From NCBI GenBank assembly GCA_040756055.1, contig JBFLZR010000006.1, forward strand, positions 124,001-188,000: DNA of 64,000 nucleotides, given 5' to 3'. Shown piece after piece: positions 1 through 64,000 of this stretch. The first letter of the stretch is position 1, and each line of letters opens with the position of its first letter. The notes below the pieces were generated by a model, which was not told the DNA's origin, searched no databases, and saw only the letters and a program-made list of their open reading frames with translations. This DNA comes from Candidatus Zixiibacteriota bacterium (GTDB taxonomy: Bacteria; Zixibacteria; MSB-5A5; GN15; FEB-12). The position numbers and the translations under genes were made by a program.

Positions 1-275
1 AATTTCCGGTCGATGGTCATACGGATGCCGCTCACTGGATTACCGGAAGCGGAGAAGGGTTTGCTGATAATGCCGCGGGGATTATCAGGGTTCCATTCGA
101 GGTCCCCACTGCCACCGACTTTACCAGCGCGAGTCAGCCGGCGGAATCGAATAGAATATTCTGCGGAAGTTGCCACAAGGCCCACGGCGGCTCCAATGAG
201 AAAGCGCTGTTGTGGTCATATCTCGAAGGTGATGTAGACTTTATCGCGGGGTGTCAACAATGCCACAACAAATAA
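1..275 (+). CDS. Multiheme c-type cytochrome, C-terminal fragment
   Basis: This is the 3' end of a gene that begins before the window. Reading in the frame that starts at base 3 gives 90 residues ending at TAA 273-275. The fragment has two CXXCH heme-binding motifs, CGSCH followed by KAHGG and CQQCH three residues from the end. The pattern CxxCH-K-x-H-G is typical of periplasmic or surface multiheme cytochromes. The upstream part, signal peptide and total heme number are outside the window. It overlaps the next cytochrome gene by 16 bases, so the two are probably co-transcribed and translationally coupled. The heme motifs make the family secure; the exact electron partner is unknown. Confidence 0.8.
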   Translation, partial: FPVDGHTDAAHWITGSGEGFADNAAGIIRVPFEVPTATDFTSASQPAESNRIFCGSCHKAHGGSNEKALLWSYLEGDVDFIAGCQQCHNK

Positions 276-2413
276 ATTACATCAGAGCATTGCGCTCAGC
301 AGGCGCGGTCGCCCTGTTCGCCGCGATTGTGCTTGCAACCGCGGGGCAGATTGGAGCCGATGACAGCCGGTACCGTCAATCACCTCACGGCTCGGTAGAT
401 AACGGGGTGTTGCGGACGCCGGATTATCCGCAGGGCAGTTGTGCCCAGTGTCATGTAACCCATGACCCCGACAATACCTTTCCCTACGGTCTTTTCACTT
501 TCAATTCGAATGAGCTGTGTTTCTCGGCTTCTTCCGGCGGCTGCCACGCCGACCAGCCTACCGGAGCGACAGCAGGCTATCCGGCGCAGGAATCCGACCG
601 CTTACCGATAGGCTCCAGCGACCCCGGCTACTTTGAATTCAACAGTGGGGGCACCAGACTACCCGGTCTGGAGAATCGCGTGCGATGGCCCGGACGGGTC
701 GTGTGGGAGAACAGTATGTTTTCGCCACACTATTTCGATCAGGATATGCCGGTCAAAGACTGGTTCGGCAACGGCTCGTGCGATAATTGTCACAACCCCC
801 ACGGCACACTCGCGCCACACGATATGCTGGACACGACTTATCGCGGCATCACCGGCTCGGAAGTCGGTCTGGAAGCTGAAAATTACGCGCTCTGTCTCGA
901 GTGTCATCGCGTCGACGGACCGGTCGGTATGGATGATACCTCGCGGACAATCGCCTACTATTACGACAGGTCAATCAACCCCGGCGCCAGCAGCGGTCAC
1001 GGCGTTACTACCGGTGGAGGGTATGTGTCTTCCGGGATGCGTCTGCCGTGCTATGATTGCCACAATCCGCATGGTTCTACGGGGTATGGCGGGATGGGCG
1101 GCAACAGATACCTGCTCAGTGACCAGAGGACCGGATGGTACGGGCTGACTGATATTCGCAACGACAACACCCAGGTGCGACGGTTCTGTTTTGGCTGTCA
1201 CCCGTCATCCGACGGTGTCGCGCCGGCGGACGCGGTTGAAGGTCTGATGCTGCCGCCGCTGCCGGCATCGGTCGCCGAGCACGTCGCCAACTCGACCGAA
1301 CATTGCTACGAGTGCCACGGACGCGATTATTCTTCGCCAACCGGCAACAACGTTCATAATCCCGGTATAGGTGGAAGTTGTGTGGCCTGTCACGCTACCG
1401 CGCGCGGCACTCGCCGTCCCGTGGTGGGAGAGTTCGCTCTTGAGGCACACCACGTCAACGCCATCGGTGTCACCGATTCCGTGACCAACAATGATTGCGG
1501 TGTCTGTCACATGGAGGGGATTGCGGTGACCGGCGATATCAACGGCGCTTACCATGCCAACGGCTTTGTTGAACTGCGTGACCCGGACAACGGGCAATCC
1601 CTTAATGGCTTCACGAGCTTTACGCGTGACCTCAACAGCGCTTTTCTGGAGAGCTGGGTGGTACAAGTACAGAATTCGTTCTGCCTGAAGTGCCATGACG
1701 ATAATGGAGCCATGGCGGTTGAAGCGCGGGTGCCCGGCGGATCTTCTCTGGCACCGTTTTCGGACCCGGCCGCGACGGTCATCGATGTTTTCACCCAGTT
1801 TGACCCGCTCAACTCGTCGTATCATCCGGTGCGCGCTGTCGGCACTAATCCCTACACCGTGCCCGGCACGCAGAACAACTTTACCGCCACGATGCTGCCG
1901 CCTTTCAACCAGACAGCGGCGCACGATCTGATAAGTTGTTTCGATTGTCACGAAACAAGTGGTCACGGCAGCGCCAACAGTGGCATGCTTCTGACCGAGA
2001 CATATTTCCGCGAACCGACTATCGGAACATTGTTTACGTCGGCTCAGAGGCAGTTCTGCGTTCGCTGTCACGACGAGACCTACTATGTCTTCAACTCGGA
2101 GAATGTCTCACGCTTCGCGGACCATGACCGCCGAGCCCATACCGATCCGGGCGGGGCCGGCCGAAACGGTCAGTCCTGCCGCGGATGTCATGCTGGGCGC
2201 TACGATACCGACCAGGATGCAACCTGCGACAATGGTTCGGGAATCGGTAAGATTCACGGCTCCAATTTTATCTTCCCATCCTGCTCCCCGACTCCCGCCG
2301 GTATGTCGAACGCCTTCATCTTCGGTGGTTATATCAATGGTTGGGAGCAGATCGATGCCACTACGAGCACCTGTTATGCCAACTGCCACCATCCGACAGG
2401 AGAGAGTTATTAA
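260..2413 (+). CDS. Exported multiheme c-type cytochrome with 12 canonical heme sites
   Basis: A 717-residue secreted electron-transfer protein. I chose ATG 260 over GTG 251 because an N-terminal signal peptide (hydrophobic stretch around residues 15-30, then GADDS) follows and GGGG lies nine bases upstream. I count twelve CXXCH motifs: CAQCH, CDNCH, CLECH, CYDCH, CFGCH, CYECH, CVACH, CGVCH, CLKCH, CFDCH, CVRCH, CRGCH. Two irregular candidates also occur, CFSASSGGCH near the N-terminus (CX7CH) and CYANCH near the C-terminus (CX3CH). Several motifs are followed by NPHG, as in decaheme and OmcA/MtrC-like or DmsE-like proteins. The next gene starts at the stop codon (TAATG) and encodes a beta-barrel, so a trans-outer-membrane electron conduit is a reasonable inference. 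No specific orthologue is recognised. Confidence 0.88.
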   Translation: MPQQINYIRALRSAGAVALFAAIVLATAGQIGADDSRYRQSPHGSVDNGVLRTPDYPQGSCAQCHVTHDPDNTFPYGLFTFNSNELCFSASSGGCHADQPTGATAGYPAQESDRLPIGSSDPGYFEFNSGGTRLPGLENRVRWPGRVVWENSMFSPHYFDQDMPVKDWFGNGSCDNCHNPHGTLAPHDMLDTTYRGITGSEVGLEAENYALCLECHRVDGPVGMDDTSRTIAYYYDRSINPGASSGHGVTTGGGYVSSGMRLPCYDCHNPHGSTGYGGMGGNRYLLSDQRTGWYGLTDIRNDNTQVRRFCFGCHPSSDGVAPADAVEGLMLPPLPASVAEHVANSTEHCYECHGRDYSSPTGNNVHNPGIGGSCVACHATARGTRRPVVGEFALEAHHVNAIGVTDSVTNNDCGVCHMEGIAVTGDINGAYHANGFVELRDPDNGQSLNGFTSFTRDLNSAFLESWVVQVQNSFCLKCHDDNGAMAVEARVPGGSSLAPFSDPAATVIDVFTQFDPLNSSYHPVRAVGTNPYTVPGTQNNFTATMLPPFNQTAAHDLISCFDCHETSGHGSANSGMLLTETYFREPTIGTLFTSAQRQFCVRCHDETYYVFNSENVSRFADHDRRAHTDPGGAGRNGQSCRGCHAGRYDTDQDATCDNGSGIGKIHGSNFIFPSCSPTPAGMSNAFIFGGYINGWEQIDATTSTCYANCHHPTGESY

Positions 2414-4134
2414 TGTATCGGGTTGCCGTCTTCGCTCTTTCCATAATCTCCCTCGCGCTTTGCGATGAGCCAGCGTATGCCGGCAGGTTCTTCGGTAATG
2501 CCTCCCTGTCATACGAACACCTCAAACAACAAAATGGCGAGACAGCCGAGGACGATGTCACCCGCGAGACGGCCATTCTCAATTATGAGGACGTTCTCTT
2601 CTATAAAAACCACATCCGATTTACCGCCAATCTCCAGCGAAGAGAACAATCTTTCACGGGCTACCACGAATTTCAGCCCATCTACTATTTTGACTTGAAA
2701 AGCTATGGATATGCTTTCAATGCCCGGTATTCACCTTATAAGCGTCGCAGTTTCACGGCGGCCGTGACGGATTATGTCGATGTTTACTATCGGGACTGGC
2801 GTCTCACGGGGCAACTTGCGTACACCGACTATCCTACCCTCAATGTTGTTTACTCGCATCTGAAGAACTTCGACAAGGAAGACGAGCCGAAATTCGATGC
2901 TTTCAATCGCAACCTCGTCATGGAGAGTTCGTATTCAATCGACCCGCTTACGCTGCGGGCCAACTACAACAATCTGAGGCAGGTAAGTAATTTACCCGGG
3001 GGAAGGGATGTCACCACGCGGACCTATTCCGGTACAGTCGGTTTCAACCGGAATCTCATCGGGTTAGGATATGCCAGTGCGACCTACAATTACTACGATA
3101 CGCGCCGCGAAAGCAATACCATACTCAGCCAGACTTCCTTCACTCACAGCTTCAACTCGCTGATTCTGTTGAATGCCTTAGACAACCTTTCTGTTAACCT
3201 GAGCTACTCCGGGCGTTTTCTCGAAGCGAAGCAGCAGGAGTCGGTGATAGAAAACGATAATCAGACCATGTCGGCCATCGCGGAGTTCTCGCCGACCGGT
3301 TACCTGAGCTTTCAGGCCGGAAAAGGCTACCAGAACAATCGGCAGAATGGCGACAACAACATTGTCGAGTATGTCAATCTCGGGGCGGTTTTGACTCGCT
3401 ATTTTCGAAGCGGCGTTGATACCCGGCTCACCTATAATCGAACGATTTTTCAGCAATCCACGAGGCTGGTTCCGATTCTTGATACTTCGGGTCTGGTAAT
3501 AAATACTGTCAACGATGGTGACTATATTCTGGATACCTATCAGGCGTCGCTCAATCTGTTTCCGCGCAAGTATATCAAGACATTTATCGATGTCTCACTG
3601 ACTCACGACAGTGATCCGGTGGACCAGCAGCGTCGCTACCAGCTGACCCGCTCGCTCGACACGAGGCTCAATTTCTCGCGCCGTCTCGAAGGACGATTCC
3701 GAGTCACCGCGCTGTATATCGGCTCCGCGCTTCGCTTCAACAGTTCATTCTCTGAGAACTATAATGTCGGGCTTACTTACACGCCCCGCTCGAATCTCAA
3801 TATGAACGCGACTTATATATATAGTGATTACAATAGTTCTGTAAGATCCAGCCAGAGTTCAGCGACCGGATATATCAGTTATACTTTTCGGCGGGCGTTT
3901 AATGTTTATCTTTCCGTAAACGAACAAAAGCAGACGAGGGAGATTTTCATCGCCGACGAGGCCCAGTATGAAACGACAGACATAAGGCCCCGCAACATAA
4001 ACGGGCAGCTTCTGATGTACCTCTCACCGAAAGTGACGTTGTCGGTGGCCTACCTGCACAGCAGGACTCAAAACGCGCTGGGCCAAAAAATTGAAAACGA
4101 ATCCATTCAAAGTGTGTTAAGTATACAGATATGA
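2413..4134 (+). CDS. Outer-membrane beta-barrel protein, possible cytochrome-sheathing porin
   Basis: A 573-residue protein starting at ATG 2413, which overlaps the cytochrome stop codon by one base. A signal peptide ends after an AYA motif near residue 23. The rest is alternating aromatic and polar strands with frequent YxxY, N/D turns and no cysteines in heme motifs, and it ends in the alternating pattern SIQSVLSIQI, as expected for an outer-membrane barrel. The arrangement cytochrome then barrel resembles MtrA-MtrB or other porin-cytochrome conduits, where the barrel houses the periplasmic cytochrome. I see no MtrB-type CXXC at the N-terminus, so this is an analogy from context and not a family assignment. 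Other transport functions remain possible. Confidence 0.7.
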   Translation: MYRVAVFALSIISLALCDEPAYAGRFFGNASLSYEHLKQQNGETAEDDVTRETAILNYEDVLFYKNHIRFTANLQRREQSFTGYHEFQPIYYFDLKSYGYAFNARYSPYKRRSFTAAVTDYVDVYYRDWRLTGQLAYTDYPTLNVVYSHLKNFDKEDEPKFDAFNRNLVMESSYSIDPLTLRANYNNLRQVSNLPGGRDVTTRTYSGTVGFNRNLIGLGYASATYNYYDTRRESNTILSQTSFTHSFNSLILLNALDNLSVNLSYSGRFLEAKQQESVIENDNQTMSAIAEFSPTGYLSFQAGKGYQNNRQNGDNNIVEYVNLGAVLTRYFRSGVDTRLTYNRTIFQQSTRLVPILDTSGLVINTVNDGDYILDTYQASLNLFPRKYIKTFIDVSLTHDSDPVDQQRRYQLTRSLDTRLNFSRRLEGRFRVTALYIGSALRFNSSFSENYNVGLTYTPRSNLNMNATYIYSDYNSSVRSSQSSATGYISYTFRRAFNVYLSVNEQKQTREIFIADEAQYETTDIRPRNINGQLLMYLSPKVTLSVAYLHSRTQNALGQKIENESIQSVLSIQI

Positions 4135-4150
4135 AGAAGCAGGTAATTCT

Positions 4151-4735
4151 ATGTTAAGACCAAAGCTCATACTAATTTTCGGTTTGATAATGCTGCTGAC
4201 CTCGTGCGGCGGTAACCGCATGTACGTAAATGACGAAGCCGACTTCGGTTTCTACACGCGCGTTGCCGTCATACCGTTCTCCAACCTGACTACCGATAAA
4301 AACGCCTCCGACAAGGTTACATCAAGCTTCGTGACGGAATTGCTCATCCTCAACAGCGTTTCGGTGGCGAATATGGGCGATGTCGAGAAGGTGGTCAAGA
4401 CGGTGGTCAAGCAGGATATGGTGAACGCCGTTGATGAATTAACGAGCGAGCAGGCGATGGCGGTCGGGCAGCAGGCCCAGGTCGAAGGTGTCTTTGTGGG
4501 TGCGGTGAAGGAATTCACCATGGTGCGCTCGGGACAGGATGAGTTCCCGCTGGTGGCGGTGATCGTGCGATTCATCGACTGTCAAACCGGAAGAGTGGTC
4601 TGGAGTTATGAAACATCCCGCAAGGGCGGCCCCAAATTCCCCATCTTCTCCTTCGGAGAAACCCATACTCTGGGGGATATGACAACAAAGGTTTGCCGTG
4701 ATGTTGCCCGGGCGTTCGGCGAAGTGTCGAGGTAA
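4151..4735 (+). CDS. Lipoprotein of the CsgG/TolB-N-like type
   Basis: A 194-residue lipoprotein with a lipobox LLTSC (Cys19). After it comes the pattern RVAVIPFSNLTTDKNASDKVTSSFVTELL. This is the typical beginning of CsgG-like or penicillin-binding-activator (LpoB)-like domains that form the FENxT-type fold. The segment MVNAVDELTSEQAMAVGQQAQVEGVFVGAV and RFIDCQTGRVVWSYETS near the C-terminus fit the same fold, in which the protein scans its own levels of a substrate or assembles a pore. It sits 16 bases after the barrel gene and three bases before a paralogue. A role in outer-membrane assembly or secretion of the cytochrome system is inferred from position only. Confidence 0.72.
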   Translation: MLRPKLILIFGLIMLLTSCGGNRMYVNDEADFGFYTRVAVIPFSNLTTDKNASDKVTSSFVTELLILNSVSVANMGDVEKVVKTVVKQDMVNAVDELTSEQAMAVGQQAQVEGVFVGAVKEFTMVRSGQDEFPLVAVIVRFIDCQTGRVVWSYETSRKGGPKFPIFSFGETHTLGDMTTKVCRDVARAFGEVSR

Positions 4736-4737
4736 CC

Positions 4738-5325
4738 ATGTACAAGGTGCTGACACGAATCGTTTCGATCGGTCTGGTGCTGCTGCTGGCTGGATGTGCC
4801 GCCAACATGACAGCCAAGAAACGCATCGAAGAAAAGCTCCCCTCTTCTTCGCGGATAGCCGTGCTTCCGTTCGAGAACCTCAGCGGAAAAGAAAAGGCCG
4901 CCGAAAAACTGACCGACTACTTTCTCAGCGCCATGACCGCTAAGATGAGATTCGAGACCATTGAATTTGGAAAAGTCTACGAGAGCCTCAGGAAATTCAG
5001 GGTTCGGTCATCGTCGCTTCTTACCGACCTCCAAATCGACAGCCTGGCCGCCAGTCTGGACGCGGACCTGCTTCTCACCGGCTCGGCCATCGAATACGAA
5101 GAATACGACAACAATTATCTCGGCAAGGTCCCCGAAGTCTCGTTTAACTGCCGTCTGATTGACTGCAAAACCAAAAAGACCGTGTGGGTGGCCAACTCTA
5201 ACGGGCGGGGTGATAAAGGAGAAATAGCTTTTGGTATCGGCGCGGTCAGGTCAGCCGACAATCTTGCCGGAAAGATGGTTGATGATGTGGTCAGTGAACT
5301 TTCTGGATTATTCGCGGATGACTAA
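4738..5325 (+). CDS. Lipoprotein of the CsgG/TolB-N-like type, second copy
   Basis: A 195-residue lipoprotein with lipobox LLAGC (Cys20). It is a diverged paralogue of the preceding gene: RIAVLPFENLSGKEKAAEKLTDYFLSAM matches RVAVIPFSNLTTDKNASDKVTSSFV, and CRLIDCKTKKTVWVANSNGRG matches the end of the first copy. The FEN motif is intact here. Both copies probably face the periplasm from the outer membrane. The gene overlaps the NHL-repeat gene by eight bases, which supports a single operon from base 1 to 6304. The biochemical role is unknown. Confidence 0.72.
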   Translation: MYKVLTRIVSIGLVLLLAGCAANMTAKKRIEEKLPSSSRIAVLPFENLSGKEKAAEKLTDYFLSAMTAKMRFETIEFGKVYESLRKFRVRSSSLLTDLQIDSLAASLDADLLLTGSAIEYEEYDNNYLGKVPEVSFNCRLIDCKTKKTVWVANSNGRGDKGEIAFGIGAVRSADNLAGKMVDDVVSELSGLFADD

Positions 5326-6304
5326 ACACACGACCATTCTGATCGCTGTCGTTCTCTGGCTGGTGTTGCTGTGCCTTTCCAGTAAGACTGTCGCGCAGGA
5401 ATCTCCGCCACCTTTTGATTTTGATATCACCGCTGCCGCTTTCGATGATGGCTGGCAGAAACACCTTCGCAATCCCGGGGCACTCTTTTTCGACAGGTCC
5501 GCCGGCGAACTTTTCGTGGCCGATGCCGGAAACGGCCGGGTTGTAATCTACGACTCGCTGCTCAATCCAAAATATTCCTTTGAGCACTATGTCACCGAGA
5601 AACGTTCCGGAAATTTGGTCAAGGGCGAACCGCGCGATCTGGCTGTCAACGCCGTGGGCGAAATCATACTATCCGATAATTTCGCTGATTATCTCGACCT
5701 GCTCGACTTCCGGGGGAAATCTCTTCAAAAAATTTACCTGAACGCTGTCTATGGAGATACGACTCTTACGATCAAACCGGAGGGGTTGACAATTGACAAA
5801 CAGGGGAACCTGTATGTCATCGCCTCCGGCGACATTGTCACGGTGATGGTTCTCAATGACTATTTTGAACTGGTCAGATCAATCGGCCAAAAGGGGGGAG
5901 GCCCATCCGACTTCAACACCCCTCTGGCCATTCAGGTCTGGCAGGACCGCGTATTTGTCACCGATTTGTACGCCGACCCCGCCGTTAAAGTGTTTGATAC
6001 CATCGGTACGTTCCTTTATGGGTTCAGTGGTCACCAGATCGAGCGCGGCGACCTGTCCTTCCCCTCGGGAATAGAAATCCTGCCAATGGGTGATAGTGCT
6101 CTGCCGACCATATGGGTGACCGACGGCCTTCGGCAGGTGGTCAAAGTCTTCAACAATGACGGGGAGTTCCGTGAAATTGTGGGTGGATACGGCGTTAATG
6201 CCGGTGAATTCCGTTATCCGACCGATATAGTGGCCGCCGGGGACTCAGCTTTCTTCATCGTGGAACGAATAGGCAGTCGAATCCAACGTTTTGAGGCCAA
6301 ATAA
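5318..6304 (+). CDS. Exported NHL-repeat beta-propeller protein
   Basis: A 328-residue protein whose start at ATG 5318 is chosen because a clean signal peptide follows (hydrophobic core ILIAVVLWLVLLCL, likely cleavage before QES). The mature part carries NHL-like blades: NPGALFFDRSAGELFVADAGNGRVVIYDS, EPRDLAVNAVGEIILSDNF, KPEGLTIDKQGNLYVIA, SDFNTPLAIQVWQDRVFVTDLY, SFPSGIEIL and FRYPTDIVAAGDSAFFIVE. Six or so blades fit one propeller. NHL proteins are often found beside multiheme cytochromes, where they may act as protein-binding scaffolds. Catalysis is not indicated. The overlap with the upstream lipoprotein gene suggests translational coupling. Confidence 0.8.
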   Translation: MTKHTTILIAVVLWLVLLCLSSKTVAQESPPPFDFDITAAAFDDGWQKHLRNPGALFFDRSAGELFVADAGNGRVVIYDSLLNPKYSFEHYVTEKRSGNLVKGEPRDLAVNAVGEIILSDNFADYLDLLDFRGKSLQKIYLNAVYGDTTLTIKPEGLTIDKQGNLYVIASGDIVTVMVLNDYFELVRSIGQKGGGPSDFNTPLAIQVWQDRVFVTDLYADPAVKVFDTIGTFLYGFSGHQIERGDLSFPSGIEILPMGDSALPTIWVTDGLRQVVKVFNNDGEFREIVGGYGVNAGEFRYPTDIVAAGDSAFFIVERIGSRIQRFEAK

Positions 6305-6314
6305 GTCCTGTTTA

Positions 6315-6357
6315 TAGTGCGTATTTGTGTTAGATATAAAAAAGGGAATACGCACTA
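6315..6357. repeat. Perfect 11-bp inverted repeat downstream of the NHL gene
   Basis: TAGTGCGTATT (6315-6325) and AATACGCACTA (6347-6357) are exact complements separated by 21 bases. No T-run follows on the plus strand, so it is not a standard intrinsic terminator. It could stabilise the 3' end of the operon transcript or be an operator. Confidence 0.6.
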
Positions 6358-6409
6358 ATGACAACTCGCTCCAGCCATAAAATTTCTCCGGAAAAAAGAC
6401 ACAAAGGAC

Positions 6410-6438
6410 TTGACAAATAAGACCGTTTTACTTACCTT
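6410..6438 (+). promoter_or_regulatory. Candidate sigma70 promoter of the hexaheme cytochrome gene
   Basis: TTGACA (6410-6415) and TACCTT (6433-6438) are separated by 17 bases. The -35 is perfect and the -10 is weak. The sequence CTTGACAAATA around the -35 is identical to the one before glutamate dehydrogenase at 11765. The leader to ATG 6702 would be about 255 bases. The whole 6305-6701 interval has no convincing gene, only this promoter, the inverted repeat before it and two possible operator sequences. Confidence 0.5.
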
Positions 6439-6453
6439 TTGAGAAATAAAGAT

Positions 6454-6467
6454 ACTTTTTTCACAAA
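6454..6467 (-). promoter_or_regulatory. Half operator, same 14-mer as in the glutamate dehydrogenase promoter
   Basis: On the minus strand this reads TTTGTGAAAAAAGT, identical over 14 bases to 11797-11810. Its right half in plus orientation is TTCACAA (6460-6466), a perfect Rex-type half-site; the left half is not conserved. It lies about 15 bases past the -10 element. Confidence 0.35.
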
Positions 6468-6558
6468 GTGTACTAATAGATTACTTCGTTAGTTGGCAAG
6501 GACGCAGACATAATGGCAAAAAAGGGGCTACAAAAGGGCGGATTTCTTAAATTAGGGC

Positions 6559-6576
6559 TTGTGAAATTTCTCACAT
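6559..6576. promoter_or_regulatory. Rex-like or CRP/FNR-like palindrome before the hexaheme cytochrome
   Basis: TTGTGAAATTTCTCACAT contains TGTGA-N6-TCACA, the classical CRP-family core, and fits TTGTGAA-N4-TTCACAA in 16 of 18 positions if the N4 are counted as free. Comparable sites lie at 11420-11437 and 11798-11815. Position in the leader about 120 bases after the candidate -10 suggests repression or a second promoter. No regulator gene is in the window. Confidence 0.45.
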
Positions 6577-6701
6577 ACTGTATGCCCTTCGATATGTCTC
6601 GCCAACCGAATCCTGGCCCTTCAGAAGATTGGAACACTGACCTCATTAATCATTATTCACTGAGTTTAACTTTTAAGAGCAAAGGTATGGAGGTAAAACT
6701 C

Positions 6702-7757
6702 ATGAAGAAACTCATCCTGGTGGGAATCGCGGCTTTCGCGCTTCTTACCTCCAGTGCAATTGCCGGTGATTACCATACGGGTGCATCGCTCAATTGTGCT
6801 GAGTGCCACGTGATGCACTACAGTCAAACTCACGGGTACAATGGCAACGGCAGCGGCATAACTGTCGGTCTGGGTGCTTCGGGTCCGTATCACTTTTTGC
6901 TTCGTGACGAGATCAACAATCTCTGTTTGGCCTGTCACGACAATCAGTCGTTCGCTCCCGACGTACTGGCCGCCAATGGTGGCAACACCCCGACCAACGG
7001 TCGCCAGGCTGGCGCCTTGAACCGTGATAACACGGCTCCGTATTTCGATGCTACGGGTCATACCCTCGGTTCCACTGATGCTGCCCCGGGTGGCGTATTC
7101 AGCAACCCCGATGGTCTCAATTGTGTCGACTGCCATCAGCAGCATGGTTATGGTGGATTTATTGCCGCAGGCAACAATCCCTATCGTAACCTGCTCTACA
7201 GCGCCGGTGGAGTATCCGGTCCCGGTCTAAGCTATGCAGTTGGTACCAACGACCTCACGAAGGATATCTATGAGATATCGGCTGCCCTTGGTGGCGACCA
7301 CTACGATATCCAGAACGTGTTCTTCAACGAGCCCGACCCGACCGGTTCGGCCTACGGCGCCTGGTGTCAGGGATGCCACACCGATTTCCATGGTTCATCG
7401 ACCGATGCTAACATGAGAAATGTCGGCGCGGCTACCCAGACCGAGTGGTACCGTCACCCGACCGCCGACGCCAACATTGGTGCTATCACAGGTGGTCATT
7501 CCAGCACAGCCACATTCTCCGGCCATGCTTATCGCGTCCAGGTGATGAGCGCAACCGGCGATTGGGGTGATTGGGGAACGCCATGGACTGGCGCTCCGGC
7601 TGATTTAACTCCGAGTTGTATGTCCTGCCACAAGGCTCACGGTAACCAGAACGCTTTCGGCATTATCTGGGCAACCGGCGACGCCAACTGGGGCGAGGAC
7701 GGCGATGGCACCCGGTTCCAGGAAGTCTGTAATCAGTGTCACGTACAAGGTGGTTAA
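6702..7757 (+). CDS. Hexaheme c-type cytochrome, periplasmic
   Basis: A 351-residue secreted cytochrome. ATG 6702 is chosen because GGAGGT lies nine bases upstream (6689-6694) and a signal peptide MKKLILVGIAAFALLTSSAIA follows. The longer frame from 6513 adds 63 residues that do not look like a leader. There are six CXXCH motifs: CAECH, CLACH, CVDCH, CQGCH, CMSCH and CNQCH; the second-last is followed by KAHG. The mature protein is rich in glycine, serine and asparagine between hemes. The gene stands alone with its own promoter, possible redox operators and a strong terminator. It probably shuttles electrons in the periplasm; the partner is unknown. Confidence 0.9.
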   Translation: MKKLILVGIAAFALLTSSAIAGDYHTGASLNCAECHVMHYSQTHGYNGNGSGITVGLGASGPYHFLLRDEINNLCLACHDNQSFAPDVLAANGGNTPTNGRQAGALNRDNTAPYFDATGHTLGSTDAAPGGVFSNPDGLNCVDCHQQHGYGGFIAAGNNPYRNLLYSAGGVSGPGLSYAVGTNDLTKDIYEISAALGGDHYDIQNVFFNEPDPTGSAYGAWCQGCHTDFHGSSTDANMRNVGAATQTEWYRHPTADANIGAITGGHSSTATFSGHAYRVQVMSATGDWGDWGTPWTGAPADLTPSCMSCHKAHGNQNAFGIIWATGDANWGEDGDGTRFQEVCNQCHVQGG

Positions 7758-7795
7758 TATATAGCCCGAAATATCGGGTTATATATCCCTCACAG

Positions 7796-7826
7796 AGAGG
7801 AGAGCCCAAAAGCTCTCCTCTTTTTT
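7796..7826 (+). terminator. Intrinsic terminator of the hexaheme cytochrome gene
   Basis: AGAGGAGAGC (7796-7805) pairs with GCTCTCCTCT (7812-7821) around a six-base loop, followed by a T-run to 7826. The ten-pair stem with U-tail is a strong Rho-independent terminator, and it separates this gene from the convergent heptaheme gene. Confidence 0.92.
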
Positions 7827-7857
7827 GTGAGGGTCTTTACCTTAGAGAAGATAAGGG

Positions 7858-8646
7858 TCAGTCGACTTTGTGGCAGGCCCGGCACAGTTCGTTTTGCGAA
7901 GAACAAACCAGGCGGGCCTTAGCATATCCGGCCGAAAGAGAATGGCAACTGGGGCATTCTATCCGGCCGTTAAATAATTGTATCTCCTGGCTGATCTGAT
8001 CGGCGATCGCGTTCCCCGGTTCACCCGCCCCCGGCACGACTTCCACCCCGACAGGATGACTGCCGTGCTCTTTGAACCTGGGAGCATCCTGGGCAAAATG
8101 AGCGATTTCCTCTGATATTTGCGCGGCGGTTTGCGAGTGACAGATCAGGCACGCCTGCGAGACGCTCAGTTTTCCCAGCACAGCGAAATCCGAGTGAAAT
8201 ATTACGGCAGCGGTCCGGTGATCCGGCGAAAGACCGGATAAACTCTCTCGCGGACCATGACAACAAAAGCACTGTCCCCGCTGGAAACTGTTTTCAAAGC
8301 TCACGAGAAAGCTTCTCTTCGCGGCCGTTATCTGCTCGGTTTTGTGGAAACTGTGACATTCACGACAGGCCCTGTCGCGAGTGCTGTGAAAATTGAGCGG
8401 AATACCACTGGGATTTACCAACCTCGCTTGGTGACACCTCTCGCACTGCTGGCGGTACTCCGTGTTGATACCGGTACCGGCGTTTAAATCGGCGGTGAAT
8501 GGGTGACAGTCGGTGCACGGGATGTTCTTGTGAGGGTTGTCGAACCTCTCGGCTGATCGCACGCTTGCCGTGTCGAATGCGAACTTGAAAGTCGCCGCGA
8601 CCGCGAGTGCGAACAAAGCTGCTATGCCCCAGCACAAATAGCGCAT
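7858..8646 (-). CDS. Heptaheme c-type cytochrome, membrane-anchored or exported
   Basis: A 262-residue protein with an N-terminal hydrophobic segment (about residues 6-24) that may be a signal anchor, since no obvious cleavage site follows. Seven CXXCH motifs are visible: CTDCH, CERCH, CRECH, CFCCH, CLICH, CPSCH and CRACH. The last lies three residues from the C-terminus. Spacing is uneven, with short heme-heme distances at both ends, as in small NapC/NrfH-adjacent or nitrite-reductase-like multiheme proteins, but no family is recognised. It lies downstream of the heme-barrel gene, separated by a terminator-like hairpin, so it may be expressed separately or by read-through. Confidence 0.85.
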   Translation of the reverse strand: MRYLCWGIAALFALAVAATFKFAFDTASVRSAERFDNPHKNIPCTDCHPFTADLNAGTGINTEYRQQCERCHQARLVNPSGIPLNFHSTRDRACRECHSFHKTEQITAAKRSFLVSFENSFQRGQCFCCHGPRESLSGLSPDHRTAAVIFHSDFAVLGKLSVSQACLICHSQTAAQISEEIAHFAQDAPRFKEHGSHPVGVEVVPGAGEPGNAIADQISQEIQLFNGRIECPSCHSLSAGYAKARLVCSSQNELCRACHKVD

Positions 8647-8742
8647 ATGAAAAGTATCGGCAGACTTAAAAGAATTCTTCGCATTCGACAGAATCGAATC
8701 GCGTCTTTGGGCGGGGAAAAGGCAGGTACAATGCCATATAAG

Positions 8743-8769
8743 AAAAGGGCGGCCCGGAAACGGCCGCCC
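8743..8769 (-). terminator. Intrinsic terminator after the heme-bearing barrel gene
   Basis: Reading the minus strand, GGGCGGCC (from 8769) pairs with GGCCGCCC (ending 8747) around seven bases and is followed by TTTT and further pyrimidines. An eight-pair all G-C stem makes it strong. It ends the leftward operon that starts near 11394. Confidence 0.82.
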
Positions 8770-8799
8770 GTGTTGACTTTTTGAACAAAAACGGTAATG

Positions 8800-9993
8800 T
8801 TAAAAAGCTGCGATAAAGCCCAGAACCAGCCTGTTTTCTTCGTTCTGGATGTCGTAAGTGTTCTCGGCGATGAGACGAATGTTGGTTTTGAGCAGGTATC
8901 CCACATGGCCGGTGATGGTCTCGTAATCATCTCCGTCAAAATCGGAGTCAACCCAGTTGTACAAACCAACCGCGTAGACCTTGCTCCGCTCACCATCGGG
9001 CATAAACAGAAGCTCGCCAAACGCGCCGCGGGTTTTGACTTCGTCGTCTGGTTTCACCATTACAAGATTCGGGTTGTCATCGCTTCGCTCGACATACTGA
9101 ACATTGAGTGTCAGCTTGTCATTGGGGGTCGTGATGGACATATCCGGCGCCAGCATCCACACCTCGTTGGTATTGGCGAAGCGGGCCTCTTTACCGTAGT
9201 ATCCGAACCCACCTAACCGTAAGTAGGCGCCTATGTCCTGCGAAATACGTCCGGCAAAATTCTTGTACTTATCCTTGTCATATGTCCGGAAATCATCGGC
9301 CGCCGCCAAACCATTGCCGTTGACCACCTCGACGACTATATCCGTGCCGCTCTCGAAGCCGTATGTCAGCATTATACCGCGATCGTAGGTGAGGTTAATA
9401 TCGGACGACCCCGGTGTTGTGCGATAAATCTGGTAGTCATCGTAAGTCAGCCGAAGCTCCCGTTTAAACAGAGGATCCGATACCTGAAACTGACCCACGT
9501 AAATGTCCAGCTCGCTGTTGAAAACGTTGTTGAACATGATAAACGCGTCCTCGAGACCGGCCACATCGCCCCGTTCGCTGAAGAAGAAATAGAAGTAGTA
9601 GGCGATGTTTTTCGAGAGAGCGCCGCCTGAGAGCAACTTCACATTGTACGGTGTCGTGAAGTCGACATCTTTTTCGGTTTCGGTCTGATGCTTGATGAAC
9701 CCTTCCAGGCGAACGGCGAACGGGAAATCGCGTATGAGATCCAGATCTTCATCACCGGTATTCTGAAAATATCTGGGGGCGTCCTGATCCTTGAGCGCGA
9801 AACCATTGCCGGCAAACTCGTCACCATAGGCCTTCAGACGCGGATAAGGTGCATGACAGGTGGTACACGACATGCCGTACTTGCGCGCAAAGGCCGGTAT
9901 GGCGTTGGCGCTGTCGGTCTGAATTACCAGGGCCGCCGCCGTTAAACCGATAAATACACCAGCGATCAAAAGCGTACGTAAAATCTGCTTCAC
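8800..9993 (-). CDS. Outer-membrane barrel with an N-terminal single-heme domain
   Basis: A 397-residue protein with GTG start at 9993 and GGAGGAGG just upstream. A signal peptide (about 32 residues, ending ANA) precedes a short segment with one c-type heme site, KYGMSCTTCHAPYPRLKAYGDEFAGNGF. The remaining 330 or so residues are a probable beta-barrel: many alternating aromatic strands, for example NIAYYFYFFFSERGDVAG, ELDIYVGQFQVSDPLFKREL, LRLGGFGYYGKE and a C-terminal aromatic residue (GFIAAF). The N-terminal part resembles the heme segment of porin-like cytochromes found beside multiheme operons. It starts 18 bases after the upstream multiheme gene in the same direction, so the two are one operon. 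It could pass electrons or reduced substrates across the outer membrane. Confidence 0.78.
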   Translation of the reverse strand: MKQILRTLLIAGVFIGLTAAALVIQTDSANAIPAFARKYGMSCTTCHAPYPRLKAYGDEFAGNGFALKDQDAPRYFQNTGDEDLDLIRDFPFAVRLEGFIKHQTETEKDVDFTTPYNVKLLSGGALSKNIAYYFYFFFSERGDVAGLEDAFIMFNNVFNSELDIYVGQFQVSDPLFKRELRLTYDDYQIYRTTPGSSDINLTYDRGIMLTYGFESGTDIVVEVVNGNGLAAADDFRTYDKDKYKNFAGRISQDIGAYLRLGGFGYYGKEARFANTNEVWMLAPDMSITTPNDKLTLNVQYVERSDDNPNLVMVKPDDEVKTRGAFGELLFMPDGERSKVYAVGLYNWVDSDFDGDDYETITGHVGYLLKTNIRLIAENTYDIQNEENRLVLGFIAAF

Positions 9994-10011
9994 TTTTCTT
10001 CCTCCTCCAGA

Positions 10012-11394
10012 TTAAGGTAATACCTCTACTGTTGTAGAGTGGTTGTTTACAACTATTATCTCAGCTTCATCTTCGGGAACCTCGAGAAAATCCGCCACCG
10101 GCTTGACCAGTTTCTGGTAATTCAGGGTAGCCTTTACCGTCATGGGACCTGGCGCGGCGTCGTCGGGAATTGTGAAACTGCATGTCTCAAGCTTCGTCTC
10201 GCGAGGCCCCAGACGATAATCGACGCCAAGGCTCTTGGTATTCCATTGCTGAATGGTCATGCGGCCCTGCGGATCGAAATAGGGCATGCGGAAAATACGG
10301 TCACCAATCGGAATACCGTCGCGCTGTACACCTTTGAAATTAGGATCGCCAAGGGCAATACCCATATCCTGGTATGCCAGCACGTCAGCGCCCACCGTGT
10401 ACTCTTCACCTTCGAATCCCTTGAGGTCTACGGGCAGGTGATAAACTTTGCCGGACGCATCGGTAGCTTCGACATGCATCCACACGATTCTGTCTTCTAC
10501 CGAGCCGGTTGGGAATTTGTGGCCGGTTTTCTGGTTGAACAGGGCAATCGTGAATTTAATCGGTTCGCCCGGTTCCGCTTCGGTGATATCGGGATGAATA
10601 CGAAGTTCGATAGTCCCCTGAACCTTGCCCGGATCATGAGCGCCATGGAACAGGTGCTGCCGGGCGTCCGGATATTCCGTGCCCATGGAGGCCGTCACTC
10701 CGGGAGCATAGGTCATATGGCAATCCTGGCAGATCACGCCCTGCTTCGAATAAGGCCCTTCTTTCCATTCAAGGTGAGTTGATTTAACCCAGATGCCATA
10801 AGGATCCTTCTCATTGTGACAGGTGCCGCAGAATTCGGCAGTGTGCAGGAAGTCGGATTTGGCCATCTCGTGCGCGGGGGAGTTGTCGCCTTCTCGAGGG
10901 CCGTATTTTACATTGCCCGGACTGGAAATAAAATTGAAATTGAACGGGGTGTCCCCTTGGAAACCGGTCACCGTGTGACACAGATCGCACTGCACACCCT
11001 CGTTGGCCCTGCTGCCTTCTTCAGGGCGAGGGGGAGGAACATCACCGGTCAGGAAAGAGATCGGAGCGTGGCACCCGTTACATCCGGCCTTCACTTCCGC
11101 GACAATTTCATCCTTCTCCGCATGTGGGACGGCCAGCTTGAAGTACTCAATCTCGTCCCAGTGATGGGTGTATGACTGCGACATCATTGCCTGTCGCCAC
11201 TGTCGATAGAAATCCACATGACACGAACTGCCGCAATAGTCCGGCGTATCGTAATCATCGTAGGATTTCGAGCCCAGCGGTCCTTCGGCAGCTGTTACAG
11301 CTCCTGCAAGTGATAAAGTTAGCAGTGCGGTCAGAATCAGGATCGCCGGCAGGCAATTGGTAAGGCGTTGTTTGGTTGTTACGGATGATGTCAT
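10012..11394 (-). CDS. Multiheme c-type cytochrome with C-terminal immunoglobulin-like domain
   Basis: A 460-residue exported protein. Start ATG 11394 is set by AGGAGGT immediately upstream and by a signal peptide (LTNCLPAILILTALLTLSLAGAVTA). Four canonical heme motifs (CNGCH, CDLCH, CGTCH, CQDCH) and one irregular CGSSCH (CX3CH) lie in the first 270 residues with the order typical of the cytochrome c554/c-prime-like family. The C-terminal half, from about residue 290, has a beta-sandwich look (EPGEPIKFTIALFNQKTGHKFPTGSVEDRIVWMHVEATD) and is common in this family. CX3CH sites have been reported to bind heme in some proteins. First gene of a leftward operon with the heme-barrel gene. Substrate unknown. 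Confidence 0.85.
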   Translation of the reverse strand: MTSSVTTKQRLTNCLPAILILTALLTLSLAGAVTAAEGPLGSKSYDDYDTPDYCGSSCHVDFYRQWRQAMMSQSYTHHWDEIEYFKLAVPHAEKDEIVAEVKAGCNGCHAPISFLTGDVPPPRPEEGSRANEGVQCDLCHTVTGFQGDTPFNFNFISSPGNVKYGPREGDNSPAHEMAKSDFLHTAEFCGTCHNEKDPYGIWVKSTHLEWKEGPYSKQGVICQDCHMTYAPGVTASMGTEYPDARQHLFHGAHDPGKVQGTIELRIHPDITEAEPGEPIKFTIALFNQKTGHKFPTGSVEDRIVWMHVEATDASGKVYHLPVDLKGFEGEEYTVGADVLAYQDMGIALGDPNFKGVQRDGIPIGDRIFRMPYFDPQGRMTIQQWNTKSLGVDYRLGPRETKLETCSFTIPDDAAPGPMTVKATLNYQKLVKPVADFLEVPEDEAEIIVVNNHSTTVEVLP

Positions 11395-11419
11395 TGGACC
11401 TCCTTTTCCTAAGATAAGA

Positions 11420-11437
11420 TAGTGAAAGAATTCACAA
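11420..11437. promoter_or_regulatory. Rex-like palindrome upstream of the leftward cytochrome operon
   Basis: TAGTGAAAGAATTCACAA; on the minus strand it is TTGTGAATTCTTTCACTA. It fits TTGTGAA-N4-TTCACAA in all but two positions. It lies 26 bases before ATG 11394, between a possible TTGACT (11509-11514, minus) and TAGACT (11486-11491, minus) promoter and the gene, so it would act as a roadblock or repressor site. Confidence 0.45.
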
Positions 11438-11765
11438 GCCCTATTTACTAACTGATCGGGGAATCGTTTCTTCCTGAGCCCCTTCAGTCTAATATGCTCC
11501 GGTGTCAAAGTCAAGGGATGTTTGAACATGCACGAGCAAATCTAAAGTCTACGGCGGGTTGAGCAGCGACCGGAGCGAACTGCCTTGTGACAATGAAACT
11601 GCCAACAAAGAAGTAGGTTAGCTCACAATGCTAAAATCAGTCCGGCTACGAGACCGAAAGGGATCTGGCCGTTGTCGGAAAGTTTTGGGCCATGATTCTC
11701 CGATCGAGAAGTCACCAGTATTTGTGAAAAGACCCGACAAATTCGTCAAATTTATTCTAAATGTC
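11438..11765. other. Noncoding spacer between divergent transcription units
   Basis: Apart from a possible minus-strand promoter at 11486-11514, no gene, repeat or RNA is evident in this stretch. TTTGTGAAAAG near 11736 is a possible extra half operator. Confidence 0.5.
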
Positions 11766-11794
11766 TTGACAAATAGTAGATAATGATATATTAC
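11766..11794 (+). promoter_or_regulatory. Candidate sigma70 promoter of the glutamate dehydrogenase unit
   Basis: TTGACA at 11766-11771 and TATTAC at 11789-11794, 17 bases apart; TATATT at 11787-11792 is an alternative. The 11 bases CTTGACAAATA are shared with the hexaheme cytochrome promoter. The palindrome at 11798-11815 overlaps the expected start of transcription. Confidence 0.55.
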
Positions 11795-11797
11795 TGT

Positions 11798-11815
11798 TTG
11801 TGAAAAAAGTCACAT
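11798..11815. promoter_or_regulatory. Rex-like or CRP/FNR-like operator over the gdh transcription start
   Basis: TTGTGAAAAAAGTCACAT holds TGTGA-N6-TCACA exactly (11799-11814). It directly follows the -10 element, where binding would block initiation. The same 14-base run TTTGTGAAAAAAGT recurs inverted at 6454-6467. Confidence 0.5.
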
Positions 11816-11832
11816 AATGTGGTTATTTGAAG

Positions 11833-11979
11833 ATGAGACCTTTTGATGTAACAATCGCCCGCTTTGACCATCCGGAGCCTGTGGCGGCTTACGGTTCGTT
11901 TCGGGTTACGGCGATGAATAACGAAGTGTCGGTGGTTGCTTATGAGGGGTCCAACATAAAGAAGGAACATTTTAGATGA
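11833..11979 (+). CDS. Possible 48-residue micro-ORF coupled to glutamate dehydrogenase
   Basis: An open frame from ATG 11833 to TGA 11977-11979 that overlaps the glutamate dehydrogenase start as ATGA. It has the sequence start MRPFDVTIARFDHPEP and ends NIKKEHFR, with reasonable residue composition. The stop/start overlap is typical of translational coupling. Against it, no good ribosome binding site precedes ATG 11833, no known family is recognised and the frame could be accidental because GAAGGA (11961-11966) is placed to serve the dehydrogenase start directly. Confidence 0.35.
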   Translation: MRPFDVTIARFDHPEPVAAYGSFRVTAMNNEVSVVAYEGSNIKKEHFR

Positions 11980-13262
11980 ACACCAAGGCGTTCAATGCGT
12001 TCGCCATGGCTCAGGCACAGTTCGATAAAGTTGCGGACTTCCTGGAGCTGGATTCAGCTACTCGTGAGCTGTTGCGTAATCCTCTTAGAGAGTATCATTT
12101 CAGCATTCCGGTTCATATGGATGATGGTACTTTCAAGGTCTTTCGTGGTTTTAGAGTTCAACACAACGATGCGAGAGGTCCGAGCAAAGGCGGAATACGT
12201 TTCCACCCCCAGGAAACAGTGGATACGGTCAGAGCTCTGTCCATGTGGATGACATGGAAGTGCGCGGTGGTTGATATTCCTCTCGGCGGCGGGAAAGGCG
12301 GCGTCATATGCGACCCGCACAATCTCAGCATGCGTGAGCAGGAACAGATCTGCCGCGGATGGGTACGTCAACTCGCCAAAAATGTCGGCCCGGTGGCTGA
12401 TGTTCCGGCTCCCGACGTAATGACTTCGGCCCAGCACATGCTGTGGATGCTCGATGAGTTCGAGCACATTCACGGCGGGAAATATCCCGGTTTCATCACC
12501 GGCAAACCGGTTGGCATGGGCGGTTCACTGGGACGTACCGAGGCTACCGGTTACGGTGTGGTGTACACGCTGCGCGAAGCACTCAAAGAATTGAATATCC
12601 GTCCTCAGGATACCACTGCCTCGGTCCAGGGATTCGGTAACGTTGCCCAGTATGCAATCAGGCTGTACACCCAGCTGGGTGGTACGGTTGTCTGCGTATC
12701 GTGCTGGGATCAGTCCGATGAAACCTCGTATTCCTTCCGCAAGAAGGACGGTATCGATATTGACGCCCTGCTCAAGATCACCGATCGCTTTGGCGGTATT
12801 GATAAAGGCAAAGCGAAAGACATGGGCTACGAGGTGCTGCCGGGCGAGACCTGGTTGGAACAGGAAGTCGATGTTCTGTTTCCGTCGGCTATCGAAAACC
12901 AGATCACAGGCGACAATGTCGGTAAGATCAGCAAGCGGGTGAAAGTAATAGCCGAGGGCGCCAATGGCCCGACCACGCCCGAAGCTGACAAGGTCATACA
13001 TGGACGCGGCATATTCGTGATTCCCGATTTTCTGGCCAACGCCGGCGGCGTCACGTGCAGCTATTTTGAGCAGGTCCAGAGCAACATGAACTACTTCTGG
13101 GAGAAGGAAGAGGTTCTGGGCAAGCTGGATCTGAAAATGACGGCTGCCTTTATCGCGGTCAGCGAACTGGCGCGCAAGCGTAAGATTTATATGCGCGACG
13201 CGGCCTATGTTATCGCGGTCAGCCGGGTGGCTCAAGCCTGTAAAGACAGAGGCTGGGTCTAA
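11976..13262 (+). CDS. gdhA: Glutamate dehydrogenase, Glu/Leu/Phe/Val dehydrogenase family
   Basis: A 428-residue cytoplasmic enzyme that interconverts glutamate and 2-oxoglutarate plus ammonium using NAD(P). Family marks are clear: KGGIRFHP, then PLGGGKGG with the catalytic lysine, PAPDVMTSAQHMLWMLDE, and the Rossmann segment VQGFGNVAQYAIRLY near residue 217. The length matches the small hexameric class. GAAGGA sits ten bases before ATG 11976. Its promoter carries the palindrome shared with the cytochrome operons, so its expression may follow redox or NADH state. A hairpin terminator follows. Cofactor preference cannot be read with certainty. Confidence 0.95.
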   Translation: MNTKAFNAFAMAQAQFDKVADFLELDSATRELLRNPLREYHFSIPVHMDDGTFKVFRGFRVQHNDARGPSKGGIRFHPQETVDTVRALSMWMTWKCAVVDIPLGGGKGGVICDPHNLSMREQEQICRGWVRQLAKNVGPVADVPAPDVMTSAQHMLWMLDEFEHIHGGKYPGFITGKPVGMGGSLGRTEATGYGVVYTLREALKELNIRPQDTTASVQGFGNVAQYAIRLYTQLGGTVVCVSCWDQSDETSYSFRKKDGIDIDALLKITDRFGGIDKGKAKDMGYEVLPGETWLEQEVDVLFPSAIENQITGDNVGKISKRVKVIAEGANGPTTPEADKVIHGRGIFVIPDFLANAGGVTCSYFEQVQSNMNYFWEKEEVLGKLDLKMTAAFIAVSELARKRKIYMRDAAYVIAVSRVAQACKDRGWV

Positions 13263-13305
13263 GATACAAAAATCACCCCCACATCTTCGTAGAACCGCAT
13301 AAAAG

Positions 13306-13340
13306 ACTGTCTGGGCCGAATCTTCGGTCCAGACAGTTTC
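13306..13340 (+). terminator. Probable intrinsic terminator after glutamate dehydrogenase
   Basis: ACTGTCTGG (13306-13314) pairs with CCAGACAGT (13329-13337); inside the loop CCGAA (13316-13320) pairs with TTCGG (13323-13327), giving a nearly continuous hairpin. The tail is TTTCATT, weaker than a full U-run. Confidence 0.68.
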
Positions 13341-13424
13341 ATTATAAGTAATTCGATTGGGGTTTCGCCCACGCAATAAAAACATTATCTTGTATCCGCA
13401 GGTAGTTAGACTGGAGAGGTGTCC

Positions 13425-15185
13425 GTGAATCAGTCGCCGGAAAATGACAGCAAAAACAAGATTGTCGACGAAATCCCCCGTTTCGATCGCGATCTGTTCG
13501 GCTCCGAAGAAAAATTCACGCGGATCGGCTCGGGCTCTATCGGAGGCAAAGCCGCAGGGCTTGCTTTTATAAAAGATGTTCTGATTTCTCAACTGGATAA
13601 CGGCCGTTACAAAAACATCACCGTCAATGTCCCCACCCTGACCGTCATCGGCACCGATGTCTTCGACCTTTTCATGCAGCGAAACGAACTTTACGACGAC
13701 GCCTTTTCGGATATGCCCGATGACCGCATCGCCCACGCGTTCCAGAGGGCGGAATTCCCCGCTGAATTTTGTGGCGACCTTCGCGGTCTGATCGAAAAAG
13801 TCCACACCCCGCTGGCCGTTCGCTCTTCAAGTCTTCTGGAAGATGCCATCTTTCGGCCCTTTGCCGGCGTCTATGGTACCAAAATGATTCCGAACAATCA
13901 GGCCGATGCTCAAACTCGTTTCAAATTGCTGATTGAGGCCATCAAATTCGTCTACGCTTCGACATTCTTCAAAGAGGCGAAAGACTACATAAAAGTCACC
14001 GGCCAGTCGCCACAGGACGAAAAAATGGCCGTGATTATTCAGGAAGTCGTCGGAAACCGCTACGGGGACCGCTTCTATCCCAACATATCAGGTGTCGCTC
14101 GTTCGTACAACTATTACCCCTTCGGCGATGCTCAGCCTGAGCAGGGAGTGGTCTCGCTCGCGCTGGGACTGGGTAAGACTATCGTCGATGGCGGCAAGAG
14201 CTGGACCTATTGCCCGGCCTATCCGACAGTCGGTCCGCCTTACGGCTCCGTTTCCGAAACCCTCAAACAGACTCAAACAGAGTTTTGGGCAGTCAACATG
14301 GGAAGGCCGCCCGCACACGACCCTATCAGGGAAACCGAGTATTTAGTCGAGGCCAACCTTGGTGATGCTGAGTATGATGGTACACTTGACAGAGTTGCCT
14401 CAACATACGTCGCTCAGAACGACCGAATTGTCATTGGAACCGGCTCTGAAGGTCCCCGGGTGCTCAACTTCGCGCCCGTTCTCAGACTCGACGATATCCC
14501 CCTGAACGATCTTATTGACAGAATCCTGCAGATATGTGAAGAGCGAACGGGAAAGAAGGTCGAAGTTGAGTTCGCCATGGAGATTGACTCCGAGATACGA
14601 TTTGGCTTTCTCCAGGTAAGGCCAATGGTCGTTGCCGAGGGCAGTGTGAGCGTATCCGAGACTGATCTTGCCGCCGACGATCTGCTGCTGGCGTCTAACG
14701 TCGTTATGGGCAACGGCGAAATCAACGACATAAGAGACGTTGTCTACGTCCGGCCGGAGAACTTTCTGGCTAAGAATACCCGTACCATAGCCTCTGAGGT
14801 CGAAAACATAAATCGACGGCTGGTAGCTGGCGTAAAACCGTACCTGCTGATGGGTTTCGGGCGTTGGGGAAGTTCCGATCCGTGGCTCGGTATCCCCGTG
14901 AATTGGAGCCAGATTGCCGGCGCGAAAGTAATCGTTGAATCCACCCTGGAAGATATGAATGTCGATCCCAGTCAGGGGTCGCACTTCTTTCACAATATCA
15001 CCAGTTTTCAAATATGCTATTTTTCGGTGCACCACGCGAGCAAGTACCGGATCGCGTGGGATTGGCTGAACGCTCAGCCGGCGTCGGAAGAAACAGACTT
15101 TGTCAGACATGTCGAACTGAAGGCTCCACTGACGATCAAAGTCGATGGACGCAACAGGCAAGGGGTTATCAGGTATGGAAGATGA
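13425..15185 (+). CDS. PEP/pyruvate-binding (PPDK N-terminal type) ATP-grasp protein
   Basis: A 586-residue cytoplasmic protein. GTG 13425 is preferred to GTG 13419, because GGAGAGG (13413-13419) is five bases upstream. The domain is that of PEP synthase and pyruvate phosphate dikinase ATP-grasp modules: IGSGSIGGKAAGLAF near residue 40, VPTLTVIGTDVFDLFM, PLAVRSSSLLEDAIFRPFAGVYGT near residue 130, and MAVIIQEVVGNRYGDRFYPNISGVARS. The later part has GRWGSSDPWLGIPVNW and GSHFFHNIT, shared with its neighbour. No phosphohistidine swivel domain or PEP/pyruvate barrel is present, so it is not a complete PEP synthase. It overlaps the next gene by 11 bases. The reaction is unknown. Confidence 0.85.
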   Translation: MNQSPENDSKNKIVDEIPRFDRDLFGSEEKFTRIGSGSIGGKAAGLAFIKDVLISQLDNGRYKNITVNVPTLTVIGTDVFDLFMQRNELYDDAFSDMPDDRIAHAFQRAEFPAEFCGDLRGLIEKVHTPLAVRSSSLLEDAIFRPFAGVYGTKMIPNNQADAQTRFKLLIEAIKFVYASTFFKEAKDYIKVTGQSPQDEKMAVIIQEVVGNRYGDRFYPNISGVARSYNYYPFGDAQPEQGVVSLALGLGKTIVDGGKSWTYCPAYPTVGPPYGSVSETLKQTQTEFWAVNMGRPPAHDPIRETEYLVEANLGDAEYDGTLDRVASTYVAQNDRIVIGTGSEGPRVLNFAPVLRLDDIPLNDLIDRILQICEERTGKKVEVEFAMEIDSEIRFGFLQVRPMVVAEGSVSVSETDLAADDLLLASNVVMGNGEINDIRDVVYVRPENFLAKNTRTIASEVENINRRLVAGVKPYLLMGFGRWGSSDPWLGIPVNWSQIAGAKVIVESTLEDMNVDPSQGSHFFHNITSFQICYFSVHHASKYRIAWDWLNAQPASEETDFVRHVELKAPLTIKVDGRNRQGVIRYGR

Positions 15186-18100
15186 CAAAAAATCGGTTGA
15201 TAAACTTCTGGAATCACTCCAGGAACGCGCCAAAGAGTTGAACTGCCTCTATCGCATAGAGGAGATTCTCAATCAACCCGACGCCGAAGTGCAGGAAGTG
15301 TGTGAGGCCATTATTGTTGCCGCTCCCGAAGGCTGGCAGTATCCGGAAGCGTGCCAGGCCAAAATTGTGTTGGAAGATGTTACCTACAAATCACCCGGTT
15401 TCAAGGAAACACCGTGGGAGTTGAGCGCTGATATCGAAGTACAGGGGAGAATCGTCGGCACTATCAGCGTGTCCTACGTGGGCGAGATGCCGGCGGCCGA
15501 TGAAGGACCGTTTCTGAAAGAAGAGGTCAGGTTGATCGAGACGATTGCCGACCGAATCGGTCACTTCATTCAGCACTACCGTATGAAACAGGTCTATCAG
15601 GAATGGCACTCCGCGAGGCAGAAAATCTCCGAGTCAAGACAGAACGAATGGCAGGTGGTGCTGGGCCTTTTGCAGCAGACGGACCACGATCTTTTCATGA
15701 GCATCTCCCACAAAATGCTCAACTATCTCTGCTGGAGCGGTGTCGCCGAAGCCGAGAAGCTTCTCAAGAGCGCCAGCCTGGTCAAACCCACCGGCGAGGA
15801 CGAGTTCGTCGATGACTCCAATATTCCGTATCGACGCATGAAGATATCCTTCCCGGTTGACCTCGGTACCGAAGTCTTTCGCATCGCGGCCGCTCACATG
15901 TCCGGTGATGAAATCTTCGAGCGCATCCAGAAATGGATTCAGGAAGATAAACTCAGCTTCCTTGTCCAGGTGGTGAACCGCAACTTGTCGCTTTCCGATG
16001 TTGCCGATGCCATCAGGCGGTATTACTACATTGCCACGAAAGAGGAAAGAACCAAATCGATATCGCCCGGCAAGATTGGGATTATCGTATCGCTCATCCG
16101 CCGCTTTCTGTCCGACCAGCTTCAGTATATCAACGTCGCCAAAAAGTATGTCGGTATCAGGGATTTCTATGAGCTGCTCAACAACATGATATTCGCCCCG
16201 GAGAGCCACGGGAAACTGGGTGGCAAAAGCGCCGGTATGTACCTGGCGGCCCAGATTGTCAAAAAGCACAATGAAAAAGGAGCCCGTCTGGGTAACCTCA
16301 AGGTGCCGAAAACGTGGTATATCACCTCTGATATGCTTTTACACTTCATGCACTACAACAATCTCGATGAAAGCGTGGAGCAAAAATACAAAGAGATAGA
16401 GCAGGTCCGTTTCGAGTATCCCCACATCATCCACAGCTTCAAAAACTCCCGCTTTCCACCGGAGTTCATCAAAGGCCTTTCGCTGGCCCTTGATGATTTT
16501 GAGGAAAGGCCGCTTATCGTTCGCAGTTCCAGCTTGCTCGAAGACCGCATCGGCGCCGCCTTTTCAGGCAAATATAAGAGTGTGTTCGTGGCCAATCAGG
16601 GTAGCAAGCAGAAGCGGCTCGATGCTCTGCTCGATGGCATCGCCGAGGTGTACGCTTCAACTTTCGGTCCTGACCCGATCGAATACCGCGCCGAACGGGG
16701 ATTGATCGATTTCGGCGAGGAGATGGGTATCATGATTCAAGAGGTGGTCGGTGTTCGGGTGGGCGACTATTTCATGCCTGCTTTCGCGGGCGTGGCATTC
16801 AGTCGCAACGAATTCCGATGGTCTCCGCGGATTCATCGCGAGGACGGACTGGTGCGACTTGTACCGGGACTGGGCACGCGGGCAGTTGACCGTCTGAGTG
16901 ATGACTATCCCGTGATGTGCGCTCCGGGACAGCCCGGCTTGCGGGTTAATGTGTCGGTCGACGATATCCTGCGCTATACACCAAAGAAGATCGATGTCAT
17001 CAATGTCGAGAAAAATACTTTCGAGACGGTTGAAGTTGAGGAACTTTTGAAAAATTTCGGATACGAATTCCCGATGATAAAACGTCTCGTCTCGATTCAC
17101 AGGGCCGGGCATATCACCAAACCGGTAGGCTCACATATTGATTTCGACGAGGATGACCTGGTTGTCACGTTCGATGGTCTCATTTCCGATTCGCCGTTCA
17201 TCAAACAGATTCACGATATGCTGAAACTGCTCGAAGAGACCATCGGCCACCCGGTTGATATCGAATTCGCCCACGACGGAAAAGACCTGTATCTGCTCCA
17301 ATGCCGCTCCCAGAGCCCGTCAGATGGCAGTGTAGCGGCCCCGATTCCCAAAGATATTCCCGAGGAGCGGATTATTTTCTCCGCCAACAAGTATATCTCC
17401 AACGGGCGGGTCCCCGATATCACCCACATCGTCTATGTCGACCCCGATAAGTACGGCGAGTTGTCCGAGCGTGATGATCTTGTTGCGGTGGGTCGGGCTA
17501 TCGGAAAGCTCAACAAACTGCTTCCCAAACGCAGATTCATACTGATTGGTCCGGGGCGGTGGGGGAGTCGCGGGGATATCAAACTGGGCGTCAAAGTCAC
17601 CTATTCCGATATCAACAACACCGCTGTGCTGGCCGAAGTCGCCCGCAAAAAGGGAAACTACACGCCCGACCTGTCATTCGGCACACACTTCTTCCAGGAC
17701 CTGGTAGAGGCGCGCATCAGGTATCTGCCGCTGTTTCCCGATGACAAAGGCGTGGTATTCAACGAACGATTCCTGAAAGGCTCACCGAACATTCTTTCCG
17801 AGGTCGCTCCCGAATTCACCGCTCTGCAGGATACGGTGAGGCTTATCGATGTCTCATCGGTCACCGGTGGCAAGGTTCTGCGGGTGCTGATGAATGCTGA
17901 TTTGGACGAGGCGGTCGGCATAATCTGTACGCCATCGGATGAAACCACAAAAGGCACCGTGTCGCACATGTTCGCCGAACACCCCTCTGACTCAAGCTGG
18001 CGGTGGCGATTCCAGATGGCTGAGCACATAGCTTCCACGCTCGACCCGGATCGCTTCGGGGTAAAAGCTCTTTACGTTTTCGGAAGCACCAAGAACGCAT

Positions 18101-18363
18101 CGGCAGGCGCCGCCTCTGATATCGACCTGCTGGTGCACTTCCGGGGTTCGGCACAGCAGCGTGAAATGCTGGAACACTGGTTCGAAGGATGGAGCCTTGC
18201 TCTCGGAGAGATCAACTACCTGAAGACCGGTTATAAGTCGGGCGGGCTGCTCGATGTTCACATCATAACGGACAAAGATATCGAGCAGAAAACCAGCTAT
18301 GCGGTTAAAATTGGCGCCGTGACCGACCCGGCGCGGATGCTTCCGCTGAGAAGGAAGAAATAA
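15175..18363 (+). CDS. GAF-like / PPDK-type ATP-grasp / nucleotidyltransferase fusion protein
   Basis: A 1,062-residue protein starting at ATG 15175. Its first 150 residues (LNCLYRIEEILNQPDAEVQEVCEAIIVAAPEGWQYPEAC, then LIETIADRIGHFIQHYRM) look like a GAF or related sensor domain. The ATP-grasp part has GKLGGKSAGMYLAAQIV (near residue 345), PLIVRSSSLLEDRIGAAFSGKYKSVF (near 447) and MGIMIQEVVGVRVGDYFMPAFAGVAFSRN. The shared tail has GRWGSRGDIKLGVKVTYSDI and FGTHFFQDLVEARIRY. Residues about 960-1062 hold LYVFGSTKNASAGAASDIDLL, the GS-x-DxD signature of a minimal nucleotidyltransferase. Paralogous to the upstream gene. A regulator acting by nucleotide or phosphate transfer is plausible; the substrate is unknown. 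Confidence 0.82.
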   Translation: MEDDKKSVDKLLESLQERAKELNCLYRIEEILNQPDAEVQEVCEAIIVAAPEGWQYPEACQAKIVLEDVTYKSPGFKETPWELSADIEVQGRIVGTISVSYVGEMPAADEGPFLKEEVRLIETIADRIGHFIQHYRMKQVYQEWHSARQKISESRQNEWQVVLGLLQQTDHDLFMSISHKMLNYLCWSGVAEAEKLLKSASLVKPTGEDEFVDDSNIPYRRMKISFPVDLGTEVFRIAAAHMSGDEIFERIQKWIQEDKLSFLVQVVNRNLSLSDVADAIRRYYYIATKEERTKSISPGKIGIIVSLIRRFLSDQLQYINVAKKYVGIRDFYELLNNMIFAPESHGKLGGKSAGMYLAAQIVKKHNEKGARLGNLKVPKTWYITSDMLLHFMHYNNLDESVEQKYKEIEQVRFEYPHIIHSFKNSRFPPEFIKGLSLALDDFEERPLIVRSSSLLEDRIGAAFSGKYKSVFVANQGSKQKRLDALLDGIAEVYASTFGPDPIEYRAERGLIDFGEEMGIMIQEVVGVRVGDYFMPAFAGVAFSRNEFRWSPRIHREDGLVRLVPGLGTRAVDRLSDDYPVMCAPGQPGLRVNVSVDDILRYTPKKIDVINVEKNTFETVEVEELLKNFGYEFPMIKRLVSIHRAGHITKPVGSHIDFDEDDLVVTFDGLISDSPFIKQIHDMLKLLEETIGHPVDIEFAHDGKDLYLLQCRSQSPSDGSVAAPIPKDIPEERIIFSANKYISNGRVPDITHIVYVDPDKYGELSERDDLVAVGRAIGKLNKLLPKRRFILIGPGRWGSRGDIKLGVKVTYSDINNTAVLAEVARKKGNYTPDLSFGTHFFQDLVEARIRYLPLFPDDKGVVFNERFLKGSPNILSEVAPEFTALQDTVRLIDVSSVTGGKVLRVLMNADLDEAVGIICTPSDETTKGTVSHMFAEHPSDSSWRWRFQMAEHIASTLDPDRFGVKALYVFGSTKNASAGAASDIDLLVHFRGSAQQREMLEHWFEGWSLALGEINYLKTGYKSGGLLDVHIITDKDIEQKTSYAVKIGAVTDPARMLPLRRKK

Positions 18364-18370
18364 AGGCTTC

Positions 18371-19234
18371 TTAGATAATTATCCGTCGCGCCTCAGACGG
18401 ATTGTCCGGATTGAACCGGACTATTGCCAGTTCAGGACCATCGTGCGCAGCGTTGAACATGTACGTCTCTGCGAGCCGGTCCTGCCACTGGCCGGTCAGC
18501 CTCGTAGATTCATGAATGTGCCCGTGAAGTGTGACCAGCGGCTGACGATTTTCGATAAACTCCCTGACAGCGATACTGCCCACATAGACATCCACCGGAA
18601 CATGATCCACAGTCATGCCATCAAGCGCGGCCCGATCGAGATTCGTTTTATACGGGGGCGTGTGAAATAAGAATATTGTTTTTCGCCAATCATCTAATTC
18701 GCCGAGGGCGTCCAGATCCTTTTTTATTGTGGCGTGCCTAATCTCGCGATCGGATACCGGCACGGTGCGAGTACCTTCCTCGGGAGACACACAACCCGGG
18801 TCGATAAACCGCGACACATCATACTTCTCCCAGTCTTTGAGCAGAAACGGCGATGGAGGCACGTAGGCATAGCCATAGACGCGATAAGCACCTACAGTTA
18901 CCCAGTTCTCGTTGATATACTCCCAGATTCCGGTCTTTTCAGCTTCCACAAAAGTGGCCTCTTCCGAGCGGGGATCATCATTTCCAAGAATCAACAGCAC
19001 CCTTGGATAATCCTCTCGCATGGACTGCTTGATCCTGGCAAATTCCGTAACCATGAAGTCGTTTACGAAATCATCGGGGTATTGCTCGGTTTGCGAGCGA
19101 CGGGCGAGGCCGTGGGGGAGAAGGTCTCCGCCCAAAAGCACTGCCTGTGGCTTATCGATGGAGATGCGCTCGATAAGCTTTCTAAAGCGCGATGTTGAGC
19201 CGTGTATGTCTGTTACGAAAAACCAGTCAGCCAC
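18371..19234 (-). CDS. Calcineurin-like metallophosphoesterase
   Basis: A 287-residue cytoplasmic hydrolase with a dinuclear metal centre. Motifs in order: FVTDIHGS (residues 6-12), LLGGDLLPHG, LILGNDDPRS, FLFHTPPYKT and LHGHIHESTR. These are the five blocks of the calcineurin-like family. GTG start at 19234 with AGGA about nine bases upstream. It converges tail-to-tail with the ATP-grasp gene only seven bases away and precedes the mutasome genes in the leftward direction but is not part of that pathway. Substrate not predictable. Confidence 0.85.
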   Translation of the reverse strand: MADWFFVTDIHGSTSRFRKLIERISIDKPQAVLLGGDLLPHGLARRSQTEQYPDDFVNDFMVTEFARIKQSMREDYPRVLLILGNDDPRSEEATFVEAEKTGIWEYINENWVTVGAYRVYGYAYVPPSPFLLKDWEKYDVSRFIDPGCVSPEEGTRTVPVSDREIRHATIKKDLDALGELDDWRKTIFLFHTPPYKTNLDRAALDGMTVDHVPVDVYVGSIAVREFIENRQPLVTLHGHIHESTRLTGQWQDRLAETYMFNAAHDGPELAIVRFNPDNPSEARRIII

Positions 19235-19315
19235 TCGGTATATTTCCTGCCATGCCGGTTATCTTTGCGCTAAATATATGAAAAGCAGGGTTGGGCGGGA
19301 TAGTAAAAAACAGGT

Positions 19316-22300
19316 CTACCTGAAATCGCGGCTTTGGACAGCGATGTCAGACTCATTTATCACAAACGGTGTAAATTGAAAGCCTATCACATTGATTACC
19401 CCATCCTTCTTTTCCAATATTCCGCGCACTATCAAAGCCTTGGATTGTGTGACTTCTTTGCGAAAGCGGCCTGACATCTGAGGTTTGACCACGATATTGG
19501 AAAAGCCGGTTTCATCCTCGAGCGTGATAAACAGAAACCCTTTCGCCGTAACCGGGCGTTGTCTGATAACTACCAACCCCGCCACTTTAACCGGCCTGCC
19601 CGAAGGATACAATGCCAGGTCTTTCGATTTCACCACTCCCTTGTCGGTCAGCCTGTCTCTGATAAGTTGTATCGGGTGCGGTCCGGGGGAAAGGCCCATG
19701 CTTTTGAAATCCGAAACCAGCGTGTCGCCGATAGTCATCGATGGCAACAAAGCAAGGCCGGTCTCGGTTGTCTCGACCTGAAGTTCATCGGGTGACTGTC
19801 TCAAAAGCGACAACACCTGCCAGACCGCTTCACGACGGGTTACCCCAAAACACTCAAACCCATCCGCCTGTGCGATCCGGGTCAGCTCAAGTTGATTGAG
19901 GCCGGTCCTGAACACGAAATCTTTTATCGAATCGAACAGCCGTTCATCTCTGGCAGCTTCTATTTGTTCCCCGGAGCTTTCGCCAATTCCTTTGACGCAT
20001 TGATATCCCAGTCGAACCGAATTCTCCTCGACCGTACAATCCCAGTTGCTCCGCAAGACATCGACATGATTCAGCCTGACCCGTTTGCGGCGCATCTCGA
20101 AGGCGATGCTCGATGGCGAGTAGAAACCCATCGGTTGAGAGTTCAACAGCGAGCAATAGAATTCCGCCGGATAGTACAGCTTTAAGTAGGCCGACACATA
20201 AACCAGAAGCGCGAACGAGGCGGCATGCGATTCGGCGAACCCGAAATCAGCAAAAGCCGCGAGCTGCTTGAAAATTCTTTCCGCCGCCTCAAGCGTGATT
20301 CCATTTCGCATCATTCCTTTAATCAGCTTGTCACTCAGCGCTTCCATTTTCTCCCGCGAGCGTTTGTGTCCCATGGCGCGGCGAAGTTCATCTGCTTCGC
20401 TGAGCGTAAAATTGGCCGCCTCCACCGCCACTCTCATTCCCTGTTCCTGAAACAGGGGGACTCCCAGCGTCTTTTTCAAAATCGGCTCAAGTTGGGGATG
20501 CGGGTAGGTAACTTCCTCCTCGCCGTTTCTACGTCTGAGATAAGGATGTACCATATCTCCCTGAATGGGACCCGGCCGAATTAACGCGACCTCGATCACC
20601 AGGTCATAAAAGCAATCGGGTTTATGGCGGGGCAGACAATTCATCTGCGCCCGCGATTCCACCTGAAACACTCCCAGTGTGTCGGCGCTGCTGAGAAGTT
20701 GATACACTTTCGGGTCATCATACGAAAGCCTCGCCGGGTCGATATCCAGGCCGTGATTTTTCTTTATCAGCTTAAACGCGATATCGATAAGCGACAGCAT
20801 CCCCAATCCCAGGAGGTCAATCTTCACCAGTCCGGCATCGGCGGCATCATCTTTATCCCATTGAATCACGCTCCGGTCGGGCATGGTGGCGTTTTCCACC
20901 GGTACTACCTGCGTGAGAGGTCTTTTGGTAATAATCATCCCGCCGACATGAATCCCCAGATGCCGCGGAAATCGATGTATCTGCCGGCACAACTCGACCA
21001 GCAGTTTTACCCGCCTCGAATCCGTCTTGAAATTTATCTCTTTCAACCGCTCTGTCATCTCCTCGGCGTCGGAATAGTGGTCGAGGTGTTTTGCCAGAAG
21101 GTTCACCTCCTCGAGCGAAAACCCCAACGCCTTGCCTACATCGCGCGTCGCCGAACGTCCCCGGTAGCTTATCACCTCGCACACCATAGCGGCGTGATTG
21201 CGACCATACTTGTTGTAAACATACTGAATAACCTCCTCGCGGCGATTATTGGCGATATCGATATCGATATCCGGCGGTTCCTTACGATTCTCGGATACGA
21301 ACCGTTCGAACAGAAGGTCCAGCTTGATGGGATCGACCGCGGTTACCTCCAGACAATAACACACGGCCGAATTAGCCGCCGAGCCGCGTCCCTGCGAGAG
21401 AATGCCGTTGGTCTTACAAAAGCGGGCAATATCCCAAACAATCAAAAAGTAGCCCGAAAGATTGAGCTTCTGGATAATCTTCAATTCGTGCTCAAGTTGC
21501 CCGACAACCTTTGGTGTTAACTCCCGATAACGAACCTTCGCGCCCTCGTAGGTGAGTTTACGAAGATAGCTGTGTACTGTCTCGCCGTCGGGGACGGGGA
21601 AGTCGGGGAGTATTGTTTGAAGATTATCCAGCGAGAACAAACAGCGCCCGGCGATCGCGGCACTGTTTTCAATCGCTTCAGGATAATTCGCAAACCTTCG
21701 AATCATTTTCTCCGGCGGCTTCAAATATCGCTCGGCGTTGGGATACAGAAGATTGGCGGCATCATCCAGAGTGGTGTGGTTTTTGATGCACGTGAGGACA
21801 TCCTGAAGCATCCGCGCCTTCTTTGTGGCGTAGTGAACATTGTTGGTGGCCACCGTTTCAATATCGAGTTGCCGCCCCAGAAGTGAAAGCTGTTCGCACA
21901 AGATCTGATGGTCCGGCAGGTTGTGGTGCTGCATCTCCAGATAGAAATTATCCGCGCCGAAAAGCTCTCTGTACTCCGAAGCAACCCGCTGCGCTGTTGG
22001 AAGGTCTTTTTTCAGGATTGCCGATGGCAGTTCTCCGAGAGCGCAACCGGATAAGGCTATCAAACCATCGCGGTGCGAAGCAAGACTCTCTTTGGTTATC
22101 TTTGTCTCGTCCTTTTTGCTCTTGAGCTTGGCCTCGCTGATAAGACTGCACAGGTTGGCATAGCCGACAGCATCTTTGATCAGCAGCAGAAGATGATGTC
22201 CGTTGTCCAACGTTATCTCGCCGCCGAAAATCGGCCGGATATTTTTCTCGATCGCCACCTGGCTGAATCGTACTATACCGTAGAGACCGTTGGTATCGGT

Positions 22301-22414
22301 AAGCGCCAGCGCTTCATACCCCAACCGATGCGCTTCTTCCACAAGCGCTTCGGGGTGACTCGCGCCACTCAAGAACGAGAAATTTGAGTGGCAATGTAGT
22401 TCAATATACTTCAC
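19316..22414 (-). CDS. dnaE2: Error-prone DNA polymerase III alpha subunit DnaE2 (ImuC)
   Basis: A 1,032-residue polymerase, of the length expected for DnaE2. It starts with a PHP domain (ELHCHSNFSFLSGASHPEALVEEAHRLGYEALALTDTNGLYG) and carries the polymerase acidic motif PPDIDIDIANNRREEV, then QWDKDDAADAGLVKIDLLGLGML, GVFQVESRAQM and LFQEQGMRVAVEAANFTLSEADELRRAMGHKR. An OB domain ends the protein (VKVAGLVVIRQRPVTAKGFLFITLEDETGFSNIVV). With ImuA and ImuB it performs translesion synthesis after DNA damage. GTG start at 22414. It lies downstream of imuB in the same direction but is separated by about 620 bases full of repeats, so co-transcription is uncertain. Confidence 0.94.
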   Translation of the reverse strand: MKYIELHCHSNFSFLSGASHPEALVEEAHRLGYEALALTDTNGLYGIVRFSQVAIEKNIRPIFGGEITLDNGHHLLLLIKDAVGYANLCSLISEAKLKSKKDETKITKESLASHRDGLIALSGCALGELPSAILKKDLPTAQRVASEYRELFGADNFYLEMQHHNLPDHQILCEQLSLLGRQLDIETVATNNVHYATKKARMLQDVLTCIKNHTTLDDAANLLYPNAERYLKPPEKMIRRFANYPEAIENSAAIAGRCLFSLDNLQTILPDFPVPDGETVHSYLRKLTYEGAKVRYRELTPKVVGQLEHELKIIQKLNLSGYFLIVWDIARFCKTNGILSQGRGSAANSAVCYCLEVTAVDPIKLDLLFERFVSENRKEPPDIDIDIANNRREEVIQYVYNKYGRNHAAMVCEVISYRGRSATRDVGKALGFSLEEVNLLAKHLDHYSDAEEMTERLKEINFKTDSRRVKLLVELCRQIHRFPRHLGIHVGGMIITKRPLTQVVPVENATMPDRSVIQWDKDDAADAGLVKIDLLGLGMLSLIDIAFKLIKKNHGLDIDPARLSYDDPKVYQLLSSADTLGVFQVESRAQMNCLPRHKPDCFYDLVIEVALIRPGPIQGDMVHPYLRRRNGEEEVTYPHPQLEPILKKTLGVPLFQEQGMRVAVEAANFTLSEADELRRAMGHKRSREKMEALSDKLIKGMMRNGITLEAAERIFKQLAAFADFGFAESHAASFALLVYVSAYLKLYYPAEFYCSLLNSQPMGFYSPSSIAFEMRRKRVRLNHVDVLRSNWDCTVEENSVRLGYQCVKGIGESSGEQIEAARDERLFDSIKDFVFRTGLNQLELTRIAQADGFECFGVTRREAVWQVLSLLRQSPDELQVETTETGLALLPSMTIGDTLVSDFKSMGLSPGPHPIQLIRDRLTDKGVVKSKDLALYPSGRPVKVAGLVVIRQRPVTAKGFLFITLEDETGFSNIVVKPQMSGRFRKEVTQSKALIVRGILEKKDGVINVIGFQFTPFVINESDIAVQSRDFR

Positions 22415-22426
22415 GACGATTTCTTC

Positions 22427-22454
22427 GTAGGCTCACGCCGCGGCGTGAACCTAC
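22427..22454. repeat. 28-bp palindrome, copy 1 of 3
   Basis: GTAGGCTCACGCC and GGCGTGAACCTAC form 13-base arms with one mismatch around a GC centre. Further copies are at 27562-27589 (perfect) and 28290-28317. All lie in intergenic space. Confidence 0.8.
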
Positions 22455-22650
22455 AAACGCAGTATAATCTTTGTTCGGTCAGGTCTTGTCCCACCTGTGG
22501 TGGGATGTGACCTGACAGCAATCAAATTCCAACCCCGAACCGTCACACGCCCTCCGAAGGTCGCAAGATCCGCCGCATGGCGCACTCGGAAGCCTGACGG
22601 AACGAATTTACCAGTGCGATGTAATCACCGGTGGTTTGGCATAACGTGAT

Positions 22651-22675
22651 GCGTGTGATAAATCAAACGCCTACC
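22651..22675 (+). repeat. 20-bp palindrome plus CTACC, diverged copy 1 of 6
   Basis: GCGTGTGATAAATCAAACGC followed by CTACC. It differs by one base (T to G) from the family core GCGTTTGATAAATCAAACGC, which has nine-base complementary arms. Confidence 0.75.
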
Positions 22676-22848
22676 GCCAAGGCACTTTTTGCTGTAGGGC
22701 GGGTCCTTCTTAGAACCCGCCATAAGGGTATCGCCCCCTTTCAAGTTTGAACATGTCGGGTTTCTTGGCTCACGGCCACGTTGCCCGTGGCGTGCCCGGC
22801 GGAACGCCGACCTACTATCTACTATGGTGGCTTCGAACCCGCCAAATT

Positions 22849-22917
22849 TGTCTTTTCGACCGAAGGGAGAAATCTTCCGTTCGCCTTTTAAGATTTCTCG
22901 ACAAGCTCGAAACGACA
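22849..22917. repeat. 69-base hairpin repeat, copy 1 of 2
   Basis: Outer arms TGTCTTTTCGA and TCGAAACGACA, inner arms GAGAAATCTT and AAGATTTCTC. The better matched copy is at 26724-26792. The sequence resembles a widespread class of intergenic repeats that read outward as GTCATTTCGA and GAAATGAC. Confidence 0.75.
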
Positions 22918-22932
22918 TTTGTGCGATGGGCC

Positions 22933-22958
22933 GCGTTTGATAAATCAAACGCCTACCG
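22933..22958 (+). repeat. GCGTTTGATAAATCAAACGC palindrome, copy 2 of 6
   Basis: Exact 20-base core followed by CTACCG. Nine-base arms GCGTTTGAT and ATCAAACGC around AA. Confidence 0.85.
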
Positions 22959-23035
22959 TTACGCTTCTTCAGTAGGTCAAAATCCCCTGCCCGTCAGGGT
23001 CCCCCGTTTCACGGGGGAGGTTTTGACATTTATCT

Positions 23036-24733
23036 TCAATCAAACACCCCCTGCACATACCAGTCCGACGCCTGACGGTCAAAATACAGCAGGTAAAACC
23101 GATCATCATCGGTCTGAACCTCATAATACATTCGGTCAAAACCATACTGCCACCATCCGCCGGACAACTCCCACGGACCATTCTGCCTGACTATCGAGCG
23201 GGTGTGATGTCGCAATCTTACCGAACTGAGCTTCGCGCCGCAGGAGGCTACCGTCGCCTTGCGGGCCGGCTGTATCAGGCGTAACCCCGCGATTGGATTG
23301 AGAGCGAAAGAACAACGCCACGAAGTATCAACGGCAGTGTTTTTCGATTTGGGTTTCGAGTCAATCGCGCAAAAACTGCAATTACTGTCGGGAGTGATCC
23401 CATCACCGACAGCAGGAGCCAACAATTGTATCTGATGTTGATTACCGACAATGTGGCCATCACTAACATTGTGACCGTCAGATGTCCTCATCTGTATCTT
23501 GTGCCCGGCAGATGTCCCCACCTGTATCTTGTGACCGGCAGATGTCCCCATCATCTGCATCTTGTGCCCGTCAGATGTCCCCACCTGCATCTTGTGACCG
23601 GCAGATGTCCCCATCTGCCGGTGATGGAAGCCTGATGCCCCCAAAAGCTCAAGCTGTGATGATTCCAGAGGTAAAACTTCGGGGATAGTGATGGTAATAT
23701 CCGCCACTCTGCCTGAAAGCCTCAAACCATTTAGCTGTTCGTTGAGCAAACGAATGAATTTAAAAGGCATCTCCGTGACTTTCTTGAGAACAAGGTGCAA
23801 GGTTTTAATACCCGTATGTGCGCGGTCCCGCTGAAGCGGGATCCTCATCTGCCCGTCGGTCTCAAGATGAAGCTGCACATCCACAGCTTTACATCCCCGG
23901 CCGGTTTTGCCGAGTTTTTCGAGAAGGTCGGTCAGGATTTTATTGACGTGGAAAACAATCTCGCCCGATGATTCAAGCGGGTCGAACAGCGAAGCTCTCG
24001 CCGACAACAGCACTTGCGAAAACTCCGGCAGGAAGAAATCGGTGTCATCACCTTTGGAAAGACGGGCGATTTTCGCTCCTTCTTCGCCGAATCGGGTGGT
24101 CATCTCGTTCGATGGAAACGCCGCCACCTGCCCGATAGTTTTCAACCCCAGCGCCAGGAACTTATCGCGCATGTCATCTGACAAAGGGAGATAACCGATT
24201 GCCAGATTGTTGAGAAACCGCCGTTCGGCATCGGCCGCTACAACCGTAAACGAATTTACCGGCGACACCAGCGATGCTACATGGGCGACGAACTTGTTGT
24301 TGCCGATTCCAACCTGCACCCTGAGCTTGAGAGAACTTATCAGCGAAACCAGCCGCTTCGCCAGATCATCTTCGGTTTTGTAAAGCCACTTAAGCCCCGA
24401 AGCATCCACGAAAAAACATCCCGCGCCGGTTTCTTCCACCAGCGGACTGGCCGTGAACAGGATATTGCGAAGCTTCTCCGATGCCGCCCGTTCGGTTTTA
24501 CGGGATACCTGACAGGTGACCAGCTCCGGACAGTACGACCGCGCCTGCGCCACTGTCATGTCGATAGTAACGCCATCATTTTTGGCGATGTTATTCGCGG
24601 CGAGCACCAATGACAACTCGCTGTCGGTTTCGGTTAACACGACCGGTTTGCTTTCAAGCGATGGATCTTTCAAACAACAAATCTGCATCGCCAGGTCGGG
24701 CACCAGCACACAGGCTATTCTATCTTTAATCAT
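23036..24733 (-). CDS. imuB: ImuB, inactive Y-family polymerase of the mutasome
   Basis: A 565-residue protein. ATG 24733 is chosen since the family begins MxxRIACVLVPDLA (here MIKDRIACVLVPDLAMQICC); it overlaps imuA by eight bases. Landmarks: VLTETDSELSLVLAANNIAKNDGVTIDMTVAQARSYCPEL, FVDASGLKWLY (catalytic acidic pair missing, as usual in ImuB), VQVGIGNNKFVAHVAS, and the C-terminal signature GPWELSGGWWQYGFDRMYYEVQTDDDRFYLLYFD with DWYVQGVFD. ImuB is the hub linking ImuA, DnaE2 and the sliding clamp. Two insertions are odd: residues about 293-306 come from a palindromic repeat also seen outside genes, and residues about 371-422 are five tandem copies of a ten-residue unit (GTSAGHKMQV type). 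The gene stays open through both. Confidence 0.9.
   Translation of the reverse strand: MIKDRIACVLVPDLAMQICCLKDPSLESKPVVLTETDSELSLVLAANNIAKNDGVTIDMTVAQARSYCPELVTCQVSRKTERAASEKLRNILFTASPLVEETGAGCFFVDASGLKWLYKTEDDLAKRLVSLISSLKLRVQVGIGNNKFVAHVASLVSPVNSFTVVAADAERRFLNNLAIGYLPLSDDMRDKFLALGLKTIGQVAAFPSNEMTTRFGEEGAKIARLSKGDDTDFFLPEFSQVLLSARASLFDPLESSGEIVFHVNKILTDLLEKLGKTGRGCKAVDVQLHLETDGQMRIPLQRDRAHTGIKTLHLVLKKVTEMPFKFIRLLNEQLNGLRLSGRVADITITIPEVLPLESSQLELLGASGFHHRQMGTSAGHKMQVGTSDGHKMQMMGTSAGHKIQVGTSAGHKIQMRTSDGHNVSDGHIVGNQHQIQLLAPAVGDGITPDSNCSFCAIDSKPKSKNTAVDTSWRCSFALNPIAGLRLIQPARKATVASCGAKLSSVRLRHHTRSIVRQNGPWELSGGWWQYGFDRMYYEVQTDDDRFYLLYFDRQASDWYVQGVFD
23469..23621 (-). repeat. Five tandem 30/33-bp repeats inside imuB
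   Basis: Units start at 23469, 23499, 23529, 23562 and 23592; four are 30 bases and the third is 33, all multiples of three. Each has TTGTG(A/C)CCG(G/T)CAGATGTCC followed by CATCTG or CACCTG. They encode GTSAGHK/GTSDGHK runs. The core CAGATGTCCC-ATCTG is shared with intergenic repeats at 27021-27047 and near 27860. Confidence 0.88.
23817..23855 (-). repeat. 39-base palindromic element in frame within imuB
   Basis: Matches 27602-27640 in the intergenic mosaic with a single difference in 39 bases. The centre, TCCCGCTGAAGCGGGA, is a hairpin. In imuB it reads through as DGQMRIPLQRDRAH, so the element did not break the frame. Confidence 0.85.
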
Positions 24734-25364
24734 AAAGCACCAAGTCGGTTTTAAGGCCCTCTTTTGATATTCTGCTTTTGGTGACCTCGACCTCCACACG
24801 GCGCAGATCAAGCCTTCTCACGGATAGGCGCAGAGAGACAATGCTCGATGGTATGATCTGCGTGTTGTCGGCGGTCAGAAAGAATGTCAGCGCTTTGCTC
24901 CGGGTGGTTTGCATGCGAAGACGGTGGAGTAAAGTCATGGGAAGCGGTTTTTCCTGATCGATGAGGTCGAGGATTACACACGATGTTTTCCCGTGATATA
25001 AAAGACTCTCGGCGGTGCGCAATCCCAAAAGAACATCACCCGTTTTGACCACCACGAGACAGTCTATATTGACGCCGCAACAGGTAGCAGCCGATGGGTA
25101 AAAAGAGTTGCTCAAGTCGAAATAAACCGCCAACCTTTCGTGTGTGATTTTCGCTAATATTTTATAAAGAAGACTGGTCTTCCCCGATGATACCGGGCCG
25201 GTCATTTCGATCATCTGACCAAGCGGGATACCCCGGTGGGGGAGAAGACGGTCGATTTCTTCGATACCGGTTGCGAACACTATTTTTTCGCTCTCGGCGG
25301 CTTTGAAAGTGGCTTCGGGCCATTTCTTATCGAGTATATTTTTCAAATCCGTAATCGTACGCAT
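24726..25364 (-). CDS. imuA: ImuA, RecA-like mutasome protein
   Basis: A 212-residue protein with one RecA-like fold. The Walker A loop is GPVSSGKTS (around residues 57-65), preceded by FATGIEEIDRLLPHRGIPLGQMIEM as in ImuA and related RecA/SulA-like proteins. The later part has SCVILDLIDQE and LTFFLTADNTQIIPSSIVSLRLSV. It is short for the family but complete. imuA overlaps imuB by eight bases and is the first gene of the mutasome unit. Only 28 bases lie between its ATG and the stop codon of an IS110 transposase, so the native promoter has probably been displaced; no LexA-like box is visible there. Confidence 0.85.
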   Translation of the reverse strand: MRTITDLKNILDKKWPEATFKAAESEKIVFATGIEEIDRLLPHRGIPLGQMIEMTGPVSSGKTSLLYKILAKITHERLAVYFDLSNSFYPSAATCCGVNIDCLVVVKTGDVLLGLRTAESLLYHGKTSCVILDLIDQEKPLPMTLLHRLRMQTTRSKALTFFLTADNTQIIPSSIVSLRLSVRRLDLRRVEVEVTKSRISKEGLKTDLVLYD

Positions 25365-25392
25365 GACTTATCTTTCTCGTAGATACCGTCTT

Positions 25393-26379
25393 TTATGTCA
25401 ATGGTTGATATTGTGGATTGAACCTTTCTCTTTTTATGAGCATAGCTCTGATTATGTTCAGCATTTTCCTCATGCAGGCCGCCAGAGCGACTTTTTTGAG
25501 TTTTCCTTTATCAATTAGTCGCCGATAGTACCGCATCAGAACAGGGTTGTGGTGCACCGCCACGAGGGTTGGCATGTAGAGGGCTCTTCTGAGCCGTGCA
25601 TTGCCTTGTTTAGCCAGGTGAGGTTTACCTCGTACTGAAGTCCCTGATTGTCTTTGAGCCGGGGCCAGTCCGGCATGAGCGTCCAGTTGACGGCGAGTTC
25701 GCTGGGTCAGAGCGTCACCACCGTAAGCTAATATCTGAGCCGCAGAACAATTGCCGATACCGACAATCGAAGTTGCAATAGCTATATCCTCGGCTAGTTG
25801 CATATCCTGCTGACAGAGTTGTTCAATGGCGGCCTCGATCTTTACCAACTCCTGTTGTAGAGTCTTCATAATCTTAGCGGCAGAACTCGTTACCTCCCGG
25901 GGTAACTCGGGTGTGTGTTTATGGGCGTGCTGACGGCTTCTCCATTGACCTATCTCGGCCTTGATGGCATCCGCCTGGGTCACCAGCGAAGAGAGCCGGC
26001 GATGAGCTTCCGATGGCGGCTGCCAGGGCAAAGGACAGTGCTTGATTACAAAGTCCAATATCACCTGAGCATCAACACTGTCCGTCTTCGTCCGTTTTAA
26101 CAATACTCGACCATGTGCTGCTATCTGAGCCGGATTGATAACACTCACCGTTGTCTGATTGTATTCAACCAACTTCAATGCTACTTTGGTGCTGTAAACT
26201 CCGGTCGCTTCCATACCCAGATGAATCGAACCGCCGCCGGAACACTTGTTTAGCCAGCGATACATACGCCTGACCTCACTTGTGGTTGTACCAAAGAATC
26301 GGGTCTTTTTATCGGCAATGGCTACGACTAACTCATCTTTGCCAACATCCACACCCACGCAAAAACGACTCTTGTCCAC
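25393..26379 (-). CDS. IS110-family transposase (DEDD recombinase)
   Basis: A 328-residue protein. The N-terminal RuvC-like domain shows GVDVGKDELVVAIAD (first Asp), GMEATGVYS (Glu) and KRTKTDSVDAQVILDF (Asp pair). The C-terminal domain has SIVGIGNCSAAQILAYGGD, LDAHAGLAPAQRQSGTSVRGKPHLAKQGNARLRRALYMP with the conserved serine in SGTSVRG. Both domains appear complete and no stop codons interrupt it, so the enzyme may be active. In this family a structured RNA encoded beside the transposase guides recombination between donor and target. It is transcribed toward imuA, so it could now drive imuA-imuB. Confidence 0.9.
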   Translation of the reverse strand: MDKSRFCVGVDVGKDELVVAIADKKTRFFGTTTSEVRRMYRWLNKCSGGGSIHLGMEATGVYSTKVALKLVEYNQTTVSVINPAQIAAHGRVLLKRTKTDSVDAQVILDFVIKHCPLPWQPPSEAHRRLSSLVTQADAIKAEIGQWRSRQHAHKHTPELPREVTSSAAKIMKTLQQELVKIEAAIEQLCQQDMQLAEDIAIATSIVGIGNCSAAQILAYGGDALTQRTRRQLDAHAGLAPAQRQSGTSVRGKPHLAKQGNARLRRALYMPTLVAVHHNPVLMRYYRRLIDKGKLKKVALAACMRKMLNIIRAMLIKRERFNPQYQPLT

Positions 26380-26390
26380 CTTAACCCCCG

Positions 26391-26590
26391 TATTTATATT
26401 GTCTACAGATTGAGGACGCTGATGCCAACCTTGTCAATACAGGCTGCCCCAAAGGGACGCCTCAGATACCGTTCGGCATTAGACGATCCTGTAGCAGACC
26501 GGGAGAACTTATCTACTAGACAGGCTTTCCGGCCTCGGTCGGGTTAGAGTTTCATCCCGGTCTGTCATAATATCTGACGCAACCAATGAC
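26391..26590 (-). ncRNA. Candidate bridge RNA of the IS110 element
   Basis: The region 5' of the transposase is noncoding for about 200 bases. It contains a perfect ten-base inverted repeat, CAGACCGGGA (26496-26505) and TCCCGGTCTG (26556-26565), around a 50-base loop, as would suit a bridge RNA stem with an internal guide loop. In the IS621-type group the bridge RNA is encoded in this position. No further evidence can be drawn from a single copy. Confidence 0.35.
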
Positions 26591-26723
26591 CAAGACAAGA
26601 TACAAGGTCGGGTTCCGATTCAAAAAAATACAATTGTGAGAAACCCGACATCTTGTCCGTCTTCGAACCCGCCATCGACAGGCCCAAACAGAGTTTGAGC
26701 CTGCCACCCGATGCCGCCAAATT

Positions 26724-26792
26724 TGTCATTTCGACCAGAGGGAGAAATCTTTTGTTCGCCTTTTAAGATTTCTCGACAAGCTCGAAATGACA
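26724..26792. repeat. 69-base hairpin repeat, copy 2 of 2
   Basis: TGTCATTTCGA (26724-26734) pairs exactly with TCGAAATGACA (26782-26792), and GAGAAATCTT pairs with AAGATTTCTC (26765-26774) nearer the loop. It is followed 16 bases later by the 20-bp palindrome, in the same order as at 22849-22958. Confidence 0.85.
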
Positions 26793-26807
26793 TCTGCGCG
26801 AGAGGCC

Positions 26808-26833
26808 GCGTTTGATAAATCAAACGCCTACCG
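26808..26833 (+). repeat. GCGTTTGATAAATCAAACGC palindrome, copy 3 of 6
   Basis: Exact 20-base core followed by CTACCG. Confidence 0.85.
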
Positions 26834-27020
26834 TTGTGGCATCTTCAGTCTTTCAGTAGGGCAGGATCCCTGCCCGTCAGGGTTCATCGTCAGATGAAGA
26901 TCCTGCCAATTCTGTGCTAAGTCGTTTCCGCCTTTTCAGTCACCCCCGTTTTTTCAGTCACCCCCGCGCACGCGGGGGGCCAGCAAGTCGAAATCCTTTG
27001 TAATTTCGACCTCTTTTTTT

Positions 27021-27047
27021 GTGCGCGGCAGATGTCCCATCTGCCCG
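27021..27047 (+). repeat. GTGCGCGGCAGATGTCCCATCTGCCCG element
   Basis: GTGCGCGG followed by the palindrome GCAGATG-TCC-CATCTGC. Related copies start near 27295, 27602 and 27857. The same palindrome core makes up the tandem units in imuB. Confidence 0.7.
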
Positions 27048-27423
27048 TGTTCGGGGGTAAATTGGCTTTGTTTGCTCATTTTTTAAAGGGACCCCAAAAG
27101 GCGTTTTATTCACTTAACTCGTTTTTGTGCAACTGATTCGCGCGATTGCAGAAAGCCATTTCGCGCCGTTTTTTTCTCATGATTTTTCAAGTACATGTCT
27201 TTTCTCACAACATTGGTCTCCCATCACCGCACCGTGGGGGCTTTCACCCAAGATGTTGTAGCGAAAGTGCGGAAGATCGACCCGGGGGAGTTTCGTGCGC
27301 CGGGATGTCCCATCTGCCCGTCACCCTTTTTTCATTGCGTTGGGTCTTGATTCGCCTTGGGGAATTGTGCCCCGACGCTTAATGTTTATCTTCAACCCGC
27401 CATTGTCTTGGCATAACATGGAT

Positions 27424-27448
27424 GCGTTTGATAAATCAAACGCCTACG
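27424..27448 (+). repeat. GCGTTTGATAAATCAAACGC palindrome, copy 4 of 6
   Basis: Exact core followed by CTACG. Confidence 0.85.
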
Positions 27449-27561
27449 GTTATGCCCTCTTTCTTCGTAGCAGGATCCCTGTTTCCCAATCCGCCCACGG
27501 CGGACCCGACAGGGTCCGTCGTCAGATGGAGGTTTTGACATTTATCTCCAACGATTCCTTT

Positions 27562-27589
27562 GTAGGCTCACGCCGCGGCGTGAGCCTAC
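27562..27589. repeat. 28-bp palindrome, copy 2 of 3
   Basis: GTAGGCTCACGCCG and CGGCGTGAGCCTAC are exact complements, so the whole 28 bases is one perfect palindrome. Confidence 0.88.
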
Positions 27590-27601
27590 AGACGCAGTTT
27601 T

Positions 27602-27640
27602 TGTGCGCGGTCCCGCTGAAGCGGGATCATCATCTGCCCG
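27602..27640 (+). repeat. 39-base element, intergenic copy of the imuB insertion
   Basis: TGTGCGCGG, then the hairpin TCCCGCTGAAGCGGGA, then TCATCATCTGCCCG. One base differs from 23817-23855 inside imuB. Confidence 0.85.
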
Positions 27641-27651
27641 AACAAAATACG

Positions 27652-27692
27652 CCCTCACCCCGACCCTCTCCCGGAGGGCGAGGGAGAAAGCC
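27652..27692. repeat. CCCTCACCC...GGGCGAGGG hairpin repeat
   Basis: Starts CCCTCACCCCGACCCTCTCC and ends GGAGGGCGAGGGAGAAAG. This resembles a short repeat found between genes in many bacteria. Confidence 0.6.
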
Positions 27693-27722
27693 ATCGTTGC
27701 TCTAACTTTTTGTGCTAGGGTC

Positions 27723-27747
27723 GCGTTTGATAAATCAAACGCCTACC
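27723..27747 (+). repeat. GCGTTTGATAAATCAAACGC palindrome, copy 5 of 6
   Basis: Exact core followed by CTACC. Confidence 0.85.
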
Positions 27748-27896
27748 ATCTGCGCTTGTATGTCTGCGCACGTCAGGCCCAAAGCAAGTTTGAGCCTGCC
27801 ACCCGACGTCGAGTCTGAAGACTCGACGGGCACAACGCCGTGGCGTTGTGGTTTTTGTGCGCGGCAGATGTCCCATTTGTCCGTCACCTGTTGTGC

Positions 27897-27920
27897 CCGG
27901 TGAATCTTCAGATTCACCGG
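27897..27920. repeat. 24-base palindrome CCGGTGAATCT / AGATTCACCGG
   Basis: Eleven-base perfect arms around TC. A similar but different palindrome, GTCGAGTCT-GA-AGACTCGAC, lies about 90 bases before it. Confidence 0.75.
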
Positions 27921-28238
27921 AATATATCGACCAATACTATACATCCGTGCAGTATATTATACGCAAATCCCCCGGTCCGCAAATCACATTAATCCGGATT
28001 GTGACAGGGGGCTATATGTTGTGGTGGGTGTTTTGAAGCAGCACAACAGATGTACATCCCCCAAACAAATTTCCTACAACTCCGATGGTAAATGCGCCCT
28101 AAGGGGGTTATTCGTCGGTGTTCGATTTTTCTGATAGCGATGTGCGTCTGGCGCAAACAAAACAAAATGAGGAAACGAACCCAAATCGTTGTAAACGTAT
28201 GAGAGATATTTCAATAAACGGAAATTTGCGTTCGCTGC

Positions 28239-28260
28239 GTAGGCGTTTGATTTATCAAAC
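28239..28260 (-). repeat. GCGTTTGATAAATCAAAC palindrome, copy 6 of 6, inverted
   Basis: Plus strand reads GTAGGCGTTTGATTTATCAAAC; thus it is in the reverse orientation compared with the other five copies. Confidence 0.8.
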
Positions 28261-28289
28261 ACAGACTGCATATCCTTGTCTGCGTCACG

Positions 28290-28317
28290 GTAGCCTCACG
28301 CCGCGGCGGGAGCCTAC
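28290..28317. repeat. 28-bp palindrome, copy 3 of 3
   Basis: GTAGCCTCACGCCG and CGGCGGGAGCCTAC, two changes from the perfect form, ending seven bases before the stop codon of the Memo/AMMECR1 gene. Confidence 0.75.
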
Positions 28318-28323
28318 AAGGAA

Positions 28324-29832
28324 TCATTCTTCTTCGAATATCACCGCCTGAAAGCGTTCGATGGTAGCGTTTGGGGATTTGTAGGCATCCAAGGGCAGGC
28401 CGGCTTTGCGGCAGGTCTGCTGAAGAAATTCGGTCTCGGTCCAGCCATAGTCGGTGGCAACCTGCGGCAAAAGCAGCCCGCGCTGCATCCCCAGCGAGAT
28501 CATCAGTCCATCGCGCCCGACTTTGATTTCATCGAGCGATTTCACTCTTTCCAGCGGTGTCAGCACCGATATTTCGATGTGAAGCTCAGGCAGTTCGCCC
28601 GCTATCACGGGCGGGAAACGGGGGTCCTCGACCGCCGCCTTGACAGCACACTCGGAGACAGTTTCCCACAGCGGCTTGAACGCCATCGTGTAGCCGATAC
28701 ATCCGCGAAGGCGGCCGCTTTTATTCAGCGTGACAAAAGCAGCGCCGTTATCGCGGAGTGTCTGAGATACATCATAGTCCGGCAGAGGCTTCTTGTTTAG
28801 GTGGCAGTCAATGGATGTACGGGCTATTTCTAAAAGCAGATGACGATCTGCATCAGTGAGTTCAAATTTGGGAGAGGAATCGCTCTTCATGGTTTCTCCT
28901 CCGGATGGCTCCGTGGGGTTTGAAGTATCCTTTCCATCGCTTTTATATATTACGGCGGCCGCGTAGCCGACCACACTGCTTTTATCACCGGTCAGGTCGC
29001 CCGAGTCGCCATATTTGAGAATCTTCGCGCGGTTGGCTCCTTTGGCGATAGCAGCCCGCATCACGGCGACCAGCGCCGCGCCGCCGCAGGCTTCGGTGCG
29101 ACCCTGCTGCAAATACGACTCGAGGGCATCGGGGTCGAGCCGCTTGATACAGTCGATACCAGCCGAGTCTAGTTTCCATCCCTGCGAGGCGGGACGGTAA
29201 TGCTGCCAGTCGGTTGAGGCGATCATCACCGTGCGGGCATCATCAGTCACCCTGGACAGGGCGCCTTCAAGGCGCTTGATATTGTCGTGGTTGCGATAGC
29301 CTATCAGGGCGGGCACGATTTCGAATTCTTTGAGAACGGTTTGCAGGTAGGGAAGCTGGACCTCGAGGCAATGCTCGTTGATGTGGGCTTCCGGAATGAC
29401 CGAGATGCCATCATAGTCCAGAAGCGTCTGGCAGACCGAGTCATCGCATTTTACATCGCCGAGAGGCGTCTGCCAGGTGATGCCGGGGCCGTAAACAGAA
29501 ACACCGTCGAATCCGAGACGATGCGAGGGGCCGCACAGGATAACGGTGTTGACATTACTGTTTTCGAGCAACTTGTAACTATAAGCGGCGATTGGTCCCG
29601 AATAAATCAGTCCGGCGTGGGGGACAACAAGGGCGATTATCTGGCCGTCGATCGAAGGAATCTCTCCGGCAGCGACCAAGTGACCATCGACCATCCGGCT
29701 CAATTCGGCGCTGTCGGATGGGTAAAAAGTCCCGGCCACCGCGGGTTTTCGCACCCCGGCGGCCGTGTCACCCGTAAGCATCAGGATAAACGCCGCCGAA
29801 AGCATAAAACAGGCTGATTTTGACATACGCAT
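28324..29832 (-). CDS. Exported Memo-AMMECR1 fusion (AmmeMemoRadiSam proteins B and A)
   Basis: A 502-residue protein from ATG 29832 (ATG 29826 is equally possible; no strong ribosome binding site). A signal peptide (SACFMLSAAFILMLTGDTAAG) comes first. The Memo domain follows: RKPAVAGTFYPSD, ALVVPHAGLIYSGPIAAYSYKLL, CGPSHR, EHCLEVQLPYLQ, STDWQHYRP and ACGGAALVAVMRAA, so the metal-ligand-like histidines are present. After a linker near residue 310, AMMECR1 begins: SGRLRGCIGYTMAFKPLWETVSECAVKAAVEDPRFPP and LHIEISVLTPLE. The family pair A and B is normally cytosolic in other organisms; the signal peptide here is notable. Its partner radical SAM gene lies nearby at 30831, divergently transcribed. 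The reaction of this system is not known. Confidence 0.9.
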   Translation of the reverse strand: MRMSKSACFMLSAAFILMLTGDTAAGVRKPAVAGTFYPSDSAELSRMVDGHLVAAGEIPSIDGQIIALVVPHAGLIYSGPIAAYSYKLLENSNVNTVILCGPSHRLGFDGVSVYGPGITWQTPLGDVKCDDSVCQTLLDYDGISVIPEAHINEHCLEVQLPYLQTVLKEFEIVPALIGYRNHDNIKRLEGALSRVTDDARTVMIASTDWQHYRPASQGWKLDSAGIDCIKRLDPDALESYLQQGRTEACGGAALVAVMRAAIAKGANRAKILKYGDSGDLTGDKSSVVGYAAAVIYKSDGKDTSNPTEPSGGETMKSDSSPKFELTDADRHLLLEIARTSIDCHLNKKPLPDYDVSQTLRDNGAAFVTLNKSGRLRGCIGYTMAFKPLWETVSECAVKAAVEDPRFPPVIAGELPELHIEISVLTPLERVKSLDEIKVGRDGLMISLGMQRGLLLPQVATDYGWTETEFLQQTCRKAGLPLDAYKSPNATIERFQAVIFEEE

Positions 29833-29905
29833 CATCAATATCAGGATGCATTGGCAATGTTGCTTCGTCAAGGCAAAACAACTGTTGCTGTGTAAGTTGA
29901 AGTAG

Positions 29906-29911
29906 TATAAT
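29906..29911 (+). promoter_or_regulatory. Perfect -10 box directly before the DUF362 start
   Basis: TATAAT at 29906-29911, six bases before ATG 29918. Transcription would start at or next to the start codon, giving a leaderless or nearly leaderless mRNA. The -35 is weak (GTTGCT, 16 bases upstream). Confidence 0.5.
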
Positions 29912-29917
29912 TAATAT

Positions 29918-30823
29918 ATGAGCCGTGTGGTTGTTGTAAGATACGATGGCGCCGATTTGATGTCCGGGCTCAGCGTCAGGCAGTACCGGGACATTCTTCA
30001 GGCCGGACTCAGCGCGTTGGGCTCCAACTTCCTGAAGGATCGCTTGCTCGGCAGAGCCAAAGGAAAATCAACGACGGTCGGTATCAAACCCAACTGTCTG
30101 GCCAAACATCTCAACTCAACACCGGTAGCCCTTGCCAACGCGCTCATCGAACTGCTCGTAGAAGCCGGAGTCTCGGAGAACAACACTGTTGTGTGGGAGC
30201 GCTCCAACCGGGAACTCAGCGAGGCCGGATATGAACTTAATGCCTCGTTTGCGGGTAGGCGATGTTTAGGAACCGATACGAACGGGGTGGGCTACTCCAG
30301 TGAATTCTATACTTCGGGCGATGTTAACTCGCTGGTAACAAAAATTCTGACCGAGATGGTTGACATAAATATCAACCTGCCTGTTTTAAAAGACCATTCG
30401 CTGGCGGGGATGTCGGCCGGACTGAAAAACATGTACGGTGCGATTCACAATCCCAACAAGTATCACGGTGATAACTGCAATCCGTTCTGCGCGCATGTGA
30501 GCAATTTGGACCCGATAAGAAAGAAGAATCGCCTGACTGTTATCGATGCTGTCCGGGTGCAGTATCATGGCGGTCCCGGTTTTATCGGCGACTATTTCTA
30601 TCACTATGGTGGCGTAATATTATCAGAGGACCCGGTTGCTTGCGACACGGTGGGTCTTCAGATACTGGAGAAGATCCGCAAGGACAAGGGATTGCCGCCG
30701 CTCGACAAGGCGGGACGACCCGTCAAATATCTCGCTTCGGCCAATCAGATCGGGCTGGGTGAGGCGGTGATGGATAAAATCGAAGTCGAGACAATTCGTC
30801 TCGGCATAGCGAATATGCAGTAA
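29918..30823 (+). CDS. DUF362 domain protein
   Basis: A 301-residue protein with the DUF362 pattern: TTVGIKPNCLAKHLNSTPVALANALIELLVEAGV, then NINLPVLKDHSLAGMSAGLKNMYGAIHNPNKYHGDNC, DAVRVQYHGGPGF and SEDPVACDTVGLQILEKIR. No signal peptide is present and there is no ferredoxin tail, unlike many family members. It is first in a rightward set with the radical SAM and membrane-protein genes (7 and 0 base gaps). A similar gene lies at 35791-36774. Its function is unknown; co-occurrence with redox and radical SAM genes suggests an accessory role in metal or cofactor handling. Confidence 0.82.
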   Translation: MSRVVVVRYDGADLMSGLSVRQYRDILQAGLSALGSNFLKDRLLGRAKGKSTTVGIKPNCLAKHLNSTPVALANALIELLVEAGVSENNTVVWERSNRELSEAGYELNASFAGRRCLGTDTNGVGYSSEFYTSGDVNSLVTKILTEMVDININLPVLKDHSLAGMSAGLKNMYGAIHNPNKYHGDNCNPFCAHVSNLDPIRKKNRLTVIDAVRVQYHGGPGFIGDYFYHYGGVILSEDPVACDTVGLQILEKIRKDKGLPPLDKAGRPVKYLASANQIGLGEAVMDKIEVETIRLGIANMQ

Positions 30824-30830
30824 GGCCAAT

Positions 30831-31967
30831 GTGAAAAGACGAACGTTCATCAGGTGTGTGGGATGCGGTGCGGCGGTGGCGGCGACGCAATCGAAGTTAC
30901 TTCCTGAGTTTCTGGGCGGTATTCAGAATGTCTGTGCTTTTGATTACACTACCAGGTTGTCATCGGTCGAGGCTCGACACTATAAGAAAAAGCCCGAAGG
31001 CGGCATAGAATGCGGAATTTGTCCGCGCCACTGCTATGTTACCGACCTTGAGCGCGGGTACTGCGGCGTGAGGGAAAACAGGTCAGACACTTACTATACA
31101 CTTGTCTATGGACTGTCGTGCTCGTTGAATATTGATCCGATAGAGAAGAAGCCGCTCTTTCATTTTCATCCCGGGACGACAGCTCTTTCTATCGCCACGG
31201 CCGGGTGTAATGTTAACTGTAAGTTCTGCCAGAACTGGGAGATATCTCAGGTCCGTCCGGAACAGACAAGAAACCTCGACCTCCCCCCCAAGAGCCTGGT
31301 CGATATATGTCGCCAGCGTAACGTGTCGACCATCGCCTATACCTATTCGGAGCCGGTCATCTTCTATGAGTACATGTTCGACACGGCCGAACAGGGGCAC
31401 AGGCACGGGGTCAAATCGGTGATGATTACGGGTGGGTATATTGAAGAGCAGCCACTTATCGAACTTATGCCGCATCTTGATGCTATCAAGGTTGATCTCA
31501 AGGCGATTCGTGAACAGTATTACAAGGATATCGTTGGGGGGGAACTTAAACCCGTTCTCGACCGTCTGATTCAAATCAAGAAAGCCGGTGTCTGGCTGGA
31601 GCTTGTTTATCTGGTCGTCCCTACTTTGAACGATACCGAGCAGGAATTTAAGGAACTGTCGAGATGGGTAAAGACCTATCTTGGTGCGGATACGCCACTT
31701 CACTATTCAAGGTTTTACCCGCAATATCTTCTAAAGAATCTCCCTCCGACTCCCGAAAAAACTATGGAGAACGCTCACGCCATTAGCAGGGCGGAGGGTT
31801 TACAGTATGTTTATCTGGGTAACCTTCGGGGGCATCCGGCCGAATCAACCTATTGTCCCAAATGCGGTAAAACGGTTATCGGCCGACGGGGATACACAAT
31901 CTATGAGTTCAATCTTGATGGCAATAGATGTCGGTTCTGTAAGCACGAAATTCCGGGGATTTTCTAA
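30831..31967 (+). CDS. amrS: AmmeMemoRadiSam system radical SAM enzyme, Tat-like N-terminus
   Basis: A 378-residue protein with GTG start. It begins MKRRTFIRCVGCGAAVAATQS, a twin-arginine-like leader (RRTFIR) that also carries cysteines. The body has GIECGICPRHCYVTDLERGYCGVRENR, then TAGCNVNCKFCQNWEISQ with the CX3CX2C cluster that binds SAM, YTYSEPVIFYEYMFD, DAIKVDLKAI and LVVPTLNDTEQEFKELSRW. The end has YCPKCGKTVIGRRGY and CRFCKHEIPG, a zinc-like finger. These are the landmarks of the AmmeMemoRadiSam subfamily. Export of a SAM-dependent enzyme would be unusual; the N-terminus could instead be a membrane or lipid anchor. Its stop codon abuts the next start. Confidence 0.88.
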   Translation: MKRRTFIRCVGCGAAVAATQSKLLPEFLGGIQNVCAFDYTTRLSSVEARHYKKKPEGGIECGICPRHCYVTDLERGYCGVRENRSDTYYTLVYGLSCSLNIDPIEKKPLFHFHPGTTALSIATAGCNVNCKFCQNWEISQVRPEQTRNLDLPPKSLVDICRQRNVSTIAYTYSEPVIFYEYMFDTAEQGHRHGVKSVMITGGYIEEQPLIELMPHLDAIKVDLKAIREQYYKDIVGGELKPVLDRLIQIKKAGVWLELVYLVVPTLNDTEQEFKELSRWVKTYLGADTPLHYSRFYPQYLLKNLPPTPEKTMENAHAISRAEGLQYVYLGNLRGHPAESTYCPKCGKTVIGRRGYTIYEFNLDGNRCRFCKHEIPGIF

Positions 31968-34097
31968 GTGATACGCCGGGCGTTTTTACTCGGTTTTTTC
32001 TCGGTTGTCGGACAGGTGTTGCTTCTCAGGGAACTGGTGGCCTCACTCAACGGCGACGAGCTTTTTATTTCAACCGCTCTGTTCGGGTGGCTGATTTCTG
32101 TTGCAGCCGGAGCATACCTCGGTGGTCGCAGCCGAACTTCGCCGGGCGCCCTCTTCTGGCGAGGCGCCGTACTTCTTCCGGTAATGGTGTTGCTGGTTCG
32201 CTTCTCACCGATGCTCACCGACCACATGACCGGTGAGGTGATTCCATTTACACAGGCCGCATTGATTTCCATGGTCGCTATGCTTCCGATAGGAATCATC
32301 TCAGGCTGGCTTTTCCCATCGATAGCGCGTCAGCAAATGGAAACCGAACCATCGATTATCAGAGTATATCTGTTCGAAGGTATCGGCGCTTTTTTGGGGG
32401 GCATCCTGGTTGCGTTCGCCATCGGGCCGTGGCTATCGGGGCTTCAACTCGCCTTTGCTGTCGGTCTGTTCATAGCGTTGTTTGACTGGATGTTCGCTAT
32501 ACCATCGTGGAATTTTCGCCTGCGCCGGTTGCTTCTAATGGTCGTTGTGGTGGCCATCTTCCTCGTGGGAGTCGGTTATCTGGAACCTGTTGCCGATCAA
32601 TGGCGATACCGGCCGTATCAGGTCGAGAAGTCGTTCGATACACCCTATGGCCGTCAAACCATTCTCTCAAGAGAAGACAACGTGATTCTACTCACCGATA
32701 ACAGTGTAGAGGCGGTTTATCCATCGACGATGGCAGCGGAGAACGCCCTGATCCCGGCGCTGGTGTACCACCCCGATGCCGAGACAATAGCCTATGTAGG
32801 CCAAACGGAGTTCGGAATTTCTCAACTCGCCGAGGAGATTTTCGGTGGAAGCAATCTGGTAGCTATAGATCCTCGACAGCAATTGAGTGAAGTGATCGAT
32901 GGCATAATCTCGACCGACCACCTGCCGGTACATCTGTATGTCGATCCGGGAATCATGATGACGCCGATAGCAGACGATCATTGGACATTCGATATCGTGA
33001 TTATCGCGGCGGGAATGTTTGACACATATAAAAACGGAAGACTGGTGACACCATCGTTTTTTGAACATCTGCCGCTGAACCCGGGAGGAATGGTTGTAAT
33101 ACCGACCGGATACGACACGGATCGGTATATTGGCAATGAGCAGGCAGAGATTCTATCCGTAATTCGCAACACCCTGAGCGGTCAATTTCATTACACCGAG
33201 GTATGGCCCGGCACGAGCACCGTATTTTTCGCCTCCGATTCATCACGATTCGGGCTTCCTGTAGACAGTATCATCGCGCGCATCGATAGCCTGGATTACA
33301 ATGCTCAGTTCGTATCGCGTGATTATCTCCCGGACAGGCTGGACGATCTGAGCAGGGATCGTTTGCTTGCGGCGATGGGGCAGTACGATGCCGTTAATAG
33401 CATCGACAAGCCGATTCTGCCATATCTTCAGGCGCTTTTGAGGTCAAAGGTCGACAGCGCGGATCACCTTATCATTACTCAGATTCTCACGCAACCGCTC
33501 TGGCTTCTGATTTTTCCGGTGGTGCTGATAATTCTATTTGTTACTACCATTATTCCGAAGCGGGCCAAAGGGAAGTTCGCCCTGTTTTTGTTCTTTACGG
33601 CGGGAGTTGTCTCGCTGTCGCTCGAACTTATCTCATTCTATGTATTTCAGTCTTACGCCGGAGCGTTGTACTGGGCGATGGCTGTTCTCATTGGAGCTTT
33701 CATGCTCGGATTATCGCTGGGGACGGTGGCTGTTTACTGGATAAAGAGCGATAAGACCGCTTCTGTAGCGCTCATCGTTCTTATGGTCCTTACGCTCGGT
33801 TTTCTCTTCACCTATGAAAACGGCACTATAGAGTTTGCCGTTTTCTATCACGCCGGGTTTCTGCTGCTGACCGCCGCGGCTTCCGGGGCCCTCTTTGTCG
33901 GAGCCACCCGTCAATATTACGGCCGCAAGGCAAAGGAAAATCGCGGCACCGGCTATGCTCTGGAGATTGCCGGGTCATCTCTCGGAGCGCTGTTCTCCAC
34001 CGCCGTGCTGCTTCCCGTGATCGGACTCACATATCTGCTGATCGCGATCGCCGCGGTTAGCGGTATCGCGCTGCTGGGTTTGATTATCAGAAGATAG
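31968..34097 (+). CDS. Polytopic membrane protein with spermidine-synthase-like core
   Basis: A 709-residue protein with GTG start directly after the radical SAM stop. About six transmembrane helices lie in the first 200 residues and about six more after residue 500. A soluble middle segment (approximately 205-500) resembles spermidine-synthase-like methyltransferase or aminopropyltransferase folds in layout (KSFDTPYGRQTILSREDNVILLTDNSVEAVYPST, then FDIVIIAAGMFDTYKNGRLVTPSFFEHLPLNPGGMVVI). The usual SAM-binding glycine loop is not obvious, so it may be inactive. This domain arrangement (helices-SpeE-like-helices) is common in genomes with AmmeMemoRadiSam or cytochrome clusters. Function unknown. 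Confidence 0.72.
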   Translation: MIRRAFLLGFFSVVGQVLLLRELVASLNGDELFISTALFGWLISVAAGAYLGGRSRTSPGALFWRGAVLLPVMVLLVRFSPMLTDHMTGEVIPFTQAALISMVAMLPIGIISGWLFPSIARQQMETEPSIIRVYLFEGIGAFLGGILVAFAIGPWLSGLQLAFAVGLFIALFDWMFAIPSWNFRLRRLLLMVVVVAIFLVGVGYLEPVADQWRYRPYQVEKSFDTPYGRQTILSREDNVILLTDNSVEAVYPSTMAAENALIPALVYHPDAETIAYVGQTEFGISQLAEEIFGGSNLVAIDPRQQLSEVIDGIISTDHLPVHLYVDPGIMMTPIADDHWTFDIVIIAAGMFDTYKNGRLVTPSFFEHLPLNPGGMVVIPTGYDTDRYIGNEQAEILSVIRNTLSGQFHYTEVWPGTSTVFFASDSSRFGLPVDSIIARIDSLDYNAQFVSRDYLPDRLDDLSRDRLLAAMGQYDAVNSIDKPILPYLQALLRSKVDSADHLIITQILTQPLWLLIFPVVLIILFVTTIIPKRAKGKFALFLFFTAGVVSLSLELISFYVFQSYAGALYWAMAVLIGAFMLGLSLGTVAVYWIKSDKTASVALIVLMVLTLGFLFTYENGTIEFAVFYHAGFLLLTAAASGALFVGATRQYYGRKAKENRGTGYALEIAGSSLGALFSTAVLLPVIGLTYLLIAIAAVSGIALLGLIIRR

Positions 34098-34102
34098 AAA
34101 GA

Positions 34103-35794
34103 CTATGCTTGTCGGTCTCGGACAGGTGATTTCTTGCGGTTTCTCTCGAGCAGGAATTGATTGTCTACCGAACGCGTCTCACCGGCTGAAGTAACATAAA
34201 TTGCGGCCCGGTCACTTATAGGGCAGGCGAATTCGCATGCCCCGCAGCCGGTGCACAAATACGGATCGACATACGGCCGCTTAACCGGGACCTCATTGCC
34301 CTTAGAGTCGTACGCGATTTCATCCTTGAGATATACCGCCTTGGGTGACGTAGGGCACCATTCCTCGCAGACGATGCACGGTGTCGCCATGGCCCACGGC
34401 AGGCACCGTCCGCGATCGATAAAAGCCGTGCCGATGCGGTTGGGCGGCGTATCTTTGTCGCCGACCTTTTCTTTCAGAGAAAGCTCCATTATGGCGCCGG
34501 TCGGACAAACCTGACCGCAGAGAGTGCAGGTAGGCTCACAGTAGCCTATTCTGGCTATCAGATACGGCGACCACATACCTTCGAGACCTGCCTCAAGCAG
34601 AGTGGGGTGAAGCGCATTGTTGGGGCACACTCGCATACACTGCCCGCAGCGGATGCACTTTGCCGCGAATGACGGTTCAGCAAGAGAGCCGGGCGGTCGA
34701 ATCAACAGGGGATTGGCGTTCACCTCGAAAGCGTCCCCGGATCGCAGCAGGGGAAACAAAGCCAGACCTGCCGCGACGGACATTGTTGCTTTTCGCCTCG
34801 AGATATTTATTTCGGGGGTACCGGCGGGATTTGCCGGCGTAACTATCTGCTGAGGGAAGAACTTGAATTTGAGTGAACCCTCGGGACATGCCGCCTGGCA
34901 ATTGAGGCAGAGGTGGCACTCCGCCTGGCGCCATTTGCGGCCGATCTCGGGGTCATCGCCGCCCTGACAATTCAGGCCGCAGAGTCCGCAATGCGTGCAT
35001 GATTGCTCATCCTTTTGCAGGCCGAATAACGAGAAGCGGGAGAAGATTCCCAGCAGAGCTCCCAGCGGACAGATGCCCCGGCACCAGAAACGGGTGAAAA
35101 TTCGGTTGAGGATCAGGATGAACAGAAAGAGTGTGCCTATGGTCAGGATGGTGTGAAAGAAACTCTGGCGGTAGGTCAAAAGCAGCGGGGCAATAATATC
35201 GTACACACCCTGCGCCAGTTTGCCCAGGGGCGGGTAGCCGAGTCCTTTGAACCAATCGACAAGCCCTGCCAGGGCGGTGTGTGTCACCGGCAGTACCACT
35301 GTTCCGATTGAGCGGGCAAGCAACGCCAGCGGATCCAGAAGTCCTATCTGCAGCGTTCCCAACAGAGCCGCGCCAAGAAAGACCAGCAGAATATAATATT
35401 TGATCCGCTGATATTTTTTGTAGTGATTCGACCTGATTTTTCCCGCTCCCCGATGGTTGAGCCTCTCGGATGGAATCTCGGAAACCCAGTGATTAAGCGA
35501 CCCAAGGGGGCAGACCCATCCGCAGAAGAAGCGTCCGATAAATATCGTCGGAATTAAAATGACCAGCGACCAGAGCAGACCTTTGTACAGTGTTCCGCTT
35601 GACAGAACTGTCGCTATAGCTACCAGAGGGTCAAACTCGAGCGCAATGGATACCGGGTAGGGCAGCATGATCTCGGTTGGGTCGGTCGGGTTGAAATTTA
35701 CTTCGAAGGTCGTTTTGAGAATAAGCCAGAAGAATACTGCAAAAAAGAGTATCTGCGATACGCGACGAAGGTTTCGCACTGTCTTGATTGTCAT
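34103..35794 (-). CDS. NapH/NosR-like membrane polyferredoxin with two C-terminal 4Fe-4S regions
   Basis: A 563-residue protein. The N-terminal half has several transmembrane helices and the two motifs FCGWVCPLGSLNHW and FWCRGICPLGALLG, as in NapH/CcoG-like proteins. Between residues about 260 and 300 lies CTHCGLCGLNCQ with CHLCLNCQAACP. The rest, from SRRKATMSVAAGLALFPLLRSG (like a Tat or anchor signal) onward, is a ferredoxin-like part with CIRCGQCMRVCP, CEPTCTLCGQVCP, PCIVCEEWCP and CTGCGACEFACP. It passes electrons between quinol or cytoplasm and a periplasmic acceptor. It overlaps the DUF362 gene by four bases, so it forms one operon with it. The exact partner is unknown. Confidence 0.85.
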   Translation of the reverse strand: MTIKTVRNLRRVSQILFFAVFFWLILKTTFEVNFNPTDPTEIMLPYPVSIALEFDPLVAIATVLSSGTLYKGLLWSLVILIPTIFIGRFFCGWVCPLGSLNHWVSEIPSERLNHRGAGKIRSNHYKKYQRIKYYILLVFLGAALLGTLQIGLLDPLALLARSIGTVVLPVTHTALAGLVDWFKGLGYPPLGKLAQGVYDIIAPLLLTYRQSFFHTILTIGTLFLFILILNRIFTRFWCRGICPLGALLGIFSRFSLFGLQKDEQSCTHCGLCGLNCQGGDDPEIGRKWRQAECHLCLNCQAACPEGSLKFKFFPQQIVTPANPAGTPEINISRRKATMSVAAGLALFPLLRSGDAFEVNANPLLIRPPGSLAEPSFAAKCIRCGQCMRVCPNNALHPTLLEAGLEGMWSPYLIARIGYCEPTCTLCGQVCPTGAIMELSLKEKVGDKDTPPNRIGTAFIDRGRCLPWAMATPCIVCEEWCPTSPKAVYLKDEIAYDSKGNEVPVKRPYVDPYLCTGCGACEFACPISDRAAIYVTSAGETRSVDNQFLLERNRKKSPVRDRQA

Positions 35795-36774
35795 ACAGTG
35801 ACTTCCCTGTACCCGGCGGCTCTGTAATCGATACTGCCGAGTCCGCTCTTTTCTGCCAGAACGATGTGCCCGACTCTCTCACCGGTGAGTCCCAAAAATT
35901 CCACGGCTCGTGAATCGGCCGCCACCTGGTCGGTCGCGCACAATACCGTGTTTTCGATGGCAACATCGTCAAGCGAACCTCCCGTCGGGCCGTTGCGCAG
36001 CAGAACCCTGGTAGCGTCAACAACAGTCAGAGTAGGTCGACAGAAAGCAGCCAGATCGACTATGGACTGGTCGATCCGTTGGTGGAGCTGATTGCGCCGC
36101 CCACCGAGAATGCCGTAGAGGTTTTTCATGCCGATAGTGCATGCGGACATGGAGTGATGTTTGACAATCGGCATATTGATCAAGCGGTCGGTCTTCAGGA
36201 AATATTTCAGAACGGGCCATACGGTGAGCAATTCGCCGTTGATATCGGTCGAAAAATAATCTTCTTCCCGCGGTAACAGTACTCTGGCTCCCGCCGATTC
36301 AGCGGCGTTTCTAATGCCGCTGCGAAGGAAGCACCGTCGCGGCTCGTTGCAACTGATGTCGGTCACTATTACCTCGGACGCCCCGGCCTCGAGGCACAGT
36401 CGGACCATTTCCGCTACCAGCAGCGGGTTGGTGTTGGCGGCCTGTTCGGGGGCACGATCCCATCCGATATTCGGCTTGACCGTTACTTTCTCACCCGATT
36501 TCACAAACCGTTTTATGCCGCCGATGGCGTCGAGAGAATAATTGAGGGCCTTGACAGCATCAGCCTCATGACAGAGGGTGACTTTTGGCAAAGTTGGGTC
36601 GGGCGGGACTTCGAAACTGCTCGAAGGCACAAAAACGGGAGTGTACCTGTCGCCTGAATGCGCTGAAAGCAGCGCTCCCGCGTCGCGATTGTGAAGCAGC
36701 AAGCCGGCTCCTCCGGCGGCGGCGGCCAGCGCGACAGCTTTACCGGTCTTTTTTATGAATTCTCGTCGTTGCAT
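35791..36774 (-). CDS. DUF362 protein with twin-arginine leader
   Basis: A 327-residue protein. The N-terminus MQRREFIKKTGKAVALAAAAGGAGLLL is a Tat signal (RREFIKK). Family marks: VTVKPNIGWDRAPEQAANTNPLLVAEMVRLCLEAGASEVIVTD, PIVKHHSMSACTIGMKNLYGILGGRRNQLHQ and DATRVLLRNGPTGGSLDDVAIENTVLCATDQVAADS. It is a second, exported DUF362 gene in this 9-kb cluster and is the first gene of the polyferredoxin operon. Export with the ferredoxin suggests a role in assembling or serving a periplasmic redox enzyme. No catalytic function is established for the family. Confidence 0.82.
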   Translation of the reverse strand: MQRREFIKKTGKAVALAAAAGGAGLLLHNRDAGALLSAHSGDRYTPVFVPSSSFEVPPDPTLPKVTLCHEADAVKALNYSLDAIGGIKRFVKSGEKVTVKPNIGWDRAPEQAANTNPLLVAEMVRLCLEAGASEVIVTDISCNEPRRCFLRSGIRNAAESAGARVLLPREEDYFSTDINGELLTVWPVLKYFLKTDRLINMPIVKHHSMSACTIGMKNLYGILGGRRNQLHQRIDQSIVDLAAFCRPTLTVVDATRVLLRNGPTGGSLDDVAIENTVLCATDQVAADSRAVEFLGLTGERVGHIVLAEKSGLGSIDYRAAGYREVTV

Positions 36775-36873
36775 GGTTCCCGACTCAGAGATTTGATTTA
36801 CGCGGGAAATATAAATAATGACAAAATCTATGGCAAGCTTGAAGGAATTGGCATCGAGACGGGTTTTTGCGGA

Positions 36874-38058
36874 CTATTTGAGAGTAAAGACGAGTATAAC
36901 CATGACTATCAAGGCAAGAGCAGCTCCGGCAAAGAATGTAGCATCAACGCCGCCGAGCGTGTAAAACAAGCCCATCAAAGGCGGTCCGATTGTTTGACCA
37001 CCGCGGAGCACCATGGAATTCATCGACATGAACGCCGCTCGATGTTCGAGTGGCGCGAATCCCGACATGAGCGTGAGAATACTGGGTATATTGACTCCGT
37101 GTCCGAGGCCAAAAACGAAAGCCGGTATCAGCAAAACCCATAGATGCCCAATCATAGGGATACTGAGCAGCGCGATGCTGTATAGAATGAACCCCCACAC
37201 AAGCAGTTTCTTGTGGGAGAAGGTATCGGATAGCCTGCCGAGTTGAGCCGATGTGACCGCTGTCGTCAAAGACATTGCAGACATCAAAAGCCCGATTACC
37301 ACCGGTGAGCCGTTAAATGACTCTTTTATCAGGAATGGGAAGTAAGTCAGGTAAACCCCATAAAGTATGACAAATGTCAGGATGCTGGCAAAGAAGAGAC
37401 CAACTACCTGTACATTGATCGACTTTAGTATTCCACGAAAATACCGGCGCATATCCTCGGGCTTCTTGGGTTCGGGATTTTTCAGTTTGAGGATTACCCA
37501 CAGTCCGATCGGGAGGGCTATCAGGGAGAGAAGAAAAGGGTAGTGCCATGCCACAAGGGTCAAGGCTCCCCCTATCAGCGGATAACTGGCGGTTCCGACA
37601 CTGAGCACGCTGGCGTTGTAACCCATAGCTTGAGCGCGCTGGCGGCCCTCGTAAATGTCGCCGATGAGGGTGGTGTTGATAGAGCCGAGAGAACCGCCGC
37701 CCATTCCCTGGAAGAATCTTAGAATCAGCAGAGCATTAAAATCCCTCGCGAAAAAGCAAGCTCCGCCGGCGATTCCGAATAACATCAGCGCCGGAATTAT
37801 GATTTTTTTTCGGCCATAGCGGTCAGCCAGCACGCCCAGAATCGGGGTGAGCACTACGCCGGGAAGAGTGAACACGGTAATGAGCAGGCCCACACGTTGA
37901 GCGGAAGTGTTCAACTCCCGGGCAATGGTGGGAAAAGCCGGGGTGATACTCGAAACCCCCAGCACGGCCATCAGAGTAATGCCGAAGATTATCTGAAGAT
38001 TGGTGTCGCGATATACTTTTCTGTCTTTGCCGGAGTTGGCTCCTGCGTCGTTGGCCAT
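36874..38058 (-). CDS. MFS transporter, 12 helices
   Basis: A 394-residue inner-membrane protein. MFS motif A occurs as GVLADRYGRKKIIIP after the second helix, and a second-half equivalent as GRLSDTFSHKKLLVW. The segment FFQGMGGGSLGSINTTLIGDIYEGRQRAQAMGYNASVLSVGTASYPLIGG is the helix 4-5 pattern of drug:H+ antiporters. Substrate cannot be named. It stands alone in the leftward direction; the small interval after its end (36775-36873) holds no clear terminator. Confidence 0.85.
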   Translation of the reverse strand: MANDAGANSGKDRKVYRDTNLQIIFGITLMAVLGVSSITPAFPTIARELNTSAQRVGLLITVFTLPGVVLTPILGVLADRYGRKKIIIPALMLFGIAGGACFFARDFNALLILRFFQGMGGGSLGSINTTLIGDIYEGRQRAQAMGYNASVLSVGTASYPLIGGALTLVAWHYPFLLSLIALPIGLWVILKLKNPEPKKPEDMRRYFRGILKSINVQVVGLFFASILTFVILYGVYLTYFPFLIKESFNGSPVVIGLLMSAMSLTTAVTSAQLGRLSDTFSHKKLLVWGFILYSIALLSIPMIGHLWVLLIPAFVFGLGHGVNIPSILTLMSGFAPLEHRAAFMSMNSMVLRGGQTIGPPLMGLFYTLGGVDATFFAGAALALIVMVILVFTLK

Positions 38059-38224
38059 ATATTTTCCATCAGGTTACAAGCCGTTTTCGCCAAAGATAAC
38101 ACTGTTTTTCCGCGAAACAAACTAAGTTTCTCAGCTCCGGGAATGTCTTGTCAAGCGGTAATGGGCCGTATATCTTGCGGGTAGCGACACAGGGACGGGA
38201 CCTTGCCAAAAAGGAGGGAACGAA

Positions 38225-38692
38225 TTGAACTTGTACCTTGTGCAGCACGCTGAGGCCAAAAGAGATACTGAATATCCGCGCCGGCCCTTTTCCGAAGGAG
38301 GCTATGCTGAGATTGAGAAAACAGCCAAATGGCTCGCAACCAAACTTCGACCATCCATCAATGTCATATTTCACAGTGGTAAATTGAGAGCCCAGCAGAC
38401 CGCTGAAGTGCTGGCGGATTACCTTAACCCGCCGGGGGGAATAAAGCCCGCTGATAGTCTCGAACCTAACGCCGACCCTGCTGTCTGGGCCGAACAACTT
38501 GTGTCGATGAGCGAAAACGTGATGCTTGTCGGGCATCTTCCGCATCTAAGCAAGTTGACTTCACGGCTTCTCTGCGGCGACGAAAGCAGGTCTATTGTAG
38601 AATTTCACAATGCCGGGGTAGTTTGTATGTCCCGTGACCAGGAGAATCAATGGGTAATCCGATGGATACTCGTGCCGGGTTTGTGTGAGTGA
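38225..38692 (+). CDS. SixA-like phosphohistidine phosphatase
   Basis: A 155-residue protein with a TTG start, fixed by GGAGGG (38212-38217) seven bases before. The catalytic histidine motif is LVQHAEA (usual RHG replaced by QHA), followed by RRPFSEGG, FHSGKLRAQQTAEVLADYL and MLVGHLPHLSKLTSRLL, as in SixA of the histidine-phosphatase superfamily. In Escherichia coli SixA dephosphorylates phosphohistidine in the nitrogen-related PTS. Here it starts a run of four rightward genes with short gaps (deacetylase, archease, RtcB), with which no functional link is known. Confidence 0.85.
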   Translation: MNLYLVQHAEAKRDTEYPRRPFSEGGYAEIEKTAKWLATKLRPSINVIFHSGKLRAQQTAEVLADYLNPPGGIKPADSLEPNADPAVWAEQLVSMSENVMLVGHLPHLSKLTSRLLCGDESRSIVEFHNAGVVCMSRDQENQWVIRWILVPGLCE

Positions 38693-38715
38693 TTGTTAAT
38701 GAGAGCAGGGCCACG

Positions 38716-39558
38716 ATGAAAATCATTTTTTCCAAAAGATGTCTCGAGTACTCGCAGCCGGGTCATCCCGAGTCGCCCGAGAGAGTCCGCTCGACTTTCG
38801 AGCATCTTAAGGACCACTATGAGGTCGTTGAGCCGACCCCGGCCGATGTGGCCGACCTTTTGCTGGTTCACACGCGCGATCTCATTGACCGGGTATCGGC
38901 GGGAAATTTCTATGATGGCGACTCGCCGGCTTATCCCCACCTGGCTTTTTACGCCAGACTCTCTGCCGGGGCTGCCCTTATGGCTCTGAAGCTAGCTCTG
39001 GAAGGGACCGCGTCCATATCACTAATGCGACCGCCCGGACACCACGCCGGTAAGAATTTCCTCGGAGGTTTTTGCTACTTTAATAACGTCGCGATTGCCG
39101 CCGCTAAAGCTCTGGATAAGGTGAGGCGGGTGGCCATTATCGATTTCGACTGCCACCATGGAAACGGTACTCAGGATATTTTTATGGGTAGTGATAGAGT
39201 ATTGTATGTATCCCTGCACCAAAGCCCATTATACCCTGGAACCGGGTATCGCTCGGAACTGAACTGCCGCAACTTTCCGGTTGACGCGTTTACTTCCGGC
39301 GACGACTACATGAAAATATTCTCGATCGCGCTTGACGAGGTAAGGGAATTTTCGCCGGAACTGGTTGCGGTTTCCGCCGGATTTGATACCTTCAAGGAAG
39401 ACCCGATAACCAATCTGGGATTGGACATCGAAACGTTCGAGCGAATAGGTGAGGCTATTAGCTCTTTGGGTGTCCCGACATTTTCACTGCTGGAGGGTGG
39501 GTATTCATCGGGAATGCCCTATTGTGTGCAGGCGTATTTGAACGGACTGGAGAGTTAG
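38716..39558 (+). CDS. Histone deacetylase superfamily protein
   Basis: A 280-residue zinc-dependent amide hydrolase. ATG 38716 has AGGG five bases before it; GTG 38689 in the same frame would overlap the SixA stop. Motifs: LMRPPGHHAGKNFLGGFCYFNNVAIAA, AIIDFDCHHGNGTQDIF (zinc ligands and active-site His pair), SAGFDTFKEDPI and LLEGGYS. Bacterial members deacetylate acetyl-polyamines, acetoin-related ligands or lysines. It directly abuts archease (TAG then ATG). Confidence 0.88.
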   Translation: MKIIFSKRCLEYSQPGHPESPERVRSTFEHLKDHYEVVEPTPADVADLLLVHTRDLIDRVSAGNFYDGDSPAYPHLAFYARLSAGAALMALKLALEGTASISLMRPPGHHAGKNFLGGFCYFNNVAIAAAKALDKVRRVAIIDFDCHHGNGTQDIFMGSDRVLYVSLHQSPLYPGTGYRSELNCRNFPVDAFTSGDDYMKIFSIALDEVREFSPELVAVSAGFDTFKEDPITNLGLDIETFERIGEAISSLGVPTFSLLEGGYSSGMPYCVQAYLNGLES

Positions 39559-40014
39559 ATGGTCGCCGAGAGGAAGAAAGCCGCTGGAGGCTCGCGCCAC
39601 TACGAATTCGTGGAACACACCGCCGATATCGCGATAAAGGCGTATGGCAAAACCGTGGAAGAAGCCTACGCCGTGGCGGGCGACGCCATGTTTGACATAA
39701 TGACCGATGGTTCCAAAATCCGACCCGACAAGGAAATCGCTGTTGAGGTTGAATCTGTCGACCGGGAGGGGCTGCTCGTTGGCTTTCTGTCGAAATTGAT
39801 TCTGCTTTGGGAGGTTGACGGCTGGGTGCTGACAGATTTCGAGGTGACTCTTCTGAGTGAGAACCGCCTGACAGCGAGAGGTTTTGGCGAGAAATACGAC
39901 AAAGAAAAGCATGCGTCGGGTCACCACATAAAAGGTGTTTCGTATCATATGATGGAGATAGCTGACCCGGCAGGTGAGACGCCTGCTTATGTTCAGGTGT
40001 TGTTCGACGTGTGA
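39559..40014 (+). CDS. Archease, RtcB activator
   Basis: A 151-residue protein of the archease family, which helps the RNA ligase RtcB to be guanylylated and to turn over. Visible features: YEFVEHTADIAIKAYGKTVEEAYAVAGDAMFDIMTD, the acidic calcium-site region, and GHHIKGVSYHMMEI near the end, followed by a terminal Asp-Val. It lies 67 bases before rtcB in the same direction, the standard arrangement, so the assignment is well supported. Confidence 0.9.
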   Translation: MVAERKKAAGGSRHYEFVEHTADIAIKAYGKTVEEAYAVAGDAMFDIMTDGSKIRPDKEIAVEVESVDREGLLVGFLSKLILLWEVDGWVLTDFEVTLLSENRLTARGFGEKYDKEKHASGHHIKGVSYHMMEIADPAGETPAYVQVLFDV

Positions 40015-40081
40015 ACAGGCTCCGGGTTGATTACCATTGAGAGAATTGTTGAAAGAGACCATCAAATAGGAACGAATATCT

Positions 40082-41560
40082 ATGCCCTGGACTGGTCCGT
40101 TGAAAAAGATTGATTCCTTCCGGTTTGAAATACCGGCTTCCTACGAAAGCAAGGTTATGCAGCAGCACGGGGTACGGATGACCGTTCCGGGCGTTATATA
40201 TGCCGACGACCGTATGGTTAAAGCGATTAAGCTTGATGATTCCCCGGAACAAGTCGCCAATGTTGCCACATTACCCGGCATAGTCGGCAAGTCTATTGCC
40301 ATGCCCGACATACATCACGGCTACGGGTTCGCTATCGGCGGAGTGGCGGCTTTCGATGCCTCGAGCGGAGTAATCTCACCGGGTGGGGTGGGATACGACA
40401 TCAATTGCGGCGTCAGACTGCTTCGCACCGATCTTTCGGTTTCCGATATAAAGCCAAGAATCGGCAAGCTGATCGACGCTATGTTTCATAATATCCCCTG
40501 CGGGGTTGGTTCCGAGGGAAGGGTGCGCCTTTCTGATCGGGAAATTAAATATGTCCTCGAAAATGGAGCCCGGTGGGCGGTTGAGAACGGTTACGGTTGG
40601 CCGGAAGATCTGGTTATGACGGAGGAACAGGGGTGCATCGAGGGTGGTGATGCCGCTGCGGTCAGTGATGCTGCCATGAAGCGAGGTTCGAATCAACTCG
40701 GCACGTTGGGAGCCGGGAATCATTTTCTGGAGATCCAGCAGGTAGATGAGATTTATGACAGGGGAGTCGCTGCCGCTTTTGGTATAACCGAACCCGACCA
40801 GATCACGATCATGATTCATACCGGTTCACGCGGATGTGGTCATCAGATATGTACGGATTACCTGGAAATGATGAGAAGGGCAAACAAAAAATACGGTATC
40901 CCATTGATTGATCGTGAATTGTCATGCGCCCCGGCCGGCAGCCCTGAAGGACAGCAATACTTCACGGCTATGAAGTGCGGCGCCAATTTTGCCTGGTCGA
41001 ACCGTCAGATGATTACGCATTGGGTGCGCGAATCGTTTTCATCGGTGCTGAACAAATCGGCGGGCGAGATGGGAATGTTCCAGATATACGACATCGCTCA
41101 CAACATAGCCAAGCTTGAAGAGCATCTCGTTGAGGGGAAGAAACGCTGGCTGTATGTCCATCGGAAGGGAGCCACCAGAGCTTTTGGGCCGGGACACAGG
41201 GATATTCCCGAAAAATATCGGGGGGTGGGCCAGCCGGTGCTCATTCCGGGGGATATGGGGACCGCCAGTTATCTTCTGGTTGGTACCGAAAAAGCCATGA
41301 ACGAGACTTTTGGTTCTTCATGTCATGGCGCAGGTCGCAGCCTGTCGCGTCACGCGGCGATAAAAAAGTACCCGACCAACAAAGTCCTGTCGGATATGCA
41401 GGCAAAAGGCATATATCTCCAGGCCCAGAGCCGTAAGGTGATTTCTGAAGAAGCTCCCGGCGCCTACAAAGATATTGACGAGGTTGTTGACATTTCCGAT
41501 CGGTCCGGAATTGCCCGAAAGGTAGTCAGGTTCAAGCCGCTGGGTGTCGTGAAGGGCTGA
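40082..41560 (+). CDS. rtcB: RNA-splicing ligase RtcB
   Basis: A 492-residue GTP-dependent ligase that joins 2',3'-cyclic-phosphate and 5'-hydroxyl RNA ends for tRNA or rRNA repair. Core motifs: SIAMPDIHHGYGFAIGGVAAFD, SPGGVGYDINCGVRLL (metal Asp and Cys), LGTLGAGNHFLEIQQVDEIYD, IMIHTGSRGCGHQICTDY, WLYVHRKGATRAFGPGHRDIP and SSCHGAGRSLSRHAAIK. All invariant blocks are present. It ends one base from the convergent membrane-protein gene. No RtcR-type regulator is adjacent, so regulation here may differ from enterobacteria. Confidence 0.95.
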   Translation: MPWTGPLKKIDSFRFEIPASYESKVMQQHGVRMTVPGVIYADDRMVKAIKLDDSPEQVANVATLPGIVGKSIAMPDIHHGYGFAIGGVAAFDASSGVISPGGVGYDINCGVRLLRTDLSVSDIKPRIGKLIDAMFHNIPCGVGSEGRVRLSDREIKYVLENGARWAVENGYGWPEDLVMTEEQGCIEGGDAAAVSDAAMKRGSNQLGTLGAGNHFLEIQQVDEIYDRGVAAAFGITEPDQITIMIHTGSRGCGHQICTDYLEMMRRANKKYGIPLIDRELSCAPAGSPEGQQYFTAMKCGANFAWSNRQMITHWVRESFSSVLNKSAGEMGMFQIYDIAHNIAKLEEHLVEGKKRWLYVHRKGATRAFGPGHRDIPEKYRGVGQPVLIPGDMGTASYLLVGTEKAMNETFGSSCHGAGRSLSRHAAIKKYPTNKVLSDMQAKGIYLQAQSRKVISEEAPGAYKDIDEVVDISDRSGIARKVVRFKPLGVVKG

Positions 41561-41561
41561 T

Positions 41562-42236
41562 TCAGGACTCCGTCGGTGTCGTCGATCTGGACTTTCGATA
41601 AGCAGTGACGAATCCAATTACATAGAGAAGCAGGCCTGTCGCGAGCAGAGAATACAGGTAATCCTGAGGCATTTGCTGCCGGAGCGAGGCATCGACGTCT
41701 CTCATAAACGAAAACAAAATCAGCCCTGTGGCCAGTATGCCGCAAAGCCACGATATGAGCGGAGGCTTGAAGTAATTTCCGCGGTGATATGTGCGAATCA
41801 GGACGAATCCGACTTCAATCATCAAAACGGAGATCAAAACGGGAGCGATAACCGGTCCAATCCACGGAATCGGGATGAGAAAGAGAATGTCCAAGTCAAC
41901 GAGCGATGCCGGCCAACCAATTGTAGCTTTGAGCCAGACATAGTAGAAGATGTCCCAGATACCGAAGATGAATACGAATACGCCGAAGAGTTCCCAGAAT
42001 TTCCTGGCCGCTATAACGGCGACACTGGCGAGCATTATCATGGTGGCGAGTTCGCGCAAGAGTTCGATTATTATGAGCTCCGTGTCGATCGGCACGAGGG
42101 GAAATGAAAATCCTTCGGGGTATAGCAGGCGACGCAGGTAAACCACGATGGCAGCCTCAAAGTAGCCCATCGCGACAGCGAATATTGCCAGAACGATCAG
42201 CTTGCCAGTCAGGGATTTTTTTTCTAATTTTGACAT
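41562..42236 (-). CDS. Polytopic membrane protein of unknown function
   Basis: A 224-residue protein with about six hydrophobic helices (for example residues 12-33, 54-75, 86-104, 118-140, 158-178, 196-213). No known motif is recognised. Two arginine/lysine-rich loops favour an inner-membrane position. It is tail-to-tail with rtcB and divergent from the flavin reductase at 42338. A promoter must lie in 42237-42337, but no good -35/-10 pair stands out. Confidence 0.65.
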   Translation of the reverse strand: MSKLEKKSLTGKLIVLAIFAVAMGYFEAAIVVYLRRLLYPEGFSFPLVPIDTELIIIELLRELATMIMLASVAVIAARKFWELFGVFVFIFGIWDIFYYVWLKATIGWPASLVDLDILFLIPIPWIGPVIAPVLISVLMIEVGFVLIRTYHRGNYFKPPLISWLCGILATGLILFSFMRDVDASLRQQMPQDYLYSLLATGLLLYVIGFVTAYRKSRSTTPTES

Positions 42237-42337
42237 ATCGAATCGATTACTTAATCTAAACGCTAAAATCGGAGATTACAACCGGTTTTGCCTGCTTTGT
42301 TTGATACGACCGTCGAATAGCCGGGATGAGGATCTAA

Positions 42338-43570
42338 TTGGAATTGGACACCACAAGATATGATTCGCCTGTGCCATGGCAGTTATCCCTGAGCGATATC
42401 CCTGTCAGGAGCTGGGATGTGGTGGTAATCGGGGCCGGTCCGGCCGGCTCGGTTGCGGCGTTTCAACTGGCTCGTAAAGGGCACAGGGTACTTGTTGTGG
42501 ATATGGCCCGCTTCCCACGCGAAAAGGTCTGTGGCGATTGTATGATTACCGATGTTGCCGGTATCCTGAGGCGGATGGGACTTTATGATATGATTCGCGC
42601 GGTTGGCTCAGTGCTGGACGGAATCACTATCTTCAGCCCCGGGGGAGTCAATTTTACGATCGACGGCGACTTCGTAACCCTGAAGCGCAGACAACTCGAC
42701 ACAATTATGGTGCGGGCCGCGGTCGAGAGCGGGGCGGCGTTCGGCTATGGTCATATTGATAATCTGAAGGTGGAAAGTGACGGGAGCGTGCTGCTGTTTG
42801 TGCGCGGATCCACGGCTGGATTAAAGGCGCGCTATGTTGTCGTTGCGACCGGATCACATATAGGGCTTGCCCGCCGGATCGGGGGTGTGGTTAGCAACAA
42901 GCCCAGCGCCATAGCCATGCGGTGTTATGTCAAATCCAAAGTGAAGATAAATCACCTTCTGCTGTGTTACGAGCGACATTTGCTGCCGGGATACGGCTGG
43001 ATTGTGCCGCTCGGAAATGATGAGTACAACCTCGGGTGCGGCTACTTCTTGAACAATAACAAACACGTGGATTTGAATAAATGTTTTGAGTCCTTTACGA
43101 CAACATTCCCGGCGGCAAAGAAGATTATGAGTGATTCGAAAATAGTCTCGCCTTCGAGGAGTGCCGCCCTTCGCTGTGACCTTCAAAACGCCCGTCCGAT
43201 AATCAATAAACGCGTTCTTATGGTGGGCGAAGTTATTGGAGCGACGTTTCCTCTGACCGGAGAGGGGATAGGGCAGGCGATGACATGCGGCGAGCTGGCG
43301 GCCGGCGCAATCGACAGGGCGCTATCTACCGGTGATAATACTGCCCTTGAGGAATATAAGGCGAGGGTTGACTCGGAATTAAAGCCCCGGCATGAGGGTT
43401 ACGAATATGCCCAGAAGTGGGCCTCCAGAAAGTGGTTGAACGATTTTGTGGCCTGGCGCGTCAAACGGAGTCCCTTTCTCCTCCAGGTATGTACCGAGTT
43501 TATCACGCACAGTGATAATCCTCGTCGGCTGTATTCGGTGTCCGCTCTTCTCAAGTCATTCTGGCGATAG
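42338..43570 (+). CDS. Geranylgeranyl-reductase-family flavoprotein
   Basis: A 410-residue FAD enzyme with TTG start and GATGAGGA shortly before. The nucleotide-binding fold is WDVVVIGAGPAGSVAAFQLARKGHRVLVVDMARFPREKVCGDCMITD; the PREKxCGD box is the sign of the geranylgeranyl reductase and digeranylglycerophospholipid reductase family. A second FAD block is VLMVGEVIGATFPLTGEGIGQAMTCGELAA. The C-terminus has SRKWLNDFVAWRVKR. In this family the substrate is an isoprenoid chain, for example of quinones or lipids, but which is uncertain. The 216 bases following the gene are featureless. Confidence 0.85.
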   Translation: MELDTTRYDSPVPWQLSLSDIPVRSWDVVVIGAGPAGSVAAFQLARKGHRVLVVDMARFPREKVCGDCMITDVAGILRRMGLYDMIRAVGSVLDGITIFSPGGVNFTIDGDFVTLKRRQLDTIMVRAAVESGAAFGYGHIDNLKVESDGSVLLFVRGSTAGLKARYVVVATGSHIGLARRIGGVVSNKPSAIAMRCYVKSKVKINHLLLCYERHLLPGYGWIVPLGNDEYNLGCGYFLNNNKHVDLNKCFESFTTTFPAAKKIMSDSKIVSPSRSAALRCDLQNARPIINKRVLMVGEVIGATFPLTGEGIGQAMTCGELAAGAIDRALSTGDNTALEEYKARVDSELKPRHEGYEYAQKWASRKWLNDFVAWRVKRSPFLLQVCTEFITHSDNPRRLYSVSALLKSFWR

Positions 43571-43787
43571 TTCCGTGGCGGCAAATCCAAAGACGTCCTC
43601 CGATAAGAAATGTATGGGGCTCCGGCATGGTGGCACAAAATCGAATCTACTTGTTAGAAAACACAAATCTGATTATTCTGTAAACCTCAGAGGATTCTCT
43701 TTGTTATTAGGGTATCAGCGCGATCACAGAAAAGTCCGTTGATGCAAAACCGTGAAAACCGTGTGGATCAGAGTGAAAGGTGAATAG

Positions 43788-44342
43788 ATGGAAGACCTGT
43801 ATCGAAGAATACTTGAGAAAATTGGCGAAGATGTTAACAGGGAGGGACTTCGAGACACTCCTCGCCGGGCGGCAAAGGCCATGGAGTTTCTCACCCAGGG
43901 GTATCGCGAAGATCTCGACAAGTTGGTCAACAACGCCCTGTTCGAATCCGATACCAGCGAGATCGTGCTGGTGAAAAACATCGAACTGTATTCAATATGC
44001 GAACATCACCTCTTGCCCTTCATAGGCAAATGTCACGCGGCTTATATACCCAACGGCAAAGTTATCGGAGTTTCGAAAGTGGCGCGTATTGTGGATGTGT
44101 TCGCAAGGCGCCTTCAAATCCAGGAAAAACTGACCAAGCAGATAGCCGAAACGATTGAGAAATATACCAACGCTGTCGGTGTTGCCGTGGTCATTGAGGC
44201 TCAGCACCTGTGCATGATGATGCGCGGGGTCGAAAAACAGAATTCGGTAATGACGACATCATGTGTGCTTGGCGAGTTCCATGAAGATCCGTCAACGCGA
44301 GCGGAATTTTTCAGCCTGATAAAACCATGTATCTTTTCATAA
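43788..44342 (+). CDS. folE: GTP cyclohydrolase I
   Basis: A 184-residue enzyme making 7,8-dihydroneopterin triphosphate from GTP, the first step in folate, biopterin and queuosine-type pathways. Zinc and active-site segments are [29 protein letters not shown] (Cys71 with His73-74 following) and [22 protein letters not shown]. The length is typical of bacterial FolE. Start ATG 43788 has AAAGGTG before it. It overlaps the triple PTPS gene by 16 bases, so the two are co-translated, and the pterin role of the operon follows from this link. Confidence 0.95.
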
Positions 44343-45562
44343 GCAAGCGTTTCGAGTTTTCCAGTTCGCATCGTCTGTTCGTCAGGAACTGGAGCGACGA
44401 TAAGAACCTGGAGTATTTTGGCAGGGAGTCTGCCGGCCTTTGGGGGCATGGACACAATTTCGAGGCTTTCTTTGTGTTTAACGGTCCCGTCGATACATCC
44501 AATGGCATGATGATTAACGTTACCAGCATCAAGGACAAGGTTAAGCCGCTCATCGACGGCAAGTATGATCACAAATATCTCAATACCGACACTCCTCTCT
44601 TCGGAGATGTCGTGCCGACTCCCGAAAACGTGGCGAAAGGTCTTTTAACCGATGTGCGACCGCTGTTTGCGGATATGTCCGCCAGGCCCACCGCATGTCA
44701 TTTGATCGAGTCACCGCAGAGTGAGGCTACAGCCTACGCTGATGGAAGGGTTGAGCGTCATCTATGGACAGACTTCTCGGCCGCCAGACAGACTTACTCG
44801 CCACACCTGTCCCAGGTTGAAAACAAGGATTTGTTCGGAAAGGCATCATCGGCTTTCGGCCACGGTCATCATTACCGGCTGCGTGTTACACTCGGGGGGG
44901 CTGTCGACGGGGACTCCGGCATGATTTTCCCGGAGGCTGAGGGACGACGGATCCTCGATGACCTGCGTGGGAGATTCGATCATCGCAATCTCAATGTCGA
45001 CGTACCCGAATTGAGTGGTTCTCCGGTGACTACCGAAATACTTGCGCGCCATTTTTTGAAACATCTCAGCCAGAAGATGCCGGTGGGGAGGGTGAGGCTG
45101 TTTGAGCACGATCATTTCTTTGTTGAATTCTCCGGTCGCGATGGGTGTTTGATGGGAGTGTCGACGCAATTTCACGCCGCGCACCGCCTTCATTCGAGCG
45201 AGCTTTCGGATGACGACAACCTTTCGGTTTATGGCAAGTGTAACAACCGGTATGGGCACGGCCATCTGTACAAGGTGGAAGCAAGCATCGGTGGCGAGTT
45301 GAACAAAAGAACGGGAACCATGTTCAGGTTGGCTGATCTGGAGAAAGCGGTTTTCGAGACGGTGGATGAGTGGAATTACAAGCATCTGGACCTGGAGATT
45401 GAGGAATTCAAAAATCGGGTGACGACCGGCGAGAACATAATAAACGTGCTGTGGCCCAGACTGAATGCGAAGCTTGGCGAGAGACTTGTCCGCCTGAGGC
45501 TCTGGGAGACTCCCAATAACAGATTCACGCTCAGGCGGTCGGTAACCGGCGGCTACAGATAG
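44327..45562 (+). CDS. Triple-domain 6-pyruvoyltetrahydropterin synthase / QueD-like protein
   Basis: A 411-residue protein made of three PTPS-like domains in tandem, each about 130 residues (about 1-130, 140-275, 280-411). Their zinc-binding triads repeat: FSSSHRL with WGHGHN in the first, an altered YSPH with FGHGHH in the second and FHAAHRLH with YGHGHL in the third. Only the third retains the catalytic cysteine, in [11 protein letters not shown] (residue about 305) and the final [11 protein letters not shown]; the first has GRESAG and the second GKASSA at that place. A typical enzyme is a single 120-150-residue domain assembled as a hexamer, so this chain may fold as an internal pseudo-trimer. 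Overlaps folE; an SDR follows by 12 bases. Likely product of dihydroneopterin triphosphate conversion. Confidence 0.85.
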
Positions 45563-45573
45563 GAGATAAGTCA

Positions 45574-46266
45574 ATGAAAAACGGACTCATTACAGGCGCC
45601 AGTCGGGGTATTGGACGTGAAGTCGCTCTGAGAGTCGCGAGCCAGGGCTATAATCTCATGCTTCAGGGCAGAGACGTCGACGCCCTGGCCGAAAGTTGCC
45701 GGATGGTTGAGGTAAACGGTGGGAAAGCAACGCCTGTGGTGGCTGATCTGTCCGACCTGCGAGGCGTAGACACGTTGGTGAACGATGTCACTGCTGTGCC
45801 GCTCCACTTACTGGTGAATAATGCAGGAGTGGCGCATGTGAAGCCATTTGAAGAGATTACATCGCAGGAATGGCAGGAGACACTGGCTGTCAACGTTACC
45901 GCTCCTTTTGTGCTGGTCAAGAAATTGTTTCCGGTGATGGTTGAAGGCGCCTGTATCGTTAATATTCTGTCCATTGCGGCAAAGACCGGATTCGCCAACT
46001 GGAGCAGCTACAGTATGAGTAAGTTCGCGCTCGAAGGGATGATGCAGAGCATTCGCGAGGAGCTGCGTCCCCGCAATATCCGGGTCATCAACATTTACCC
46101 CAGCGCCACCGCTACCGGATTGTGGAAGAGGGTCCCGGGCGAATGGCCGGAAAAGAAGATGCTTCACCCGAAAGAAGTGGCCGAGGCGGTGGCCTTTGCC
46201 ATCGAACGACCGTCAAAAGTCCTCGTGGAAAACATATCGGTCGGTGATATCACCGGTACGCTTTAG
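45574..46266 (+). CDS. Short-chain dehydrogenase/reductase, sepiapterin-reductase-like by context
   Basis: A 230-residue NAD(P)-dependent enzyme with TGASRGIG near the N-terminus (coenzyme loop), LLVNNAGVAH, and the catalytic SIAAKTGFANWSSYSMSKFALEG (Ser, Tyr, Lys). The length is that of classical SDRs. Because FolE and a PTPS protein precede it, it could reduce 6-pyruvoyltetrahydropterin, as sepiapterin reductase does, giving tetrahydrobiopterin. This is an inference from order alone; similar SDRs have many substrates. GGAGAT lies before ATG 45574. Confidence 0.8.
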   Translation: MKNGLITGASRGIGREVALRVASQGYNLMLQGRDVDALAESCRMVEVNGGKATPVVADLSDLRGVDTLVNDVTAVPLHLLVNNAGVAHVKPFEEITSQEWQETLAVNVTAPFVLVKKLFPVMVEGACIVNILSIAAKTGFANWSSYSMSKFALEGMMQSIREELRPRNIRVINIYPSATATGLWKRVPGEWPEKKMLHPKEVAEAVAFAIERPSKVLVENISVGDITGTL

Positions 46267-46306
46267 CCCATAACTCACGCCTGAGTCTTCGCCCCCCCCC
46301 TGACCG

Positions 46307-47443
46307 CTATTGGTTCGATTGAATCGGCTCCGCCGCAGACCTTTTCTGAACAATATCTGAGTACACTTTCTCGATGACATCCAGCGCGAACACCGTTTCG
46401 TCATCGGTGCCCGAATTAATCCTTACACCGTTCGGGATCCCGAAGCCGGCGACGTGCCTCAGAATCAGGCCGTGGTTTAAACACTCCGCAGTGAAGTCAG
46501 CCGCGAATTGCTCGTCCGGCATCAGCATCAGTATGAAGTTTGCCGATGTTTCTACCTGCGCTATACCCAGTTGTTTGAACTTCGCGCTCATTGCGGCCAG
46601 AGAGCGGCGGTTTGTTTCGACCGTGAGACGTAGAAAGTCGTCATCATCGAGCGCGGCGATAGCCGCTTTCTGCGCGAGAATGTTTGGTTCGAAGGGAAGT
46701 TTTACTTTATACAGGGCGTCTATCACGTGTTTTGGTCCAACCGCAAAACCAACTCTCAGTCCACCCAGGCCGTAGGCCTTCGAAAGCGTACGCATGACGA
46801 CCATGTTGTCATACCAGTAGGTGACTCCGTTTGGATAATCGGCAATGTCCCCGGCGTAGGCGGTATAGGCCTCATCGAGAATTACCAGGATGTCGTCGCT
46901 CACTTTTGACATGAAGGCCTCGAATTCGGCTTTGCCGAACATGGTGCCGGTAGGGTTGTTGGGATTGGCCAGGTATATTATCCGGGTGCACGGTGATACC
47001 GCCTTGAGAATCGCATTGAGATCGAAGCCGTAATCCTTGAGGGGAATCTGTTTCAGTCGACGTCCGAATTTCCGGGTGTTGACATAAATTCCTATGAACG
47101 TTCCTTCGCAGGTCAAGATCTCATCCTGTTCCTCGGTAAAAGCGTTGATAACATAAGCTATGAGCGAATCGGTGCCATGACCACAGACAATATGCTCCGG
47201 TCGGATATCATATTTATTGGCCAGCGCCATGACCAGATCGTGCGATCTCGGATCGGTGTAGCGATGCAATTCTCCAAGCGCATCTTTGACAGCTTCCACG
47301 GCTTTCGGCGAAGGTCCCAGCGGGTTTTCATTGGAGGCAAGCTTGACAATGCGGTTCAGGTTTCTCTCCCGGGCCAATTCGCCGATTGGTTTGCCGGCCT
47401 TGTACGCTTTGAGTTCCTGTATAAATTTGGGAATTTTAATCAT
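46307..47443 (-). CDS. hisC: Histidinol-phosphate aminotransferase family enzyme
   Basis: A 378-residue PLP-dependent enzyme. Family marks: KLASNENPLGPSPKAVEAV, IYLANPNNPTGTMFGKAEFEAFM, VILDEAYTAYAG and RTLSKAYGLGGLRVGFAVG with the PLP lysine. Members act on histidinol phosphate or on aromatic amino-acid precursors. Lying alone beside the pterin operon and without other his genes, an aromatic amino-acid role is equally possible. The C-terminus is convergent with the SDR gene 40 bases away, and no clear terminator is present in between. Confidence 0.88.
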   Translation of the reverse strand: MIKIPKFIQELKAYKAGKPIGELARERNLNRIVKLASNENPLGPSPKAVEAVKDALGELHRYTDPRSHDLVMALANKYDIRPEHIVCGHGTDSLIAYVINAFTEEQDEILTCEGTFIGIYVNTRKFGRRLKQIPLKDYGFDLNAILKAVSPCTRIIYLANPNNPTGTMFGKAEFEAFMSKVSDDILVILDEAYTAYAGDIADYPNGVTYWYDNMVVMRTLSKAYGLGGLRVGFAVGPKHVIDALYKVKLPFEPNILAQKAAIAALDDDDFLRLTVETNRRSLAAMSAKFKQLGIAQVETSANFILMLMPDEQFAADFTAECLNHGLILRHVAGFGIPNGVRINSGTDDETVFALDVIEKVYSDIVQKRSAAEPIQSNQ

Positions 47444-47790
47444 GGTATGTTTTGTCCCGAGGTGTCGTTGTTAATCCTTTCTTGATAGAAGCAACGAAAT
47501 CCGACGGGTTTCGTCAAGTAACATTGCCCCCAGGTGACTTTCTATTTGTCTGGGAACCGGAATTCTCCCGGAAAAGCCCATCGGTGTGTCCAACAGTGTG
47601 CCCAAGACCCGCCCGAAGTTTTTGCCTCAGTCCTTTGGCGGCTCCACAATTCTGACGTAAGCGGTTGCTGTTCAATAAAAAAGCGTCTTATGCCCATGGG
47701 GCGTATCAGAATTGGGGACTGGCTACAGGGATGGGAGTCTGTGCTTAATTTTGGCGACTTCTCGGCAAAGGCTGTCTCCGCTTGTATTGT
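47444..47790. other. Noncoding spacer upstream of the PAS kinase
   Basis: No gene, RNA or repeat recognised in this interval. It must contain the hisC promoter on the minus strand. Confidence 0.5.
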
Positions 47791-47818
47791 TTGACAATTG
47801 GAGAAAATAGAGTAATTT
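47791..47818 (+). promoter_or_regulatory. Candidate promoter very close to the PAS kinase start
   Basis: TTGACA (47791-47796) and TAATTT (47813-47818) are 16 bases apart. The -10 ends seven bases before ATG 47826 and no Shine-Dalgarno lies at the usual distance, so the message may be leaderless. Confidence 0.4.
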
Positions 47819-47825
47819 AGTATTG

Positions 47826-50800
47826 ATGGTGATAGACCTGATTACTCTGTTCAACAGCGGGGTTCGGTTTGTCTCTAAGCCCCTGCTGATTATAGTTGCA
47901 CCCACGAAGACAGAGCACGTAAGCTCCTGGGAAGGTGTAATTACCTACCTTCGCGATCTTTCGTATGCTTACCACGACGAGATACTGGCTGCTGCTTTTC
48001 TGGCGGCAGTGGGACTGTTGATTGTCAATCATTACCGGGTCAAGGGACGTCAGGCTCTGAGGGAATCTGAGGCAAGATTCCGAGTTCTCGCGGAGCGATC
48101 GATGGTTGGCATCAGCGTTGTACAGGATGGAGTCTGCCGGTATATAAATCCCAAGCTGTGCGAGATGCTTGGATATACGGAAAGCGAGATTGTCGATAGG
48201 TTGGGTCCTCTCGATTTCGCGCATCCCGAAGAAAGGGAGTCCCTGCGCAGGAAAATGAGTGAAAGACTCAAAGGAACGCTTGCTTATGCCAATTATGAAT
48301 TGCGGATACTGACTAAAAAGGGCGAGGAGAGGGTGGTCGATGTTTACGGTTCACGAATGATATACCGCGGCCGCGCGGCCATTATGGCTACCCTTCTCGA
48401 TATTACCGAGCGCAAAAGGACTGAAGTCGCCTTGAAGGAAGCGCACTCGGACCTCAACCAGATCTTCAATTCAGCCGCGCCTCTGTATGTGGTTCGCAGC
48501 GACCGGACCATCTTGAGGGTCAATGACACGTATTGTTCATACCTTGGGGTACGGCCGGGTGAGATAGTCGGGGAAAAATGTCACGATGTCTGGGGCGGCG
48601 CCATCTGTGAAACATCCCACTGCCCCCTGGCGGTAGTGCTTGCCGGGGAAGAGTATTGCAGTTACGAGCGGGAGTATATTCATCAAGACGGCCGCATTTC
48701 CATTCTTTCTGCGACCGCGCTTCCATACCGGGGGCTTGATGGTTCGGTGCAGGGGGTGATTGCCAGCTTCGCCGATATAACGGAGTTGAAGCATCGCGAA
48801 GAGGCCCTGCGCCAGAGTGAAGAGCGCGCCCGTACTATCTATAAATCCGTGCCGATCCCGACTTATATATGGCAGTGGGTCGACGACGAATTCGTTCTGA
48901 AGGATTACAATGATGCCGCTTTTGAGCTGACTCACGGAAAGATTCCGGAACTTCTTGAGATCAAATTCAGAGAACTCCATCCCGGCCATGAGGACTGGCG
49001 CGATGACATGCTCCGCTGCCTCAGAGAAAAGACGAGCAAGAAGTACGAGGAGCCGGTAGAGCATACACTCAGGTCAACATCGCAGAGGCTGTTTCTATCC
49101 GTATCGATTGCCTATGTCCCGCCTGACTATGTGATGGTTCACACCGAAGATGTCACGGAGCGCGCACAGGCTGAGGAAGCGCTGAGGCAATCCGAAAGGC
49201 GATTTAGAGAAATGGCCGAGAAGGCTCCGGTCGGGATATATCTGATTAACGAATCCGGCGTGGCCTACACTAATCCCGCAGTTGAAGAGATGATAGGTTA
49301 TTCCGTAAAAGAGATCATGTCTCATCCGAATCCGGTTGAGCTTGTTCATCCGGAAGACAGACACATTGCGGCTGGCAACCTGGCCGCATTCTTAAGCGGG
49401 GCGGGAGGAGTCGTCAAGTATGAAGTTCGGCTTATGGGCAAGTCGGGCAACATCAAAAATTTGGAGATATCGTCTTCGGCCACGATATATCAGGGGAGGC
49501 CGATGATCATCGGAACCGTGGTCGACATAACGGAACGCAAGCTGGCCGAGAATTCGCTCAAGGAATCCGAGGACAGATTCAGGGCCCTGGCCGAACAGTC
49601 TCCCGTGGGAGTTTTCGTTCTTAACGGCGACAAGTTTGAGTATGTTAACCCCAAAGTGGCGCAGATTCTCGGATATACCGCCGAGGAGTTGCAGGCGATG
49701 CCTTCTTCACACGGGCATATTCATCCGGAAGACAGGCCGGCGGCTGTAGATCTGCTGAAACACATCATAACCTCGGATGTGCAGACAATGTCCACCAGCT
49801 TTCGCGTAATTACGAAAAATAAAGAAATTCGACATGTCGAGGCGCAACTGTCCAAAATGTCTTACCAGCAGATGCCGGGTCTGGTTGGGACTATTTTCGA
49901 TGTTACCGATCGCATTTTAGCTGAGGAAGCCTTACAGGAGAGCGAGAAGAATTTCCGTACTCTCGCTGAAACCAGCGCTGCTTCCATTATCATCTATGAC
50001 CTCGATAGAGTCGTATACTCTAACCCGGCGACATCCGTAATAACCGAGTATAGCGCCGAAGAACTCAGCGGCATAAGGGCCTGGGAACTGGCCCAGGCAG
50101 AATACCGTGAGGTGCTAAGACAGAAAGCGGTGGACCGTTTGTCGGGCACTGATACGGGGTTTGATAGTTATGAGATACCGATTATCACCAAATCCGGTAA
50201 ACAGGGGTGGGTTCTTTATACAGGCGGACTGATCCAGTATAACGGCAAACCGGCGGTGCTCGGAACGGCTATCGATATCACCGAGCGCAAGCGGGCTGAG
50301 GCCGGCCTGATGGCGGCACAACAGGAAAGGTACGACCAGGTAAAGCAAATCGCCGGCGGAGTGGCACATGAAATCTATAATGCCCTGTTTCCCGCCAGCA
50401 GTACTCTCGACAAACTGCGCGAAAGACTGACGCTGAAAGCGACCGATGATAACGGTCGGGACCTGAAACTGGTCGGTCTCGCTGAAACATCGGTGTCGCG
50501 GGCTATCGAAATGACCGAACTGGTTACGCAGTTTTCCAGACTGGATCACGAGCGGGACATACACATGCTCGAGTTGAAATCTCTCATTACGGAACTGATA
50601 CTTGACAGGGACAAAATCGAGAGGTTGGGGATTACCGTCAATATTGACATAGCTGACGACATATACATCCGCATGAACCGGATCCACGCCCACAGCTTGT
50701 TCAGAAATATAATCTACAACGCCGTGGATGCTCTTGAGGACGTTTCGCAGAGGCGGATTGATGTGATTGCCCGGCGAGACGGAGATGAAATCCGGGTCGA

Positions 50801-50999
50801 AATTTCGGATACGGGTCCAGGCATAGAGCCCCGCATACAGGAGAAGATATTCAGCCCGTTTTTCAGTACGAAACCGGGTACCGGCAGTGGTCTGGGGTTG
50901 GCCATTTGCAGAAGAATTGTCGATATATACAATGGTGAGATATCGGTGGTGTCCAATCTTGACAAGGGCGCTACTTTCAGTATATTATTGAGAACATAG
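47826..50999 (+). CDS. Membrane-associated sensor histidine kinase with six PAS domains
   Basis: A 1,057-residue protein. ATG 47826 is preferred to TTG 47823. One transmembrane helix is clear (EILAAAFLAAVGLLIVNHY, residues about 52-70). Six PAS/PAC units follow, beginning ARFRVLAERSMVGISVVQDG, DLNQIFNSAAPLYVVRSD, RARTIYKSVPIPTYIWQW, RFREMAEKAPVGIYLINESG, RFRALAEQSPVGVFVLNGD and NFRTLAETSAASIIIYDLD. The second has a CHDVWGGAICETSHCP segment. The kinase core has the H-box GGVAHEIYNALFP and the ATP-binding boxes NIIYNAVDAL, ISDTGPGIEP, FSPFFSTKPGTGSGLGLAICRRI. The ligand is unknown. The response regulator gene follows 33 bases later; they form a two-component system. Confidence 0.92.
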   Translation: MVIDLITLFNSGVRFVSKPLLIIVAPTKTEHVSSWEGVITYLRDLSYAYHDEILAAAFLAAVGLLIVNHYRVKGRQALRESEARFRVLAERSMVGISVVQDGVCRYINPKLCEMLGYTESEIVDRLGPLDFAHPEERESLRRKMSERLKGTLAYANYELRILTKKGEERVVDVYGSRMIYRGRAAIMATLLDITERKRTEVALKEAHSDLNQIFNSAAPLYVVRSDRTILRVNDTYCSYLGVRPGEIVGEKCHDVWGGAICETSHCPLAVVLAGEEYCSYEREYIHQDGRISILSATALPYRGLDGSVQGVIASFADITELKHREEALRQSEERARTIYKSVPIPTYIWQWVDDEFVLKDYNDAAFELTHGKIPELLEIKFRELHPGHEDWRDDMLRCLREKTSKKYEEPVEHTLRSTSQRLFLSVSIAYVPPDYVMVHTEDVTERAQAEEALRQSERRFREMAEKAPVGIYLINESGVAYTNPAVEEMIGYSVKEIMSHPNPVELVHPEDRHIAAGNLAAFLSGAGGVVKYEVRLMGKSGNIKNLEISSSATIYQGRPMIIGTVVDITERKLAENSLKESEDRFRALAEQSPVGVFVLNGDKFEYVNPKVAQILGYTAEELQAMPSSHGHIHPEDRPAAVDLLKHIITSDVQTMSTSFRVITKNKEIRHVEAQLSKMSYQQMPGLVGTIFDVTDRILAEEALQESEKNFRTLAETSAASIIIYDLDRVVYSNPATSVITEYSAEELSGIRAWELAQAEYREVLRQKAVDRLSGTDTGFDSYEIPIITKSGKQGWVLYTGGLIQYNGKPAVLGTAIDITERKRAEAGLMAAQQERYDQVKQIAGGVAHEIYNALFPASSTLDKLRERLTLKATDDNGRDLKLVGLAETSVSRAIEMTELVTQFSRLDHERDIHMLELKSLITELILDRDKIERLGITVNIDIADDIYIRMNRIHAHSLFRNIIYNAVDALEDVSQRRIDVIARRDGDEIRVEISDTGPGIEPRIQEKIFSPFFSTKPGTGSGLGLAICRRIVDIYNGEISVVSNLDKGATFSILLRT

Positions 51000-51032
51000 C
51001 TTACAAGGTCTTTTTTGAATTATAAGGCAGCG

Positions 51033-52385
51033 ATGGATAAACCGGGCAGAATTCTCGTGGTCGATGACGACCCGCTCGTCCTGGAAGCATTGGATCAGAC
51101 TTTTTCCGATGAGTATCAGGTCGTTACAGCCTCCTCCGCAAACGAGGCCATACAAATCATTACGTCCGATGGCGCAATTGAGACGGTTGTGCTGGATATA
51201 AAAATGGCGAAGATGGATGGTCTTCAGGCCGCCTCGAAAATCAAAGAGATCGACCCGGAACTTCCCATCATTTTCCATACCGGTTATCCGGGCGACTACT
51301 CCGAGGACGATATCGAAAAAGGGCATCGCCCCTTTGACTACGTTGGCAAGAATGAGCGACCTTTCCGGCTGAAGCGTGCGGTTAAGAATGCTATCAGCTT
51401 CTATCGACTAAAGAGCGGCCATTCGGACCTGGTGGCCATCGCTCGCGACGATTATGGTATGGTTGGCAGGTCAGCGGCGATGCTTGATGTGTTCCGCACC
51501 ATCGAGAAAATAGGTCCGACCGATAATAAGGTCATGATCCTGGGGCCTACCGGCACCGGCAAAGAGCTCGTCGCCAGGGCCATTCACAGAAAAAGCAAGC
51601 GAGCTGAAAACCCGCTGGCCATATTCAACTGCAATCACAAGGCCCCTGATCTTGTCGAGTCAGAGTTGTTTGGCCATCTGCGAGGCTCGTTTACGGGCGC
51701 TGTCGCCGATAGAATCGGGATGTTCGAATTTGCCGACAACGGCACCGTCTTCCTCGATGAAATCGGTGACCTCGACATCACGACCCAGGCAAAAATCCTC
51801 CGGGTGTTGGAAACGGGGGAGATGCAGCGAATAGGCTCGCCGCAGGTAGTGAAGGTCGATGTCAGGCTGATTTGCGCTACGCACCATGATCTACCCACCC
51901 GTGTGATGGAGAAAACCTTTAGGGAAGACCTGTATTATCGTCTCAAGGGAGTTACTATCAAGCTGCCTGCCCTGAAAGAACGCCGCGAAGACATCCCGGA
52001 GCTCATCGACTTTTTCTCGAAGCGGTACTGTCGGCGCATTGGCAGTGGCCTCAAAATCTTCGAACCATCGGCAAGGGATTTCCTCATTGAGTACGATTGG
52101 CCCGGTAATGTCCGACAGCTACTCGACACCATTCAATCGCTTATCGACCTCTCCGCCTCTTATTATATCACCAGGAAGGAAGTTGAGCGGTATCTGGCGG
52201 CGATTGACCAGCGCGGCAGTTTCGGTGGAAGTCTGACCGATAGCGTCAGGGAATTCAAACGGACATTGATTCTCAAGACTCTCGATCGCAATAAGCAAAA
52301 TATCAGCGCCGCCGCCCGCGAACTCTCCATGGACCCGTCAAATCTCCGGAAGCTGATGAAAGACCTTCAGATTCAATTAGGTTGA
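51033..52385 (+). CDS. Sigma54-dependent response regulator, NtrC family
   Basis: A 450-residue protein; ATG 51033 preferred over TTG 51015. The receiver domain has RILVVDDDPLVLEALDQ and the phosphoaccepting Asp in VVLDIKMAKMDG. The AAA+ domain has GPTGTGKELVARAIH (Walker A), HLRGSFTGAVADRIGMFEFADNGTVFLDEIGDL with the GSFTGA loop, a variant of GAFTGA, and the arginine-finger region FREDLYYRLKG. The C-terminus has a Fis-like helix-turn-helix (LKTLDRNKQNISAAARELSMDPSNLRKLMKDL). It activates sigma54 promoters on phosphorylation by the adjacent kinase. A possible sigma54 promoter lies 124 bases after the gene (52509-52523). Confidence 0.93.
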   Translation: MDKPGRILVVDDDPLVLEALDQTFSDEYQVVTASSANEAIQIITSDGAIETVVLDIKMAKMDGLQAASKIKEIDPELPIIFHTGYPGDYSEDDIEKGHRPFDYVGKNERPFRLKRAVKNAISFYRLKSGHSDLVAIARDDYGMVGRSAAMLDVFRTIEKIGPTDNKVMILGPTGTGKELVARAIHRKSKRAENPLAIFNCNHKAPDLVESELFGHLRGSFTGAVADRIGMFEFADNGTVFLDEIGDLDITTQAKILRVLETGEMQRIGSPQVVKVDVRLICATHHDLPTRVMEKTFREDLYYRLKGVTIKLPALKERREDIPELIDFFSKRYCRRIGSGLKIFEPSARDFLIEYDWPGNVRQLLDTIQSLIDLSASYYITRKEVERYLAAIDQRGSFGGSLTDSVREFKRTLILKTLDRNKQNISAAARELSMDPSNLRKLMKDLQIQLG

Positions 52386-52508
52386 TTTTACCCGACAAAA
52401 ACTTCGTTTTTTTGGTGATTTATACCTGTCGCTAATTTATGACTGTTTTGTGGTTTCGATAAGTGCTGCTGCGACAACGTCTTGCGTATCTCACGAGAAC
52501 CTCTCTGT

Positions 52509-52523
52509 TGGCATGGTATTTGT
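52509..52523 (+). promoter_or_regulatory. Possible sigma54 promoter
   Basis: TGGCATGGTATTTGT compares with TGGCACG-N4-TTGC: the GG at -24 is present, while the -12 GC is GT here. It stands 124 bases after the sigma54 response-regulator gene and 390 bases before hypA. The interval 52386-52895 has no convincing protein gene. Confidence 0.3.
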
Positions 52524-52534
52524 TTATATCTGTA

Positions 52535-52778
52535 AGTGGGTGGACCGCAAAACAACAGGTACCAAAGCGGCTTTGTCTGGTTTGGTCTATGGGATAGCAG
52601 AGAAGACGAGAGGCAGTCAGCAACTTTTGGCTTGAAAATGAGGATGCTTTTAGAATAAGCGCTTAGAAATTATAAAGGTTTCGGAGACAGGGGGACTGAC
52701 AGAGACCCTGCTTACTTTATTCATCCTGTGCAAAAAATGCCTAGTGGAGATCGTGCTCACTCCATTAGGTATTTTTTT
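52535..52778 (+). ncRNA. Possible small RNA between regulator and hyp genes
   Basis: If the sigma54-like promoter at 52509 is real, transcription to the strong terminator at 52737-52778 would yield an RNA of about 240 bases. Small hairpins such as CAGGG/CCCTG around 52688-52710 lie in it. No known RNA family is recognised; a short unrecognised ORF could be read there as well. This is a hypothesis. Confidence 0.22.
52737..52778 (+). terminator. Strong intrinsic terminator upstream of hypA
   Basis: ATGCCTAGTGGAG (52737-52749) pairs with CTCCATTAGGTAT (52760-52772) using two G-T pairs and a ten-base loop, followed by T7. A run of A residues precedes it, so it may work in both directions. It ends the kinase/regulator transcript or a small RNA, and means that the hyp operon has its own promoter after 52780. 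Confidence 0.9.
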
Positions 52779-52895
52779 ATCGATAGCGGTGATTCGCCTT
52801 CCGCCCGCATTCAAACCTCCTACATAATTAAGATTGAACCGCGAGCCATTTCTACATAGTATTGATTAGTCCAATAACCCTTTGGAGAGAAACGC

Positions 52896-53243
52896 GTGCA
52901 CGAACTCGCTATTGCCAACTCGATTGTCAACACAGTGCTCAAACAGGTTGAAAAGCAGAACCTGGGTCGTGTTAATGCCGTGGGATTGAGAATAGGAGCG
53001 CTGTCCGATGTTGTTCCGGAAGCCTTGGAATTCGGATTTTCGGCTATTATCGCCGGTACTGCGCTGGAAGGTGCCAGGCTGAAGATAGAGAACGTACCGG
53101 TTCTGGCGACATGCACTGATTGTGCCGCGACATTCGGAGTCAAAGAACTTGTTTTCGCATGTCCGGAGTGTCGATCAAGAAACGTGGAGTTGGAACAAGG
53201 TCAGGAACTGGATATTGTATATATCGAAGTTGAAACCCGGTAG
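52896..53243 (+). CDS. hypA: Hydrogenase nickel-insertion protein HypA
   Basis: A 115-residue protein with GTG start and TGGAGAG upstream. MHELAIANSIV at the N-terminus holds the nickel-binding His2. The zinc-binding part is CTDCAATFGVKELVFACPECRSRN with two CXXC pairs. HypA takes nickel to [NiFe] hydrogenase large subunits with HypB. First gene of a hypABFCDE-like order. The promoter is expected in 52780-52880 but no good match is visible. Confidence 0.95.
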   Translation: MHELAIANSIVNTVLKQVEKQNLGRVNAVGLRIGALSDVVPEALEFGFSAIIAGTALEGARLKIENVPVLATCTDCAATFGVKELVFACPECRSRNVELEQGQELDIVYIEVETR

Positions 53244-53274
53244 GGGCATCGACTTTTTGCTGGAGAGAGAACCG

Positions 53275-53940
53275 ATGACAGAGAAAATAACAATTGAGAC
53301 AAAAGTCCTTTCGGAAAACGACAGGATTGCCGCCGAAATTAGACAGAAACTTACGGAAAAAAGGATCCTGACACTTAACCTGGTCAGTTCACCCGGTTCC
53401 GGAAAAACGACTTTACTCGAAAGAACTATCGAGGCGCTCAATGACCGGATAGGTATCGCGCTCGTGGCGGGCGATGTCCAGACTGAGAACGATGCGGCCA
53501 GGCTCGTAAGAGCCGGGGGGAAAATGGTACGTCCCATCGTCACCGGCGGGGCCTGTCATCTCGATGCTCGGATGGTGGCGAAAGCACTCGAAGAAATCGA
53601 CCTGGCCCAAACAGACCTTCTGTTTATCGAAAACGTCGGTAATCTGGTGTGCCCCTCGAGCTATGACCTGGGAGAAGACATGAAAGTGGTGCTGATAAGT
53701 ACCACCGAAGGCGATGACAAGCCTCTGAAATATCCCGGTATGTTTCGTCGGTCATCGGTGATGGTCGTCAATAAAACTGATCTGATAGGAAGCTCTGATT
53801 TCAATATCGATGTTGTCAGGAAGAACGCCCTGCAGATAAACGGTAAACTTATGATTTTTGAGACATCTTGCCGCACGGGTGAGGGACTCGAAGAATGGTT
53901 TGAGTGGCTGGTGAGTGAAGTAGCGGCGAGAAAGGGTTAG
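53275..53940 (+). CDS. hypB: Hydrogenase nickel GTPase HypB
   Basis: A 221-residue GTPase; ATG 53275 with GGAGAGAG before it. P-loop NLVSSPGSGKTTLLERT, GDVQTENDAARL, the metal-binding GGACHLDARMVAKAL, LLFIENVGNLVCP and the G4 VVNKTDL are intact. The N-terminal histidine-rich store and the CXXCGC motif found in some HypB are absent. It uses GTP to drive nickel insertion with HypA. Confidence 0.95.
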   Translation: MTEKITIETKVLSENDRIAAEIRQKLTEKRILTLNLVSSPGSGKTTLLERTIEALNDRIGIALVAGDVQTENDAARLVRAGGKMVRPIVTGGACHLDARMVAKALEEIDLAQTDLLFIENVGNLVCPSSYDLGEDMKVVLISTTEGDDKPLKYPGMFRRSSVMVVNKTDLIGSSDFNIDVVRKNALQINGKLMIFETSCRTGEGLEEWFEWLVSEVAARKG

Positions 53941-53961
53941 TCCCAAGCCGGGTGTCTATCC

Positions 53962-56283
53962 ATGTCTGAAGAACACCACGTCAGAAACACCGAGCATGGC
54001 GAGAGATGCCGCCGCCGAATCCGAGTAAACGGGATAGTACAGGGCGTTGGTTTCAGGCCATTCGTGTATAACCTTGCGCGCGAGATTGGCCTGGCCGGCT
54101 TTGTGGCCAATGATACCGAAGGGGTCATAATCGAGCTGGAGGGCGCCCGGGAAGAAATAGACATCTTCATCCTGAGACTTCGTGAAAACCCTCCGCCGTT
54201 GTCTCATGTGGTTGGCTTTGACTCGAGCGAGGTGACCGTTAAAGGGGATACCGAGTTTACAATCAGTCGCAGCCAGCGGCAGCAGCTTGCCTCGACTCTT
54301 ATATCTCCGGACATAGCCGTCTGCCACGACTGTCTGAGGGAACTCTTTGACCCCAATGACCGTCGCTATTTATATCCTTTCATAAATTGCACCAACTGCG
54401 GCCCGCGTTATACCATTGTCGAAGGTATTCCTTACGATCGTCCGCTGACATCGATGAAGCGTTTTCCGATGTGTCCGGATTGCGACAGAGAATACCATGA
54501 TCCATCCGATCGCCGTTTCCATGCTCAGCCCAACGCCTGCCCGGTTTGCGGTCCGAAGCTCTTCCTGCGTGACTCGAACGGTGAGGTACATACGTCTGAC
54601 CCGATAGCATCCGTGGTTGAACAACTCAAGCAAGGGAAGGTTGTCGCCGTTCGCGGCGTTGGTGGGTTTCATCTGGCGGTGGATGCACACGATGAAAGGG
54701 CTATCGAGCGTCTTCGGAATCGCAAGGGGAGAGCCGAGAAACCGTTTGCTATGATGGCGCCGGATATTGAAAATATCCGCCGTTACTGCTCTGTGTCTGA
54801 CGACGAACTGGAACTTCTGACACACCACACCCGGCCGATTGTTCTGCTCAAAAAGCTCGAAGACTGTAGTCTTCCTGATTCCGTTGCCCCCAACAATAAA
54901 TATTTGGGGTTTATGCTGCCCTACAGTCCGCATCAGTATCTTCTCCTAAGGGACAATTTTGACGTCCTGGTGATGACAAGCGCGAATCTTGCGGAGGAGC
55001 CGATAGCTATCGGCAATGATGAGGTGATGGAGCGACTGAACGGTATCGCCGATTTATTCTTGCTTCACGATCGAGAGATAATCCAACGTTGCGACGATTC
55101 CATAGCCACCGTCACAGGCGGGTACACGCACATTATTCGACGGGCGCGCGGGTTCGTGCCGGCCCCGGTGTTTGTCGGCGAGAAAACATCTCGCAACATT
55201 CTGGCGTGCGGCGGAGAATTGAAAAATACCATAGCGCTCTCACGGGGAGATCAGGTTTTCTTAAGCCAGCATATCGGCGATCTCGATAGTCCGGCGGCGT
55301 TCAAGTTTTTCGAGGATTCGATTGAACATCTGGGGAGAATACTGGAGATAACACCTCAGGCGATCGCGTATGATTTACATCCCGAGTACCTGTCCACCAA
55401 GTGGGCTATTCGGCAGTCGCTACCTTCGGTGGCGGTGCAGCACCACCACGCGCATCTTGCCGCGGTGATGGCTGATAACGGGGCGAGTGAGCCGACGATA
55501 GGGATCATACTGGATGGCACGGGGTACGGGACCGATGGTACCATTTGGGGCGGAGAGGTTCTTATCGGTGATGCTGCCGGGTTCGAACGGCATGCCTGGC
55601 TCGAGACGGTAGCAATGCCCGGCGGAACCGCGGCTGTCAGGCAGCCATGGAGGATGGCGATAAGCTATCTTTATCATATCTATGGCTCCGGGCTGCTCGA
55701 TCTGCGACTGCCAATTCTCGGAAGTGTTGACCGCAAGACAATTGAAATAATTCTACAGATGATTGATAAAAAGGTCAACAGCCCGGCAACATCGAGCTGC
55801 GGAAGGCTTTTCGATGGTGTCTCGGCGTTGCTCGGCATTCGCGGCGAGGTCAGTTTCGAAGCGCAGGCGGCTATTGAGCTGGAAATGGCTTCCTGCCGTG
55901 ATTACCAGCCGCCGTCAATGCGGTTTGAGTCTGCGACAGCTTCCGGGGCGCTCCCCTGGGGAGAGATCGTGCAGGCAATAATCGCCGGGCTGTCGCGGGG
56001 TGACGATGTAGCGAAGCTGGCCGGGGAGTTTCAGGTCAATCTGGCCGAATTGTTTGTATCAGCTGCCCAAAACGCGAGGGGAAAATCAGCAATAAATCGA
56101 GTAGGTTTAAGTGGCGGTGTCTATCAAAACAGGTATTTTTCGGAATATCTGGTCAGGCGGCTGGCCGACGAGAAGTTCGATATCCTCCGCCACCGTCAGG
56201 TACCTACCAATGACGGTGGCCTGGCGTTGGGACAGGTTGTTGCCTCGGACGCCATGTTGCGGCGGGGCAACGAGGCGAAATGA
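53962..56283 (+). CDS. hypF: Carbamoyltransferase HypF
   Basis: A 773-residue maturation enzyme. In order: acylphosphatase domain (RRIRVNGIVQGVGFRPFVYNLAREIGLAGFVANDTEGVIIELEG, about residues 18-100), two zinc fingers (CHDCLRELFDPNDRRYLYPFINCTNCGPR and CPDCDREYHDPSDRRFHAQPNACPVCGP), a YrdC domain from about 210 (GKVVAVRGVGGFHLAVDA, KGRAEKPFAMMA) and a Kae1-like domain (VQHHHAHLAAVMADNG, GIILDGTGYGTDGTIWGGEVLIGD, VGLSGGVYQNRYFSEYL). HypF makes the carbamoyl adenylate from which HypE forms the CN ligands of the active-site iron. 22 bases after hypB and 19 before hypC. Confidence 0.95.
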   Translation: MSEEHHVRNTEHGERCRRRIRVNGIVQGVGFRPFVYNLAREIGLAGFVANDTEGVIIELEGAREEIDIFILRLRENPPPLSHVVGFDSSEVTVKGDTEFTISRSQRQQLASTLISPDIAVCHDCLRELFDPNDRRYLYPFINCTNCGPRYTIVEGIPYDRPLTSMKRFPMCPDCDREYHDPSDRRFHAQPNACPVCGPKLFLRDSNGEVHTSDPIASVVEQLKQGKVVAVRGVGGFHLAVDAHDERAIERLRNRKGRAEKPFAMMAPDIENIRRYCSVSDDELELLTHHTRPIVLLKKLEDCSLPDSVAPNNKYLGFMLPYSPHQYLLLRDNFDVLVMTSANLAEEPIAIGNDEVMERLNGIADLFLLHDREIIQRCDDSIATVTGGYTHIIRRARGFVPAPVFVGEKTSRNILACGGELKNTIALSRGDQVFLSQHIGDLDSPAAFKFFEDSIEHLGRILEITPQAIAYDLHPEYLSTKWAIRQSLPSVAVQHHHAHLAAVMADNGASEPTIGIILDGTGYGTDGTIWGGEVLIGDAAGFERHAWLETVAMPGGTAAVRQPWRMAISYLYHIYGSGLLDLRLPILGSVDRKTIEIILQMIDKKVNSPATSSCGRLFDGVSALLGIRGEVSFEAQAAIELEMASCRDYQPPSMRFESATASGALPWGEIVQAIIAGLSRGDDVAKLAGEFQVNLAELFVSAAQNARGKSAINRVGLSGGVYQNRYFSEYLVRRLADEKFDILRHRQVPTNDGGLALGQVVASDAMLRRGNEAK

Positions 56284-56301
56284 AGAAAGGATGCGCTCAA
56301 C

Positions 56302-56592
56302 ATGTGTTTGGCGATACCGGGGAAAGTAGTCGAAATAACCGAAGAAAACGGCGTGCAAATGGGGCGAATTGACTATGCCGGTACGGTCAATACCGCGTGC
56401 CTGGCGTATGTGCCGGAAGTGAAAGTGGGTCAGTATGTGATCGTGCATGCCGGTTTCGCGCTGAGTGTTATCGATGAGCAGGAAGCGGCCAGGACGCTGG
56501 CGCTTTTCGATGAGATGGTTCAGAAGGCCGCCGAAGAGGGTCAGGATGTTTTCGGTATGCCTCTTGATGAGCAGGGTGGGGATAAAGAATGA
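56302..56592 (+). CDS. hypC: Hydrogenase assembly chaperone HypC
   Basis: A 96-residue protein starting [12 protein letters not shown] with the essential Cys2, and with the typical small beta-barrel pattern ([43 protein letters not shown]). Slightly long at the C-terminus. It carries iron with HypD and docks on the hydrogenase large subunit. It overlaps hypD by four bases (ATGA). Confidence 0.95.
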
Positions 56593-57698
56593 AGTATCTC
56601 GATGAGTTTCGAGATCCAAAGATAGCCCGCAAGTTGCTTGATGAGATAACGGCAGCTATAACCAAACCGTGGGTGATAATGGAAGTATGTGGCGGACAGA
56701 CTCACGCCATAATCAGAAACGGCATTGATCAGCTTCTCCCTCAGGAGATTGAACTGGTACACGGTCCCGGATGTCCTGTCTGTGTGACACCGCTGGAGAT
56801 GATAGACAAGGCGCTGGATATTGCCTCGCGTCCAAACGTAATCTTTACTTCGTTCGGCGATATGCTTCGTGTCCCCGGATCAAAGAAAGACCTCTTTGTG
56901 GTCAAGTCGGAGGGCGGCGATGTCCGCATGGTGTACTCGCCGCTCGATGCTGTTAAAATCGCCAGGAAAAACCCCGACAAGCAGGTGGTCTTTTTTGCCG
57001 TCGGTTTCGAAACGACCGCGCCCCTGACTGCCATGGCGGTGTGGCAGGCTCACCAGCAAAATATCGACAACTTCTCAATGCTCGTGTCTCATGTTTTGGT
57101 GCCACCGGCTATGGAGGCCCTTTTAGGCTCGCCGGACAACAGGGTTCAGGCTTTTCTGGCTGCGGGGCATGTTTGTACGGTGATGGGGTGGGAGGAATAT
57201 GTTCCGATCGCTCAGAAGCACAAGGTTCCGATAGTGGTCACCGGTTTCGAACCGGTGGATATACTCGAAGGAATCCTGATGGCTGTCAGGCAGCTTGAAG
57301 ATGGGCGGGCGGAAGTAGAAAATCAATACGCCAGAGTAGTCAAACGCGAGGGGAACCGCCCGGCAATCGAAGTCATCAGAAAAGTTTTTCAAGTTACGGA
57401 TAGAAAGTGGCGGGGGATAGGTGAGTTCCCCAGAAGTGGATTCGCTTTAAGATCCGAGTTCGAGAAATATGATGCTGAGAAGCGGTTCGCGCTTGGGGAT
57501 ATTTCTGTAGAAGAGCCGCCCGAGTGTATCAGCGGACTGATTCTGCAGGGACTAAAGAAACCATACGAATGTGGTGAGTTCGGCAGGCGATGTACACCTC
57601 AAACCCCTCTGGGTGCCACGATGGTGTCCTCCGAGGGAGCCTGCGCGGCATACTTTGCTTATCATCGCCAGAAAGACGATAGTGTGGAGAAGAATTAG
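56589..57698 (+). CDS. hypD: Hydrogenase iron-site assembly protein HypD
   Basis: A 369-residue protein with a 4Fe-4S cluster. [20 protein letters not shown] (Cys near residue 34), [42 protein letters not shown] and [29 protein letters not shown] match the family. HypD with HypC assembles Fe(CN)2CO. The stop is three bases before hypE. Confidence 0.95.
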
Positions 57699-57701
57699 GA
57701 A

Positions 57702-58757
57702 ATGGGTAAGACGATTAAGCCTGAAGATCTCAAGTGTCCGCTGCCGATAACAGGGCACGACACGATACAACTCAGCCATGGAAGCGGCGGAAGGATGAGC
57801 AACGAGTTGATAAGCAAGTTGTTCGTGTGGGCGTTCGACAATCCGGCGCTCCGCAAGCAGGATGATCAGGCGGTGGTCGAGGTCAACGGTCTCAAGCTGT
57901 CATTCACGACCGATTCGTTTGTGGTTGATCCCATATTCTTTCCCGGAGGTGACATCGGCGACCTGGCGGTGAATGGGACTGTCAATGATATCTGTATGAA
58001 CGGGGCGACGCCTCTTTATCTGAGCGCCGGGTTTATAATAGAAGAGGGTTTTCCTTTGAAGGACCTTCAGGCCATAGTGATTTCCATGAAAAGGGCAGCG
58101 TCTGAGGCCGGAGTGCAGATAGTCACGGGTGACACGAAAGTCGTCAACAAGGGGAAAGGGGATAAGATTTTTATCAATACCGCCGGCATCGGTCTGATTG
58201 AACATGGTTATGATATTTCGTCGAGCAACCTCAAAGCAGGCGATGCGATAATACTCAGCGGGACCATTGCCGATCACGGCATTGCTGTTATGTCGAAGCG
58301 CGAGAATCTCTCGTTTGAGACGCCCATCACTAGCGACACAGCGTCATTGAATCGACTGGTGGCTGAGATTGTCAGGGTGGGTGGGGTCCACGCCATGCGC
58401 GACCCGACTCGTGGAGGTGTGGCAGCAACGCTGAACGAGTTTGCGATGGCCTCTCATGTCGGTATCCGCATACACGAGGACAGGATTCCGGTCAAGCCTG
58501 CGGTGGCTGGTGCTTGTGAGATTCTTGGGTTGGATCCGCTCTATGTTGCCAACGAGGGAAAGCTCGTTGCAGTTGTATCGCCGGATAAGGCAGAGGCGGT
58601 TTTGGCGGCCATGAAAAAGCATTCCCTGGGAGTGGATGCTGTAATCATTGGCGAAGTTGTCTCAGGGCAGTCCGGAATGGTGTCTATGACAACTCGCATC
58701 GGCGGGCAACGAATTGTCGATATGCCCGTCGGTGAGCAGCTTCCGAGGATATGTTAG
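57702..58757 (+). CDS. hypE: Hydrogenase maturation protein HypE
   Basis: A 351-residue ATP-dependent dehydratase of the PurM/AIR synthetase fold. LSHGSGGRMSNELISKLFV, FTTDSFVVDPIFFPGGDIGDLAVNGTVNDICMNGATPLYLS and RDPTRGGVAATLNEFA are present. The C-terminus is PRIC, ending with the cysteine that is thiocarbamoylated and dehydrated to the cyanide donor. It is the last hyp gene. No hydrogenase structural subunits are in the window. Confidence 0.95.
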   Translation: MGKTIKPEDLKCPLPITGHDTIQLSHGSGGRMSNELISKLFVWAFDNPALRKQDDQAVVEVNGLKLSFTTDSFVVDPIFFPGGDIGDLAVNGTVNDICMNGATPLYLSAGFIIEEGFPLKDLQAIVISMKRAASEAGVQIVTGDTKVVNKGKGDKIFINTAGIGLIEHGYDISSSNLKAGDAIILSGTIADHGIAVMSKRENLSFETPITSDTASLNRLVAEIVRVGGVHAMRDPTRGGVAATLNEFAMASHVGIRIHEDRIPVKPAVAGACEILGLDPLYVANEGKLVAVVSPDKAEAVLAAMKKHSLGVDAVIIGEVVSGQSGMVSMTTRIGGQRIVDMPVGEQLPRIC

Positions 58758-58781
58758 CTCGATATCAGGCTACCCGTTTGG

Positions 58782-60311
58782 TCAAGGACTGACGCGCCCG
58801 AAACTATCTGTTTTTATAACGTAGAGGTCACAAAGATCTTCCGAAAAACTCATTGTTCTTCCGACAATGACAAACCCGCCGTCGGGTGTGCAGACAATGT
58901 CCTGACCTTCCTCAAGTTCGGTTCCGCCGAAGGTGTTTTGCCACAGCACTGTCCCGGTTTCATCTGTTTTCACAAGGTACGCATCGGCGTTCCCAGCGCC
59001 AAAGGAGTACGTATAACCTGCAATAGCAAACCCGCCATCCGGAGTCAGTACAACTGATCGCACCAGATCATCGGAGTTTCCGCCGAAAGTGTTCCAGTGA
59101 ATCTGATTTCCAACGTTGTCAGTGATCACTATGAAACCTTCCCAACCTCCCGTCGACACGTACGATTGTCCGGCAATAGCATACCCGCCACCGGCCCTTT
59201 CGCATATCGACATACCAAGATCTCCTCCGCTCCCGCCATAGGTTTTCTGCTGAATCACATTTCCATCGGCATCTATAAGGAGCAGAAATGCATCGGCGGA
59301 TCCAGTACACCAGGCGCCCATCTCACCTGTAATCGCGTAAACACCATCCGAAGATGCGATGATTGACGTCCCGCGGGATCCGGGATATGTCTTGTGCCAC
59401 AACAAGTCTCCGTTGGAATCAGTTCGAATGAGACAAACTCCCTGGTTGCCATCAACATATGAATCGGTCGATCCTACTACAAGGAAGCCCCCGTCCGGTA
59501 AGCCGACGACGTCGTACGCAGAAGCGGCATTGATGCCTTCGAACACCTTCTGCCATAGCAGGTTTCCCTCAGCGTCGAGTCTGAGCAGGTCAAAGTCGAA
59601 GAGCATGAGCGTGCCGTCCAACGTCCGCAGACCGCCCACAATCGCGCAGCCACCATCGGAGAGTGAGACCACCGATCTACCCCAGAACGAACCACCGGCA
59701 TTGTAGTATCTGTTCCAAACGAGGGAGCCGTCATCGGCTATCTTGGCCAGCCTACATCCGCCGTGAGAAACAAGGGTGAGGTATCCGCCGTCGGGGGTGC
59801 ACAACACCTCCTGACCGTCCTCATAGCCTCCGAGATTGTAACTCATTGTCCACGTGCGCTGCTTGCCGATGCCTATCCTGAGCGTATCACCTGTCTGTTG
59901 GTGGCCGTCGGACACAGTGACGACCATTTCAGCTGTGGCATCCTCACCAGGTGCTGTCCACAGCACCGAACATGAGTCGGTGCGATCAAGAGTGCCGCAG
60001 TCCACCTGCCAGGTGGTTGAGATAGCGTCGCCATCGGAATCGCTCGAGACACACGTAAAACAAAGTGTGCTTGAGGTCGGAACGGAAAAGTAGTCCGAAT
60101 GGGAGAAGACCACAGAATCAAATTTTACAGTTACGGCGTCTATCTTTGGAGGGAGATTTTGCTGGACGACTGTGCCGTCATCAGGTAGAGTATCGCTATC
60201 GGTGAAATGGTTGGGAGAGACAGGTTCGTTCTTGCTCCCACAAGATAGGACTATCATGGCCGCGAGTATCGACGTCGCAACCAGTACTGTGCGGGTCTTT
60301 CGCCATATCAT
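58782..60311 (-). CDS. Beta-propeller repeat lipoprotein
   Basis: A 509-residue lipoprotein. Start ATG 60311 follows AGGAGGG; its lipobox is AMIVLSC (cysteine near residue 24). An Ig-like or cadherin-like segment comes first (PPKIDAVTVKFDSVVFS, SSDSDGDAISTTWQV), then about seven repeats of the form PDGGFxIVGxT with xTDExGxxLWxxTFGG, the delta-60-like propeller type. Conserved small cysteines occur near the N-terminal domain. It is paralogous to the next gene. The probable role is binding or structural at the cell surface; the true function is unknown. Confidence 0.78.
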   Translation of the reverse strand: MIWRKTRTVLVATSILAAMIVLSCGSKNEPVSPNHFTDSDTLPDDGTVVQQNLPPKIDAVTVKFDSVVFSHSDYFSVPTSSTLCFTCVSSDSDGDAISTTWQVDCGTLDRTDSCSVLWTAPGEDATAEMVVTVSDGHQQTGDTLRIGIGKQRTWTMSYNLGGYEDGQEVLCTPDGGYLTLVSHGGCRLAKIADDGSLVWNRYYNAGGSFWGRSVVSLSDGGCAIVGGLRTLDGTLMLFDFDLLRLDAEGNLLWQKVFEGINAASAYDVVGLPDGGFLVVGSTDSYVDGNQGVCLIRTDSNGDLLWHKTYPGSRGTSIIASSDGVYAITGEMGAWCTGSADAFLLLIDADGNVIQQKTYGGSGGDLGMSICERAGGGYAIAGQSYVSTGGWEGFIVITDNVGNQIHWNTFGGNSDDLVRSVVLTPDGGFAIAGYTYSFGAGNADAYLVKTDETGTVLWQNTFGGTELEEGQDIVCTPDGGFVIVGRTMSFSEDLCDLYVIKTDSFGRVSP

Positions 60312-60436
60312 TGATTTAACCCTCCTACTCAATCGATTGGTTTCTAAATGTTTTACGCCTCTGGTGCGCAAAAGTCTAAACGTATCACTTAGGAACGTTA
60401 AATTGTCGGCATTAAACCGGACAATTTGTCCCGCAT

Positions 60437-61648
60437 TTACTCTCTAAACAGAATGCCATTCGCGTCGATTTTCATGACGAAGGCGTCATAGCCTGATTCC
60501 GGCAGATACACACTTCCAGCTATCGTCATCCCACCATCGGAGCAAGGTACAACCGCTTCGCCGTATATTCTGTTGTCAAGCGCGAAACTCTGTTTCCACA
60601 ATACGGTGCCGTTGCCAGAGGTCCTGATCACATGTGTATACCGGGGGAGACCGTCGCTGTAATCATCGGTAGTGCCGACAAGCGCAAGACCGCCGTCAGA
60701 CAGGACTGAGACTTTGCCACAAAGATCATCGTCGCCGACATCAATTACCTCATCCCAGAGCACGTTGGCGGCGGCGTCAATTTTCATGAGGTATATGTCA
60801 CGAAATTCCTCATAGGTAGTCTGGTCGAAATATCGGGACCTTCCAAGAATTACAAAGCCACCGTCCCCGGTGGATGCGATGTCGAAGCAGCCCAAGCCGG
60901 TCTCCGTATTAATGAGTTTCTCGTAAATCAGTTCGCCCGTCGAGTTCACTCTCAAGACATAGTACTGCTGCGCATAGTCCCATGTTGATGCACTGTGGCC
61001 GATAAGCATCAGGTCGTTGTCGGGGGCCAGGGCGATCGCATTCGCCCAGGCGTAGTCGGAATTTCCGAGAGATTTCTGCCAGACCAGTTTCCCATCGCTA
61101 TCAACTTTGAACAACAGGATGCTACGTGTTGTACCGGCATCGCAATTTCCGGTAGCCACAAACCCACCATCGGCTGTCTCAACGACATCTACAGCCTCAT
61201 CAAAGCCGTCGCCAGCGATTCTGTTCTCCCAGATGAGATTGCCTTCATTATCGACCTTGAAAATGTAAGTGTCTCCCACCGCTGTGTCGGAAGTCTGACT
61301 GTGACCGACCGCGACAAATCCGCCGTCGGATGTCGCCGTGACAGCGTTGGCCCAATCGTAATAGTTTCCCCCGATTAATCTCTGCCACACCACATCGCCA
61401 CTGCCGTCGACTTTGGCCACAAAAGCATCCCGCAGTATCGCCGGGTAATTATCCGTTCGCCCCACAATGACAAAGCCGCCGTCATTGGCAGCCGCGATGT
61501 CGGTAGCGTAATCCATCCCTTCGGTGCCAACATTGGTGTACCAGGTTACCTGATCTGATACAACCGGGTTGTCACCACAACCCGAAACGATACCGAGCAC
61601 CCAAATGGACACTGTTATGTGAATTATGTACTTACGGAATTGTGTCAT
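60437..61648 (-). CDS. Beta-propeller repeat lipoprotein, paralogue
   Basis: A 403-residue lipoprotein with lipobox GIVSGC (residue 24). It lacks the Ig-like segment of its neighbour and goes directly to the repeats (for example DGGFVIVGRTDNYPAILRDAFVAKVDGSGDVVWQRLIGG and DGGFVAVGHSQTSDTAVGDTYIFKVDNEGNLIWEN), about seven in number. AAGGAGGG precedes ATG 61648. Both lie in the same direction with a 125-base spacer, so a duplication followed by loss or gain of the N-terminal domain is likely. Confidence 0.78.
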   Translation of the reverse strand: MTQFRKYIIHITVSIWVLGIVSGCGDNPVVSDQVTWYTNVGTEGMDYATDIAAANDGGFVIVGRTDNYPAILRDAFVAKVDGSGDVVWQRLIGGNYYDWANAVTATSDGGFVAVGHSQTSDTAVGDTYIFKVDNEGNLIWENRIAGDGFDEAVDVVETADGGFVATGNCDAGTTRSILLFKVDSDGKLVWQKSLGNSDYAWANAIALAPDNDLMLIGHSASTWDYAQQYYVLRVNSTGELIYEKLINTETGLGCFDIASTGDGGFVILGRSRYFDQTTYEEFRDIYLMKIDAAANVLWDEVIDVGDDDLCGKVSVLSDGGLALVGTTDDYSDGLPRYTHVIRTSGNGTVLWKQSFALDNRIYGEAVVPCSDGGMTIAGSVYLPESGYDAFVMKIDANGILFRE

Positions 61649-61717
61649 GTTCTATCCCTCCTTGTTAAGTGGCTGCTTGAAATTTCACTATGTGTGACAA
61701 TCGCAGATGCTATTTCA

Positions 61718-61746
61718 AAAATAAGGTCATTCGGGTTTCCTGTCAA
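61718..61746 (-). promoter_or_regulatory. Sigma70-type promoter of the lipoprotein genes
   Basis: On the minus strand TTGACA (61746-61741) and TATTTT (61723-61718) are 17 bases apart. The leader to ATG 61648 is about 65 bases. Confidence 0.6.
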
Positions 61747-61847
61747 AGAATTTGGTCCTTCCCTGAGCGTAAATACACCCTTCCTCAATTAATAGTAGAC
61801 AGGCCTACCCATCTCCCGATTTTTTTTGTTTTTTGATAAAAAAAGTT

Positions 61848-61876
61848 TTGACACGGCCGATTTGTTGACTTATAGT
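61848..61876 (+). promoter_or_regulatory. Strong sigma70 promoter of the ABC exporter leader
   Basis: TTGACA (61848-61853) and TATAGT (61871-61876) with exactly 17 bases between, one change from consensus overall. It drives a leader of about 265 bases before ATG 62148. Confidence 0.8.
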
Positions 61877-61949
61877 GGAACAACTATACGCCGTGTACGT
61901 AAATGAACTTTTGAGTAACCAAAACCCGTAAGGAGAGAATGCTGATTTC

Positions 61950-62027
61950 ATGAATAAGTTCTATGTGACAATTCAGGTATCCCCCCTCGGGAAGTTACGC
62001 GGCGGAGGCAGTGTATCGAATAAGTGA
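61950..62027 (+). CDS. Leader peptide ORF of the ABC exporter operon, 25 codons
   Basis: ATG 61950 to TGA 62025-62027 encodes MNKFYVTIQVSPLGKLRGGGSVSNK after stop removal (25 residues). AGGAGAGA (61931-61938) is 11 bases upstream; a five-codon ORF ATG 61939 to TGA 61951-61953 overlaps it as ATGA and could couple translation. The codons RGG (61998-62006) lie on the antiterminator arm. Similar leader peptides, such as BmrB of Bacillus subtilis, control ABC exporter pairs by attenuation. Whether translated is untested. Confidence 0.5.
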   Translation: MNKFYVTIQVSPLGKLRGGGSVSNK

Positions 62028-62060
62028 TGTTATTCACATATAAAGACTTAGCCCGCCGCG
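61998..62060 (+). promoter_or_regulatory. Antiterminator pairing of the exporter leader
   Basis: CGCGGCGG (61998-62005), inside the leader ORF, is the exact complement of CCGCCGCG (62053-62060), which is the 5' arm of the following terminator. If this pair forms, the terminator cannot. A ribosome at the leader ORF would cover the first arm and permit termination; ribosome absence or stalling upstream would allow antitermination. Confidence 0.5.
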
Positions 62061-62086
62061 ACCAGAAGGTTCGGCGGGTTTTTTTT
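62050..62086 (+). terminator. Intrinsic terminator in the exporter leader
   Basis: AGCCCGCCG (62050-62058) pairs with CGGCGGGTT (62072-62080) around a 13-base loop, with T8 (62079-62086). It lies 62 bases before ATG 62148, so it must be passed for the exporter genes to be expressed. Confidence 0.9.
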
Positions 62087-62147
62087 ATGGTGCGTCCGTC
62101 CGAGCCTGTAGTCGGCACCGTAAACCATAAAGGCAAGGACTGATAAG

Positions 62148-63947
62148 ATGTCTGCGGATTTATACGAACACGAAAAGATAAGTGACCGGGAGAAAGATAT
62201 AAGCTCCCGCAAGGCTTTTGCCCGACTTCTGCCCCTATTGAAAGAACACAAGGGTGGTCTCATACTGTGCTTGTTCCTTTTGGCCGGTGCCACTCTGCTG
62301 TCACTATACTGGCCGATTCTGCTTCGGCGAGCCCTCGATGTAAACATCGCCAACGGCGATCTCAAGGGTTTGCTGTACACCGTTGCCGGGATAGGACTGA
62401 TCCAGATAGTGACCATAATCATCCAGTACACCATGAGGGTGAAACTGGAGATTATCGGGCAGGATGTAATGCTGTTGCTGAAGCGCAAGCTGTACCATCA
62501 CATTTTGTCGCTCGATGTATCCTATTTCGACAAGAACCCGGTGGGCCGATTGATGGCCAGGGTGGAGTCGGATACCGAGGCGCTGCGCATGCTGTTCACC
62601 AACACGGTTGTCATGCTGGTAGGCGACGCCATATTGTTGGTTGGAATATACAGCGTCCTTTTCTACACGGAATGGCGTCTGGCGCTGCCGCTGTTTGTGA
62701 CGGTGCCAATAATCGGCACTATGGTATGGTTCTTCCATCGGAAAACGACCCCACGCTTTCTGGATGTGCGTAAGAAGATGGCCGAGGTCACGGCATCGCT
62801 GACGGAATTTCTGCACGGTATGTCGATTATACAGATATTCCATCGTGGAACCTATGCCCGGTATAAAGTCTTTAAGGCGAACGAGGCGAAGTTCAAAGAT
62901 GATGTCTATGTAAACCTGGGTGTCATTGCTTTCTTTAACTCGGCCTTTCTGCTTGAATATGTGAAATTAGGCATGGTGCTTATACTGGGACCGATTTTCG
63001 GTATCACCTATGGTTCGATTCTGATGTTTATCGTCTATATCTGGCGGTCGTTCGAACCGATCTGGCGGACCTCCGAGCAGTTATCGACCATCCAAAAGGC
63101 GATTGCCGGTTCGAAACGGATTTTCGCGCTTTTGTCGCAGGAATCAAGACTGCCGCAGCCCGAAAAGCCGGTCGCATGGAAGAAGCTTGAAAAAGGCATC
63201 AAATTCGAGAACGTATCGTTTTCATATAACGACGACGGCAATTATGCCCTTAAGGATGCTACTTTTGAAATACCGGTCGGTAAGCGGGTAGCTCTGGTCG
63301 GTGTAACCGGAGGCGGCAAATCGACCGTGATTTCGCTGCTTTTGAGGTTCTATGACCCTCAGAAGGGGAAGATCACAGTTGATGGAATCGATATCCGGGA
63401 TATGTCGATAGATGAGCTTCGTTCGAGACTGGCGCTGGTGCTTCAGGATATAGTCCTGTTCCCCGGCGATGTTGCTTCGAACATTTCGCTCGAATCCGAA
63501 TTGATCGGCGCGGCTGCCGTCGAAGCAGCGGCTCAGACGGTGGAAGCGGACCGATTTATCCGGATGCTGCCATCGGCATATTCGACCGAGGTGTCCGAAA
63601 AGGGCTCCAATTTCAGCCGGGGTGAAAGACAGCTGTTGTCATTCGCGCGGGCTCTGGCCTTCAATCCGGATGTACTGATTCTGGATGAGGCTACCAGCTC
63701 GGTCGATCCTGAAACGGAACGGACCATCCAGCAGTCGCTGAAGAAACTGATGGAGGGTCGGACCTCGCTGATTATCGCGCACCGTCTCTCGACTATTCTC
63801 GATGTTGACCAGATTCTCGTGATCAGGCGCGGCGAGATTATAGAGAGGGGGACGCACACGGAACTGATTCTGCAGAACGGCTACTACTCAAAGCTGTTCC
63901 ACCTTCAGTTCAAGAACAAAAACGGAGTATTAGCAAATGCTGGATAA
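62148..63947 (+). CDS. Type I ABC exporter half-transporter, first of a pair
   Basis: A 599-residue membrane protein. Six helices occupy residues about 35-320 (FDKNPVGRLMARVESDTEALR marks the coupling loop). The nucleotide-binding part has Walker A GVTGGGKSTV, the Q-loop LVLQDIVLFPG, a signature NFSRGERQLLSFARAL in which LSGGQ is degenerate, Walker B DVLILDEATSSVD and the H-loop IIAHRLST. This is like YheH/BmrD-type subunits of heterodimeric multidrug exporters, where one subunit has an impaired site. The second subunit begins at 63937 with an 11-base overlap. The substrate is unknown. Attenuated leader upstream. Confidence 0.92.
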   Translation: MSADLYEHEKISDREKDISSRKAFARLLPLLKEHKGGLILCLFLLAGATLLSLYWPILLRRALDVNIANGDLKGLLYTVAGIGLIQIVTIIIQYTMRVKLEIIGQDVMLLLKRKLYHHILSLDVSYFDKNPVGRLMARVESDTEALRMLFTNTVVMLVGDAILLVGIYSVLFYTEWRLALPLFVTVPIIGTMVWFFHRKTTPRFLDVRKKMAEVTASLTEFLHGMSIIQIFHRGTYARYKVFKANEAKFKDDVYVNLGVIAFFNSAFLLEYVKLGMVLILGPIFGITYGSILMFIVYIWRSFEPIWRTSEQLSTIQKAIAGSKRIFALLSQESRLPQPEKPVAWKKLEKGIKFENVSFSYNDDGNYALKDATFEIPVGKRVALVGVTGGGKSTVISLLLRFYDPQKGKITVDGIDIRDMSIDELRSRLALVLQDIVLFPGDVASNISLESELIGAAAVEAAAQTVEADRFIRMLPSAYSTEVSEKGSNFSRGERQLLSFARALAFNPDVLILDEATSSVDPETERTIQQSLKKLMEGRTSLIIAHRLSTILDVDQILVIRRGEIIERGTHTELILQNGYYSKLFHLQFKNKNGVLANAG

Positions 63948-64000
63948 AATAAAATGGTTCTGGAGATATTATCGGCGGTATCCATACGTGCTGCTGGTGC
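63937..64000 (+). CDS. ABC exporter, second half-transporter, N-terminal fragment
   Basis: Starts at ATG 63937, 11 bases before the end of the previous gene, and runs off the window. The 21 residues visible (MLDKIKWFWRYYRRYPYVLLV) have basic N-terminus then the beginning of a hydrophobic helix, as in ABC exporter partners. GGAG lies ten bases before the start. The rest cannot be read. Confidence 0.75.
   Translation, partial: MLDKIKWFWRYYRRYPYVLLV

Follow-up and report, generated by a model that had tools for sequence, protein, structure and literature searches.

Architecture of the leader region and its exporter genes

The window (the whole 64,000-nt stretch of DNA analysed here), which comes from the uncultured bacterial phylum Candidatus Zixiibacteriota (Zixibacteria), ends in an ABC exporter gene pair read on the forward strand. 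The first gene (62148-63947) encodes a 599-aa half-transporter with a canonical Walker B motif, which by comparison is YheH/BmrD- and TM_0288-like. The second gene starts at 63937, overlapping the end of the first at 63947, and was read on from the genome past the window end at 64000. Its YheI/BmrC- and TM_0287-like product has a Walker B motif ending in DD instead of DE, as is usual for heterodimeric exporters having one degenerate site. Matches of the exporter proteins include the solved BmrCD structures 7m33 and 8t1p. Judged by these comparisons, the downstream genes encode a heterodimeric BmrCD-like ABC exporter. Elsewhere in the window, genes at 53962-58757 were read by eye as the hydrogenase maturation factors HypF, HypC, HypD and HypE.

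The leader region is located between two divergently read repeat proteins and the first half-transporter gene, and all of its features lie on the forward strand. It opens with a predicted sigma-70 type promoter (61848-61876, 11/12 consensus match), composed of TTGACA (61848-61853), a 17-nt spacer and TATAGT (61871-61876). Transcription is predicted to start at about 61882-61884. Most orthologous leaders carry TTGACA at the matching place and a TAnnnT-like element 16-17 nt downstream. A putative ribosome-binding site, AAGGAGAG (61930-61937), lies upstream of two start codons. One belongs to a 25-codon leader peptide ORF (61950-62027, MNKFYVTIQVSPLGKLRGGGSVSNK), recognised from sequence and comparison, and the other to a four-residue ORF (61939-61953, ATGCTGATTTCATGA, MLIS and stop) that overlaps the leader start through ATGA. 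A preliminary description, made from the sequence alone, had presented the two as a coupled pair of 5 and 25 codons, the former count including the stop. Both ORFs are present; however, the shorter one is absent from the other leaders of the same genus and is probably incidental rather than a working part.

Arm 2 (CGCGGCGG, 61998-62005) lies within the leader ORF and was assigned by comparison as the 5' side of a candidate antiterminator. It is the exact reverse complement of CCGCCGCG (62053-62060), with a pairing energy of -16.5 kcal/mol. The latter segment falls in arm 3 (62052-62060), which together with arm 4 (62072-62079) forms the helix of a predicted intrinsic terminator (62051-62086; stem 62051-62079, T run to 62086, -20.5 kcal/mol). 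This terminator is skipped by a simple scanner because its loop exceeds 8 nt. The leader stop codon is located about 24 nt ahead of the terminator stem, inside a weak hairpin between arms 2 and 3 (62024-62037). The promoter, the 25-codon leader, the 8-nt complementarity and the terminator using the same arm had all been placed correctly beforehand. A further element that had been missed, arm 1 (CGCCGTGTA, 61889-61897), is seen in the fold of the whole transcript, where it pairs with 61996-62004 in the minimum-energy structure (-14.3 kcal/mol) and is a candidate anti-antiterminator.

Covariation supports two mutually exclusive helices

Exporter orthologues are present in most of the 98 genomes of the class, and their upstream regions were extracted for comparison. 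Most of these 5' leaders contain a strong hairpin followed by a T run. A complementary segment 40-50 nt upstream of the terminator hairpin was found at p<=0.05 in 59/74 orthologous leaders and at p<=0.01 in 35/74, as judged against dinucleotide shuffles. The arm-to-arm distance, measured from anchor to anchor, is 48.9 nt (s.d. 3.2). For the window genome alone, the match between arms 2 and 3 is only mildly above shuffles (p=0.04), and the case thus rests on the relatives.

In 51 aligned orthologous leaders, the antiterminator helix consists of standard pairs at 94.3% of positions, compared to 86.9% for shuffled and 34-54% for slid arms. Both sides have changed in 6 of the 9 pairs, amounting to 40 cells compared to 12.9 in shuffles, with 18 further pair types compared to 11.6. 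Not a single shuffle equalled the observed percentage paired, double changes, pair types or covariation score. The shuffles keep relatedness in, and hence pair changes were also counted on a tree of 28 exporter proteins; the fewest pair-state changes sum to 24 over six positions. The outer two antiterminator pairs (columns 6-73 and 5-74) are unused by the terminator helix, yet covary, with states GC, GU, AU, UA and CG, UA, UG, AU. The terminator helix itself is 98.3% paired in the orthologous leaders. Conservation of the pairing with compensatory changes in relatives had been proposed as a check on the attenuator, and the pairing stood up to it. By comparative sequence evidence, antiterminator and terminator are two mutually exclusive helices that share arm 3, both supported by covariation.

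It could be argued that the region holds an ordinary terminator, or an attenuator of constant level that sets basal expression, with the complementarity of arm 2 a by-product of coding constraints on Gly-Gly. A GG pair is indeed encoded in the arm of most leaders, and the p value for the window genome taken alone is in keeping with such an origin. However, where the encoded residues change, arm 3 changes along with arm 2, entire families having switched to GACGGG with CCCGTC, to CAATGGG with CCCGTTG or, in family f2, to GGTCC-GCGG with CCGC-GGACC. As the covariation also extends to pairs outside the terminator, we regard a constant-level device as very improbable.

The remaining structures are less widely shared. 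Complementarity resembling that of arm 1 reached p<=0.05 in 27/69 relatives taken one by one, and a universal arm 1 is thus not established. A conserved hairpin between the arms was likewise set aside, the mean z-score being -1.1 over 68 genomes. In about 20/68 leaders, a TGTGA-N6-TCACA-like palindrome covers the leader stop codon, at the place corresponding to 62024-62037 in the window. This resembles a CRP/FNR-type operator, and might indicate that protein binding rather than the ribosome controls read-through. However, the palindrome is absent from most leaders, some of which have another hairpin instead (CTATA/TATAG in G044), and arms and ORF are conserved with or without it. Control through such an operator is therefore considered extremely improbable.

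The leader ORF is conserved in position but poorly in sequence

In 66/68 genomes, compared to 14.1 expected, arm 2 lies within an ATG ORF of 18-40 codons whose stop precedes the terminator. When GTG starts are also allowed and a Shine-Dalgarno-like motif is demanded, an ORF spanning arm 2 is present in 63/68 genomes, compared to 3.5 expected by shuffling. The leaders of the 68 genomes have a mean length of 25.9 codons (s.d. 2.0), and arm 2 is nearly always in one and the same codon frame. The distance from arm 2 to the end of the stop codon is 22 nt in 41/68 leaders and 19 nt in 12/68.

This geometry bears on the proposal that arms 1-4 constitute the aptamer and expression platform of a riboswitch binding a metabolite or drug, with the ORF being incidental. 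Alternative terminator and antiterminator structures exist, as that proposal requires, and short motifs recur near the transcript start. In contrast, the frequency of the ORF with its ribosome-binding site and the fixed distance of its stop are not those of an incidental frame, and little structure is conserved apart from the switching arms. No Rfam family reached its gathering score in the 64,000-nt window, the best same-strand match being Trp_leader at 16.5 bits compared to the 41 needed. A riboswitch is thus very unlikely.

The leader peptides are diverse and poorly conserved, with few acidic residues. Among the 68 exporter leaders, none has a homopolymer run of at least three residues before arm 2, no residue is common to all, and no known arrest motif was identified in the peptides. 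There are, however, two favoured positions: proline occupies codon -4 relative to arm 2 in 27/68 leaders (permutation mean 4.6, maximum 13 in 5000), and glycine occupies codon -2 in 26/68. By genus, the former occurs in 14/45 and the latter in 21/45. In the window, these positions correspond to a Pro-Leu-Gly sequence at leader codons 12-14 (61983-61991), which is a candidate pause site. By comparison with the trp leaders described below, and assuming a footprint of about 30 nt, a ribosome stalled at the P-x-G positions would leave most or all of arm 2 open.

Exporter leaders of family f2 (G054, G057, G060, G063, G066, G068 and G070) contain a second, upstream short ORF, examples of which encode MIRVFHIGVNQA, MKFVYHIGAFKA and MSQVLKIGIITV. 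The tandem leader of this family may represent a separate sensor.

Proposed mechanism of attenuation

We propose that the region is a ribosome-mediated, leader-peptide transcription attenuator, and put the probability of this reading at roughly 0.87. Leader translation and regulated termination are what we infer from the computed segments, exclusive pairings, covariation and ORF geometry. According to the model, RNA polymerase would start near 61883 and a ribosome would load onto the 25-codon leader. A ribosome that keeps up with the polymerase would cover arm 2 and the RNA as far as the stop codon at the moment when arm 3 appears, so that arm 2 could not reach arm 3. The latter would pair with arm 4, and transcription would end. 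A delay or stall of the ribosome within about the first 13 codons would leave arm 2 free to pair with arm 3 first, blocking the terminator and allowing transcription of both exporter genes. With no ribosome on the leader, arm 1 could sequester arm 2 and so favour termination.

Folding of alternative structures, a check that had been suggested with the preliminary description, gave a mixed picture of this scheme. With arm 3 just made and the nucleotides under a ribosome at codon -5 masked, the helix of arms 2 and 3 is the best fold in 60/68 leaders, and it forms in 0/68 when the ribosome sits on arm 2. A ribosome at the stop codon fails to exclude the helix in 48/68 leaders when masking alone is considered. 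The OFF state would in that case depend on the body of the ribosome preventing the helix from closing, or on timing. Such a steric block is suggested by the position of the stop, which is 22 nt downstream of arm 2, with about 27 nt left to the terminator anchor.

When full-length leaders are folded, the minimum-energy structure favours the terminator in most of them, even with a ribosome stalled upstream. As the terminator is usually the more stable state once arm 4 exists, antitermination must be kinetic. A kinetic choice between helices is also made in other attenuators. In the absence of a ribosome, arm 1 paired with arm 2 together with the terminator is the best full-length fold in 51/68 leaders.

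Distribution in the phylum and similarity to trp and pheA attenuators

A covariance model was built on the region from arm 2 to the terminator. In its own genome, the model gives one strong match (80.9 bits); the next site scores 18.5 bits, and no other gene there was convincingly placed under the same element. Across the phylum, matches at E<=1e-6 occur in 79/132 genomes and 52/85 genera, almost always as a single copy. Amino-acid attenuators account for one of the 79 best matches (G131) and for one extra match (G057), so that the exporter count is slightly below 79. Sixteen matches had not been used for training; by tblastn, 13 of them are followed by an exporter orthologue, while two lie at contig ends and one is that of G131. 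The model recovered the element in G015, G059 and G067, beyond the initial terminator scan, while families f3 and f7 and a few f1 genomes are without a clear element. Some weak additional matches in relatives (L212, L213 and L214) have the appearance of ordinary terminators.

Two matches, L209 (G057:C126:10244-10333, minus strand) and L211 (G070:C114:6551-6640), have an anthranilate synthase (trpE) gene downstream and a leader peptide containing WWWW, as exemplified by MNFSVSHNNIPGSARNWWWWSIPDTGSG. The last Trp codon of these Zixibacteria leaders ends 12 nt before arm 2. A third, L244 (G131:C8:2235-2324, minus strand), encodes the leader MNRFATTADVYYYQYFGLFTQPRAGVNPPH (...VYYYQYFGLF...) before a chorismate mutase/prephenate dehydratase gene. 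By their anatomy, all three are amino-acid attenuators of the trp or pheA type. The trp leaders share with the exporter leaders a leader peptide, a distance of about 44 nt from arm 2 to arm 3 and a terminator that uses arm 3. They differ in that WWWW directly precedes arm 2 and anthranilate synthase is controlled, whereas no such run of regulatory codons occurs in the exporter leaders. That a model trained on the exporter leaders detects trp and pheA attenuators supports ribosome-read control of the exporter.

The same similarity raises the possibility that the attenuator responds, as do the trp and pheA leaders of the phylum, to shortage of an amino acid or charged tRNA, with the exporter handling a metabolite. 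Architecture and spacing equal those of the amino-acid attenuators found by the same model, and the enrichment of proline at codon -4 and glycine at -2 could be read as regulatory codons. However, none of the 68 leaders carries three identical residues in a row ahead of arm 2, no residue is common to all, and proline at -4 is confined to 14 of the 45 genera. The trp and phe type combines a cognate codon run with biosynthetic genes downstream; here the run is lacking and the gene is an exporter. We therefore consider an amino-acid signal unlikely, if less so than a riboswitch or a constant-level device.

Comparison with known antibiotic-responsive leaders

The closest precedent is bmrB-bmrCD (yheJ-yheI-yheH) of B. 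subtilis, which in 2014 was the first reported case of ribosome-mediated attenuation of a multidrug ABC exporter (PMC4191407). Expression of bmrCD is induced by lincomycin, erythromycin and chloramphenicol, but not by two 30S drugs, and requires translation of the leader (PMC4191407). In that species, antibiotics acting on the 50S subunit thus switch on an ABC exporter by way of such a device (PMC4191407). Given this precedent and the type of exporter, ribosome-targeting compounds exported by the transporter would, by analogy, be the natural trigger of the Zixibacteria attenuator.

Both systems comprise a leader ORF, a predicted anti-antiterminator, an antiterminator, a terminator and a heterodimeric BmrCD-type exporter. 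In contrast to bmrB, which has 53 residues and contains the terminator inside its coding region, the Zixibacteria leaders have 22-31 codons and end about 24 nt before the terminator. The order of the exporter genes is also reversed, with the YheH-like gene first and the YheI-like gene second, and the leader sequences are unrelated to bmrB, as is the phylum different. The preliminary description had seen the logic of bmrB-bmrCD in this locus; that reading is borne out for the architecture of a leader-peptide transcription attenuator, but not for the placing of the terminator or the gene order. Its suggestion of an independent case agrees with the unrelated leader sequences and with a search near 29 exporters of other phyla, mostly Firmicutes, which gave no convincing model match. 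Going by sequence and layout, the Zixibacteria element would work like bmrB-bmrCD yet is no relative of bmrB.

Other antibiotic-induced leaders of Firmicutes include those of yxjB of B. subtilis (PMC6851288), vmlR (PMC9226507) and msrD (PMC10314930). There, the behaviour of ribosomes on a short upstream ORF, or attenuation, reportedly controls a gene that counters ribosome-targeting drugs; the genes concerned differ, providing rRNA methylation or ABC-F ribosome protection. The open-licence literature yielded no earlier description of the present attenuator family, nor of attenuators in Zixibacteria. While the kind of device is known from bmrB-bmrCD, the Zixibacteria family therefore appears to be undescribed.

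That an independent design is kept throughout an uncultured phylum speaks for translation-stress sensing by leader peptides as a lasting solution to efflux control rather than the oddity of one species. Tentatively, and without regarding it as the probable history, we suggest that the P-x-G leader could be a general pause or arrest site trapped by many ribosome-targeting compounds, making the element an old, phylum-wide sensor of translation stress. A trp/pheA chassis would then have lost its amino-acid run, turning a biosynthetic switch into a drug-efflux switch since early in the phylum. The region offers a clean, portable test construct and a new RNA family absent from Rfam. The exporter, trp and pheA attenuators of one phylum also form a natural comparison set for how leaders change what they sense.

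Two genomes show unusual exporter arrangements. In G001, which is a single contig, the 5' part of the exporter with its attenuator is separated by 750 kb from a large 3' part (C1:2870900-2872400 and 2118666-2120003), reflecting either a rearrangement or an assembly error. G031 has two exporter copies with attenuators (C1:818165 and 1546918), the first of which is 82% identical to the window protein over 229 aa, suggesting transfer or contamination.
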